64,000 nucleotides of DNA from positions 1,860,001 to 1,924,000 of the forward strand of contig JAPNXP010000013.1 of NCBI GenBank assembly GCA_028753945.1, read 5' to 3'. The position numbers were made by a program, and so were the translations under genes. Source of the DNA: Hexactinellida sp. DTS-2022. Lineage: Eukaryota; Porifera; Hexactinellida. This document shows, in pieces, positions 1 through 64,000 of this stretch (within the stretch, counting starts at the first letter, position 1; each line of letters starts with the position of its first letter). The notes below the pieces were generated by a model, which was not told the origin of the DNA, ran no database searches, and saw nothing but the letters and a program-made list of their open reading frames with translations.

Positions 1-3000
1 TGCTATTCGTTAACAGTTAGGAATATTGTGAGAAATCATTCAAACATTTATATCCTTTAAATTTTCTTAAATTGACAACTTGTGAGCAAAACGATCACTT
101 CATATTCGAAAATATTTGTTAGAGGCGTCTAGTACTTCTTCAGATAAGTGCTCTAGTCCATGCCCATCTTTGAATGTGAGATTTTCTTCCGGTGATGCTT
201 GTGTAATGTAAGGGAAACATTACCTCTTGGGAATTCACAATAATCGACTGTTAGATCTTAATGCAAACAAGTGCCAGCTCTGATCTCTGCATCCACTCTT
301 TCGCTGCTATTATGGACGATTAGAATTGCTACTAGGCTTACGGGTGAGCCTACTAAATATTCTTCTTAAGCAGAGTAGATTGGTTGTAGGAAACACTCCC
401 GACCACCATATCTTCATCAGAGTATTGAGAATCAGTACGCAATCTCGGATGTTATCAACAGTCTAAAAGTGTGTCTCATTCCAAGTAGATATGTCGGCTC
501 GTTTCAAGTATTCTCTTCTATATTCTCTGAGACCCGAAGAATTTTCTGCGAACTGTATAACTGTACAAGCGCAGATCCTCCAAAATATTGAGGTCAATAA
601 ACTCGGATGCGATTGAGGTTATAGGTTTGTACTTTCCGCAGTGAATAATATGTATGCATCTTTATTCACAATAGTGCTAATAAGTTATATACAACATTTT
701 TATGATTTTGTGAGAAAATTCGAAAATAATGAACGAAGTGACATTTTGATTTGAATAAAACAAATTATCGTTGACACTTCCTTAATACCGTTTAATATGT
801 ATTTTGTAGAGCAGAAAAATGTATTATAAAAATGTAAAGGAGCGTGCCGCAAGTGATGCAAAAATGTGCTAAGACTTTTAGTAACGCGTTCTATAATTTA
901 AACTAGTTGTACAAACATTGTCAAACATGCTGGTTAATAGAATGCGCAATTCCAATCGATCACAGAAGTAACGATTGATGTAATATTTATTATTTATACT
1001 ATATAGCAGATAATTTGCATAAGCAATCTTAATTATTAAAATTACATCATGGCTAAAATTTGAAAAAATGGATCTTATTTTGGAATGTATATTATGATCT
1101 CATTTGCTGACATATGAGCTCATTGGAAACGTTATTGTAAGAATTTTAAATACTTTATGAGGTTTGTGAGGGTGCTGAATTCAAATATAACAACATTGTA
1201 AAGCAATTCAAGGTTGTTATTTTTTCTCCTATTTCCACATATCATTCCACTTTGCTGCCCTATCGCATGCATTGCTAAATTTTGAGGGTGTAAATCGCCA
1301 GGAAATCGCCAAATATTTTTTGAAATAAATGTTCAATAATTATTGTTACTTTATTGCATTGGCCCAAAATTCAATACACCTCCGCGGAGATGTCAAAAAA
1401 CGGTCATACGCGTAGATATTTATAACGAGATAAACAATACTTTGGATATTTTTATATTTAAATATATGAAACAAAGCATTTTTAAATGTCAAGCAAATCT
1501 CAATTATAATTAAGATATGCAAGTTTCTTGTGCCTTGACACCAGATAGATTGTTTAATGGTGTTCTTCGTGCACTTCAATTCAATGGCATTGATGGATAG
1601 AAATGGATTGGGCAATCACTATATGGCGCATGGGTCATTAGTGAAGTAATTTAAGTCTATTTTCGGTAAATTAAAGTACATTCCTGCAAAGCTTCTTACA
1701 TCAATTGATTCAACCACAAACTAAAACTTGCACTTATGGTTGCTTCCTAGTCCGTGGATATTATTGGACTTAGGATCGAAACATTGGCTACGATTTAAAC
1801 CTTTTCACTTTCAGCAGTCACGTGGAGTTTTCTAACCATCAACAAATTAGTCATTGTTTGGAGCGATATCATTTTCTAAAATGAGGACATTCAAATCAAA
1901 ACGACCCTGAGATACTTGATCAGAAAGAGAGTCTTTGAATTGCCTTCCAGTCAGTATTTCGACAAATTGTTGGAAAAGATTACAGAAATTCTGGACTCAG
2001 CATCATACCTCTGCCGATTGTCATTTCGTTTGCAGAGTTCTTTACTATAACTCTGAGTGACGTGGTCCAGAACCGAAGTTGATTTTCGGGATGTTTTGGT
2101 ACAAATTGTTGGCAGCATGATGAATGAACTATACAGACTTTATAACTAAAATTTTCATTACTATATCTCGGGATTTCTCCCTTGGCTCGGAAGTATTATA
2201 TATTTACCAATGAACACGTGATTATATGAATCAAGAGATTGTTTTTCCAACGATTTCGAAGTGAACCCCCAACTATGCGTTCCTGGCGTCTAACAATGCA
2301 CGAGCTTTGCACATTTTGGTGTCTCAGTTGTGAGTTCGTCCCGTTCACCGGTGAGAGCTCGTTCTGATCATAGGTATTCCTAATTTTTTGACCAAAATCT
2401 TATAAAGCTTTTAACAAGTTCGTCTCTGAAATACTAATTCATTCACTAAGGCCACCTCAACTTGCAAATTAATTTATTGTCTTCACAAGTGGAGTTATCT
2501 AAACCGATGTTTGCACCACCTGATACCTATGGAATTATCTCTAATATTAGATATTTGACCATTAAAGTGACCTATTGTTAATTTACCAATTTTAATTAGA
2601 TTATTAGGAATTCAAAAATCCACAATGATATTTCACATTACCAGGTAATTACATACTGTAACGTTATATATGTAATATTATAATGACATTATTTTCTATG
2701 ATGAAATCTAGCAATTAGGAAAACAATTACCTCTTATCTACCAGTATTGCAACTATTAGTGCATATTCTAAAAGGTTACCATATAGGGAACATCTGATAG
2801 TTCATGGGAACCGTTGACACAAAGGGAAGCAACTATTCTAAACGTTGTTTTATTATGGAACATCTTTTTGTAGCCATTTCGGGAAGCGTTCGAGGAAAAA
2901 TACGGAACCTATGATCAAATGTTAATCATGTCGTCTCTTTAATAAACGCATTTCTCAGTTCACTCTACTGACAATATATGGATAAAATGCTTCAGTCATG

Positions 3001-3820
3001 AACTAGTAAAGAGAAGTACTGGAATTGGCAATTTATAACTGGACCATTGACACATTTCAGAAGTGCATAATATATCTATTATTATCACTACAATTCATTG
3101 CGAAATGACTTTTAATGAACAATCAAATGTAATAAATAAGAATCTCGCTATTTAATTATTAACCGTAGACTGCCGGAGTGATTTTCTGGAAAATACCATA
3201 CCCTGTAGTTCTTTGTATTTAATATTTAGAACCTATTAATTTGAAATCCAACAAGAGCATAAAAATATATCAACATGCTAGAATTTTTGGAAAAATTTAC
3301 TAGAGGATTTAGTCAAAAATGGATGACACATACTTTCTCTTTAAATCGATATAACGTCGTTAACATGTAAGTAATCCTTTCTTTCTAAACTTGAACAATG
3401 ACTACTTTCTTATTAGTTTATCAGATCTCAAAAATTGAAAAATTCGATTCACTAATCGAAAGTTACATCATTTTTAAAAATTCAACAAATTTGTTTTTGA
3501 TGAACCATGGATACGAAAAAATACTTATATTTGGGTTACATCTATCACAACTCTGTATTAGTCAAACCTAATATACTAAATAGATATTATTTAGTTTAAT
3601 ATCTTCTTTCGGGTATTTCTACGGTGAAACAAAAGCAAGTGGCAGGCAAGTGGAGCAGTTCACTTTTATGCTACGTCATCATAACAATTTCTGAAAATTT
3701 TGATTTTTTGAATGAAATCGATGGAGAGTACAAAGCCATGTCTAAATTAGAATTTTCTTGAAATTTGAATTATTTGATCGACCTCTTTTCCTCCTGTTAC
3801 AACGTGTATCAGTTAGGCAG
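1..3820. other. AT-rich DNA, no gene recognised
   Basis: No ORF reaches 100 codons. I found no splice-bounded exon, RNA gene or terminal repeat pair. A few protein-like stretches occur around 1860-2150 on the + strand, but they are short, contain stops and match no family I recognise. The stretch is probably upstream intron or flank of the PTP gene whose exon lies at 7881-8024, with old decayed repeats. Confidence 0.5.
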
Positions 3821-3823
3821 TTA

Positions 3824-4040
3824 CTAGCGCGCTTCGCTTGCTACTTCGCTTCGCGGCAGAACACAACCAAACACATCAACCGCGAAACGGTTGATGTGTG
3901 GTTTATATACTTCTAACATTAAATATAGATCGTAGATATGCGTAAATAGTCAAATTTAACAATGTTGAATATTATTGATTAAGTCATCATGCGATAATTA
4001 GTAAGCATATTGGAAATCTGGTGTGACCAACGTGTCCGAA
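3824..4040 (-). mobile_element. Helitron-like element, 3' end (fragment)
   Basis: Read on the minus strand this stretch ends in a GC-rich run, a hairpin (AACCGCGAAACGGTT core) and GCGCTAGT, the arrangement expected of a Helitron 3' end (hairpin then CTRRT). The sequence inward of the hairpin matches the minus-strand copy at 29979-30500 and the + copy at 11006-11505. It stops near 4040, so only the 3' half is present. Helitron assignment is inferred from the ends; no Rep/helicase gene is seen. Confidence 0.6.
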
Positions 4041-4053
4041 TAATCAATGTACA

Positions 4054-4620
4054 TCTATACTATTAATACACAAACTTATATTTATGTGTGTATGTATATA
4101 CAGTGGATGCAGATTATAAGCACATCGTCGGGAACTGCACTTAAGGTGCTTATTACCGACATGTTCTTATAACCGACATAAATTATACAGGGTATATGGC
4201 AACCGTTTTCCAACATAGTGTGCTTATATCCGATATGTTCTTATAATCGGTGTGCTTATATCCGACATCTACTGTATATATATATTTGTTTGTATGTTCC
4301 GAGTTGATTGAATACACTGGACGGTTTCCAAATGAGTTTTTTGGTATATGGGGCTAACTTTTGGCACCCTCCAACAAGTTGAGGTTTTTTATATTCAGTT
4401 TTTATCTCTTTTAGAGGCCTGGAATTATGTCTGATTAAGTGAATTTGTATGCTTCTCGAAATGTGACAATGACGTCATAGAAATTTTGCGTGGAAACTTG
4501 TTTCGAGTGCCAAAGGTTATCCCTATTTGCCAAAATTCACATTTGGAAACCGTCCAGTTTCTTCGAACCAACTCAGAACATACAAACAAATACTATATAC
4601 ACACACACACACTCACCACA
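4054..4620 (+). mobile_element. Helitron-like 5' end with head-to-head partner
   Basis: It starts TCTATACTATTAATACACAA, the TC-start 5' terminus shared with 11006 and (as TCGTGCTATTAAACC) 47212. After a nested MITE the family body runs to about 4420. From about 4430 to 4600 the same body (GGAAACCGTCCAG, then a GTATGTT-like end) returns in the opposite orientation. Two 5' halves thus face each other and form a ~300-bp imperfect palindrome. The 3' hairpins are absent. Confidence 0.55.
4101..4274. mobile_element. pogo/Tigger-like MITE, 174 bp
   Basis: Inverted ends begin CAGTGGATGCAG on the left and, read from the right, CAGTAGATGTCGG; both are flanked by TA (4099-4100 and 4275-4276). The interior repeats 'cttataatcgg/ccgacat' units in both orientations. 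A TA duplication with CAGT ends is typical of Tc1/mariner-pogo derivatives. It sits inside the Helitron-like 5' end and is therefore younger than it. Confidence 0.75.
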
Positions 4621-6810
4621 CTATCTTTCTTTCCTGTATTGAATGTTCACTTTCGTTTATTATTTGCCAAAATTACATTTGATGCATACACCAAGTATCT
4701 CCTTTAAATTACATCCCAATGTGTTTTAGTTGTAAAAGTAATTCTCCAGCGTTCACTGTGTAAACTTACAAAAAAGTTCTCAGTGAGGGGAATTATTCTT
4801 TTACTTGAAGGAGAGGAGTAAAATAGTTCTTTATCGCTTCATTTGCTTCATTTAAAATACCATAGTACTACTTTGAGTCGACAACAAAATCTGAAACCAT
4901 TTCAGTTACACCTACTTAAACTTGTCTTATTTTGTAACTTTACCTAGTATGTCCAAATCTTGTATTTTCAGTAGTTCTAGACATAGTTGACCTTTAGCAC
5001 TTTTAATATAAGACTAAATTGTGTATCTACCGATAAAGAGAATATATTGAACAGTAGTTCAATCAGGATTAATAGAGTTTATATCAATAATGACCAGAAA
5101 CTTTCATAAGATGCTTCAGTACTTTTTCCCGTATTTTTGTAAAGTGTGATTAAATCTTTTCAAGAAATGTTCACTTTTATATTGTTGTGAGAACACCCTG
5201 TTAAAATTTTGTTTTATTATTATTTGGGTATGATAAATGTGGTATTGAGCTACACTCATTATGCGATATAAACCGAATTGGTGGTGTTCTATTGATTATT
5301 TTGAAATCTTGAATTTAGAACGTAAGAAATTCCACAATTTATACTATTAAATCTATCAGATATTAATTTAAGAAAACTGAGACCCCAAATAGTCTTCTTT
5401 AAGCGGACTAGAGAGTTAATCTATCAATTTTTGAGGGATAATTGAATAAAATATTTGCTAATTTTATGGAGTGTCGTTTTACATTCTGAACGTGAATCGT
5501 TCTGGATTTTATAACTGCATTTGTTAATCCATTGAACACCCGCTGTTCTAGGGTAACGTTCTGACGTTCTAGTGTGGTAGGACAGCATGTCTTACAATTT
5601 ACCCTACAAGGTTAATTTTTGTTGAGTGTTATAACAGTTGTTCATTTTTGTACAATAGACTAATAGAGAATAACGTCTGGTATATATAGTATATGTACTT
5701 ATTCCTTCAGGTTAAACTAGTGATTTTGTTTCGATTTGAAAATCAAACAAACCATTATGAAACCAAACAAAATAATTTTCGTTTTGTACCACTATGTAAC
5801 GTACTGGATGTGAAATCAAAGGAACTAGGATACTTTACTAGAATGAGAATTTTTGAATAGACTTACATTGAATGGATGATCATCTGTAATTCAACGAATA
5901 AACCACATCTTTCGACATCAAATTACTTATTTTACGAATGCGTAAATTATATCTACAGTTGAGAAATTGGAAGTAATAAGTCACTAATTGTGACCATCCT
6001 TTAAATAAGCTTGATACTATTACACAATGCACTTTTTATTTGGAGTTATAGGCTTTATTTCCCCTTCCTCCTATAATACTTAAGCTATCAAATAGTTTAA
6101 TTTTTCTTGAATATTGTTTCAGCAATACCTTAGTATGAAATATGTGATGTAAGGTGACAACTTGGCCTTCCATCTCCGAAAGTCTGCGTCTGCATTTAAT
6201 TTTACGTGTAATTTAATGTTCATTCTCCTTTCCAATATTGGATTATAAAAGGCGAAGTGATATCTTGTCGGGAGAATGACATCATCTAATAATTGAAGAA
6301 CTATATAGTATGATGCCGAAATTGAAATTAAATAAATATTTGAAACATTAAATAAATGCTAACCTGCGTAAATCACTTTGTACCTCCATGATTGGTAGAT
6401 GGGAACCAATGAGTTTGCATAGGCAATTTAGAAATTGTAAACTGGGTAAAAGAGATGTGTTTGAGATACTCCTAGAAATTCAGCAGTAGATTCTGAATTT
6501 TATTATATACATACGTAGAATCTGCTGATTCTATATTATAAATGATATCGAGAAGGTTCGAGTTCAAATACATTATAATTTGGTTGGAAACTTTCAAATG
6601 GTCAATATAGTTTTCAAAATATCGCAATTCCGTAATTTAGTGGTTATGTCTAAATTGAGAGTCGATACAATCTTGATATTTTATATTGGTCACTCGTGTT
6701 TAGGTTTATATCTATCAGCTTTATTTATGTCCTCAAAAGTAACTAAGGTAATGCAATTTTTTTCGCTCCTCCGCTATAAGACTTTATTAACGACACTTAG
6801 CAAAGTTATC
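4621..6810. other. AT-rich DNA, no gene recognised
   Basis: Apart from an 80-codon ORF at 6580-6822 without family resemblance or splice context, nothing was seen. Probably intron or flank of the PTP gene. Confidence 0.5.
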
Positions 6811-7176
6811 TTTATCCTTTAATTCTCTGGTAAAAGGTTTCGTAGCTTATTTGGGGTAAACAGGATGGGCAGCCTACGAAGAGGTAAAGCATTGTACAAT
6901 AAGTACGGTAGGCTTTACTTGGTATCTCAATGAAAGGCCCATCAGCTTGTAATATTCTGTCTCATATCATGTCATCTTCCGAAAAATGGTTTATCCTTTA
7001 ATTCTCTTGTAAATTGTTTCATATATTATTATTTTTGAGGTAAATAGGATGTACAACCTAGGAATAGGTGTACAACACCAGGGCGATTCATAGGCCTTTC
7101 ACTTGGTAAATAAATGTATTTCCCATCTGCATGTAATTTTCGGGACAAGTTTCATTTCATCTTCCCGAAAATGGGG
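6811..7176. repeat. Tandem duplication, ~178-bp unit, two copies
   Basis: The block starting TTTATCCTTTAATTCTC at about 6811 recurs from about 6989. Shared landmarks in the same order are 'aaatAGGATG', 'ggcctttcacttggta', 'gcatgtaat' and 'cttcccgaaaatgg'. The copies have diverged substantially, so the duplication is old. Confidence 0.65.
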
Positions 7177-7384
7177 AATTTGAATTATTATTGGTAACAC
7201 ATGATATCTTAGCTAAATATATATTCATCAATTATGGGTCATTAATATATCAATGAAAAATTTATGCACTTTGTACATGGTCCAATTTACAATTGTATTT
7301 CCATTCCTTATCTATAGTATTCCATGCTTCTGTATTTAAGTTAAGACTGTCGGACGTGTGCGGTCCTGCATCTTGAAAAATATT

Positions 7385-7800
7385 ATTTTTGAACCTATGA
7401 TAATCAGAGTTGCCGTGGGTATGGGAATTCCCATGGGGATCCTCATACCCATGGGAATGGGATGGGAATGGGAATCAGATTTTCCCCTGTGGGGATCCCC
7501 ATGGGAATCCCCATGGGGATCCGCATAGGAATCCTGTAGGAATTCCCATGGGATATTCGAATATGGTTTCATTATGCCATCCGTAATTAATATAGGCTTT
7601 ACTATTGATACGAATCTGCTTGTAATTAAATTGTTTTTTATGTATACGTATGTATATTATACTCCCCTATGGGATTCCTTCAGGATTCCCACAGGATTCC
7701 CACAGGATTCCTATGGGGATCCCCATGGGGATTCCTATGGGAATGGGATGGGAATGAGAATGGAAATTCCATTCCCACGGCAACCGTGATAATAATCTCC
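7385..7800. mobile_element. Palindromic minisatellite-rich MITE (GGAATCCCCATGG)
   Basis: Outer arms 'GTTGCCGTGGGTATGGGAAT' at about 7410 and its complement ending near 7789 enclose irregular runs of CCCATGGGAATC-type units on both sides of an AT-rich centre (about 7570-7665). The arms would fold into a long hairpin. The units themselves are partly palindromic (CCATGG, GGGATCCCC). ORFs read through this repeat (Pro/Gly/Asp-rich) are repeat artefacts. No target duplication was identified. Confidence 0.6.
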
Positions 7801-7880
7801 CTAAACTGACGGGTTGTGACTAAATTGCTATTTGGAATGGCTTAATCGTTCTAACCAAAAATTATATTTTTGTATTTTAG

Positions 7881-8024
7881 GATGAGTATTATCAATACTG
7901 GCCAGATTTAGGAATCACTCATCAACTTTCTGATTTACATGTTTCTGTGGTTTCAACCGAAGAAACTCCTTTTGGATGCTATCAAAGGATCATACTTGGT
8001 AAAACACAGTTACCAGGAAATATT
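7881..8024 (+). CDS. Exon of receptor-type protein tyrosine phosphatase domain (YWP region)
   Basis: The 48-codon exon is open in phase 0, preceded by a pyrimidine-rich acceptor (TTTTTGTATTTTAG) and followed by the donor GTAAGA. It encodes DEYYQYWPDLG, then HVSVVSTEETPFGCYQRIILG. In receptor PTP domains a 'KC.QYWP' segment is followed by a beta strand and 'Y.vR.f.l', the same order as here. The exon joins in phase to 26146-26294, which supplies the next part of the PTP fold. PTP domains remove phosphate from tyrosines in signalling proteins, and receptor types sit at the cytoplasmic face of the plasma membrane. No upstream exon (KNRY, WRMIWE motifs) was found in 1-7880. PTP membership is inferred from motif order over both exons; receptor class is likely, exact paralogue unknown. 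Confidence 0.72.
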
Positions 8025-8146
8025 GTAAGATTATTTTGATATTAATATTATTTCTGGTGTAATTTTAACTTTCATTAATCTATACTATATACATTTATAT
8101 ATATATTAAAAACAGTTCCGAAAAGAAAGTCCCTATATTTAGGGGC

Positions 8147-8250
8147 GGCCTTAGGGGGAGCAAGTAGGGAGACAGCCCGGGCGCCACTCCTTTGGGGACG
8201 CCAAAAATCTTTTTCCTCGGCACCATAGGCGCCGAGCCTGAATCTGCTAG
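8147..8250. mobile_element. GC-rich hAT-like MITE remnant
   Basis: The sequence AGGGGCGGCCTTAGGGGGAG followed by GC-rich text stands out from AT-rich surroundings and resembles one end of hAT-type elements starting CAGGGGCG. The opposite end was not found, so this is either a fragment or an unrelated GC-rich patch. Confidence 0.35.
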
Positions 8251-8437
8251 GTCAAGACTCAAACTGAATAGGTGTTTGATACAGAGCATCAACGGGTGAT
8301 GAATATGAAATTCTGCATTGAAAAATTGTACTTGAACGTCTCATGTCCATTACCTTGTTCATTGCAAGCACAACATGGCATTCGGGGATCTTCTGATAAG
8401 CTGTTCACTGTACACAATTGTAAATACTGTAACGGTA

Positions 8438-8473
8438 TCCTTAGATCCTCGACAATAGTCGAGGATCTAAGGA
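8438..8473. repeat. Perfect 16-bp-stem hairpin
   Basis: TCCTTAGATCCTCGAC is followed by the 4-base loop AATA and then its exact reverse complement. No mismatch lies within the stem and the flanks are not palindromic. It lies 166 bases upstream of a dispersed repeat at 8518. It may be the terminal hairpin of a rolling-circle element or a recent fold-back; no gene is attached. Confidence 0.8.
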
Positions 8474-8517
8474 CACTTTTTGGATACAAGTCAAAACGAT
8501 GATATATAAGGACATAA

Positions 8518-8695
8518 TCTGGGTGTTTGTTTGTTTGTCCATAATTAACAGGAAAGACCACAAGCTCTAGAAATCTATAGGGTAGGGGTAATTTACATGC
8601 TGACAAAGTTCTATTGGTTTTCTAAACGAAATAACGGGATTATGACATTATAAAAGCCCATATTTGGGAATTACTCTTTCAGTTTTTAACTAATT
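8518..8695. repeat. Dispersed repeat R1, copy 1
   Basis: Starts with GTTTGTTTGTTTGTCC, then 'aggaaagaccacaagctcta', 'tctaaacgaaataacgggat' and 'aaaagcccatattt'. The same series in the same order occurs at 46320-46500, where the (GT)n tract takes the place of the GTTT run. No coding potential. A non-autonomous retroposed or rolling-circle family are both possible. Confidence 0.6.
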
Positions 8696-9355
8696 CGACA
8701 AGACAACATGAAATGAGACACACGTATGACGATCTTGGGTTTATGAGGTCATTTAGGAACTTATTTGGATTTAGCTCTTACAATTTTGATTCAGTCATTA
8801 CAAAATTATGTCACATTATTAACTATATTGTATTGTATGTTTCTGTAAATTTATATAATTTTACATTTAATCTGCACAATGCATTAACAAAAGTGTAAGC
8901 TCCTGAATTGCTCACTCATTGCACATATTGAGGGTTGGTGATTTAATCTTCACTTACATTAATTCCGATATTGAAACTTACTTTGTTTGATCGAGTTTGG
9001 CTTCCATCAGTTAACTTCTATTGGTGATGTATTTTTTGCTTACGTTAATCACATTAGAGTGCAAATACTATACAAGTTATTTTTAGATTTACTGACCTGC
9101 TGTTTGAACAATTGCTATTTGGCTTAACTACTGTATGAACTATTTACTTCGGGATAGACAAGAGAAGGAAATAGAGTGCATAAACAGTGTTAATCGCACT
9201 TTCAATTATAATTCAAAATCAATGTAAGCACAAGCATATATTACTTTAAATACAGCTAGACATCTGCATGAACATCAAAAAATAGGAGTCCTGTTTTCAA
9301 TTGATAATCTGATTTATCACAATAATTATCAATGATAGACCTGAAAAATGTTTTA

Positions 9356-9850
9356 CTACTTTATAGGAATATGGTATCAAGGTATACATATCACCCTTCA
9401 GAATATTATATGCCCAACTTCAGTAATCTTTGACATAATGAGATAAATAATTCGGAGTACATTATTAGGTAATGACTCAATGATCCCAAAAAATAGTGAA
9501 GTTAGGCATATAAAATGCATTATCAATGAATATGAAGTTATTCATTGCGGATATTTCTTTACTAACCTAGTTTACATTACATTGATAATTTTTGAGTTGA
9601 GTAATTTAGGAATATGCGTTTCCCTGGCAACCGAGGAATGTGCCAACATTCCATTTATTATTTCGATATATCTTATTCAACTAGTTTTGAGTATTACTAT
9701 GTAGCAATTTTGAACAATTCTAACGCGAATAAGTATGTTAAGATCTGGCCATAAAAACACGATAATTCGCATCAAAATTTAAGTTAACGTCATCAGATGA
9801 TCAGATATCATAATTCTGAAGGGTGATATCTATACCTTGATACCATATTA
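9356..9850. mobile_element. Palindromic MITE (GGTATCAAGG family)
   Basis: The left arm reads AATATGGTATCAAGGTATAC then 'atatcacccttcagaat'; the right arm near 9815-9848 is its complement. The middle contains 'ccctggcaaccgaggaatgt', a subterminal motif also seen at 37.97, 38.3 and 39.1 kb. The second ~380-bp member at 38880-39260 keeps only one terminus. ORFs here are 60-74 codons and look incidental. Confidence 0.65.
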
Positions 9851-10321
9851 CTATATAGTTGTAATACATTTTTCAGGTCTATCATTACTAATTATTGGGA
9901 TAAATGTGATTTTCAATGGAAAACTGGACTCCATTTTCTTCGATGTTTATGCAACATGTCTAGCTGTGCAAATATTTTTATTATATCCTCACTTACTTAT
10001 ATCAGTCAAAGCCTGCTAGTAAAGAAATATTTGAATTATAAATAATGCGAATAACTTATTACGTTTCCACATTCCATAATGTTCAGGAGACCATGGTAAG
10101 TCGTATAGAAACAGTAATTAAAGCTAACTTGAGAGGTCCTGAAGGAAGTTTGAGAGAGGCAGTCCATCCTTGATAAATTAATTGGTGGTTGAGATACTTT
10201 TGTGTCTCTGCGAAATGGAAGGTTAATAGTTGACAAATCCTAAAAATGTCAATGGAATTTAGAAAATACATATATATGTACTATATATGAAAGTTATAAA
10301 TAATTCTTAAAGATACCCTAT

Positions 10322-10992
10322 TATAGGAAATTACCGCGCCATGAAATTAACGCGAATTTCTCAAAATCGCGTTAATTTCCTTCGCGATAATTTCATGGAG
10401 CGTTAATTTCCATGACCTTATTTCCTGCTATTTAGCAAAATTATACAATGGATGGACAAACTTCCGAGCTACATATTTTCAGATGTACAACTAGGTTGAA
10501 AGGTTATACCATGTCTATCACGTAGATTGGAAGCCTATTGGGCACAATAAATAGTATTTAATCAGGAGATTAATCTTCCCGAATTTTTTTCGAAAATTCA
10601 TTCGCAAAAATTTCATGTATTTGAAAATGTTCAGCTCCGATTCGCGTTAATTTCCATGACCTTAATTTCCTGCTATTTAGCATAGTTATACAATGGATGG
10701 ACAAACTTCCGAGCTACATATTTTCAGATGTACAACTAGGTTGAAAGGTTATACCATGTCTATCAAGTAGATTGGAAGCCTATTTGGGGACAATAAATAG
10801 TATTTAATCAGGAGATTATTCTTCCCGAATTTTTTTCAAAATTTTTTCGCGTTAATTTCATGTATTTGAAAATATTCAGCTCCAATTCGCGTTAATTTCA
10901 TGGAGCCTTAATTTCATGGAGCGTTAATTTCATGGAGCGTTAATTTCATGGAGCGTTAATTTCATGGCGCGTTAATTTCCTATAATAAGGTA
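10322..10992. mobile_element. TIR element with GCGTTAATTTC subrepeats
   Basis: Ends are mirror images: TTATAGGAAATTACCGCGCC on the left and GGCGCGTTAATTTCCTATAA on the right. Next to both ends lie several copies of 'gcgttaatttcatgga'. An internal ~180-bp block (tttagca..cttcccgaattttttt) occurs twice, at about 10430-10600 and 10672-10840, so the unit was duplicated inside the element. No ORF. Family unknown to me. Confidence 0.65.
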
Positions 10993-11005
10993 TATGTAGA
11001 TATAA

Positions 11006-11505
11006 TCTATACCATTAAAACACAAACTTGGGTGGGTGGGTGTATATAGTATGTGTATATATTTGTTTGTATGTTCTTTTTGATTGACTAAAGTGGACTG
11101 CATCTTAATGTGATTTTTGGCATATAGGGGTAAACTTTGGCACTAGCCAACAATTTGAGGTTTCCACTCAAAATTTATCACACCTCGACAAGTTATGACG
11201 TCATTGTCACATTTCGAGAACCCTGAAAAGTCACTTAAACGCACATAATTCGCGCCCTCTAAGCGAACTGAAATTTAATATAACATGGATATTAATAATG
11301 CAGACACTTTAGTGACACCAGATTGCCAATATGCTTACTCATTATCGCATGATGACGTAATCACTAAAATTTCACATTGTATATTTGGAATATTTAGGCC
11401 TATTTACGCTTTATAATCATGTTAGGAGTGTATAAACCGCACATCTACCGCACATCATCCCCGAATCGGTTGCTATGTACTTGTGATTCATTCTAAGATT
11501 CCTAG
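11006..11505 (+). mobile_element. Helitron-like non-autonomous element, ~500 bp
   Basis: This is the most continuous copy in the window. The 5' end is TCTATACCATTAAAACACAA; the body contains 'ttatgacgtcattgtcacat' and 'gatgacgtaatcactaaaat'; the 3' part has the 'taaaccgcacatctaccgca' region and a CTAG at 11502. The terminal hairpin is degraded compared with 3824 and 29979. Its length equals the summed pieces of the interrupted copy at 47212-52345. Confidence 0.65.
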
Positions 11506-12023
11506 CAGTACGACTTTAGTGTAATTAATATGGATTTAGTTGAAGACAAGATAAATTAATTTTGATCTAAAATTGAGTTTTTGTTCTGAAAATGGACTAT
11601 TGATCTGAAAATGTGGTTTCAGTATATACGTATTGATTTAGTTGATCGATTTACGAAAGTTATATATTTGAACTGACCGAACTTCCCTTGCAATTTATGA
11701 TTGATCTGAAAATATTATGAGCTAAATCAACTCTTTAAATGATTTGTGACATTTCACTGGTCACCAGAGTGGGATAAACTTGGATTCCTATTCTATGGAC
11801 ATCAAGGAACGTGGTTTTAAGGTGCTTTGCGTTTGTACTTTTTCTTATAATTTCGTAAATATATTCCACCCGTTGCCAAATTGCTAATCACAGATCTCTA
11901 CTGTAGTAAAATAAGAAAACTTGATTGAATTTATATATTTAGTTATAGATGCCTGTCCATTAACTTCCGTAAACATTTGACGGAAATTTGTATATAAATA
12001 ATTGAGAAATAAGTCTAAAAAAT

Positions 12024-12529
12024 ATCAGGGCTTTTCATGAGTCACCGAGTCATGTGACTCGAGCCACCCAGTCATTTGACTCGTGACAAAATTCGGTGAC
12101 CGAGTCACCGAGTCTGACTCGATGATTCGTGGTCACTCGCGAGTCATCAAGTCAATCAGATAATATCTTTTGAGATTCATGGGTTTTTCAAATTCTGAAT
12201 ATAATCAGATTAGTAAGAATATTAAGGTAATACTCAAATCTTACATTACGTACACATCAATAATTCGCGTTTCCTGAACACGATGGTTCGCGAATCCTGA
12301 CTCGATGACTCGCGAGTCCTGGCTCGAGTCACCGAGTCAATTGACTCATGACAAAATTCGATGACTCGATTCACCGAGTCAATTGACTCGTGACAAATTT
12401 CGATGACTCGAGTCACCGAGTCAATTGACTCGTGACAAAATTAGGTGACTCGAGTCACCGAGTCTGACTCGATGACTCGCTTTAACTCGCGAGTCATCGA
12501 GTCAGTCAAGTGACTCGTGAAAAGCCCTG
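12024..12529. mobile_element. GACTCG-array element, copy 1 (6-bp duplication)
   Basis: The element is bounded by inverted CAGGGCTTTTCA (12026) and TGAAAAGCCCTG-like (ends 12529) termini. Both halves are packed with irregular 'gactcgagtcaccgagtcaa' units in direct and inverted order, around an AT-rich centre with 'cacatcaataattcgcgtttcc'. AAAAAT precedes the AT-CAGGG start and follows the CCCTG end, a 6-bp direct repeat. It has no ORF. The second copy is at 50103-50689. Confidence 0.75.
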
Positions 12530-13319
12530 AAAAATGCGCCTTAATTCGAGAGTTCTGTATTCGGAGTTTCGAGTGCATTCCCATTTAAGAGACTGACTTC
12601 GAAAGAATCAAATACATATTAGTTGCTAATGCTTGTTTATATAATAAGTACATTCATAGCCTACTATATAATAGCCATTTCACTGCTTTGGACCAAGGCT
12701 AAGATAAAGGCGGGGTTAATTTTCTAACTGTAACCAATTACCTTATTAATATTAGACTCACTATATCAACTACACATATCAAAGTAGCATACGTATATGG
12801 TTCATAGTTGTCTCCAAACATAAAATCAAGCTCAAATATATTATTACATCTAAACTAGATAGTAAAATATGGAAATATCGCAACTTTAAGAGAAATTTAT
12901 TACGAGTTTCTTTGGGGCAGGTAATAGGAACAATTAGTGTTCTTCGCCTTGTTGTTGTTACGTGTCAATTGACTACTGTTGTTAAAATTGAAAGTAATAA
13001 ATTGCTCTTCCTATTATACTAAGCAATCTCTACACTCATCAACTAGTGTTCGCACTTTCCACTATCGAGTTTAAGGAAAGGGAGCTGCTTTAATCAGATT
13101 GAAAAAGAAAATTGAACTGGTGAACTCTCAATTATTGTAACACCGAATTTAGCACGTAATTGGATCTCCATTTTGATCCTCCACGACTAAAATGGCCAAT
13201 CAAGGCAAGAAGTAAATCTGGGTCTTCAATTCACATAGTCCATAAACGTATTTAGTGAGTACTAAAGAACAATCTTCATACAAATCTGAGATTTTAGACA
13301 ATTTCCTTAATAAGTAAGG

Positions 13320-15510
13320 CAGCCTAATCTCCTATAAAAGCTTGAGATAGTCTTGTGTCTTAATTCAGGAAAATCTTCAAAAGAGTGCACACACACACAC
13401 ACCTAATGTGTGAAATCAAATTCTCAGGATGGCTGCGATAAAGATAATTTTCTTGGGTTTCGAATCTGTTGATATATTTCATTAATGTATCTCTATCTTT
13501 ACGGACACAATCTTTCCTATTATAAAACTTAAGAATATTAGATGTTTAAGTGCTTCTCGTTGAAAAACCAAACATTGTAGTTCACCCTGACATCTGTTTG
13601 TATAATCCAAAATGGTGTTCAATAAGATCAATTTGTATAAATTATGAAAATACTAGGAATTTCATATTCGCCGGTCAATATTCTACAAGTTTAATCAGTG
13701 CAATACTACTTATATGGTGAAAACTCTTCAATTTTGAACTGTTAATTTTCCTCATGACCTGGATGGCTTACGAGACTCTAACCAACGAACTAAAGAGACC
13801 TTCAATTAAATCTGGGATCATTATGCCGGGGCGGCGGAAGTGGTCAGGCCATGGCCTGACCACTTTATAACTGCTTCCGCCGTCCCTGTTATGTATAAGT
13901 GGCAAATAATCTCGCTCCTTGAGACGAACTCCCTTCCAAGAGTGTTGATTAATCAATCAATGTCCACATCTAACAGTTTTTACACATACATTTTATTGAG
14001 ATATTTGCAGGATTTCACGATAATAACTTTAACATGAAGAATCTTGTCAATAGTAATAATGTTTTGGACTGAAATGACTACTGTATTTGATATATAAATG
14101 TGGTATCAAGATACCAAATATTCCATCCTTGTCGGATCTTTAGATTTGTTGATTATATCATCAAATGTAGAGATTAGAGAGTTTAGGCTGTCCTTTCATC
14201 ACTTTGGTATATTTCCGCCGCTGATGTTGAATAGTGAGGTCATCAAATGTTTACGGAAATACCTATCATCTCTATGCTGAAACCGTTTCTATTTCTGAAC
14301 TATGACTTGCGGTCCTGAAAGAATGTGAAATATAGGAATACCACTATGAACATGTAACAGTGCAACTAGGAGCAGAACAAAGGCTAGTTAGGCATCCAAG
14401 AAAGAATATGAATAAGAAGATAAAATCAAAAAAGTAAAGGAAAGTATGAAATATATAATTAATATGTAATTTATAAATATATTCTACCATAATTTTATAT
14501 ATATATACAAATCGCATAGAGTAAAGTTTCAAACAAAATGAATATATTAACATTATGGGTAGATAATAAAATCGCCTTTATTTTGTCCCTGGTATACTGG
14601 AAATTTGCTCAGTGAAGTGGCCTTTATATAGTAGGCTATGGTACATGTTAATATTACTGTTTTGTCCAAATGATCCCCCTACAAAAGTATTCAAAATTGT
14701 CAACATTCATACTTTTTTGTAAATAAGGACTTTCCAGTTTACAACAACATTTCTCCATGTATTATTTGAGTTCTGAATTTTGCAATTATTATATCATGAA
14801 AAATCTAGTAATACTATAGCCATTGAAATATAATCGTAATTTTATGCGCCTCGGTAGCAGTTAAAGTAGTGATGTATGTTACTCCAATGAGGTAGCCATA
14901 CATTAGTTTGTCTAGAAATTCTTCGACAATATGAAGCAGTGGATTATTCTCTGTATGGCGAAAGTGGCCACTCGCAAACTATCACTGAACGCGATGCCTC
15001 CTAAATATCATCAGTTCGTGATATTATACCCACCCAGTGATGTTTACCCGAAAGCACGCTAGTTTGATCTGTTCCGAAGGTTCAAGAAATTGAATATCCC
15101 TTAGAATTATTCGAAGTAAATCCGATTTCAGAGACTGAAATAACATACATACGTAGATATACATATTATTTGGTTGGGTAGGCAAGGCCTTGACATCCAA
15201 TAGTTGTCTTTCTGTATAGAAACCATAGACTACTTTAAAAAAGGACTGTAGGCTTCCAGCTCGCGTCCTGGAACTTGGTTCGATTGTGTACTTATTGATA
15301 TCTCGTAATCTGCCAATTTTAGACAAGGAAAAGTATTATGTATTATCAAATAGGAAGTCATATTTGGGAGTCCATTGGTCATATTGCAATATCTCCATAT
15401 TTGTGGAATGTGAGTTTTTCGGTTTTCACACTTTTCCATATATGATAATAATCTCAAATTATCGACTATAGTTAGAGTTAGACATAAGAAATGCATTATT
15501 GTTGTATAGG
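13320..15510. repeat. Large ancient inverted repeat, left arm
   Basis: Landmarks on this arm recur in reverse order and opposite strand at 22836-25110. These are 'ctatctttacggaca' (13494 / 25023), 'ccttgagacgaactccct' (13917 / 24707), 'gaggtcatcaaatgt..' to 'tgaaatataggaat' (14240-14340 / 24265-24365), 'gtactttcctttact' (14430 / 24150) and 'tcctggaacttgg.tcgattgtgtacttattgatatctcg' (15262 / 22915). Divergence is roughly a quarter of positions. ORFs overlapping it (15024-15517) are incidental. Confidence 0.7.
13828..13889. mobile_element. 62-bp GC-rich palindromic insertion
   Basis: GGCGGCGGAAGTGGTCAGGC and its complement-like right side (TTCCGCCGTCCCTG) form a miniature palindrome centred on GGCCATGGCC. 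TTATG occurs on both sides. The matching place on the other arm of the large inverted repeat (about 24740) lacks it, so it inserted after the arms formed. Confidence 0.65.
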
Positions 15511-16315
15511 AAGTCATATTATGCTAGGAAGATATTGGCATTATTGAATATCACCAAACTCTATATTAATTACGCAAAAAGTTCTTTTTTGTTGAATTAA
15601 TACCCAAATGAATTAACCAGTCTCATTGTTTAACCAATATTACACCTCAAGATATGGTAAAAGTTGTCATTTGCCCAGTGTAACGAGTTAGACAACTTAG
15701 AGTTCATATCTATGGTATATTACATAAAGTCTAGTTGTGATCATCATTCTGTTTGTTGTACACAACTGAACCTACTGCTACAACTTCTTGTGAGAAGACA
15801 GACATAGGGGCTTAGGGTGGGTGTACTTTTTATTTTGTTAATCTTATTGAAGGTACAGTCAACTCCGCTTAATAGATTCACCAGTTAATCGGTATCTCCG
15901 CTTAATCGTGTGAAAATTTCACAGGATTTTGGGACATAATTACAGTTTGGTTTACAATATTTTCGGTTAATAAGTTTCTCCGCTTTATCGGGTCAAAACA
16001 ACCTGGGGCCTTATTCACTAACATTTCTTAAACTTAAACTTAAACTTAAACTTAGTTTAAATTAAGTCTAAATTAAGTCTTGACTTAGTTTATGCTAAGT
16101 TTATTAAACTTCTCAAAACTTATCCAAAAACATAGTTTTTGCTTAAACTTAAACTTAAACTTAGACTAAACTAACTAATGACATAATTTTTGCGAAGTTT
16201 TCTTAACTTCTCAAAACTAAACTCAAAGTGATACAACCACGATATGTTGTACGTATAAATACAATTTTCCTTTGCTATCTACAAACATTTTCACTTCATC
16301 TATATATTATCTTAA

Positions 16316-17301
16316 AATGGCAGCTGCTCTTTTTCTAGTTGATCTAGATTCTTCTTGGAGTTTATCACGGCAGAGAGTATTTCGAGATAGGTTAAATCCT
16401 TTTGATATGTATGATGAAATCGACTTTATTTCACGATACAGAGTTACAAGGGATATTTTCATTCAACTCGAAGAGAAAGTTTTACGTTCCTGCATCGGCC
16501 AACAGTTCGATCCCATGCTATTCCTGCGCCACTAAATTAGCTGTCTCGTTACAGTTTTTGGCCACTGGTTCTTTCCAAACTGTGGTTGCTTCATCACATG
16601 GAATATCTCAACCATCAGTTTCCAGATGTATTCACACAGTTTCGGATGTATTATGCTCTTATGCTAAAGAATTCATAGTCTTCCCAAGCGAATATGAGCA
16701 ATTGATTAATCAACAAGTGTTTTCTGAAAGATATTGCTACCCCAAAGTTTTAGGTTGTATCGATGGTACGCATGTACCCATATTGGCACCTCAAGAGAAT
16801 GAAGATATTTTTGTGAATAGGAAGAACTTTCACTCTATCAATATTCAGGCAATATGTGATAGTAAATTGAAATTCATTGACGTCGTCGCCAAGTGGCCAG
16901 GAAGTACTCACGATGCATTCATTTGGAAGCAGTCTGTGATCAATAGAAAAATTTTACATTGAGAAATACCAACGGTAGATTGTTGGTTTCTAGGAGATAG
17001 CGGATATCCTCTTAGACCGAATCTTCTCACGCCGATACTTTATCCCGTAACTCCGGGCCAGAAATGATACAATCGATCCTTTTTGAAACACGGATTAATA
17101 TTGAGTGCGCGCTTTTTGATTATGGAAGAGTAGATGGTGATCAATGGACAAAACAGGAGGAACCTTGTATTATTCTCCAGAACGTGTATGTAGATTAGCA
17201 GTAGCAACTATGGTATTGCATAATATATGCATTGATCATGGCTTACAAGGGGAAGTAGATGTTATTATGCAAGAAGATGGTATTAGTGTTCCTTCAAATT
17301 A
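16316..17301 (+). pseudogene. HARBI1-type DDE transposase, broken
   Basis: The Harbinger transposase cuts and inserts the element DNA in the nucleus. The start MAAALFLVDLDSSWSLSRQR lies 310 bp inside the left end. The N-terminal part (16316-16532) reads through YRVTRDIFIQLEEK, then the frame shifts near 16500. The second frame (to 16962) carries HGISQPSVSRCI (helix-turn-helix), CIDGTHVPI (first catalytic Asp) and KWPGSTHDAF (second DDE-region Asp). A stop at 16960 precedes FLGDSGYPL (third acidic motif) and the IECAF region with the expected Glu, which has further frame breaks. Coding order and length (~330 codons) match HARBI1. It is inactive as written. The partner Myb-like gene is still open. 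Confidence 0.88.
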
Positions 17302-17502
17302 AACATCGCTTTACGGAAACATAGTGCGAGAGTCTGTGTTTGCAGATTACTTTGATTAAAACTATTCCCAAGTATATTAGTTCATACATTTTAGAACTGT
17401 CTATTATTCAATTTAATGTTAACTAGCATACATATTAGTTCAAATGAATTAGCTACATGTTATATATAATTGCTGCTGCAGGGAAAATGTTGTGCCAAAT
17501 AA

Positions 17503-18201
17503 TTAAAAGGGTAGAGGAAGTGGTAGGAGGAAAGTAGTAGGATTTGATTCAAAATGCTGGTGCATTTGAGGTGTTGCATTGGCTAGAAATTTATTTTGTG
17601 TACCAGCTATCTGTCCTAAGAGATCTACCATACAATCCATCTTTTGGTCGATGCTTCTTAATAGCCATATTTTCAGCCTTTCATTTTGTAAAATACACTT
17701 CTTCATTGCTTGGTCAATTGGATCACTCGTATCGTCAGAAAGTTTCCGCTTCCTAGGTGGCTTCATCTCTTCAGAAATTGACATATCTGAATCACTCAGC
17801 GCCAGCGGGCTGATTGGCGAGGCACATAGGTCGATTCCTCCTAGAATTCCAATAAATAGTTCCTTTCCTTTAATACTCTCCAGCTTTGCTTCGAGTTCTG
17901 TAAGTTCGGCTTCAGGAGAGCCCCCACCAGTTTTGAGAGCTGAAGCAATTTTGTCACTTATAAGTGGCTTGTGCTTTGCCAAAACATTTGACCACTTCTT
18001 GGCGACATCTTCTTTACTCCTCAAACTTCCATGCGCCTGTGATAGAGCTTCTGCTATTTCTTTCCAGACATTATTTTTCTCTTCATAGGTCAAAGATGAA
18101 CTTAATGAACCAAAGAGTTGGGACTTGTTATCATTAACTAAGTCTACTAGCATTGAAATCTCATCAGATGAAAAGTTCTTTGAACGAGTCTTAATCGACA
18201 T
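17503..18201 (-). CDS. Myb/SANT-like DNA-binding partner protein of Harbinger
   Basis: The complete 232-codon frame starts MSIKTRSKNFSSDEISMLVD. Residues about 9-75 form a Myb/SANT-like trihelix domain (FSSDEISMLVDLV, W46 in NNVWKEIAEAL, W70 in AKKWSNVL), followed by a linker with a basic patch (PPRKRK) and a C-terminal amphipathic helix (QNERLKIWLLRSIDQKMDCM). In Harbinger elements this second protein binds the element ends and helps carry the transposase into the nucleus. It converges with the transposase gene, about 200 bp apart. Unlike its neighbour it has no internal stop, which may mean recent decay of the transposase or support from other copies. Confidence 0.85.
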   Translation of the reverse strand: MSIKTRSKNFSSDEISMLVDLVNDNKSQLFGSLSSSLTYEEKNNVWKEIAEALSQAHGSLRSKEDVAKKWSNVLAKHKPLISDKIASALKTGGGSPEAELTELEAKLESIKGKELFIGILGGIDLCASPISPLALSDSDMSISEEMKPPRKRKLSDDTSDPIDQAMKKCILQNERLKIWLLRSIDQKMDCMVDLLGQIAGTQNKFLANATPQMHQHFESNPTTFLLPLPLPF

Positions 18202-18303
18202 TGATGTTCGTAGTATTATTAGAATGATTGATGAAGTTGTAACGGAAGTTGTAATCCAGCAAAGATACCGAGATTTTATATCTTTTTAAAAGATAACCAT
18301 GAC

Positions 18304-18495
18304 CAGGGTATATTATAAGCCCATTTTTTTATTCCTGGCCCATTTTTTAATTCCTATTTTCATTTTTTTAATCCCTTGAATAGTGAGTTTTTATCGTCTG
18401 ATATCCATTTCAAGATTCCATTTCTACCGAAAATCCATTTTTTTATTCCACGAAAACATTAAAAAACATTTTTTTAATCCTTATAAAATACTCTG
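18304..18495. mobile_element. hAT-type MITE, 192 bp, in Harbinger
   Basis: An exact 8-bp duplication ACCATGAC flanks it (18296-18303, 18496-18503). Ends are CAGGGTATATTATAAG and, from the right, CAGAGTATTTTATAAG. The interior is a run of 'cccattttttTAATtcc' units in one direction, a simple homopurine/pyrimidine-like array. It inserted after the Harbinger element landed. Confidence 0.85.
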
Positions 18496-19129
18496 ACCAT
18501 GACTGGCTCAGGGGCGGTGGTGACATTTGCTTGCTTTCATTTAATGCCATTTTGTCATTTGTTATACAATGATTCCCTCTTTACATTGTTTATCAAAGAA
18601 TTGCAAAACAGTGATCAAATAATTGTTTGAATAAGGAGTTAAGTGTTAACTTTTGCTAGATTTTCAGAGGAAAACTAAGCAAAAACTTAGTTTGATCTCA
18701 AAACTAAGCACAAACTAAGTTCAGACTAAGTTTAGACTTAGTTTGATCTTAGTTTTGCTTTGTAAATACAGACTTAATTTCAGACTTAGTTTGTGCTTAG
18801 TTTGTGCTTAATCCTAGTTTGAACTAAGCACAAACTAACTTTATGCTAAGTTTAAGCACAAACTAAGTTTAAGAAGTTTAGTGAATAAGGTCCCTGGTCA
18901 CGAGGTGGCTCTATCAAACATAGTCGACTGTACAGTACATGTTATAAGTATTTATTATAAAGAACCAGAATGATTATTTAGCATATTGATGCGTACATTA
19001 GGAAATATCTTAGTCAAGGAGTTTTACTAATACTGATCTATCGAGATTAATTGAACTAATTTTGATTATTTTTGTTCCGCTCTTTATAATAGTATTTTGT
19101 TTAGCAGTTTCTTAGAAACAGACTGGTTT

Positions 19130-22100
19130 ACTTGAATACGAGGTTGCCAAAACATTGTGCAGCGTTTAATTTGGGGCAATTATTTAGGAGAGCCTTATTC
19201 TCCAGTTGTCAGTTTTCCTACTGAACGGAATAGGTGGATTGAGGCGATGCCAAATAATCCAAGTAGTCTCAAGGATCGAAGCGAAATCTTTGTGTGTGCT
19301 TCACATTTTGAATGAGAATGGGTCACTGCAAAAGGTGGAAAGCGGCATGTTGGACCTCTTACCTATTTTAAAGGAATAGCTTGTAAGAAGCAATCCTTGA
19401 CTTATCGCAAACCAATAAAGTAGGCTACTTCCGAAGTATGTAATCAATAATAAGAGGAATATCTGAAAAAATTGGGTAATATTCTTAGTTTTCAACATCT
19501 ACGGAGGAGATTGAAGCACCCTTTACATCGTTCAGTGTGAAAAACAAATGCAGAAAGTTTACAATGTTTAAGTTGGATGACCTAGGAAGAAATGTGACCC
19601 AATTTATCTACTTCAAGGAAGTGCAATCCCATTTTGGTTTCTTGCACTTAGTGGAGGCTGAGCAGGATGGCATGGCTTCGCAATTCCCATAGTTATTTCA
19701 ATCTAGACAAAAATAGCCTCCTTCATAGATGGTCTCAAGTTCCTGAAATTCTTTCTACTATAGACAACTATCAAGTGTCTAATGCTAACAATCTGAAAAC
19801 GCTATGAATGATTTAAAACAAATGACCCCAGAAGTGCAAGAATGCCCACATTTTCAGTTCATAGAGGTACAACTCTAGTACCTCTTGACACCCTGCAATA
19901 AAATCAATTACACAAAGTATTTACTTATTCTCGCGAGAGAACTCCTCTGTATCTCTCCAGTAACATACAGGATGTTACAAAATACAATAGCAATTATCCT
20001 TCCAAGAGAAAGATTAATTCGAGATTTGATGTCCCGCAACTTTTAGAACAACGAACTGCAGAGTTTGTTTTAAGACCTCGAACCAGAGCAATGTTTTGTC
20101 AACATTCTCTTCGATTAAATAAAGCTAATTAAAACAACTCGATTCAGTGCAGGTCATATAATTGGCCAGGCCAATAATGCACCAAGTGAACAAGCTACCT
20201 CGGCCGTTTGTACTGAAGTTGTTTGCCATCAAGGTGGGCCACGTTTAATAGTTGCTATCCATCCAGTGAAGAAGTGATGAAAGTCATGAAAAATAGTGGT
20301 GTGCGGCCAATCTCCTTAATTTGTGATAATTTCCCGCTAAATCAAAGGGTGTATCATTACTTGGAGCCCAGGGAGAGTGGTATTGGATAACATCATGAAG
20401 TATTTACGAAACAATTGGCTAAAAGAGAAACTTAAGGAGTTATCATTCATGGAGGCATGGCTTACTATATATACGGCTGTGTATGTTCCCGACTTGGCCT
20501 TCAAACAAGAAGGCCAGTTTTAAATTTCATTCAAAGCTAAACCACGCCTTCTATTATGGTTTATTGGATTGTATATGGGGTAATCAACTATTGTGAATCC
20601 ATTGGGACCACTTTTGAGAATCTCAGATTTGTGGTTAAGCTATTTAGGCGCCATTTAATGATGACACCACAAATATACAAAAATATACAATTCGAGTCTA
20701 AAGAACTACAAGAAAATGAAAATAATTAACTAATATACTTAGAATATATTTTCCGAATATATAATGAGAATGAATTTGTATAAACCAGCAATTATATAAT
20801 TTTTATGGACGAAAATAGTAAGTTGTAATTCGGATAATACTTGTATTTTAGCATGTGGTTGCTTTATAATTTTAAAAAAATTTAGAATGTCGCCATTTTG
20901 TGATTTAGTAGACTTTGGGGTATGAAATATATCCCTATTTTAGTATTCCTATTATAAAATTATTAGAAAGTAGGAAGTAACTGAAATTTATGATATTTGA
21001 ATTTTTTTCATTTTACCAAAAATTGTTACCGTAATCATTAAATGGCGCCTAAATAGCTTAACCACAAATCTGAGATTCTCAAAAGTGGTTCCAATGGATT
21101 CACAATGGTTGATTACCCCATATACAATCCAATAAACCACAATAGAAGGCATGGTTTAGCTTTGAATAAAATTTAAAAACTGGCCTTCTTGTTTGAAGGC
21201 CAAGTCGGGAACATACACAGCCGTATATATAGTAAGCCATGATGGAGGACGGTACGGAATATTTGGCATGCTGTAAAGATATTCAAGCACTTTATGAAGA
21301 GGACAGAAATAGCTCACTAGATCTCACAAAGCTTACACATACCTCAGTTTTTCCTAAACCTCTCGAACGATAAAGCGTATCACTCGTCTGTGAAGTTTTT
21401 CACGGGAAGCCTATTGCAGGATTCAAGGCTGAAAAACACAATAAATCCCAGGAAGGGACTATATGGTTCATTACGTTGGTCACAATTGGTTTAAAATGAT
21501 GTACGTCAAAGATAAATTTGGGGCTACCAATCTACGGGTTCAGTTCAGTGCTCTTTGGACACTCAACTATGATAACTTTAACAATCTGTTGGCTATGTGC
21601 AATGTGATAGGCTAATGTCGATGGGAAGTTGGCAAAATTAGGAAAATAGTTGACAAAATTTACTGCTGTTGCTTTCATCCTAACAACGATTTCCAGGATT
21701 GCAGCAAAACGTATTCTTAGCTCATCACCAATTCGGGTTTGTCCTATTGCATTTTTCTCTCAGTATCCTCTAGAAAAGTCTTTCGGGCATCCCAGGCAGC
21801 GACACGGTGGTAACTTTACATTGATGTAGGGGTGTTATCTCTGCAGGCAAGGTACAGCGTTTGCATCATATGCTGAAATACTATGTCATTCCACAAGGTT
21901 GTGGGGAGTGGAAATGCTCATATTATACTGCACCTATCACATTACAATATATAGATCTGATGGAGGAGATCTGTTTCGAAGACACACAGCTACTCGTTGA
22001 TTCTACTGACGCTTTGAAACATAAAATAGTTCTTCATTGCAGGATTTTTAGCATATATTCACGGAGAATCAGGAGAACGAGAAAAAGTCTCAAGTGAATT

Positions 22101-22395
22101 CTTGCAAGAACTTGACAGAGGAGGGTTGAGATTGCCCATATTAAACACCACATGTTTTGTCCACATGGACATCAATCTTCTGGATAAACTTTCCAATCCC
22201 AAAAATAGATGTCGAGGGTATATAAAAAAATGCTTTCATTTGTTGATGCTCCTTTGCTCCGACTGGGTGGCGAGTTGTACCCTTGTTAATACCCTACTAA
22301 TAGCTCAAGTCATTCACAATAGTGATCGGGAACAACAATATGGCTGTCATAGACATAGAGCGAAGGAGAAGTTTCAGGATATTAATTATCCATAA
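19130..22395 (+). pseudogene. P-element (THAP9-like) transposase, decayed
   Basis: From about 19200 the + strand reads FPTERNRWIEAMPNN, then IFVCASHFE, the FP / W / C..HF signature of a THAP zinc finger. Further on come RFSAGHIIGQANNA (about 20140), GVRPISLICDNFPLN (20301), SFMEDGTEYLACCKDIQALY (across the nested MITE), FFTGSLLQDSRLKN (about 21400), and MHHMLKYYVIPQ with GFLAYIHGESGEREKVSSEF and LNTTCFVHMDINLLDKLSNP near the 3' end. Order and content follow P/THAP9 transposases (THAP DNA binding, RNase H-like core, C-terminal region). Many frame changes and stops separate the blocks. Terminal 31-bp P repeats were not located. A 786-bp palindromic MITE splits it at 20456-21241. Confidence 0.8.
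20456..21241. mobile_element. Palindromic MITE in P element, 7-bp duplication
   Basis: About 200-bp inverted arms start CATGGCTTACTATATATACG and end with the complement at 21241. ATGGAGG repeats directly on both sides (20449-20455, 21242-21248). When the element and one duplicate are ignored, the P-element reading frame runs through (SFMEDGTEY), which confirms the boundaries. The centre (20660-21040) is AT-rich and non-coding. The arms differ at a handful of positions, so it is fairly young. Confidence 0.88.
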
Positions 22396-22460
22396 TTTTT
22401 TCTTAATAAAAATATTTCTGGTCATTTCCGTGAATATATAATTTTTTCTATACTATATGC

Positions 22461-22761
22461 CAGGGGCGTCAGAAGGGGGGGGCACAGGGGAACACGTGCC
22501 CCCCTCAAAAATCTCGGTGCCCCCCTCATCCTTGCATCCCCTCGTCTGTGCCCCCTTCCCCTGTCCAAATAGATGAAATAACAACTCCAATGATACACAT
22601 GAGTTCAAATGTCATGATACCACTGCTCTTATCCGATGTGAAACTCTCAAAAATGACATAAAATCACGTGGGGTTTTATACTACTTAGAATTAGCTTTTT
22701 GTCTGTGCCCCCTCTATATTCTGATTGCCCCCTCCCCGATTTCAGGCTTCCGACGCCCCTG
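22461..22761. mobile_element. hAT MITE, 301 bp
   Basis: Ends CAGGGGCGTCAGAAG and (from right) CAGGGGCGTCGGAAG. Flanks are CTATATGC and CTATATGG, a 7/8 match to an 8-bp duplication. The interior is C/G-tract rich with several 'gtgccccc' runs, unlike the AT-rich surroundings. Confidence 0.85.
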
Positions 22762-22835
22762 CTATATGGAAGTGTGAAAATCACAACTCCAATTCCCTAG
22801 ATATACTTATGAGCTAACTAATATAGACTTAACGA

Positions 22836-25110
22836 CTCCTTACATATGACTTCCTATATGATAATAATACATTTCCTGTGTCTAGAATTAGCGGATTTCG
22901 AGATATCAATAAGTACACAATGGACCCAAGTTCCAGGACCCGAGCTGGCAGCCTACAGTCTTTTATTAAAGTACGTAGTCTATGATAGAAACAAATGCAA
23001 TTATACAAAGATGGCCCCAGCAGTCTTATCATCCAGCCTATATGCCCTACAATCTCCAAAACAAGTATACGACCGTGCTAAATATGCGTACTTAAATATT
23101 TATTGACGTTTACATTAAAATTTCTTCACCTATGATATAAATAACATCATCAACATGATTAGTAAATTAATGATTAAATCTTAACTATTTACAGATTATA
23201 ATTTCTGTAAATCAATTGAGTCTAGTTGTGATATTAATACACTTAATAAAAAATCCTGTTTCGTAGTTTATATTTGTGAGTGTTCTGTCGCGAAAGTACC
23301 AAGACTAAAAATTTAAACTTGATCTAAGTGATTCTTTTGATTCACGAAGCATTAACTTTAGGGTTCTTCTTATGAAAATAATTTAGGATTAGTAGGAATT
23401 CTATTTCCTTTGAATTTGTAACAATTAATTTTAAAAAATCACGTTCAACAATTGGAGCGCCGCTCCGGATCCTGCTGCCGAAATTCAAAGGAGCCCGCTT
23501 CTCAGATCAGATTAAATCCTATAATACTATTTTTTCTGTTTTTGTGTGATTAGATGGCTGTTTGTCACCTGAGATATTGGGAACGGTCATACTATTATTT
23601 CAACTGAATCAATTTATTTGGGTAACATGTTAATGTGAGAATAGAGATTGTAGCATAACTCACTTCTTACGTGTCTCTTTGGTATCGAAATCTCTTTTTA
23701 GAAGTTATTTGTCGCAGAAACTCGTTGCAAATATCAATTTGAGTTGTTCACTCACACCGATGTTAGGTAATTCAAAAGCATCTCGTTCTGTATTAATTTG
23801 TACTTCTTCATTAATCTTTAATTAATATAATTACATTAGTAGCATAAAATTTATTAATACAGTATAAAGGAAGAGAAATGGAGTATTTAACCGTGTTTTT
23901 GTATCGAATGAACCTTCTTTGGTATCTATTGAATCATCTGTAGCACCTGTTACCAATTGTAGGAGGCCAAAGGGTTCAGGACTTCGAACAAACATGAGTT
24001 GGAATGGGTTATAACATGAGGCTTTTTTGTATTCAATTTTAGCTGCAAATACTGCTGGCTTTAGTTTACTTGGTCACTCTGATCTGTATCTCTTGCGTGT
24101 TTCTTTTATTGATTTTGCTAGAGAAATAATGTTAATATATTATTTCATACTTTCCTTTACTTGTTTGATGTTAGTTTCATATTCATATTCAATCTTGGGT
24201 AACTATCCTACCTTATTCTGCTCCTAGTTACACTACTGGATATTACAAAGTTCATAGTGCTATTTCTATATTTCACATTCCTTCAGGACCGCAAGGCATA
24301 GTTCAGAATTGGAAACAGTTTCTGGATAGAGATGGTTTTTATTTCAGAACATATTGATGACCTCACTATTCAACATGGTATTTACCGCTGCTAAGCAGCG
24401 GTAAAAACCAAAGTGCTGATTCCTTCGAAGATGAACAGCGAGAATTTTCGAATCTCCAGATTTGATAAAATAATCGACAAATTTAAATTCCCAAAGTTGG
24501 ATTATTTAGCATCTTGTTACCACATTATATTGTCAATTTGACATTAGAATACACTAGACAGTTCAGTCCAAAATATTATTACTACTGAGAAGTTTATTCA
24601 ACTTAAACTATTATAATCGTGGAATCCATGCGAATTTCAATAAACTGTATGGGTGAATACCGTTAGAAATGATCTTTAATTAATTAATCAACCCTCTTGT
24701 TAGGGAGTTCGTCTCAAGGATCGAAATTTTGCCACTTGTGCTAAACATCCTAGATTTAATTGAATTTCTACTCTAGTTCGTTGGTTAGCCTGGGGAAGCT
24801 TACCAACTAGTTCATAAGAAAATTAACAGTTCAAACCTTCACTAGTTTCACTATTCAAGTATTGCCACTATCTAAACTTCCATAATATGCACCACCGAAT
24901 GTGGATTTTCATTAATATTGCCATCATTTATACAATTGATCTTATTGAATACCAATTGGATTGTCAAAGAGTGGACACTTAACAGTCAAATATTATCAAG
25001 TTGTATAATAGGAATTTTATGTCCGTAAAGATAGGGATTCGTTTTTTGAAATAATCAGCAGCTTCGAAACTCATATGCTGTCGGAAATCCTGTTTATCCC
25101 TAGACTATGC
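22836..25110. repeat. Large ancient inverted repeat, right arm
   Basis: Counterpart of 13320-15510 in reverse order and strand (landmarks listed there). It lies directly beyond the P element and hAT MITE, which together with the Harbinger form the ~7.3-kb loop. The 62-bp GC-rich insertion of the other arm is absent here. Confidence 0.7.
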
Positions 25111-25432
25111 AATGCCCACACAATTATTCTTTAGAGCTAAAAATTAACAAGTAGGTGCTGGGTTACGTATAATTTTCACCCAGGGTCACGATATTTGATC
25201 AAGCTATATAAACACCTATTACTAATTATGATCCATATAATTATGTATACGGTAGTCAACTTGTGAATAAAGTAGGTTTCTATTTGGTATGGTATTTCTA
25301 TACAATGGATCGAAAACAAATTATTAAAAGTAATTAAATGATAATTATGAAATTAACTAAATGCCAATTCATTCACAGATTGTGCAGATCTGCATCAATT
25401 GTTCCTTATTGCAAGTATTAGTGGGTCTCAAC

Positions 25433-25979
25433 CAGGGGTTTATCTTTGTACCTGGTCTGCACTTTAAGGTGTCAGCCAGGAATCAGTTGTGGTCAAAAAG
25501 TGCGTGATTTTCGATTCGATTTAGGTGCCGGATGTAAGGCCAGATTTTCTGGTCCAGAAATACTACGATAAACAACTGTTTGTGCACCATAGCAGTTTAC
25601 CTCCATAAAGTAATGCCGCATCATAAAATTATATTGATTTTGAATTATGGCTAATACCTCTAGAGCATGGTTCCGCAAACTTTCATTTATATCAGGCCAC
25701 ATAATTTTAACAAATTTTTCCTCAGGCCCCAAACAATATCGAGAAATTTTTCGAAATTTATAACAAAACTATTAAGTTGTTGTATTACTAGAACTATACT
25801 AATTTATAAGCAAAAAGTACACACAAATTACAAATTTACATTGGGCTTCAGGCCACACATAAGGTTGTTTCAGGCCGCATGTGGCCTGAAAAACCTAGTT
25901 TGCGGAACCCTGCTCTAGAGTGTCTGAAAACTTTACCTCCATAATAAGGTGCCAGCCACGAAAATCCTAGATAAACCTG
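25433..25979. mobile_element. hAT element with nested MITE
   Basis: Exact 8-bp duplication GTCTCAAC (25425-25432, 25980-25987). Ends CAGGGGTTTATCTTTG and, from the right, CAGGTTTATCTAGGATTTT, with 'ggtgtcagcca / ggtgccagccac' just inside. It lies 166 bp before the PTP acceptor at 26146. It contains a second hAT MITE at 25666-25912. Confidence 0.85.
25666..25912. mobile_element. hAT MITE nested in another, 247 bp
   Basis: Exact 8-bp duplication CTCTAGAG on both sides (25658-25665, 25913-25920). Ends CATGGTTCCGCAAACT and, from the right, CAGGGTTCCGCAAACT. 'caggccacat' units recur inside. Confidence 0.9.
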
Positions 25980-26145
25980 GTCTCAACACATTGAGTTGAC
26001 GATTACATTATGTAATAATATATAATTTGATCTGTGATGAAAGATTTTCTCATGGAAGCAATATCAATAACACAAAAAACATAGTGCCTCCAAGAGAAAA
26101 TGTTGTCATCACATAAGTAATTTATTTATATTATTTATTCTATAG

Positions 26146-26294
26146 CAAAAAGTTTCGGAAATCGACCATTATCTCTATACTGATTGGCTTCAAGATAGTA
26201 CTCCTGGTAGTTATTCTAGTTTTGCCCTTTTTGTTTATGGACTCGCTCGTAATAGTCAATATGGTATGAAGGACACTATTTTAGTCCATTGCAG
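26146..26294 (+). CDS. PTP-domain exon (WPD-loop to VHC)
   Basis: The exon is 149 bp, phase 0 in and phase 2 out (ends in AG before donor GTATTT). The acceptor is TTTATTCTATAG. It encodes QKVSEIDHYLYTDWLQDSTP, then SFALFVYGLA and DTILVHC. In PTPs this is 'V.qfhy..WPD.g.P', an amphipathic helix, and 'PivVHCSAG.GR'. The split codon AG|N would give Ser after HC if the next exon starts with C or T. The catalytic Cys is present. The WPD motif is altered: W is followed by Leu-Gln-Asp, so the general-acid position is Gln, as in degenerate D2 or pseudophosphatase domains. The next exon (AGxGR) was not found downstream to 64000, so that intron is at least 37 kb or the gene model ends differently. Confidence 0.78.
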
Positions 26295-26457
26295 GTATTT
26301 TGCCTAAATTTTGTTTTTCATAATTCTAATTACATTTGGAGAATATGTTAATGATATATTATATTTGTAATTAATGATTGTAGAATAACAGTTTATTCTA
26401 TTTTAACACCGATTTGTATTGTGAGAGTTATTAAGTATCCACACAAGATGTTCCATT

Positions 26458-27332
26458 AAGGAGTCATAAAGTTAAATATGGCCAGTTTCTATAGAACGTC
26501 TCTGCAAAGTAAATCAGAACACTCCAATTTTTTTATGGACGTTACCCATAAAAAGTCATTTAGAATTTACTCTATAAGATTGTATGGTATGTTCTTGTCA
26601 GGATAGATCCAAACGTCGTAAATCCAAAACCTGCAGGGGGAAGAAAATGGACCATAATCTAATAGTCCGTAAAATTCTATCATATTGCTTAGCAAATTTG
26701 GATTTAGACCTATTAGAATGACTCTAAACAGTTGAGATACTAAAATTCATATTTCTGCAAATTTAATTTTTTGACCATATATGGTCATATGGATGCGCCA
26801 CTTTTGATGACGGAGCACTTAATTATCTCACGAATGAGAAATCGTTGCGACTAGCTCTAACCATGTAACGATGTCAATTAATCAATACAAATTCACTGGG
26901 CAACAAATTGGGACTACATGCCATGTAGTTTTACATTCTATGATTTTGTATACCATATATGGATGTGTCATGTGGCACAATTTGATGACGTAAGCAAAAA
27001 TAAAATCTTCGTTAGAGCTTAGTTCTAACTTCCGGACACTAACAGCGGCATATTTTAGACTTCTACCCCAGGATTATGATTGTATAACAAAGGTATTTAG
27101 ACCCGTTATAAATGACCGGTGCCACGTGGTTAAGTGTCCTTTTGTCCGAATTTTCAGGCGGATTTTGGGACGTTTTGCACTTTCTGACAAGAATATACAT
27201 TAGAATCTTCTAGAAAAAAATTTGATGACTTTTTATGTGCTTCCAGTCTTGCGGATATAAATTTGGAGTGTTCTGATTAACTTTGCAGAGACGTTCTATA
27301 GAAACTGGCCATATTTAACTTCCTGACTCCTT
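26458..27332. mobile_element. TIR element, ~875 bp, non-coding
   Basis: Left 'AAGGAGTCATAAAGTTAAAT' then 'atggccagtttctatagaacg' is mirrored at 27270-27332 with a few differences. A further inverted pair ('tgttcttgtcagga' at 26592 and 'tctgacaagaata' at 27182) shows the arms extend about 150 bp. 'ccatatatgg' blocks lie inside. No clear target duplication. Confidence 0.7.
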
Positions 27333-27716
27333 GAAGGAAAATATTTTGATATTTACCTGAGATGTTATTGCAATGGATTAGCACCTCAGTCTATTGCTTA
27401 ATCAAAAATATTATTTATTTGAATTTATTTACAATTTCTTTCTTTCTATTTCCTTGTTAGAATAAATTAAGTATATAACCGCAAAAATATTCCAATATCC
27501 CATTTAATATGGAAGTAATTGTATCAGAAAGTATATTTAGAGTGAAATTAAAATTAAAATTAAAATTAAATATTGATCGAAGTTTATTAAAGTGTTAACG
27601 AAGTCCTTGAATTTTAAGTCATAGTTACTTTTATGGTATGTCCGTATTTGTTGGTTGTATTATACTTCTATGAAGTTCAAAACAAATATTTTTCATGTTT
27701 ATATTGATATAGGTTT

Positions 27717-27811
27717 GATATATATGTTGCAGTGTATTAGTACACACCAAACTTAAATGGTGTGTACGCGTACTCACTAAGTTCTCTAATACACTGCAAC
27801 ATATATACACA
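27717..27811. repeat. Short palindrome with ATGTTGCAGTGTATTAG arms
   Basis: TATATGTTGCAGTGTATTAG and its complement (ending near 27810) enclose about 50 bp with an inner 'gtacacacca..tggtgtgtac' hairpin. One arm also occurs near 54246. Probably a miniature foldback element. Confidence 0.6.
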
Positions 27812-27978
27812 ACTGCCACTTTCAAACCTTGAATTTGACTGCATCTCGAAAACTATCCCACCCTACACATATAATCTTTACCACATACATTAGATTTTGG
27901 TGTAAATGCGTGCTAGTTTCAGGATAGTACTATAAATTATAGATATCTTCCACTTAGTACAAAATACAACGTAGACAA

Positions 27979-28249
27979 CAGGGTCGTGCCACTAATGCAA
28001 ACTGACCAGGTCAAACCTGGGCAAATTTTTTCCAGACCAGGTTCGGACTAAGTTGCTGAGTTTCAAAACAATTATACTATAAGATAATATTTTAGACTAT
28101 ATAATTTTCTTTCGAAAACTCAAATAAAGGAAACCATGATATCAAGATTTTAACTAGTTAATAATATAAATATTTTTTGACAATGGCTAGTCTAGCTTAC
28201 TTTAGTTAAGTTTGACCTGGGCAGGTATTAATAGGCTAGCACGGCCCTG
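27979..28249. mobile_element. hAT-like MITE, 271 bp
   Basis: Ends CAGGGTCGTGCCA and, from the right, CAGGGCCGTGCTAGCCTA, then inner 'aggtcaaacctgggca / tttgacctgggcaggt'. No matching 8-bp flanks were found, so either the duplication decayed or one end is misplaced. Confidence 0.65.
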
Positions 28250-28497
28250 CACAAGCCATTAAATTGATATCTTAAGTCCAATGTTTTCGATCCTGGTATC
28301 GTAACCACAATCGGGTCGCAACTATATCTCAGCGTTACCATGCGTTTGACAAATAATTATTTCAATAGTTCTGGTTTACAAATTGAAAATGTGGAACCTG
28401 ATATCGATAGGCTCTCTCGAAAATATAGCAACATTTGCATTTAAAATTTACATATACCATTAAATTATTTATCATATAGCTCTAGCTCTCGTGATCT

Positions 28498-29130
28498 ATA
28501 TACCGCGGATAGTCGTCGGGATCAATTAGTCCTGGCGTATGGATCAATAATCATAAAGTATATCATAAATTGGCTTTTCCTATCTACTCCAAAAATCCGC
28601 AGAAAGATATATCTAGCTTGTATTATCATCATGGTGGCTGTTCGCGGGGTTAGTACTTCTCCATTCAGGTTTTGGAGCATTGGCTCTCCTACTACATCGT
28701 TACTTTGAAGGACAGTCGCGGATTTCACCATAGCGGATAATGGTGTTCCATCTGTATTCCAGGAGAATTTATGTTCAACTGTATTAAGTTTCCCACAAAA
28801 TACATTTAGGGCATTTTATATAGTTGCCAGCCATATCAAATACAGTGTGTTTCACGAAATCTTTTTTTTAGGTTGTGTGAAACCTAGTCTTTCAAGCAGT
28901 TTAGTGGAGAACCAGTTTGCGGGTCATTTTTGAGCTGCAAGCTCCATGGCAAGTTTGTAAAAAGATGTGTAGCCAATTGCAGCTTTAATTTACATTTTGG
29001 TGCCATTTTGGTGAATTCTCTTGAATTTTTTTTCTTGGTGTGATGTGTAGATGTGCTCAAAGGAAGGTGTTGTTGTAACAAGGATTGTAAATCACCAGCA
29101 TTGCATAGATATTGTCTCATCGTTCAGTAT
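28498..29130 (-). pseudogene. Unidentified coding-like fragment
   Basis: The minus strand has a 69-codon stretch (VLQSNDVVGEPMLQNLNGEV, then LTPRTATM) extended upstream through SWNTDGTPLSAM, and a 78-codon stretch at 28884-29120. Amino-acid composition looks coding, and the 'NTDGTPL' type motif occurs in some transposase-like proteins, but I cannot assign a family. No splice signals were confirmed. It adjoins the Helitron-like palindrome at 29215. Confidence 0.3.
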
Positions 29131-29214
29131 GCCACGTGTACCCTTAGTTTTTAAATTTTGTGAATTTTCCTTCGGGATAATGAAGGCATAGTAACCACTG
29201 CAAGCAAGGTTTTT

Positions 29215-30500
29215 GGTTCCAGCCATAGACTCCTTTAGATAAGGAATGGAACGTCGCGATCTCAGGGTTTTTAACTTGAGTGTGAGAGGCTCCAATTATA
29301 AAAATTGAAAAAGCATTAGGTTTCCGGTTTCCAAGTGTGATTTTTGGCATATAGGGGTAACCTTTGGCACCCGTCAACAATTTGAGTTTTTCACTCAAAG
29401 TTTCTCACACCTCGACAAGTTATGACGTCATCGTCACATTTCGAGAACCCTGAAAAGTCACTTAATCGCACATAATTCCGCACTCTAAGGGATAAAAATC
29501 TGAAAATTTCATCGAACATGGACATTAATGATGCGGACTCTTTGGTCACACCAGATTGCCAATATGCTTGCTCATTATCACATGGTGACGTAATCACTAA
29601 AATTTCACATTTTAAAAATTGACTGTTTAGGCCTGTTGTATGACGGTTTACTTACCATGACAGTTTACTCACCTCTATTACTATAACAATAATTAACCAT
29701 GGATACTTTTTATCCATGACGGTTTACTTACCGTCTTTGCTATATGGCTTCAGACTTTATACTTCCTATTACGCATTAGCACTTATAAGGATTCACATCT
29801 CAAATTCTAATTGGAAAAAGTCATTATGGCCCAAAATATCTAATGCTAATATGGAAATTATTAAATGCTATGTTGATGCAATGGCAAATTATAAAATATG
29901 CGGTTGGTGTGTGGTTGGGTTCTGCCGCGAATCACGATAGTATCTATATACATTGATGCTACAGTATATCTATATAGACTAGGGCGCCTCGCTTTCTGGG
30001 TCGCTTTGTGGCAGAACCCAACCACACACCAACCGATTTGCGGTTGGTGTGTTGTTTATACACTTCTAACATTTATTATAAAGCGTAAATAGGCCTAAAC
30101 AATCAATTTTTTAAATGCGAAATTTTACTGATTACGTCACCTTGTGATTATGAGTAAGCATATTGGCAATCTGGTGTGACCAAAGTGTCCGTATCATTAA
30201 TATCCATGTTCGATGAAATTTTCAGATTTTTATTCCTTAGAGTGCGGAATCATGTGCGATTAAGTGACTTTTCAGGGTTCTCGAAATGTGACAATGACGT
30301 CATAACTTGTCGAGGTATGAGAAATTTTGAGGGAAAACCTCAAATTGTTGACGGGTTCCAAAGGTTACCCCTATATGCCAAAAATCACATTTGGAAACCG
30401 GAAACCTAAAGCATTTTAATTTAAATAAATGGAGCCTCTCAGACTCAAGTTAAAAACCCCGAGATCGCGACGTTCCAGTCCTTATCTAAAGGAGTCTATG
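29215..30500. mobile_element. Two Helitron-like copies tail to tail (430-bp-arm palindrome)
   Basis: A + strand copy (about 29215-29940) and a minus copy (30500-29979) face each other with their 3' ends inward. Each has the family body ('ttatgacgtcat', 'gacgtaatcactaaaatttc'), the hairpin GCGGTTGGTGTGTGGTTGGG and, in the minus copy, CTAG at 29979-29982. The arms also share about 115 bp beyond the body ('ccatagactcctttagataa', 'cgtcgcgatctc') absent from 11006 and 47212. The central 40 bp between the tails is unrelated. A 'gacggtttac' repeat lies at 29643-29735 inside the + copy. Confidence 0.65.
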
Positions 30501-31016
30501 GTTCAAGTACATTTGTTTTGGGTATGGCGTTTATGAGTAAAGAATTTATATACAAATTCCCTACCTGCTATTCAATATGGAACCTCGTTCGGGGTATTGA
30601 GCTTAAATGAGCAGTTTGGAGTGGGAACTAAATTCAAGAATATGAGAAATAACCTTGGCGTTACAAATTGTACAGAGACCAGTCCTTGTGGTCAGTAGCT
30701 AAAGCAATAATTATCGTCCCATTCTCTTACATGGACTGGGCCTGTTTTCATTTAATATAAATATTGTCCCAAAATATTTGTCAAAATTTGTAACATTGAT
30801 AATGTCTCTATTTTGTATAGGATTTATAAACTCGTTAGTCTAAATTGACTCATTATAGATTGCGACATTCTTACTACCAAACGGTAAAATACCGTTATTG
30901 TATATTTCATAAACTGGGCCATGGGTTTAACTTTGTCACACTTTTTAATCTAGCAAAGCTAATGCATTCAAATATTCACAATACTATTTTTTCCCAATTT
31001 TTGAACCTTATACATA

Positions 31017-31505
31017 GTACCCCTGGTATAAACGAGGTCTGGACCATTATAGTCGGGTCAAAATATAAAGCAAATACCCGCAACCCCAAAAAAATTGCAA
31101 GAAATTGTTTTATTACATTTTTCCGTAGTATCATGTATGGAGAATAACATACTAAAAGTCTAGCAAATCGGACTTCCAAAAGTATAAAAAATGGGGTCCA
31201 AAAGTTTATGTCCGGTCGAAAATCGCCGGTTTTGTGTATCCACGTTAGCCAATTTCAATCCATTAAAAACAACCCATTGTTGTCATATTCGTACTCAGCA
31301 TCAAATTTCCGGCAATTTAATATATATTTTGACCAATTTTTTCTTGAATCCTACCTAACAACGTCCTGGTAGGTGAAAATTTATGATCTCCATTTTGGTA
31401 GAAACCATATCGAGTGACCCCTTGTTTTTCTCGGCTATGCTTACTGAGTACGAATTAGCTAATATAAATACTCAAACGGTTTAATTTGGAAATATTATAG
31501 TTTAC
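31017..31505. repeat. Left inverted terminal repeat of the 5.5-kb transposon
   Basis: Matches 36058-36552 in reverse complement. Shared blocks, outside to inside: GTACCCCTGG / GTATCCTTGG, 'atagtcgggtca', 'aaaaaaattgcaagaaattg', 'catactaaaagtctagc', 'cgaaaatcgccggttttgtg', 'ccttgtttttctcggctatg', 'actgagtacgaattagctaa' and 'aaatattatagttta'. The 40 outermost bases keep equal spacing but have diverged, so the exact tip is uncertain by tens of bases. Confidence 0.8.
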
Positions 31506-31644
31506 GGATGGGGGATATTAAATTCTTCATTAAATGGAAATAAATAATAAAACTCGTTATATTTTGTATTGTTTTTCCAATTTTGTCTAAAAAATTATTT
31601 CCAAATAATTTACTAATATTTGTATCAGCATATTAGATATTGAT

Positions 31645-32826
31645 ATGAGCGCGAGCCAAGAAATTTGCCCTTTGTGTGAGAATGAGGTAGAAGGATACGC
31701 AAGAGTGGTCATTGGTGAGAAAGGGGCAGAAGGCATCAACAGGGCAAGCATTGAGAGAGGTGACACCATCGTGGTAATAGCGGGGACAGGCGTTCACAAG
31801 TTATGTCGGAAAAATTATGTCAACAACACATACATCGAGTTATATAAGAAGAATGCCAATCTAAGACCACCAAAGCAATTAAAAAGAAGTGCACGTGTTT
31901 CCACAGGACCATATGATAGTAAGATAGACTGTCTGTTCTGTGGAAATGAAGTAGTGAAGAGCACTATTAGTGCGAATTATGACGACTTTAGCTATGTCAA
32001 AACTGATTCATTCGTGCAGTCGATTTTGTCACATTGTAAACAACGAAATGATGAATGGGGCTTTACTGTGCTAGGGCGAATCGAGTACTTTGGGAGAGAC
32101 ATGCACGCTGCTGATAGTTTGTACCATCGTTCATGTGATATACATTTTCGAACAACCCGGGATATTCCTATACAGCACAAAGCAGACGACCCTATTCACA
32201 AGAAACAAAGGAAGATTGGGAGGCCAAAGGACAGTGACCAAGATCTAGCCTTCCGAAGAATGTGCTCCTTCTTTGAGGAAAATGATGAAGAACAATTGAC
32301 AATCACCTGTCTTTCGAGTAAGATGAAAGAGTATCTGAAAGAACGAGATTGTGTTGCCTATGGTCATCAGTATCTGAAGTCGATACTGTTGGAACATTAT
32401 GGGGAGTCTATATTCATTGCCGAGGGTGAAGGATTGCATGATATTGTAACATTCCGCGAGAAGACTAATCAAATCCTGAGAGAATACTTCAGCATGCCAA
32501 TAGTGGATGATGAGGAATCCCAGAAGAGACTCATCATAGAGACTGCAGCCAGACTTGTCAAGAGTGACCTCAAGTCGAAGAACTCCCCTATTACTGATGA
32601 GTATCCAAAAACTTCTGAACTTGAGATACAGTCAGCCTTAGAGTATGTTCCAACGAGCTTGCGTTATTTTCTCCTATGTATCCTTGTTGGAAAGGACACT
32701 CGCCGGAAAGTAGCAAGCATTGGACATTCAATTGTCCAAGCAGCACGTCCCAGAGTTTTGATTGCCCCATTACAGCTTGGCTTAGCTGTCCAGATGCACC
32801 ATCATTTCAGGTCACGTTTTTGGTAG
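31645..32826 (+). CDS. Transposon ORF 1: paired C2HC-type zinc fingers
   Basis: 393 codons from MSASQEICPLCENEVEGYAR. Two similar fingers: C8-C11 with H51-C54 (VHKLCRKNYVN), and C96-C99 with H161-C164 (YHRSCDIHF). Each has a CxxC knuckle and a helix-borne HxxC, as expected for DNA binding at transposon ends. A basic linker (KKQRKIGRPKDSD, AT-hook-like GRP) follows, then a helical region. The start is the first Met after the left repeat, 140 bp inside it. The ORF stops at 32826, but coding resemblance continues without a gap in the next frame (LVDSLSAMGFCSSY), a one-base frame change at a run of five T. The C-terminal 5-6 residues of this frame are therefore probably not native. Nuclear role inferred. 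Confidence 0.75.
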   Translation: MSASQEICPLCENEVEGYARVVIGEKGAEGINRASIERGDTIVVIAGTGVHKLCRKNYVNNTYIELYKKNANLRPPKQLKRSARVSTGPYDSKIDCLFCGNEVVKSTISANYDDFSYVKTDSFVQSILSHCKQRNDEWGFTVLGRIEYFGRDMHAADSLYHRSCDIHFRTTRDIPIQHKADDPIHKKQRKIGRPKDSDQDLAFRRMCSFFEENDEEQLTITCLSSKMKEYLKERDCVAYGHQYLKSILLEHYGESIFIAEGEGLHDIVTFREKTNQILREYFSMPIVDDEESQKRLIIETAARLVKSDLKSKNSPITDEYPKTSELEIQSALEYVPTSLRYFLLCILVGKDTRRKVASIGHSIVQAARPRVLIAPLQLGLAVQMHHHFRSRFW

Positions 32827-34229
32827 ATAGCCTCTCAGCCATGGGCTTTTGCTCCTCATATTCTGAGGTTCAGAGATTCGAGGAAAATGCTGCGGCTTCC
32901 GTTGCACCAGATGTACTAGGTGGTGATAGTAACAGACTAGATATGACGCTGTTGTTTGTGGCCGACAACGTAGATCATAACATTGTTACCTTGGATGGAA
33001 AGGAAACATTCCACGGCATGGGGATGATGGCAGCCATAACACCAGGAAAGCAAGTCTGTCAGTCTATATTCATACGAAAGCTTTCGAATTTACATATAGC
33101 TGACCTGACCAAAGTTGATGTTAAACAATACCGGTTCTCGGCACACTTGCGTCGCAGCATTAAATTCCAGCCATTGTCATTCCTTGAAGCTGCTGATCAC
33201 AGGATAGATATACTGTGGGAAATGTCCTTCCGATTCAAACAATCTGTACCGAATTGGCAGGGAATGATGCACGTTTTGCACAAGGACTGTAAGCACCCAG
33301 GACAATCCTCTGTGATATTCTTACCAATGATTGATATGTACCCCGGGGACAAGACATGTATCTTCTCAACACTTGAGTATCTGTGCAAGCTCGCTTTCGA
33401 GCACAAAAGCCCAGCAATTGTCACATTCGACCAACCGCTTTACTGGAAAGCTTCACAAATAAAACAAGAGGTACCAGATGACAGTCCAGTTCGAGGCGTT
33501 GTGTTGCTACTGGGAAGCTTTCACACTTTCATGAACCTTCTTGGGGCCATAGGAACACTAATGGATGGTAGTGGAATCAAAGAGATTCTTGGGGCCATTT
33601 ACGGTGATAACGCAGTATTACACATGATGAGCGGAAAGGCAGTTCAACGGGCATTCCGTGGACATCTCCTTATTGATCAGTGTCTTACTCAACAAGTTGC
33701 AGACGAAGTAATCACTGACCAGCCTGCATTTAAAAACCTATTGCAGGAACTAGAGAAGTTATATACTAAAACATTGATGGGTGAGTCTGACTTCAATTCA
33801 CACATCCAATCCGAGTGCTTAAAGGAAACGATCCGCGTGTTGTCCACCAAAACACATGAACTATCCGCTCGATCTGAAACAAGCAAGCTGTGGCTAAGTT
33901 ATAAGCAAATGGTAGGAGTTGCCCGGGAGCTGATTGAAGCAGATCGTACAGGCTCTTGGAAAATGCACCTTCATGCATTGTCGGCCTGTTTACCCATATT
34001 TGCAGCAGCTGGACATGCAAATTATCTGAAAACTGCCTACCTCTACCTCCAGACTATGAATGAACTAGAAAACGAAAACCCGTCTGTATTCCATAAGTTC
34101 TCGAATCGCTTCCACGTAATCAGACGTAGTGACCAGTATTGGGCAGGCCTCGGTTGCGATCTGGTCATCGAGCAATCTCTTATGCGGTCGATTAAAAGTA
34201 TAGGGGGCTCACTCGAGGAAGCGGAATGA
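32812..34229 (+). CDS. Transposon ORF 2: RNase H/DDE-like transposase region
   Basis: The open frame begins at 32676, but its first ~45 codons overlap ORF 1 and are low-quality; the believable part starts near 32812 (TFLVDSLSAMGF). Candidate acidic motifs: LLFVADNVDHN (about 32961), TFDQPLYWKA (33422) and DLVIEQSLMR (34160), giving a D-D-E-like order. Other striking blocks are TFHGMGMMAAITPGK and LLLGSFHTFMNLLGAIGTLM, followed by HMMSGKAVQRAFRGHLLID, a conserved-looking helical insert. The DDE assignment rests on motif spacing only and is an inference. It ends with SIGGSLEEAE and stop TGA overlapping the ATG of ORF 3 (ATGA). The frame change coincides with a run of five G at 34203-34207. Confidence 0.65.
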
Positions 34230-36052
34230 CCGAACATCAGCGAGCTCTCTGGACTATGTCTTCACATGTGTTAGCAAACTACAATGATGCAATGCAGGGT
34301 TTTACCCGCCAGATATTCACTACCAGTGAACAACACAAGGAGGCAACAGCGTCCAGGATGAACAGAGATCATGCAGACATGAAGAAGTTAGTAGAGAAAC
34401 TCCAGCCATTTTCTCCATTCTCTGATGAAGCATCTTTACGTAACATAATTACTGGTGTTAATGCAAACAAGGATGTTAATGTTCATAACCTGTTCACCAT
34501 CGGCAAGGGCACAGTAGGGAAAATGGAAGGACATGAGGTATTTTCCTTTTCATACAAAAGAAAGATGAAGGTGAAGACAATGGCATCAGCGAGGGCAATC
34601 GAAGTGACCGAGGACAGAACAATAGATCCAGCTTTGTTGTTCCAGAGGTTTCTTGTAGTTTCGCAATCAGGAGACCTGTCGCTAGATGAAGTAATGGACC
34701 ATGAACTTTCGCCATACCCTCCATCACTATTTCAGGCTAAGAATCAGTTAAGGCAGCCAGATAAGCCACAGTTTCGTGACGCTCTGAAAGAACATCTCAA
34801 AATCCATTCAGATGGCGCAGGCCTGCTAGAGTATGTTCCCGAAGTGGAACATTACGTTCTAGATGGGGGTTCCCTTCTGCATCGCTTGAAATGGGCTGAA
34901 GGAAGAACCTACAGTTCAATCGCTGATGACTATACATCATTCACTGTAGAACATTATGGCAATGCCACCGTTGTCTTTGATGGCTACAGCGGAGGTCCAA
35001 CTACAAAGGACAATACCCATCAGCGACGACGAAGAAAGAATCGGGTTGGCAACAAAGTAAATATCACCGAAGCAACCGTCTTCATTGGGAGTAAGGAGGA
35101 TTTCCTTTCCAATCAATTCAACAAACAGGCCCTCATCTGTCTCATTTCCGAACGTATGAGGAAAAGAGGTTGCCACGTCATACAAGCTGAGGGAGATGCC
35201 GATGTTACCATTGTGAAGGCAGCAGTATTAATGACATCCTTCAAAACAACAACTCTCCTAGGGGAGGATACTGATCTGTTCGTTCTGTTGTTGCACTGCA
35301 CATTTAACAACAATGCAAAGAAGATTTATTTCCGCTCTGATAAAGGGATACCAACAGTAGTGTATGACATAATGGTCATAAAGCAGATGCTTGGAGTCAA
35401 CATCTGCCAAAGTCTGCTTTTTCTTCACGCATTCACCGGGTGTGACACAACTTCCAGCATTTTTGGGCTCGGGAAAAAGTCTGCATTACACAAAATGATG
35501 AAAGAAGATTCCGTCTTACAAAGCTACGCTAGGGTATTTTCTACACCAAAGCATGACCCAGCTGTGATAGTAAGCACTGGTTGCAAATCCATGATTGCAT
35601 TGTTCAATGCAAAGCCTGGTGACAGTCTTCGAGACTTGAGATATAATATCCTCTGCAAGAAAGTTTGCGCAGCCAAAAGCTTCGTGACACCAGAAAGGCT
35701 GCCACCTACTGTTTCTGCAACGAAATTTCACTCTCTGAGGAGTTATCTCCAGGTAATGTTGTGGATGGACATGGCTGACGGTATGGAGGTCACCGAATGG
35801 GGATGGGGCCGCCAAGGTAACAGCCTAATCCCAGTCATGATGGACACTAATCCTGCACCCGAAGCAATTTTGAAAATGATACACTGTAACTGTTCTACCG
35901 GGTGTAGTACACACAAGTGTAGCTGCAGGAAACAAGGACTTAACTGTTCTCATGTATGTGGACGATGCCAAGAACACAACTGTGACAATATGGGCGAGTG
36001 GGTAGCATCAGATGATGATAATCAAGAAAATGTGAAGGTATCTTTCTGCTAA
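34226..36052 (+). CDS. Transposon ORF 3: FEN1/XPG-like nuclease plus tesmin/TSO1 CXC domain
   Basis: 608 codons from the ATG at 34226, but the same frame is coding-like a few codons upstream (GLTRGSG). Region 1-230 is helical. About residues 245-430 resemble the XPG/FEN1 fold of the PIN superfamily: VVFDGYSGGPTTKD (XPG-N-like Asp), EGDADVTIVKAA then LLGEDTDLFVLLL (acidic metal-binding pair), and FTGCDTTSSIFGLGKKSALH, matching the helix-hairpin-helix of flap nucleases. Residues about 552-590 form one CXC repeat: CNCSTGCSTHKCSCRKQGLN, then CSHVCGRCQEHNC, as in tesmin/TSO1 DNA-binding proteins. Flap cleavage could help process strand ends or gaps at transposition; that role is inferred. Stop is 6 bp before the right inverted repeat. 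Confidence 0.75.
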   Translation: MTEHQRALWTMSSHVLANYNDAMQGFTRQIFTTSEQHKEATASRMNRDHADMKKLVEKLQPFSPFSDEASLRNIITGVNANKDVNVHNLFTIGKGTVGKMEGHEVFSFSYKRKMKVKTMASARAIEVTEDRTIDPALLFQRFLVVSQSGDLSLDEVMDHELSPYPPSLFQAKNQLRQPDKPQFRDALKEHLKIHSDGAGLLEYVPEVEHYVLDGGSLLHRLKWAEGRTYSSIADDYTSFTVEHYGNATVVFDGYSGGPTTKDNTHQRRRRKNRVGNKVNITEATVFIGSKEDFLSNQFNKQALICLISERMRKRGCHVIQAEGDADVTIVKAAVLMTSFKTTTLLGEDTDLFVLLLHCTFNNNAKKIYFRSDKGIPTVVYDIMVIKQMLGVNICQSLLFLHAFTGCDTTSSIFGLGKKSALHKMMKEDSVLQSYARVFSTPKHDPAVIVSTGCKSMIALFNAKPGDSLRDLRYNILCKKVCAAKSFVTPERLPPTVSATKFHSLRSYLQVMLWMDMADGMEVTEWGWGRQGNSLIPVMMDTNPAPEAILKMIHCNCSTGCSTHKCSCRKQGLNCSHVCGRCQEHNCDNMGEWVASDDDNQENVKVSFC

Positions 36053-36057
36053 GTCTC

Positions 36058-36552
36058 CAGCCGTAAACTATAATATTTCTAAATTAAACCGTTAGAGTAT
36101 TTATATTAGCTAATTCGTACTCAGTAAACATAGCCGAGGAAAACAAGGGGTCACTCAATATGGTATCTACGAAATTTGGAGATCAGGAAATTCACATTCC
36201 TGGCCGTTGCTATGGAGGTTTCCATACAAAATTCCCCCAATATGGTCAAAATATATATCAAATTGTCGAAAATTTGATGCTGAGCACAAATATGACAACA
36301 ATGAGTTGTTTTAAATGCATTTGAAATGGCTAACGTGGATACACAAAACCGGCGATTTTCGACAGGACACCAACTTTTGGACCCCATTTTTTTCACTTTT
36401 GGTTGTCCGATTTCGCTAGACTTTTAGTATGTTAATCCCCATACATGGTACTACGGAAAAATGAAATAAAACAATTTCTTGCAATTTTTTTGAGGTCATA
36501 CAACATATTGACCCGACTATTAGTGACCTTTTTGATGTCATTCCAAGGATAC
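36058..36552. repeat. Right inverted terminal repeat of the 5.5-kb transposon
   Basis: Reverse complement of 31017-31505 at roughly 80 percent by eye. It begins directly behind the ORF 3 stop codon. It also contains 'ggggtcactca..cacattcctggccgttgctatgga', a block shared with the MITE at 60407-60960 and the fragment at 44500-44645. Confidence 0.8.
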
Positions 36553-37117
36553 AATATCTGATCCTCCCTTTGCGGCCTTTTCCAAGAAAATACTCGCCTT
36601 CATGCTCAATAATTAAGCAGTTACCTATTGCTACTCTTATTTTCATTGAAATGTTACTTATAATTTGTTAACTTCCTGACACTTTCGGATCTCCTATTTC
36701 AGCTTTTTCCTCGATGACTTCTTCAATATAATTTTGATCTTCGCTACTTAGTTATTGAATTCCATTGTTGTCACACCAGGTGTTACAATTTATTATTTTC
36801 TTCATTGATGTGCTCTGGCTCGTTTCTGCTTTAGTGTATCAATGTATTCTTTTCACTTAAACTTATATCTCCTTGTAGGTATTCATTTGGTGTATCCTCT
36901 TTCAGTCTTTCCAAGCGCTCAAAGCCTTGAACTTATAATTTTCTTTTCTTTTTCGAGGTTATTTCTTTGTGTCAGCTCTGAGCACTTTTAGTTTTTCTAA
37001 AAATGAATTATTAATTAAATCTGAATCATCACGGTTACAGGGCAGCTTAGATAACATGCATGCCTTTTAGAAAAACTATTTATCATCCATGGTGCCTAGA
37101 AAAGTATGGATAATAAC
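36553..37117. other. AT-rich DNA, nothing recognised
   Basis: No ORF, terminal repeats or splice-bounded exon seen between the transposon and the next MITE. Confidence 0.5.
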
Positions 37118-37438
37118 TAGGGCTGAAACCAATAATGGAAATGTAACGAACGAACTTTTTCTTGATTACGAAGATTATACACTACTCAACATAAAGTTTA
37201 AAATAGATATTTGAAGATGTTTCAATAGTTCATTCACAGTGACAAAGTGTATTAGACACTAATTAGTTATTAGAAATCTAGTTTCGGTAGGGATTTATAT
37301 TGACGATCTCTCCAATTGAACAAAAGTCATGTTGTGGTTGAAAGTAGTAAACGAATATCTGCTTCATTCAAATATTCTTTCAACGAATATTCGTTGAATC
37401 ATTTCGAACGAATATTCGCTTTATTCGTTTCAGCCCTA
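37118..37438. mobile_element. hAT MITE, 321 bp
   Basis: Exact 8-bp duplication ATAATAAC (37110-37117, 37439-37446). Ends TAGGGCTGAAACC and, from the right, TAGGGCTGAAACG. The right half has 'cgaatattcg' palindromic units. Confidence 0.9.
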
Positions 37439-37610
37439 ATAATAACTAGGATTTAGCAATTGATGCACAACATTTTGTTAGAAAACTTTGGTACTATTAA
37501 GCGTCACATGATTTGCAAAATCAAGTCCAGAGAACGGATGCTAAATGGCATTGCGTTAAAACATAGTGTCATTGTTAATTAAAATGGTCCAGTTGAATCA
37601 AATGTAATAC

Positions 37611-38680
37611 CATAGCATTCTATACTCTAAGGCAATGCCGCGGTTGAATGGACTTGGACCATGGATGAACTAGTATAGTCAACTAAATATATGCAATGCA
37701 ATTATTCTTCGAAATAAGTAATCCAGGGTGCTTCTACTTATGTAAATGTTTTATATAAAGGTGGTCATGTACAAGACGCATATTTTTTGAGGTGCCACTT
37801 GTCGAAATGACGTCACCGTATTATCTAATAGGCAAAATATGCCAAAACTTTGAACGCATGTAAAATGTTCAATTTCGCTTTTTCAAACAAATTGGTGTGA
37901 TTAACCCATCTAGGAGCTATTTTACATAAAATATCTCAGAATCAGTTAAGGAATGTTATCACATTCCTCTGTTGCCTTGGAAACATGAATTCAATGATTG
38001 AGGTAATATCTCGAGTAGGAATATAGTCACAGCTTAGTCAATGGATCCAATCGATAGCCCGTCCTTAACTTCCTATTCAATGATAATACATTTCGATGCT
38101 CTATCTCCAACCAATTTTCTCAGATTTGTGATTATTGTAAAATACAATCAAATGATTATACACGTTTTACATAAAATTGGTTGGAGATAGAGCATCGAAA
38201 TGTATTATCATTGAATAGGAAGTTAAGGACGGGCTATCGATTGGATCCATTGACTAAGCTGTGACTATATTCCTACTCGAGATATTACCTCAATCATTGA
38301 ATTCACGTTTCCAAGGCAACAGAGGAATGTGATAACATTCCTTAACTGATTCTGAGATATTTTATGTAAAATAGCTCCTAGATGGGTTAATCACACCAAT
38401 TTGTTTGAAAAAGCGAAATTGAACATTTTACATGCGTTCAAAGTTTTGGCATATTTTGCCTATTAGATAATACGGTGACGTCATTTCGACAAGTGGCACC
38501 TCAAAAAATATGCGTCTTGTACATGACCACCTTTATATAAAACATTTACATAAGTAGAAGCACCCTGGATTACTTATTTCGAAGAATAATTGCATTGCAT
38601 ATATTTAGTTGACTATACTAGTTCATCCATGGTCCAAGTCCATTCAACCGCGGCATTGCCTTAGAGTATAGAATGCTATG
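37611..38680. mobile_element. Foldback element, 1,070 bp, near-perfect palindrome
   Basis: Left arm 37611-38115 and right arm 38171-38680 are complementary over about 505 bp with very few mismatches (for example A/G at about 37986/38306). The spacer is about 55 bp. Ends CATAGCATTCTATACTC. GTAATAC repeats directly on both sides (37604-37610, 38681-38687). No ORF. The subterminal 'cattcctctgttgccttggaaac' block links it to 9356-9850 and 38880-39260. Arm identity means recent origin or continued arm correction. Confidence 0.9.
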
Positions 38681-38879
38681 GTAATACATAATATCATATA
38701 ATTTCAGAATTATTGTGAAATGCAATATATAATAATAATATTATTAATTTTACCGTGACCTTCGTTATATAAGGCCTTACTACTACTCCGAACCATGGAT
38801 TACTTAAAGTCCATTGATAAATAGGTTATTTAGAATTATCTCCATAACTAGTAGTGATAGACGTCATAAATGTACTATA

Positions 38880-39260
38880 ACTATATAGGAACTTGGTATC
38901 AAGGTATACATAGCATCCTTCAGAATTGTGCTATTTCATCATATGATGACGTAATCGTTATTATGGGTGCGAAATATCGTGTTTTATTAACCTGCTTTTA
39001 CCATAGTTAAACGCGTTATAAATGTTCAAGATTGGAACAAGATGATGCCCAGGACTAGTTAAAAGAAATATATTGAAATAATAAATGGAATGTTGACACA
39101 TTCCTCGGTTGCCAGGGAAATGTAAATTTCCTAAAATGAACCATAACTCAAAGACTATCAATTTTATGTCAACTGGGCGAGTTCTGACCTATCCGGAATA
39201 GGTAACTTCCTATTCATTGATAATACATTTTTTACTGTGCCGACTATACTATAGTATAGT
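38880..39260. mobile_element. GGTATCAAGG-family MITE fragment
   Basis: ACTATATAGGAACTTGGTATCAAGG-type terminus, 'cagaattgtgctatttcatc', then 'acacattcctcggttgccag' match the 9356-9850 element. The opposite terminus is missing; the copy grades into the tandem repeat unit at 39225. Confidence 0.55.
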
Positions 39261-40710
39261 GGCCCAGTTCTAATCTCACTGCCTTTATTTTATTTTTATT
39301 TTTTTCTCCGTAGACGGTACCCTGGCCAGAGCTCTATAGTTGATGGGCTGAAACTTGGCATGTAGGTGCGGTGGGACCGTCTAATTTGCACCTGGGGTTA
39401 CGATTTTTTATTAAGAAATTTTTGACACATCTTTAACACCTTTCAGATTTTGTCTGGTCCATAACTCAAAATATGTTTTACTAAACCCGAAAATTTTATT
39501 TCATATTTGGATTCCCCATAAAATTCTGCGTCTGATGGGAGAAGAAAACCTTCAAAAAAGGTTTTATTCCTGCCATTAATGGGGGTTGAAATTTCTTTGT
39601 TTACTCACACTTCAGTTTCAATAAAACTGTTAAATCTAATTCCATTGTTTCAACTTGTAATAATTATATTGATTTAACTTGTTAAATCCTACTCTAGTGA
39701 TTCAACTTGCGATAATTATATTGATTTAACTTATAAATTCCAGCTGGCTTCTATTTAATTCTAGCATTACTATACAATGGATTAAATTAAATTAATTTAT
39801 ATAAGGAATTTGTTGACTTTACTCAACTCACCGTGGATAACATTGCTAAAATAAATAACTAATAATTTAATTTATTATCAATAAGTAATGAATGGCATTA
39901 AACTAAAGATGGTTTATGATAGAACCGTTAACATTTTACATTCCACAACAACGACAGATAAAGTGATTATATTTATTTCGCGAGAATATTCTTGCACAAT
40001 TAATGTACTGACGAAATTTATTATAATTAATTCCTTTTGTATTTAACTTATAGACGGTTCCAATTGGATTATTGGGGTTATCGAGTGCGCTGAATTCAAA
40101 TATGATAGTGAAATTCGATTTAAATTAATAATAAGTGCAAATAATTGAACTTTATTTATTTTGCTGTACATAATAATGATGTTAAATTATTAATTTATTA
40201 ATTAAATATTTATACTAATTAGCTAAATTTCATTAATCTCAGAGATGATACAAGATAGAAACAAACTTTCAATTTATCAATTGGTCCTTATGCCACGTAC
40301 CACCTATACAAGTGAGTCTTGACACCTTGAGGTGATGATGACATCGTTAAAAAAATGTGTTTTTACAATTTTGTTAATTCGATATTAAAAATGGGTTAGT
40401 TCATGTTGGGTGATGACCCAACACTCACATAAAAAATGCTGAGTCATCAGTTGTTATATTCTACTCAAACTGGAATATCGCTAAAAGGAAGTGAACTAAA
40501 ACGAAACTTCCACCACTCTAAGGGTCGATGCCTTCTGTAACACCTTTTTGAAATGATTTAACACCTTTATAGTGATGATGACTTGGCGAAAAAAAAATCC
40601 AAAATTGCATCCTGTGCCGACAGCATGTTCCATTGGAGGCACTATCAATAAACCACCAACAAAATATAGTGCCACCCAAGGAACATGCGTCGGCACAGGA
40701 TGCAATTTTA
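39225..40710. repeat. 1.2-1.5-kb repeat unit, copy 1
   Basis: It starts 'tactgtgccgactatacta', carries 'ccgtagac..gcacctggggttacg' and ends in a ~30-bp hairpin (AATTGCATCCTGTGCCGACA at about 40603, complement at about 40680-40708). Copy 2 follows directly and copy 3 is inverted at 54250-56285. The unit has inner TTAA-rich runs but no convincing ORF; the minus ORF at 40496 reads across the hairpin. Confidence 0.7.
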
Positions 40711-40724
40711 GATTTTATTAGTCC

Positions 40725-41925
40725 GTAGCCTCTCTACTGAACAGAGTTTTACTAACTAAGAGCCCAAATTTTCAGGATATGTGTCTCATGGGTTACAGAT
40801 GTGCACCTGGGGTCACGTTTTATTATCACATTTTTTTGGACACATTTTTGCACCTGTTTAATATTAGAAAAAGAACAATAAATAGTGCGCGAATATTCTA
40901 TTTATATGCATTCGATAGAGAATTAAATTCTACACCTTTTCACAGTGCACGAATTTTCAAATTGTACTTAGTTTGTGCCACAATTGAGTTGCAAGTTTCC
41001 TTTGTTTACTAACACTTCAGTTCAATTGAAAGTGTTAAATCTAATTCTATTGTTTCAACTCGTTATTATTATATTGATTCAACTTGTGAGATCGAGTAGG
41101 CTTCTATTTTCCAATTGAAAACTAAGATTCTACATTCCATAACAACGACAGATTATGTGATTATATTTCCTTCTGCAAGAATACTCTTGCACTGTTAATA
41201 TACTGACGTAATTAATAATAATTAATTAAGTCAGTATATGACTTATATAGATGCTCCCAATTTGTTTATTAGGGGTTATCGAGTGTGCGGAATTGAAATT
41301 TGATAGCCAAATTAATTAATTAATTATTTATGACAAAATAATTAAACTTAATAAATATAAGTTGACATTGAAATTGGTGTTAAATTATAAATATTATTAA
41401 TAATTATTTATACTAATTAATTAAATATCATAAATCTCAGAGATCATAGAAGATAGAAACAAACTTTCAAATTATCAATTGGTCCTTATGGCACGTGCCA
41501 CCTATACAAGTGGGTCTTGACACCTTGAGGTGATGATGACATCGTTAAAAAAATGTGTTTTTACAATTTTGCTAATTTGATATTTAAAATAGGTTAGTTG
41601 ATGTTGGGTGATGACCCAACACTCACATAAAATATGCTGAGTCATTAGCTATTATATTCTACTCAAACTTGAATATCTCTAAAATTATATGAACTAAATG
41701 GAAACTTCCACCACTCTAAGGGTCGATGCCTTCTGTAACACCTTTTTGAAATAATTTAACACCTTCATAGTGATGATGACATGGCGAAAAAAAAATCCAA
41801 AATTGCAGCCTGCGCCGACAGCATGTTCTTTTGGAGGCACTATAAATAAACAACCAACAAAATATAGTGCCACCAAAGGAACATGCGTCGGCACAGGCTG
41901 CAATTTTGGATTTTTTTATATCCAA
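40725..41925. repeat. 1.2-1.5-kb repeat unit, copy 2
   Basis: Head-to-tail with copy 1. The stretch 41430-41915 matches 40235-40708 at well over 90 percent by eye (offset about 1,200 bp), including the terminal hairpin. The front part (40725-41100) is more divergent and shorter than copy 1. Confidence 0.75.
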
Positions 41926-42414
41926 CTTCATTAACTTTTGAGATAATGAGATAATTAGCTTAGAAAAATTATTTGCTTTTTATTGGATTTAGTTTTTATC
42001 AAAATTCATGAGTGACTCATAATGAAATGTTAACAAACCAAAATAGATATTTTAATCAAATTGTAAGTTAATGTTCGGAATTCCATTTATCTTCTTGATA
42101 CTTCATTTTTAATGATGCTATGTAACCTCAATGACACTTCATGAGTAGGTATCTGCTACCAAAATGGATGAATGTCATTTAAAGCCACTATACATCATTT
42201 ATACATCTCTAATTAGGTTTAATTAGGTAAAACAATGTTGTCAGATTAAATATATTATGTATATTATGAAAAAAACCTCTTCTCATCTTCTATTTTATGC
42301 AATGATTTCCCGATACACTGCAAATTTTCAAAAGTCAGGCTAATTGATTGACAAAATATGTAACCATTTACCAAAATTAGCAACGCTTAAACGGTTTGCT
42401 GGTTGACCGAATGC
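41926..42414. other. AT-rich DNA, nothing recognised
   Basis: No ORF, paired repeats or splice-bounded exon seen. Confidence 0.5.
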
Positions 42415-43754
42415 CAAAGCTGGGCAAATCGTTAACGGACTTAATTAACTTCCTTTACATTTACAACACCGTTAATAGTTCGTTAACGCAATTATGAGTT
42501 CTTGATAGTTTCTATTACAATAACCGAACAAATTTTTTGAACAACAGTTATTTTATCCCACACACTATATGCTTCTTTGCACCGTATTAACGGCTGTTTA
42601 AACTACTTTGGAAACTTTAAATATCTTGCTATAGTTATTTTCTTTTCCAATATCCATAAATACGTGTCCCTGCCACGTGCCACTTGTAGTACAAGTGGAA
42701 CAAATGGGAATGTAACTGTATTTCAGTGGAAAATAATCGAAATGGTTGAAAATAAGCACCTATAGTATTTTAACCATGTGGTATTCAAATCTTAAATCAG
42801 AATTTGTATATTCTAATTCTCTCATAATGATCATAAGTTTTATTTCATTACTTATATTATAGTTAATTAGTTAAACATCCATAAAATATAAATTAATATT
42901 CTTTTGGTCAACTTATCGTTTTATGTAAACATCAATGTTGAAGTACATTGGAACTCGCTTAGTACGTACTCGGCTTAAGATGTACTCTCGGATATTACGT
43001 ACTGTTCTCTAATAACCGATTTTTCCTCCTATCTGATCCATTATAAACGATTCGATTAATACGTATTCGGATAAGACTTACCATTTTATATTCCCAATTA
43101 AATAAAAAAAATTAATTTTAATTCGGTTAGTACGTACTCTAGAAAACTATCAGCAGAACTCAGGTATTATTTCGTTTAAGTGAGTAGGTGACAACTAGTA
43201 CGTACTTTTTCTTGTCTCCCAGGGTGGAACGTCTTAACCGAGTTCCCCTGTATGTACAAATGTTCTTATCGTGCTAGAAGTTTGAATGTATGATACAAAT
43301 AATTATTGTTTAAATCATTTTGACCGTTTAGTGTATTTTTAGATTTTTAATAGTGTCACTTGTATGAATTTGAATCTTATATCTATATTAGTCAGCATCC
43401 CTGTCTGATCAAAACTTTGACATGTTATTTTTCATGAAAGCAAACATGCGTTTCATGGAATTTTCTCAACCCCCTTCTAAGATCCTTCTATGATCCCTTA
43501 AACAACTTATTTCCCTTATTATTCGCTGATTATACGATATAAATTTTGTGCTATCATATATCTTAGCTTGAATGACCCAACAAAGGAACATTTTATAGTT
43601 AGAGCACTTTTTGGATGTCAAAAAAACTGATTTTGTTGTTGTTTGTATAATATAAATTAACTTTAACGGATTAACGTAACATCCGCTAGATTTTTAAAGT
43701 ATTAACGGATTAACTGTTAACGAAGTTAACTTTTGTTAACTGTGCCCACCTTTG
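42415..43754. mobile_element. Non-autonomous hAT element, 1.34 kb
   Basis: Exact 8-bp duplication CCGAATGC (42407-42414, 43755-43762). Ends CAAAGCTGGGCAAATCGTTA and, from the right, CAAAGGTGGGCACAGTTAAC; 'gttaacg' repeats cluster near both ends. A 62-codon ORF (42577) may be a transposase remnant but matches nothing I know. It contains a pogo-like MITE at 42946-43250. Confidence 0.85.
42946..43250. mobile_element. pogo-like MITE, 305 bp, nested in hAT
   Basis: Ends CATTGGAACTCGCTTAG and, from the right, CAGGGGAACTCGGTTAAG, flanked by TA on both sides. The interior repeats 'agtacgtact' in both orientations. Confidence 0.8.
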
Positions 43755-43762
43755 CCGAATGC

Positions 43763-45900
43763 AGCCATGTGGGTGCATGCAGTGAGATATAATTTTTTGT
43801 CAAGGTACAAAAATCTACTATAATACTATATGACTCGCCAATCCAATCACTCACAAATGAAGCTTTGTAAACCAAAAGATTCAGAATCTTCGACTTCTTA
43901 TCTTCTATTGATAACATCTTTATTTCCTCGGAACCAAATAAATTTCGTCTATCATGTAACATTTCCTAATGTGGAATGTGTTAAATCGCTTTTTTGCCGG
44001 TAACATCGATTTTTTCAGGAAACGCATATTTTCAACATGTCCACTTAACTCCACTCATCGGAACAAAAACTACTGGTTAACGAATAATTCTTTTTATTTT
44101 TATCAATATTTGCTCTCACCGTGAGAATTTTCTCTATTTCTACATTTGATGAGTTAATTACGAGTCATATCAACTATATTTTCCCCATGGATTGATTCTT
44201 CTCCCCCAAACGGCAATAATCTGAGGGTTGTCATCCCACATCGTTTACAACATTTGTATTCTGAATTTCTATACAGAATTATCTTAAAATTAATACTTTT
44301 ATTAAAGCCAAATTTTTGTTTCGTGGGACATTTCCATTCCATGAAATTATACTATTGATGACAACCAGCGGATCAGAAAATTGACAGATGAAACGACAGT
44401 TTATCAAGATGATAAAGTCGTTATAGATGAAATGTTTATTCTTTACAATTCTTTAACCTTGCATGTTTATTTAACAAACATGTAATTTCCAAATAGTTAT
44501 TTTTGCACTTTCCTGATACATTCCAGCGTTGCTATATAAAATTTATTCGAATATGTTCATGTGATATATCAAATTATCGGACACGAATTCAACAATAAAA
44601 AGACTATATTACTTAATTTGAACAAGGCCAACTTTAAATCTGATTACACGTTTCAAAAAAGCGGGTATCTTTCGAATCGATAATTTTGAGAAATAGACTA
44701 CTCTATATCACAAAAATACAGAGGACCTTTATTAGATTATATTTAACCTAAACAATCTAATAACTGCTTTTATCCTACAAAATAATGACTTGAATACAAT
44801 ATGATAATGAAATATTTCAGGTCGAGCGACATATCGGGAACTAAGATTTCCTAATAAGTTTTAGTGGCATTATTCTTTAATATGTATATTTTAATTGCAC
44901 TTTAGTGTATTTTATAACTGGATTGAGGTTCCATTTTGAGTTATTCAGATCATTTAATTGTTATTCTTAACTTTTCATACTTTAAATCTATAAGAATATC
45001 AATAAAACTGAATGTACATTATTAATCAGCTTTCTTTGAATCAACACATAGAGATAGGTTTCTTTTTTCAGTATTATCATGATTTCAGAAAATTTTCTAT
45101 TTTCGATTTGTCAAATAACGCAAATGGAACTAAACAGTCGATGGAATTTCAATTCGACAGAAATTTCGAATTTCTTTGATATACTATCTTACTTTGAGTT
45201 ATAAGGTTCTAAAAGAAATTATATTCCTATGAAATATTCCTATTTTCATTTCTAAGGCACTGTTCCAAGAAGCTTTATTTTCCAAAGATTCAGATTTGGC
45301 GACTTCTCATCCATCGATAATACATTTATGCCATTCTAACATTATTTATCATTAGTTAGATGTACCAAACCATTCATATTTCGCCCAAACCTTGAAATTT
45401 ACCAAGATACTTTTTTAATGTCCGCAGAATTCCATATATTACCCCGAAACTACTCGTCACTTAATTGTTTGGCCCATAGTATACTAACTTAATTGATCTT
45501 GAGGGACAATGCGTATCCTCTGTTCTTCCTCCAAGTATTCAACCATAGGAGAAAACTTTTGACCTGTAGCCAAAGGTGCCAGTGGTGCACCTCAATACAA
45601 AGTACAGGTGGAACTAGCACTACCTTGCACCACCAGCACTTCTATCGCTGAGTGCAGGTGATGCACTTGCACCACCTGCACCACCGTACTTTGCGCCTAT
45701 GTATTCAACGCATATCTTTATTGCCTATCAATCAAATAGATAATGAGATTAAGAAATATCAAATACTTTGTTATTTTTGTGCCATATAATATACACAATA
45801 ATCTGTAATTTAAATTATCTTTTCCCCCCATCAAAAACTCTCTATTGACGCGATTTGTACAATTGTCTAGAGTAATTAAGGCAGTCATGTAGGTATTTAG
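43763..45900. other. AT-rich DNA with a MITE fragment and a GCACCACC patch
   Basis: No gene seen. 44500-44645 ('cagcgttgctat', 'catgtgatatatcaaattatc', 'acaataaaaagac.atat') repeats 60660-60805 and belongs to the same MITE family. At 45555-45705 there is a GC-richer patch of 'gtgcaccacc' units bounded by AAAGGTGC and GTACTTTGCGCC, possibly a small hAT-like element, not confirmed. Confidence 0.45.
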
Positions 45901-46058
45901 GAACTATGCCTATATCAATGTCGCATAATTTCGTGCCTCGTTTGGCCATCAATGTGTAAATCAGTTATATCTTCGGCGTATAAGAATTTATTCTGCATAT
46001 CAACATCTACTACTGAATAACGGGAGTAATATATAAAAAACACAATTGATGTCGATCT

Positions 46059-46319
<261 letters not shown>

Positions 46320-46327
<8 letters not shown>

Positions 46328-46505
46328 AAGGTTTGTCCAGAATTAATAGGAAAGACCACAAGCTCTAGAGACCTGGAAATTTGCATGCAGGGATAATAAA
46401 AAAAAGCTGACAACGATTTATTGGTATTCTAAACGAAATAACGGGATTAGGGTACTATAAAGGCCCATATTTAATGATAACTCTTTCAGTTTGTATCCGA
46501 TTGCC
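46320..46505. repeat. Dispersed repeat R1, copy 2
   Basis: Same block order as 8518-8695 ('aggaaagaccacaagctcta', 'attctaaacgaaataacgg', 'aggcccatattt', 'aactctttcagttt'). Begins exactly where the GT tract ends. Confidence 0.65.
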
Positions 46506-46695
46506 TACAATCTTGTTGGCCAGACAAATGAAATATGATATAGGTATACCGGTTTATGGGTCACGTGGGATTTTATTATTATTATTATTATTTCTTTAAA
46601 TTCACTACACATTTTCACCATTTAGTGATGTATTAATAGCATACATATATGCATAATTTAGACATTTACATATCCATAAGTGTTCATATAAAGGT

Positions 46696-47097
46696 AAGGC
46701 TGGATTCGGTTAACCGTTTCTGACATCGGTTAACGGTTAGAGATTTTATTAACCAGTTAGCCGGTCTGTTGAATAACAGCAGAATTATTGGGAAATAAAT
46801 GCATAAAGAATTAAAAAAAATTGAAATTTATCAGAATATGTAGTCAAAAATCCATTTCTTATCACCACTTAATAATTTTTATTGGACAACATTGATTTAT
46901 ATTTACCTAAAGCACGAAATGTATCAGTTAATATACTTATGCAGTTATACTTTATGCGCCTGAGTCTTATTCTGTAGTATAATCAAATTTTTATTAGGGA
47001 TTTATTGTATTAATTAGGATGGCGGTTAAGTGGTTAACCGTGGCGAGAAATCGAATTGTAACCGTTGCCTCAGATCGGTTAGCCAACCCCACCCTTG
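46696..47097. mobile_element. hAT-type MITE 'AAGGCTGG', copy 1
   Basis: Ends AAGGCTGGATTCGGTTAACC and, from the right, CAAGGGTGGGGTTGGCTAAC. Near identical to 51063-51473, which has a clear 8-bp duplication. Here the flanks do not match. A partial third copy may start at about 63866 ('ctcggttaaccggttaaacg'). Confidence 0.8.
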
Positions 47098-47274
47098 GGC
47101 TGTCAAGCAGCCGTTAATTATATTACGTAGTGTCTACTACGAACAAACTAAGGTCGCGTAGCGACCTTTGTGAATGAGTGATCCGTCGAGAAGCGACCGA
47201 GTTCGAAGGGCTCGTGCTATTAAACCACAAACATATATTTATGTGGTTATATTTGTTTGTATCTTCAGAGCAGA

Positions 47275-48035
47275 ATGCCAATCCAATCCAATCGAGAGAA
47301 CTTATCGATTTTCGATTGCTGAATTTTGTATCGATTGTATTATCGATAGGATTGCCCAAAGTTTTCTTCGATTGGATAATTATCGAAAGATTTTTATCGA
47401 CTATCAATTTTTCCCCCGATATTTTCGATTACGAGTATGGCGAATAATATTGAAGTCTTTGTTTGTTTGGACGAATAAGTATGAAAAACCATGACAAAAT
47501 TATAGCTAATGAGTTAAACACATCCCTGAAATTAAATTCAAAAGTATTTCTATTTGCTTTACTTTACATACGGTATCCGAGTATCGTTTTATGTTAATAG
47601 TCATTGAAGCATCTATAGATGATATTATGCTTCTGTAAGCTTAATGAGCTTAAATGTATAAATTCTAAATATTGTTGTTCAAATACATTTGGTAGGTTAG
47701 TGTACATATTCTAAATCATGGAGACAAGATAAAGAACCATAAATTTTATTCTATATATTAAATAATATATACACGATCAATGGATCATGGATATTAGTAT
47801 ATAACCGATACAAAATCGGTGAATTATAGATAGAAATCTACAAGTAATCGATAAATAATAGATATATTAATTGACAAATATTCAATAAATATTCCATTGA
47901 AATTCAACATATAATCGATAAATAATCGATGATTTTATCCATTGTCGATTAGATTGGATAGTGTGATCATATCATCGATTGGATTGGCTATCGATATCGA
48001 TTGACAAATTTTACATCGATTGGATTGGATTGGCA
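47275..48035. mobile_element. TIR element 'TGCCAATCCAATCC', 761 bp
   Basis: Ends TGCCAATCCAATCCAATCGA and its complement at 48035. The interior is saturated with 'atcgat'/'cgataaat' units in both orientations, and ORFs crossing it are repeat-derived. No target duplication could be called. It splits the Helitron-like 5' region. Confidence 0.7.
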
Positions 48036-48097
48036 ACCCAGTTCATTGTTGATTGAAGAAACTGGAAGGTTTCCAAATCTGATTCTTGGCATGTAGG

Positions 48098-48289
48098 CAG
48101 TGGCGGCCGCCACCCCCAGATTTTTGGTTTGCCCCCCCGTTGGAGGGGCGGAAATCCAGTGTTTACGTAAGAAAAGCGGGTGTTTCCAAGCAAGGAGGTC
48201 GGGAAATTATCATTACAAATGTATGTCCGCCCTCCCAGCACATCCGTTCGCCCCCCCCTCCCGAGGTTGCGTAGCTGGCGCTTCCCCTG
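48098..48289. mobile_element. GC-rich hAT MITE, 192 bp
   Basis: Flanks CATGTAGG and CATGTAAG (7/8). Ends CAGTGGCGGCC and, from the right, CAGGGGAAGCGCC. Proline/glycine-like ORFs across it are GC artefacts. Confidence 0.75.
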
Positions 48290-48939
48290 CATGTAAGGTA
48301 ACTTTTGGCGCCCGACAACAACTTTAGGTTTCCACCCGAAATTAATCACACCTCACCAAGTTATGACGTCATTGATACATTTTGAGAAGCATGAAAATTC
48401 AATTAATCGCACATAATTCGTACGGGAAACCAGAATAAGATCGACTGGAATAAGATCGACTGGAATAAGATCGACTGGAATAGGTTCAACTAATTACAAT
48501 ACTGGAATAGGATCGACTGGAATAAATTCGACTAGTTTACAAGAGTGGAATAGGTTCGACTAGTTTCCAAGACTGGAATAAGATCGACTGGAATAAGTTC
48601 GACTAATTTCCAAGACTGTAATAAGTTTGACTGGAATAAGATCGACTAGTTTGCAAGACTGGAATAAGATCGACTGGAATAAGTTTGACTAATTTCCAGG
48701 ATTGTTTTAAGTGTGAATAAAATACATGCATACGAAGGGATTATGTGTACCACCTAACTGTGGTAATGTTTCGCTTAATTGTGTAGTAAAATTATCCTAT
48801 TGAAGAACAACACCAGGTTCATAAATTTGGCTTCTTGTCGTATATAATCTCTCGGAGAGTTTGAAAATTATTTACTTAAAACTTCTTGAAATTAATATTA
48901 TTGCTGGAAATCTCTTACCATACCAAAATCATGTCCTTT

Positions 48940-50740
48940 AGGAAATAATCGAAGGCGCGCGGAGAGGTTCTCATGTGTATATCACTGCATCGTATGTCTA
49001 TACTAAAGAAAAAGACAACGGAAAATATCGCTATTTAAAATCTGTAGAGTCTAGGAAGGGATGTCCACGTCGTGCATCTATATACTTAGAAACAGATCAA
49101 TTTGCTTTGACAAGGGAACACAATGACCACCAGCAAGTAACCGATGAAAAAGTGGAAGTTTTGAAATAAGAGCAACTCTTAAGCGAAGAGCGGAAATATC
49201 ACAAGGACACTAAATCAAATTTTGATGAAGAAGCAAATTCATCAAGAGTTGGTGGGCAGGTTAGTTTTGTTCATTTAGAAAGTTCCATGTATAAGAGGCG
49301 AAGGTTAAACAGACCAAATATTCCTCAGGATGCTGAAGATGCAATCTCCTTATTAAATGACTCGGGTAATGAATGTAAACAATATCTTACATTCACAATT
49401 AATGAGCCAGAAAATGGGGAATTTTCGTTGGGATTTATTAGTCCAAGTTGGAGTACTACCCTACAAGTTAATTCAGAGTCGTTATTACAAGCTGATGCTA
49501 CTTTTTTGTCGTCCCAAATCAGTCTATCAATTATTGAACATATTTCTTCAGTTTAAATCTTATAGCTTACCCGCAGTCCATATTCTTATGTCTCTAAAGA
49601 CAAGCGTATTATATAGCAAAAATTTAAAGAAATATTTCAATTTACTGTGTAAGGAATTGTTAGAGATTTAGAGGAAGCATTATTTCAATCATTTTCTAAT
49701 GGATTTCTTGCGGCCGTAGCAAGTGGTTGTTTATTTCACTACAAAAAAGCAACATATAAGACCGGAATACTGAGAAATGGACTTGCAAATTTTTATTATT
49801 CCAATCAAGAGTTTAATAGCTGGTTTCAACAATTGACGAATTTGCCCCTTCTTCCTTCAGATAAAATTCCAGAGACATATTATTTACTCAAGATTCAGTA
49901 CCAGAATTACTTCATTCGGATAAGAAAAAACTAACAGTTTACATATTATGAGAGATATTGGCTACGAAAAATCGGTCCGATGCGACTTTCTGTATTTCGA
50001 AATGAAAAACGATCAACGAACGACTTAGAAAGCTTTCATTCTAATCTAAAACGAAAATTTAAATCTCATAATCCGAATTTTTGGGATTTTATCAGGGATT
50101 TTATCAGGGCTTTTCACGAGTCACTTGATTGACTCGATGAATCGCGAGTCTCCACGAGTAATCGAGTCACACTCGGTGACTCGAGTCACCTAATTTTGTC
50201 ACGAGTCAATTGACTGGGTGACTCGAGTCATCGAATTTTGTCACGAGTCAACTGACTCGGTGACTCGAGGCACCTAATTTTGTCACGAGTCAATTGACTC
50301 GGTAACTCGATTCATCGAATTTTATCACGAGTCAATTGACTCGGTGACTCGAGTCAGGACTCGCGAGTCATCGAGTTAGGATTCGCGAAGCCATCGAGTT
50401 TCAGGAATCGGGAATTATTGATGTCTACATATGGTAAGATTAAGCAATTGGAAATTGAGTATTATCCGAGTAATCTTTTACTGCTCTGATTATATTCAGA
50501 ATTTGACAAACCCATGAATCTCAAAAGATATTATTTGAATGACTTGATGACTCGCGAGTCACCACGAGTCATCGTGTCAGACTCGGTGTCTCGAGTCACT
50601 GAATTTTGTCGCGAGTCAATGGACTCGCTGACTCGAGTCACTGAATTTTATCACGAGTCAAATGACTCGTTGACTCATGAAAAGCCCTGGATTTTCAGCA
50701 CTTTTGCAGTCACCTATAATATTTAATGGATCTATATTTG
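48940..50740 (+). pseudogene. FLYWCH zinc finger-MULE transposase, broken
   Basis: 48950-49169 encodes a FLYWCH-like finger: VYITASYVYTKEKDNGKYRY, a CPRRAS cysteine and REHNDHQ (HxH). A stop at 49167 separates it from RRRLNRPNIPQDAEDAISLL and SESLLQADATF (first catalytic Asp of MULE transposases, about 49490). Further pieces (CLFHYKKATYKTGILRNGLA at about 49728) follow in other frames, ending in ERSTNDLESFHSNLKRKF and HNPNFWDFI at about 50010-50085, the usual MULE C-terminal block. At least three frame changes or stops are present. Insertion of the GACTCG element then cuts the end. Cut-and-paste transposase of the MuDR group; inactive as written. Confidence 0.8.
50103..50689. mobile_element. 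GACTCG-array element, copy 2
   Basis: Ends CAGGGCTTTTCACGAGTCA and GAAAAGCCCTG; the left end is preceded by AT as in copy 1. GATTTT repeats on both sides (50097-50102, 50690-50695). It lies within the last codons of the MULE transposase, so it is younger than that element. Confidence 0.8.
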
Positions 50741-50754
50741 TAATTTGTCTTTAT

Positions 50755-50965
50755 TCAGTTTAGTTCGTTCAGTTCAGTTCTTTCAATCCGTTCAATTCGT
50801 TCAATTCGTTTTCAATTCAGTTCGTTCAGTTCGTTCAATTGCCATTCGGAAACCGTTGACGTTCGTTCAGTTCGTTCACCGTGAATCCCTTAAAAGCCCT
50901 GCGTTCAGTTCGTTCTGTTCAAGTTCAATAAGTTCGTTCGTGAACCTTTCATTCCCTGGTTACTA
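50755..50965. repeat. TTCGTTCAGT tandem array
   Basis: Irregular 'gttcgttcagttcgttcaat' units run for about 200 bp with an 'aaaagccctgcgttcag' piece in the middle that recalls a hAT-type terminus. The Ser/Phe/Val-rich ORF across it is repeat-derived. Confidence 0.75.
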
Positions 50966-51056
50966 CTAATGGTTTCAACTTTCAAGCAGTGTCCGATTTG
51001 TAGAGGGACAATTCAACAATACTTCCATATATCTTTATGATCCCTTCAATTTAAGT

Positions 51057-51628
51057 CAGGTGAAGGCTGGATTCGCTCAACCGGTTAACCGTTGCTGACA
51101 TCGGTTAACGGTTAGAGATTTTATTAACCAGTTAGCCGGTCTGTTGAATAACAGCAGAGTTATTTGGAAATTAATGTATAAAGTATTAAACCTTTTTGAA
51201 TTTTATCAGAATATGTAGTCCTAAATCCATTTCTCATCACCACTTAATAAATTTTATTGGACAACATTGATTTAAATTTACCTAAATCACGAAATGTATT
51301 AGTTAATATACTTATGCAGTTATACTTTATACACCTGAGTCTTATTCTGTAGTATAATCAAATTTTTATTAGGAATTTATTGTATTGAGTAGGATGGGCG
51401 GTTAACCGGTTAACCGTGGCGAGAAATCGAATTGTAACCGTTGCCTCAGATCGGTTAGCCAACCCCACCCTTGGTCAGGTGTGTCAAACTCGATTCGAAT
51501 TGTGGGCCAATTTTATAATCCCAGCCCTCACCCGGCGGCCATATTCCAGATATTTTAATGGATTTCGGGCCATATCTGACCAAGAGGGGGCCATAAATGG
51601 CCCGCGGCCCACCAGTTTGACACGCCTG
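51057..51628. mobile_element. hAT MITE 'CAGGTGTGTCAAACT', interrupted
   Basis: Exact 8-bp duplication ATTTAAGT (51049-51056, 51629-51636). Right end, read inward, CAGGCGTGTCAAACTGG; left end CAGGTG then, after the nested element, TGTCAAACTCG. Without the nested copy it is about 150 bp. The 'gggccat/gcccgcggccc' content is typical of widespread hAT MITEs. Confidence 0.88.
51063..51473. mobile_element. hAT-type MITE 'AAGGCTGG', copy 2 (nested)
   Basis: Exact 8-bp duplication GTCAGGTG (51055-51062, 51474-51481), lying across the first bases of the host MITE. Ends AAGGCTGGATTCGCTCAACC and, from the right, CAAGGGTGGGGTTGGC. About 95 percent like 46696-47097. Confidence 0.88.
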
Positions 51629-52345
51629 ATTTAAGTTGTTTCAGTAGTAAGATTAGATTAGTTAATTCTATTTGTTAGCTTCATGAATTTAGTTACCTAC
51701 ATATAATATTGCTTTCTTTATTATTCATTAATTAGTGTAGTAATCACAGCTGCATAATTAAAATTAATTATTAATGGAAATAGTAATGCGTAATACGCGC
51801 GTCGCACGGTGCTGATATATCTCCGGCCAAACAGTTAAAGTGGTCCGGCCAAAACCGGACCGTCATATATAATATAGTAGAATAATTGAAAACTGGCCCG
51901 GCCATGGCTGAACCAGCCGGACCGCATGCTACGCCTATGCGTAAGTGTTCTGTCGAGCTCAGACGTATTGCAGTCGATCTTATTCCAATTTATAAATTAT
52001 TCCAGTCGATCTTATTCCAGTCTTGGAAACTAGTCGAACTTATTCCAGTCGATCCTGTTAATAAGGGCGAAAATGAGCAGTCTCCAGTCGATCCTATTCA
52101 GTCAACTCAATTCGTACCCTTTAATAAGAGATAAAATCTGAAAATTTAATGAACATTCAAATTAGTATAATCTGTTTAACTGAGACGTTTTCTCTCCAGA
52201 TTACCCATATGCTTACTCATTATCGGATTATGACGTAATCCCTAAAATTTCATTGTTAATTTGACTATTTTAGGCCTACTTTACGATGTATGATTAATGC
52301 TAGAAGTATATGAACCACACACCAACCGCAAAGCGATTGGTGTTT

Positions 52346-52712
52346 TTATAGGCTCCGATTTTGGGCTTCTGGGATGGGTCGGTATGCTGGGTAATGGTGG
52401 CACTGGGGAAAATACAAACAAATACAAACAAACAAACAAACAAATACAGAACAATTGAATTTAATCATATAGATGAGCATTGTTAGTTCTGGTGTTCTTT
52501 GTATAGAAAACAAATTTACAATGAGTTAACATTAATTATGCGGGACCATTGATAATTTCTTGCATATCTCTGAATTTCAACGAAGCCCAATTGGAACCAG
52601 TCCTCTGGCCTATCAAAATACCTGCAAGTGATTTAAGTGACTGCTGCAGATAAAACGAACAAGTTTCTACCTTGCCCTGGTGTTCGTATTAACGAGAGTC
52701 ATCTCTGTTAAG
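52346..52712. other. Short (AAAC)n/(AAAT)n run and unassigned DNA
   Basis: 'acaaacaaatacaaacaaac' at 52413-52446, otherwise nothing recognised. Confidence 0.6.
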
Positions 52713-52933
52713 TACCGTATTTCCGCGAATAAGCGCCCCGGCGCTTATTGTTTTCGTGGGCCAAAATTATCTTGAAATCTTTGTGAAAAATCCAGAATAT
52801 AATATTTAGGTCGGTTCTAATGGTTTCCACCAACAGTATACCTACCGAAGTAGCCAAAATCAATCGAATTACATTACAGTAATTAACTAATGTGGTTTTT
52901 AATGACCCTGCGCTTATTCGGGGAAATACGGTA
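52713..52933. mobile_element. TIR MITE 'TACCGTATTTCC', ~221 bp
   Basis: TACCGTATTTCCGCGAATAA and, from the right, TACCGTATTTCCCCGAATAA, with GCGC next. Whether the outer TA is a target duplication or part of the repeat cannot be decided. The 'tattcgcggaaatacggta' type end is common in animal genomes. Confidence 0.8.
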
Positions 52934-54145
52934 TTTGAAATATCAGTCCTTATTAATTATTAATATTGATTTAAAATCCTTGTAGGTTGGGCTACATAAT
53001 TCAGCACATTTACTATCCCCTATAAACCAAATGAAAGCGCATTATATGGGAAATATTATCTAAATTTATTAAAATTATATACGCACAGTATATACATTTT
53101 GCAATTATATTCGTGAGGGAGAAAATATATTGACATAATTTGTAGTTGTTTTGGAATTTATAATAGATGCTACTCGAGTTACATCGAATAGCTTAGTGTT
53201 CAAATTGAAAATAGAAGCGCTTCTATATTTAATTTTAAAACTAAGATTCTATATATAAGATTATGCGTATATACAACCATACGTAGATGTACCTATCATG
53301 GAGGGGCTCTGGAGTGTCAAGACCCCCCAGGTCGTTGATGTGCTAGCATCCTGCGGAGCGAAGATTGACCCATGCCATAAGGTTGTAAATTTAATGTACT
53401 TTATTTGTTTTATCCATTAGTAGCTTCGTCATTGGGCTCCGAATGCTGAAGTCGCTATCATGACAAGGTGCATTCGAAAGCAGACGCAGCCTGCATTAAT
53501 TTCGATCTTGGAACGAATTGACCTTTCTGATTGACCTTCGAGCTTGGAAGGACATGGTCGAAAGAATTGGCCCCAAAGCTGTCCCCCCCCCCAGGAAATA
53601 CCTCATTCCTACAAAGATCGGCGCTTATGGGTGTTGTGGTTGTATTTTGTCGCGAATCGACCTAGAAATCGATTCACACAAGTTTTATATTATATTATAT
53701 TATGTAAATCTTAAAGCAAAATGGCTTGACAAATTGGAAATATAAAATGTTAACTTAGAAATCATCTAAGAACCCCTTTTTAAATCAAGAATAAATAATT
53801 TGAACGTACGTAGCCTTAGATTAGGAACTGAATATTATTCAAATTTATACATATACGTATAACGGGATGGAAATTAAATAAGCTCTAAACCTATATACAT
53901 ACATAAGCGTTTAGTCCGGGATGGTTGGCAGTGTCATGAGCCAATGGCCCTAAATAGATATCTTCCGTTATTTCAAATAAAAGTGGGCCAACCAAACCTA
54001 AGTCCGAGTCACAAGGGCCCTACCAATCCCCGCTCCTAGTCCAAGCTTATGCAATATGCAATGCATTGCATAAACTATTGAATATGATTATTTTTGTGCG
54101 CCCATAATCAATAAAAACTCATACACACACAATAACATTGTGTAT
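52934..54145. other. No gene recognised; GC-richer patch 53290-53670
   Basis: The patch 'ggaggggctctggagtgtca' to 'cgcgaatcgacctagaaatc' has higher GC than its flanks and a 75-codon ORF (53518-53745), but no family motif, A/B box pair or terminal repeats that I can confirm. It could be a SINE or decayed gene. 53930-54050 repeats 'gggccc' in both orientations. Confidence 0.4.
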
Positions 54146-54240
54146 TCGCGAACACACAAAGTTTGAAATTGTGTGTTCGTGAACGCACAGCAAATATTGT
54201 GTGTTCGCGAATACACATGTGTGTTCGTGAACACACAGAA
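54146..54240. repeat. GTGTGTTCGCGAACACACA palindromic tandem units
   Basis: Four partly palindromic units ('gtgtattcgcgaacacaca', 'gtgtgttcgtgaacgcaca' and similar) in a row. Each can form a hairpin. Confidence 0.8.
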
Positions 54241-54455
54241 GTTTCTAATACACTGCAACATAAATACATAAGCTACTATACATAAGGTCTATTCACTCAC
54301 TAATACCAGGGACAACAGATAGTCGAGTTTTCCATAAGTGCTAAATAATCAGTGAAATGATATCATATATAATTTCACTTAAATGAGTTATAACACCACA
54401 GAACACTTATAAAAAATGATTACATCTGTGCTGACATCATGTTCCTTTGAAGATA

Positions 54456-54649
54456 CAGTCAGGTCTGCTTATTATGAACAAGATTTCGTCTGCTTAATGT
54501 GAAGATTTTTTATTATGAACAAACCCTATGGTCCCAATTTAACAACTTACATAGGGATTGTATTAAGTTGAGTTCGCTTATTATAAAGTCTCTCTATTAT
54601 GAACACAATTTTTGGTCCCTTGAATGTTCATAATAAAAGAACCTGACTG
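54456..54649. mobile_element. pogo-like MITE, 194 bp
   Basis: Ends CAGTCAGGTCTGCTTATTAT and, from the right, CAGTCAGGTTCTTTTATTAT, flanked by TA. Interior 'ttattatgaac' units in both orientations. Confidence 0.85.
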
Positions 54650-55213
54650 TACTATACTTATATTTTGGTAGTTGTTTGATTTAAGGTACCTCCAAAAAAT
54701 GCCATCGGCAAAGCTACAATGTTAATTTTTTTGTAATGTCACCTTCACTGTAAAGGTTAAATTATTGCAGAAACGTGTTTGGGCGGTAACTGACGGTTAG
54801 TGTGTTTGAAGTGTACTATTAGCTCAGTTAATTTCAGAGATGTTCTAGTTTCACTATTAATAAAATAGGTGACGAGTCATCACTTTTTATGTGCATGTTG
54901 GGTGTTTCCCGAACGTCAAAAATACATTCAAAATATGAAATTAGCAAAATATTTTAATCAGATTTTTACGATGTCATTATCACCTCTTGGTGTCAAGACC
55001 CATTTGTAGAGGTGTTTACTAGGCATCAGGATCAATTGATAAATTGGAAATTTATTTCTATCTTGTATAATTTCTGAGATTAAAGTTATTAAATTAATTA
55101 GTATTAAATAATTATTAAAATTATTAATAATTTAACACATATTTTAGATCAACTATGTACATTTATAAAGTTTTTTATTCTGTAAATACTATTTATAATG
55201 AATTTTAACACTA

Positions 55214-55849
55214 CAGTGGAACCCCGCGTATCGGGGCACCTCCGTTAAAGCGCACAGCTCCCCGATACGAGGGAGTGCCCCGATATGCGGGATTCTAAGA
55301 GAACTCCAATTTTTTGGTGGAATCTACTCCACAAAACATACACAGATAGTCAAAACTTAAAGTTAAGGCTGATATTTTAACAGCACTGAACATTACAATT
55401 TCACATTACCAGTGGAGTTTGCTTATTACTAGTTATTAGCAACTCCCGTCTTAGCAATATTGCTTTATTATCAACCGAATTTCGGGTCCCAAGCGTGATA
55501 CATACTGTTAATTTAATCCCCTCATTAGTAACTTCGCCTATTATCAACCAGCTAAGTGGGAAACACTGGTTGCTATTAAGCGAACTACACAGTACTTCTA
55601 CCTGCTCTAGAAGTCACAACTTTATGATATGCAGGGAATATTTTTCTTGAAATACTCGTCCACGTTGGATGACGCTGAGCGGCCATATCAAGAATGCTAA
55701 GCTGATCAAAAGTAAAAGCATGTACTCAAGAGAAAGAAGTCTTAGGTGGAGTGCCCCGGTAATTAAATGGCGTTCCGATACGCGGGGTTAATTTGGTATT
55801 GAAAATAGCAAATTCCTAATCTACTGCCCCGATATGCGTCGTTCTACTG
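55214..55849. mobile_element. Tigger-derived MITE, 636 bp
   Basis: Ends CAGTGGAACCCCGCGTATCG and, from the right, CAGTAGAACGACGCATATCG, TA flanks. On the minus strand near 55680 a start MAAQRHPTW is followed by coding-like sequence, a decayed form of the N-terminal CENP-B-type helix-turn-helix also found at 58028-58534. So this is an internally deleted Tigger, not a MITE of unrelated origin. A smaller TA-flanked MITE is nested at 55409-55592. Confidence 0.85.
55409..55592. mobile_element. pogo-like MITE, 184 bp, nested
   Basis: Left CCAGTGGAGTTTGCTTATTA and, from the right, CTGTGTAGTTCGCTTAATAG; TA on both sides. 'ttattatcaacc' units inside. Confidence 0.7.
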
Positions 55850-56289
55850 TAGTATATTTGAATTCAACATACTCGATGATCCCTATAAATGATTTGTAAG
55901 TTTCTCTAATTTAATTTATCACTTTAAATTTAATTCAAGTGTTAGTGAACAAAGGAATTTTGTATCTCATTGTTGCAGAAACGGAGCCCAATTTGAAAAT
56001 CGTGCACTGTGAAAAGGTTAGAATTTTAATTCTCTATCGAATGCATATAAATTCAAAATTCGGGCACACTAGTTCCTATTTTGACATTAAATAGTGTAAA
56101 ATGTGTCCAAAATATGCAAGCAAGAATCGTGACCCCAGGTACACATGTGTAAACCCATGAGACATCTGCCCTGAAATTTCAGTCCGTAGAAAATACAATT
56201 CTGTTTTGTGGACACAGAAAAGTATAGTTAGATTAGAACTTGGTCTCTATAGTATGGTCTAGTCGGCACAGTGATAAGTGAGTAGCGAT

Positions 56290-57285
56290 AGCGACAAAGA
56301 ATACATTATCACTAATTTGAACTAAGTTTTACAATTTCCTTTCAGAGTCAATCGAAAGGGTATTAATAGTTAATAGATTAAAAAAATTTGCTTTTTTTAA
56401 AAAAGCATTTGCTCGCAGGGACACAGTGGGCATTTTCAGGGGTGTATGTGGAAATAGGAAAAACTATGCTAGATAGAATCTAATGAAGTATTATTGACAT
56501 ATAGGTTATCGATAGCTGCAAACTGAATGGCAATATCAAAAATGATATATGTAGTCTCCCAAACGCAGTTCTAGACGATTATTGATAAATAAGTCATAAT
56601 TATATTTTAAGTTTGTTTGCAAAAATTTTTGTTCAACCATGATCACTGATTATAATTCTTGAACCTGATATAATTTTTCAAAAATGGTTAAAATCCTAAT
56701 ACTATATCATGTTTAAAAGTCATTAGATGACCCCAGTCGCTCCCTTTCGCGAATCTAGAATGCTTTTAATTTGAAGGTATCATCATGACCTTTCATTTAA
56801 AATGTAAAAACCAATTACTCATGATTGCTCTCAAAAGTTCTTGAACAATATTGGAAATTAGTAAATGCGTCCGAATCATGAAATTCTGGTCGTAATGTAT
56901 TATAATTTTAGACTATGTAAGAAGTTAAAATGCATTCGTGTACATTGATTTCATACAATGCCAATGACAATGATAAAGCTAACTTGAATATTTCATCAAC
57001 ATAATATAATTTGTTGAATTTTATAAGACTTTGTTACTGCAATTCTGAAACCACAAAAATTGCTTTTTTTAGAATTGTTATAACATGATGATCTCATTAC
57101 ACATAACTCTTGATCTCGAATGTTTCTCAGCACAATAAATTGGATTTTTAGGTTTTCATGTATGCTGAAAACGATGTCAATAATATCGAGTCAATCTGAG
57201 GCGCTCGAAAAATAGCCTATTTCCACTTGTTTGCCCACTGCTAGGGACCAACACTTTCTCTCATTTCTCTTCCTGTTGCACTACA
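56290..57285. other. AT-rich DNA, nothing recognised
   Basis: No ORF above 60 codons, terminal repeats or exon-like segment seen. Confidence 0.5.
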
Positions 57286-57601
57286 CTATAAACCAGGTGT
57301 GTTCAACCTGCGGCCCGCAGCGCTCTGTGCTGCAGCCCGCGAGCAATCCTGAATACTGCCGAGAATAAGCATTAGACTGGAATTTTAAGAAGATTTAAAT
57401 AACATCCTACCTTTAAATAGTGCAATGGCTTTCCCGCGTATGTTTCGAGGGAAAATTCACCAAGTATCTAAAAATAGTTTGGGAAATAGGCTTTCATACT
57501 ACATGCTATGTCTATTACATATCTATTACTTATGAAAAATTATCGCACAATGCTATTATTGAATAAATCATAACCTGAATTCCGTAGTGTAAGTAGTGAA
57601 T

Positions 57602-59685
57602 ATGGCGAGTTCATCATCGAGTAGAAAGAGGAAATTACATGACGAAGGTAGAACATTCAATGAGCAATGGACTGATGATTATTTCTTTATTGAACATAAA
57701 AGTATGTATGCATGTATGCCTCAATTACAAAGAGACTGTCGCTTGCTTTAAAGAGTACAATATGAGGCGCCATTATGATACAAAGCATGCCACTACTCAC
57801 AAGAAACTCACAGGGCGAGCTCGACAGGATAAAATACGAAGATTGAGAAAACAATTGACGGGACAGCAAATGCTATTTCAGAAAAGCAAGAACGATTGCA
57901 ACGATATATTGCGTGCAAGTTACTTTGTGTGCCAGAAAATTGCTAAACACTCGAAGCCATTTACCGAAGGCGATTTTGTGAAGGACTTCAACAGGGCTGT
58001 CGTATAAATATTCTTTCGAGAATTGTACAGTAGAACCCCGCGTATCGGGGCATCCGCGTATCGGGGCAGTCTTTTGGGAATTTGTTTTTTTCCCATTAAA
58101 AATAACCCCGCGTATCTGGGAGCCATTCACTTATCGGGGCACTCCACCGAATTTATTTCTCTTGAGTAACATGCTTTTACTTTTGAGCAGCTTAGTATTC
58201 ATTGTAATGGCCGCTAAGCGTCACCCACTCACGCTAGAGACTCGTGCTGAGGTAATCTGGGGAGTTTTTCAACAAAAAAAATCCCTGAATATCATATATT
58301 TGTGACTCCTAGTGTAGGTAAAGTATAATGTGAAATTGTAATGTGTAGTACTGTTTAAATATCAGCCTTAACTCTAGGTTTTGACTATGTGTATGATTTG
58401 TTGTGTTGGTGCTAACTTAATTGTTTTAACCAAACATATTGGAGTTCTCTTAGAACCCCGCATATCGGGGCACTCCCTCTTATCGGGGCGCTGAGCGCTT
58501 GGACGGAGGTGCCCCGATACGCGGGTTTCCACTGTATAGTTATTGATAAAATCAGCCTTTCACGCTGGACTGTTGCGAGAAGAATAGGTGAAATGTCCAA
58601 TGATATTGTGCTATCCGGGGAGTTGATGGCGATTTCTATATCACGGAAGAATTACTCTCAATACTTACCATGAAAGATAAGACGACAGGGATACAAATAT
58701 TCGAGGAATTGAGGAGTGCCTATAGATTTAACATGAAATGGGAGCACCTCAGTGGTATTGTTACAGACGGCGCACCAGCCATGACTGGATGCAACTCGGG
58801 TCTAGTTGCTAGGATGAAAACTGAACTCTTGAATCGAAAATTGAGCCCTGATAATATCGATGTCTTCCATTGCATAATGCACCAAGAAAACTTCTGTGTT
58901 AAAGTTCTACAATTTAAGCATTTCATGAGCACTGTCGTTCCTTGTATCAATTTCATTAAAGCAAGGGGATTAAATCACCGCCAATTCCGACAATTTCTGG
59001 ATGACATGGACGCAGATCACGAGGATCTTTGTACTTTACAGAAATACGTTGGCTAAGCAGAGGCAAAATGCTGAAACGATTTTACGAGCTCAAAGATGAA
59101 GTCGCAGCATTCATTACCTTGAAGGGGAAAGAAATTCCCGAATTGCAGGATATCGAATGGCTTGGGACTTAGCGTTCCTTGTGGACATCACTATTCAACT
59201 GAACTAAATACAAATTACAGAATCGTGAACAGCTCATGCCCGAATTATACTCTCACATAAAAAGCTTTCAAAACAAACTCCAACTGTGGCATACCCAGCT
59301 ACTTGATGGTAATACATGTCATTTCCCAACAGTCCTTCAAGTACTCGGTGAAATGTAATATCGTGAAAAAGTCATGAAATTCTCACAGCAAGTAGATTGT
59401 CTTCTGTTGGAATTCCATGAACTGTTTGGAGATTTTAGAACTCAAGAAATTTACCTCAGTATTTTCTCGCAACCATTCTATACGGACATCGAGGATGCAC
59501 CGTTGTTCGGTTCTACATATTTATGTGAACAGTTCTTCTCTCAGATGAAGTACACAAAGTCGCCATGTTGCTCCAGGCTAACAGATGAGCATCTCGAGAG
59601 TTGCTTAAGAATGGCAACGTCCAACATAGAGCCGAACATTGACCGACTTGTGAAGGAGAAACAATCACAGATCTCACACATGTGA
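57602..59685 (+). pseudogene. hAT transposase, GTF2IRD2/ZBED-like, broken
   Basis: Starts MASSSSSRKRKLHDEGRTFN and EQWTDDYFFIEH, then in another frame (frame change near 57715) YKETVACFKEYNMRRHYDTK with HA, a BED-type finger. QKIAKHSKPFTEGDFVKDF follows, then the Tigger MITE. After it come SRWTVARRIGEMSNDI, EHLSGIVTDGAPAMTGCNSG (RNase H core), DVFHCIMHQENFCVK and finally FGSTYLCEQFFSQMKY with RLTDEHLESCLRMATS, the hAT C-terminal dimerisation block. This block order is that of the Charlie-like hAT transposases from which vertebrate GTF2IRD2 derives its C-terminus. At least four frame changes or stops. The TGA stop (59683) overlaps the target duplication of the next MITE. Confidence 0.88.
58028..58534. 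mobile_element. Tigger-derived MITE, 507 bp
   Basis: Ends CAGTAGAACCCCGCGTATCG and, from the right, CAGTGGAAACCCGCGTATCG; TA flanks at 58026-58027 and 58535-58536. At 58208 the + strand reads MAAKRHPLTLETRAEVIWGV then FQQKK, the start of a CENP-B-type (Tigger/pogo) helix-turn-helix domain, cut off after about 30 codons. It shares ends with 55214-55849. It interrupts the hAT transposase coding region. Confidence 0.9.
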
Positions 59686-59686
59686 C

Positions 59687-60289
59687 CAGGGCCGGATTAC
59701 CCAATAAGCTAACTAAGCTATAGCTTGGGGGCTTCCACAGGTTTGGGGCCTCCACAGGTTTGGGACCTCACAAGTTGGGGCCTAAATTGCTGTCAAGGCC
59801 ATCGTATGTAGGTGGGCCCTTGCCGCCTTGGAAGCCCCACTTTTTTAGAAGCTTTCGATGATATTGGCTTTAATATCGCAATATTATTGTAGAATATTCC
59901 TTTAGGACTGGCACCTATTATGACATCATAGGAAAGTTTGCTCACCAAAAACTTCGGAAAAAGAAATTTGTGAGCATACAAGGTCTCAAGTATCTGCATT
60001 GCATTGGTGTCCGATCCCACTTGATTGATACTGTGTATCCTGTACACATTAATACTTTATTATAGTAGGAACTACTGGGCGTTACTAACTTGTATTTAGG
60101 AAGAGGTATTTATCCTCTCTTTTCAGTACTTAGCCTCCACTTTCTATTGTATTCGTCTCTTTTTTAAGCGAGATTACTATCCTTGGTTCCTCTCACCGGA
60201 ATCTTTAGTTACACCCTATAAAACTCATTGGGTAGGACCTCCGACACTCATTTAGCTTAGGGGCCTCAACATACTTTAGTCCAGCCCTG
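59687..60289. mobile_element. hAT MITE, 603 bp
   Basis: Exact 8-bp duplication CATGTGAC (59679-59686, 60290-60297). Ends CAGGGCCGGATTACCC and, from the right, CAGGGCTGGACTAAAG; 'aagctaa' repeats near both ends and 'tggggcct' units inside. Inserted one base after the host transposase stop codon. Confidence 0.9.
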
Positions 60290-60406
60290 CATGTGACCTT
60301 GTGACAATTATTAGTATTTTGTGACAATATTTGGCTTAGTCAAAACTCTTAATCATTCTTATTACACTTAATAGTCCAGCGTCATAGCCATAAATTTCAC
60401 CAGATT

Positions 60407-60960
60407 GTTCATTTTTTTGATCAAAGCACCAAAATTTGTACAAATGTACTTTGATGTAGTGCGAACATTTTGGATATTGAGGCAATTGAAAGAGCTTGTC
60501 GAATAAAAATTATTCGAGTTTCACCGTGATTTACCATAAATATCGAATAATATTATCAAATAACGTTTTACAGGGTCGGTATGTGTATAATTATACTCAG
60601 GTAGTTTAGTGGAGTCGAAAGAGGGGTCACCCGATTGGGTTAGGACACAATTGGAGAAAGGAATTATTGACACATTCCTGATACTTTCCAGCGTTGCTAT
60701 GGAGATCCAAATATGGTCATGTGATATATCAAATTATCTGAAATTTTACTTGGAAACCGAATTCAACAATAAAAAGACGATATAAATTAATTTGAACAAG
60801 GTTTTATGGGAAATACCTCCGGCGAACATTATCGGACGTGTTATTTTTTGAGCTGTTATGGCCGATATAGAAACTCTTTCAATTGCCTCAATATCCAAAA
60901 TGTTCGCACTACATCAAAATACATGTGTACATATTTTGGTGCTTTTATCAAAAAATGAAC
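60407..60960. mobile_element. TIR MITE related to the 5.5-kb transposon repeats
   Basis: Inverted arms GTTCATTTTTTTGATCAAAG and complement at 60960, continuing 'agtgcgaacattttggatat' and 'tgaggcaattgaaag' (~100 bp). The inner block 60632-60790 ('ggggtcacc', 'cacattcctg', 'cgttgctatggag', 'aaatatggtca', 'atatatcaaatt') follows the same order as 36148-36290 in the right repeat of the transposon at 31017-36552. No clear target duplication. No ORF. Confidence 0.65.
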
Positions 60961-61112
60961 AATTATATGGTTGTGCCGCTGCACTGTAAACAATGTTTTC
61001 TTCTAATATAAATCTAATAATTAGAAAACTATCCGAATCGCGGCCCGTGAACAGATCTGAGAAGCACAATGCGGTCCAGGGTTAAAAGAGGTTGTACACA
61101 CCTGCTATAAAC

Positions 61113-64000
61113 CCTCATGGGACACCTCATCCTTTCTTCACTTTCTAGTTTTAAGAGTGCGTGTTGTACTAATTGAGCGATAATTGGAAATTCGAAAGTT
61201 ATTTAATGGAATGGGAGACTGTTCTACCCGGATGAAATAACTTCCAAGGCATTCCAACTACTTATAAAACAGATTTCGAGGGCAACTTTAACCCACCAGC
61301 GCTCTACAGCTGAATCAATTTTATAAGTAGGTGGCATTTCATCATTATCAAGAGATTTATCTTGTGTTAAAAACAAGACACACTCATTGCTTAATTACTT
61401 CGTTTAAATTTACTTTTTCTTCAAATTTATATACTTACATATATATTCAATCATCATTAATATATACTTATATTCCATCTTCCAGCAGCATAATGGCATC
61501 TATAGATGCACTAAAATGGATGTTAACATAAAATGACATGTTAAGTATAATATATGGCAAAATATTATAGTTTAAATTTTTATGGAGGTGTTAAACTCAT
61601 TAATTATTTAAAGAGCTAATTAAATATATAATTTCTGATCATTATGAGGCAATTTGAATATACCAATTTAGATTTCAGATTTGAATATTACATAGTCTAA
61701 TGTGCACAATTTCTAATAATTACGATCATTTTGCCCTGAGATACACCCAATTTCCCATCAGTGCCACAAGTGGAAAGTTGCAGGAAACATAAGCTACTTC
61801 ATGGAAATTATATAAAATTAACTTAAAATAGCAATCTTTTGAAGTTTAGAACCATTTCATTTTTAGAGTAGTTTTAACAAATTGTTTCTGGAATATAATT
61901 CATGTTGTTCAAACACCTTTTCCCGTTCAGTGTAGAGTTGCTGCATAACCAGAAATACATGACAATACTTGTCGTATTCCAAAGATGGATCAATACCTTA
62001 TTACCAATTGTTGAAAAGTATATCTGTAAGTCTACAGCTTCTCCAGACTAGAGATGTAATCTTGTTCAGATGTGAGCGTTTTACCTATGAAACCGATTTA
62101 ACAACATATTAAACAGCAAACTAACAACCGTAGTCAATCACTCCAACACAGGATACAAAAACGGTGTATGTAGTGAACGAAATTGTGTTGTATTTTATAT
62201 TGCCTAGAGTTAGTTGAGTCATGAAATATACCATCGTAGCTAAATATTATAACCATACCAAAATAATATATTGATATATTATAATATTTCTAAGTAGAAC
62301 AAGATTCGATAATTCGTGTATATTCTCGGACTGAGTCTTTAAAATAATAATGTATTCGGGTATCTGCGGGTCTAAATATAATTTTCATTAATATGATTGA
62401 TAAAAGACTAGATTTCATGTTGATACTGAATTTCTATTGCCCTCCATTATATATTTTTACTTTTGATGGTCTAACAATCCATGTAAATTAATTCGAATAA
62501 GGGAATGTGGAGAAGAGTAAAATCGGTATAATTAGTTAATGAATTTTATATTTTATTATCATTAGAAAGATTAAAGAAAATACTTGTCGAAACATGTCAT
62601 CACATTGTTGTTACTATTTATGTACATATGCTATCCTAGAGATTTAAAGAGAAAATCGTATGACTTCAGTTAGGTGAAATTGAAATGTATCCATAATTAT
62701 TCTGCACTATTGTAATGTTTGTCTAGGTTTTCGACTATGCTGAATCCAAAAGATGAAAAATAATTTCATTTTAACAATGATTTTTTCACAATTTTTCTCC
62801 TACTTTGCCCACCGTGGAGAAGTTGTTCGAATTGATTGAAGCCATTTGTCTCAGCTTTTTTTAAACAGTCCATATTGCGTAGCTGTTTATAGCAAGCATG
62901 GCTTGACAAATGAGACTTGAGTTAAAAAATAATTTCATTCATGTTATAGTCCGCCTAGAATTTGTAACAATCGAGTTTTTCAGTTGATCTAGAATAATGT
63001 GCAATTGAGTTACTAGATCTGGAAAATTATGCGTCCCAGGACTGTATCAACTCATTTTAAGTTGGAAAAAATCAATGAATTTGAATGAGTTGGTGATGCA
63101 AAAATTAGTGAGTTGAGTGAGTTGTTAGCATTGGAAAATGAATCTTAAAAGAGTTCATATCAAGCTGATTTCGTTGTAACCGTTGTTCATTATAAATGAA
63201 TTTCGTTTTAACCGGAGTTTGTTATTAGCAGAATTCGATGTACTGGTATAACCGGAGTATAATCAAAAGCGTGTAGGCTATATGGGAAATATATGACTTC
63301 GCTACGACTTCGTCATTATCAGGTACTCGTTATATTCGCATTGGTTATAACGTGAGTTGACTGTAAGTATATGATTCATCATGCAAAGCTTTTTTGCTAT
63401 ATATAAATGATCGAAATCTGTAACCTATAGTGAACTTTCATAATAGTGTGGAATGCAGGTGTGATCATTTCAGAATGCTCTAGAGTCTAAACTACATAAT
63501 TACTGACTAATGATGGCTTTTAACCATTTGTTATTTCGTCTTTCGTGAAACTGATAACAAATTAATGTTTCAATTGTTCGAGATGTTCACGTTTGATGTC
63601 AATTATTAAGTAAATCGTAAATTGTTATATAAGGCCATTTCGCCTTACTGAACTATCTATTACTTAAAGGCTATTTGATAATTATGTTGTATTTCTTCAT
63701 TTCATTATCTGGTAATGATAAATCTGTTATTTAGGAAGGTGATATTATGGTAAACCCTTCGGAATTCTGCAATGCTACCATTTGATTAGGGTTTGAAAAT
63801 TAATGATTTATTATCCATCATTCTTTAGAATGACCAAGGGTGTGATCTGTGATTGGTCTTCACACTCGGTTAACCGGTTAAACGCTTCTGAAAGTTTAAA
63901 CAAAATATAAAAATTTCTCGGGAAATGTTTAACTTGTAATAACATATTTACATTTTTAGTACCCTGCTTTTAACTTCTTTAGACGCTTTGTAATGTTCAA
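61113..64000. other. AT-rich DNA, no gene recognised
   Basis: No exon of the PTP gene and no complete element seen. 63170-63365 has 'gttgtaacc / ggttataacg' inverted motifs and ends AGTTGACTGTA, like a pogo-type end, but the left terminus is not matched. 63866-63890 may start another AAGGCTGG-family MITE that runs out of its recognisable part. Confidence 0.45.

Follow-up and report, generated by a model that had tools for sequence, protein, structure and literature searches.

A multi-copy inverted-repeat DNA transposon of a hexactinellid sponge, probably of the AcademX kind, with a predicted XPG/FEN1-type nuclease

The 64,000-nucleotide stretch of DNA analysed here (the window) contains a multi-copy DNA transposon with terminal inverted repeats (TIRs), present in the window as a frame-broken copy. 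Filed by its features rather than by a tree, this autonomous-type 5.5-kb element probably belongs to the AcademX kind, the nuclease-bearing kind within the Academ superfamily, because its length, its 3-bp target-site duplication and its transposase-plus-nuclease make-up match. In the uninterrupted protein of a sister copy, L032, two CxxC...HxxC fingers are followed by a putative D/D/E region, a predicted XPG/FEN1-type nuclease and a CXC-like cysteine cluster, in this order. The features of the window copy are collected in Table 1.

Comparison with sister copies set the borders of the window copy at 31050-36519 (5470 bp), 33 bp inside the borders of the first-pass annotation (31017/36552) on each side. 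The inverted repeats described there are real: TAGTCGGGTCAA is found at both termini, which match, and the arms are 93% (31083-31167/36412-36496), 89% (31165-31335/36243-36413) and 93% (31394-31511/36057-36174) identical. Their length was put at ~490 bp, whereas the sister copies give ~460 bp. Across the sponge's own genome (112 Mb, 18 contigs), 136 pieces match the element, a figure that counts pieces among the best candidates only, includes both repeat arms and does not imply a copy number. Two further near-full-length copies, L031 and L032, are 98.7% and 98.1% identical to the window copy, and this likeness of ~98% suggests that the element was active fairly recently.

Ends were printed for the window copy and 15 other loci, and five copies have both ends at or near the consensus. 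Four of these five are flanked by an exact 3-bp duplication (TTA in the window copy, TAT in L031, TGC in L032 and AAT in L033); the fifth, L038, is older and rearranged, and its flanks, CCA/CAA, show no exact repeat. The remaining eleven loci were not scorable for duplications: L040 retains the left end and has no consensus right end at the extrapolated place, and the other ten are one-ended, with the extrapolated end off consensus in L042 and L043. The multiple copies, their common termini and the 3-bp duplications support the TIR transposon that had been proposed from the window alone, and demonstrate mobility with a 3-bp duplication. A fusion of host genes was considered and rejected, since the copies have common ends and duplications. 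Two elements outside the family agree with these duplications: locus L034 holds a 1283-bp non-autonomous element whose ends read TAGTCC and which is flanked by TTA on each side, and a relative of ~5.07 kb on contig C16 has TAGTCCAG ends and AAA on either side, the latter being a weaker reading of a duplication because the left flank is an A run.

Table 1. Features of the window copy (positions of the window; strand "." where none applies)
Feature	Position	Strand	Basis or remark
Left target-site duplication TTA	31047..31049	.	direct reading; recurs at 36520-36522
Left TIR, begins TAGTCGGGTCAA	31050..31511	+	arm comparison and sister-copy ends
Coding segment 1 (from ATG): two zinc-finger-like motifs and stretch toward core	31645..32826	+	reading frame interrupted near 32.82 kb
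Coding segment 2: putative D/D/E transposase core	32817..34229	+	reading frame interrupted near 34.2 kb
Candidate catalytic D, ADNVDHN	32964-32966	+	P0004 residue 441
Candidate catalytic D, FDQPL	33429-33431	+	P0004 residue 596
Candidate catalytic E, DLVIEQ	34170-34172	+	P0004 residue 843
Coding segment 3: linker, XPG-like nuclease, CXC-like tail	34196..36052	+	
XPG/FEN1-like nuclease domain (predicted)	34811..35533	+	EXO1 similarity, profile comparison, acidic positions
Nuclease acidic residues	codon starts 34862, 34979, 35195, 35201, 35267, 35273, 35444	+	alignment
CXC-like nine-cysteine cluster	35885..35983	+	cysteine spacing, alignment, sub-threshold Pfam
Right TIR, finishes TTGACCCGACTA	36057..36519	-	arm comparison and sister-copy ends
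Right target-site duplication TTA	36520..36522	.	end reading

The single 4.4-kb coding unit of the first-pass annotation is likewise real as a stretch, but in the window copy it is split over three frames. L032 carries it as a single frame of 1475 aa from stop to stop (1463 aa from the first Met). Because this 98%-identical sister copy reads open throughout, the three frames are one protein; intron-split exons were rejected on the same uninterrupted copy. Relative to both sisters, the window copy lacks a single letter near 32.82 kb and another near 34.2 kb, and it has one extra letter near 36.03 kb, which alters the last residues. The frame of L031 is broken too. The first two breaks in the window copy fall within or next to short runs of a single base; either mutation or assembly error may account for the breaks. 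No Pfam or NCBIfam family, XPG_I included, reached its cut-off in the protein, P0002 alone gave no match in the PDB, and searches of viral and prokaryotic contigs returned 0, 3 and 38 pattern matches, from which no relative was confirmed.

The prediction of an XPG/FEN1-type nuclease is well supported. Residues 208-436 of coding segment 3 are colinear with a host protein, L048, over 267 alignment columns at 21% identity, and a match in the PDB (E 2.1e-96) identifies L048 as EXO1. When residues 201-450 were scored against host pieces, EXO1 reached 40.8 bits, an XPG-like protein (L049) 25.8 and a GEN1-like protein (L050) 21.9, the latter two names being our own reading. The best of 500 residue shuffles gave 26.6, 23.9 and 27.7 bits, respectively; the EXO1 and XPG-like scores thus exceed every shuffle, and the GEN1-like score falls within the range of its 500 shuffles. 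A profile comparison with hhalign, in which ten sequences of the family, eight of them kept, were set against four host sequences of XPG type, returned 88% probability and a pair E of 2.9e-6, confined to P0002 residues 332-442.

Conservation among the relatives points in the same direction. P0002 positions 222, 261, 333, 335, 357, 359 and 416 carry D or E in every member that covers them (10/10 members at one position and 9/10 at the other six, where the tenth has a gap), although the ten members include near-duplicates (L054/L055/L057 and L058/L059) and represent about six independent lineages. We take these seven positions to correspond, in order, to the metal-binding XPG-family carboxylates and the respective FEN1 residue numbers. 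The second acidic residue is followed by a lysine in all ten members; in the sequences read, an arginine comes seven residues further on, but the alignment puts this arginine in an adjacent column. The domain also contains a helix-hairpin-helix-like GLGKKSA, and the peptide motifs quoted in the first-pass annotation are present. Judged by these sequences, the nuclease-type domain is under constraint. The likeness to EXO1/FEN1/XPG nucleases thus consists of a colinear domain, seven acidic positions and a helix-hairpin-helix-like motif; the difference lies in the low identity to host EXO1 and in the embedding of the domain in a transposon protein. Pfam XPG_I matched 0/10 members, and a genome-wide XPG_I search found six places, none of them within the element. 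An AlphaFold model of coding segment 3, computed with no alignment, had a pLDDT of 31.8 and was unusable.

Upstream of the nuclease, the CxxC...HxxC motifs lie at about 31666-31809 and 31930-32139, and all four Cys/His pairs are retained in the C16 relative, whose protein is ~40% identical. The D, D and E of the putative core are retained in all three lineages that cover them, recurring in L064 (~40% identical) and L065 (20-24%); a GGxH/GSxH motif is found in L066 as well. On these conserved residues, the DDE-like core proposed in the first-pass annotation is plausible, whereas library and PDB profile searches gave it no family at cut-off and no credible match. The core profile A3 returned two PDB matches, neither credible (best E 0.15), as did profile A1 (best E 1.1). 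DUF6589 is a weak colinear Pfam lead on the protein (17.4 bits, cut-off 27), and our search found no literature linking DUF6589 with transposition.

Support for a CXC-like C-terminal tail comes from the spacing of its cysteines and from Pfam matches below threshold. The spacing fits CXC domains, and the pattern occurred in 0/20000 tail shuffles, a figure that overstates the case because the pattern was composed after the tail had been seen. Most of the cysteine cluster is retained in seven of eight aligned tails, the window's included; L055 is without the second half. Pfam TCR was seen in four of the eight tails and preSET_CXC in four, all under the cut-off (best TCR E 0.33), and the window's own tail matched preSET_CXC only (E 1.5). 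A PDB search with the tail profile A4 gave ten weak matches, all to one histone methyltransferase (best E 0.055). The tail therefore resembles the tesmin/LIN54 and pre-SET CXC domains in cysteine spacing and in these TCR/preSET_CXC matches, and differs in that every match stays below the curated cut-offs. The CXC domain of the earlier reading holds to that extent.

The nuclease of AcademX elements is of XPG type, and zinc fingers are among the details of published Academ proteins. According to the accessible part of PMC10045372, target-site duplications are 3 or 4 bp in AcademX and 9 or 10 bp in AcademH, a difference tied there to the encoded nuclease versus helicase. Among bivalves, curated Academ elements have a mean length of 5565 bp (PMC10294476, accessible part). 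The exact 3-bp duplication in four of the five two-ended copies falls within the AcademX range, and the protein has a predicted nuclease instead of a helicase, with no helicase family in the 1463 aa at Pfam E <= 1. Compared by printed description rather than by sequence, AcademX shares with the element a transposase-like core plus nuclease, the 3-bp duplication, the absence of a detected helicase and a length of ~5.5 kb. AcademH, which would belong to the same superfamily if our filing is right, differs in its helicase and 9-10 bp duplications (PMC10045372, accessible part), neither of which was seen in the element. The first-pass remark that no described superfamily has this domain order is probably wrong, since nuclease-encoding AcademX is in print (PMC10045372, accessible part). 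Our search of the open literature found no account spelling out the XPG or CXC part of such a transposon, which does not imply that there is none.

Kolobok elements duplicate TTAA at their targets, at odds with the TTA, TAT, TGC and AAT observed here, and we regard this or another known DDE superfamily, in place of Academ, as a very unlikely home for the element. Nuclease-bearing Kolobok lineages do exist, with lambda-exonuclease-like, DEDDh and His-Me nucleases (PMC9587614, accessible part), but the nucleases named in that part are not XPG-like. One could also imagine that an undescribed superfamily independently joined a CXC tail and an XPG nuclease to a DDE core: the protein is covered by no library family at cut-off, and the AcademX likeness was drawn from a printed description. 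Against this, the length, the 3-bp duplication and the combination of transposase and nuclease agree with the AcademX and Academ features printed in the accessible parts of the sources, which makes such an independent origin decidedly unlikely. Separate from the superfamily question, the nuclease-like domain might be a catalytically dead, DNA-binding remnant. Its overall identity to EXO1 of just 21% and its escape from the curated XPG models would suit a remnant; all seven positions are nevertheless acidic in every covering relative, in lineages down to 23% identity, and we consider a dead domain unlikely.

For an AcademX element with a predicted XPG/FEN1-type nuclease, the domains suggest a division of tasks during transposition. 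The N-terminal zinc fingers, perhaps together with the CXC tail, would bind the long inverted repeats; the D/D/E core would cut the 3' ends and join them to the target strands at points three base pairs from each other; and the XPG domain may trim junctions of single- and double-stranded DNA, either at the donor-side 5' end or at a flap at the target joint. In a more specific version, which we hold to be improbable, the XPG domain would be a second-strand nuclease: cutting of the transferred strands would fall to the D/D/E core, and that of the other strands or the joints to the fused flap nuclease, which would help to set the 3-bp duplication. Core and nuclease would then resemble TnsB and TnsA of Tn7 in their division of labour.

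In the C16 relative, fingers, core, nuclease and CXC-like tail follow one another as they do here, and the core, the nuclease and the tail are also retained by two lineages whose identity is near 20-25%. Because lineages this diverged keep these domains, their sequences argue that the nuclease belongs to the mechanism and is not a passenger. We know of no tested role for a built-in nuclease in the transposition of such elements; for a nuclease-bearing kind of transposon, this genome offers one copy that is uninterrupted, together with several lineages that have diverged.

The genome of the window element also holds, at locus L034 on contig C5, a non-autonomous element of 1283 bp with long inverted repeats, whose ends read TAGTCC and which is flanked on both sides by TTA. 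Among the matches listed, the repeat of the window element recurs at about 73% at six places in this genome, the L034 element included, and at these places the matches occur as pairs spaced about 0.7 kb apart.

Inverted repeats also lie close to the window element on either side. A short way downstream, two arms of 517 nt form a perfect inverted repeat around a spacer of 54 nt. The 335-nt inverted repeat a short way upstream (arms 93%) resembles further repeats within the window and is possibly a small non-autonomous transposon. Elsewhere in the window, a Harbinger-like DDE_Tnp_4 transposase fragment and a Myb/SANT-like ORF perhaps represent a single Harbinger element.

Locations of the repeats, transposase-related sequences and CXC matches
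Feature	Location	Strand	Score or match
Non-autonomous element	L034:5495-6777		
Upstream inverted repeat	window 29303-30422		
Downstream inverted repeat, arms	window 37602-38118 and 38173-38689		perfect
DDE_Tnp_4 fragment	window 16396-16962	+	E 2.7e-15
Myb/SANT-like ORF	window 17503-18285	-	E 5.8e-15
TCR (CXC) matches	contigs C3, C12, C16, C17, C18		21.3 bits each

Contig C4 of the same genome carries two EXO1-like loci, L048 and L052, a long open locus and a shorter piece that are 78% identical in alignment; the shorter may be a duplicate or a pseudogene. Five sub-threshold matches to TCR, the Pfam model of the CXC domain, lie in open frames in this genome; they score equally and look like another repeated family with CXC.
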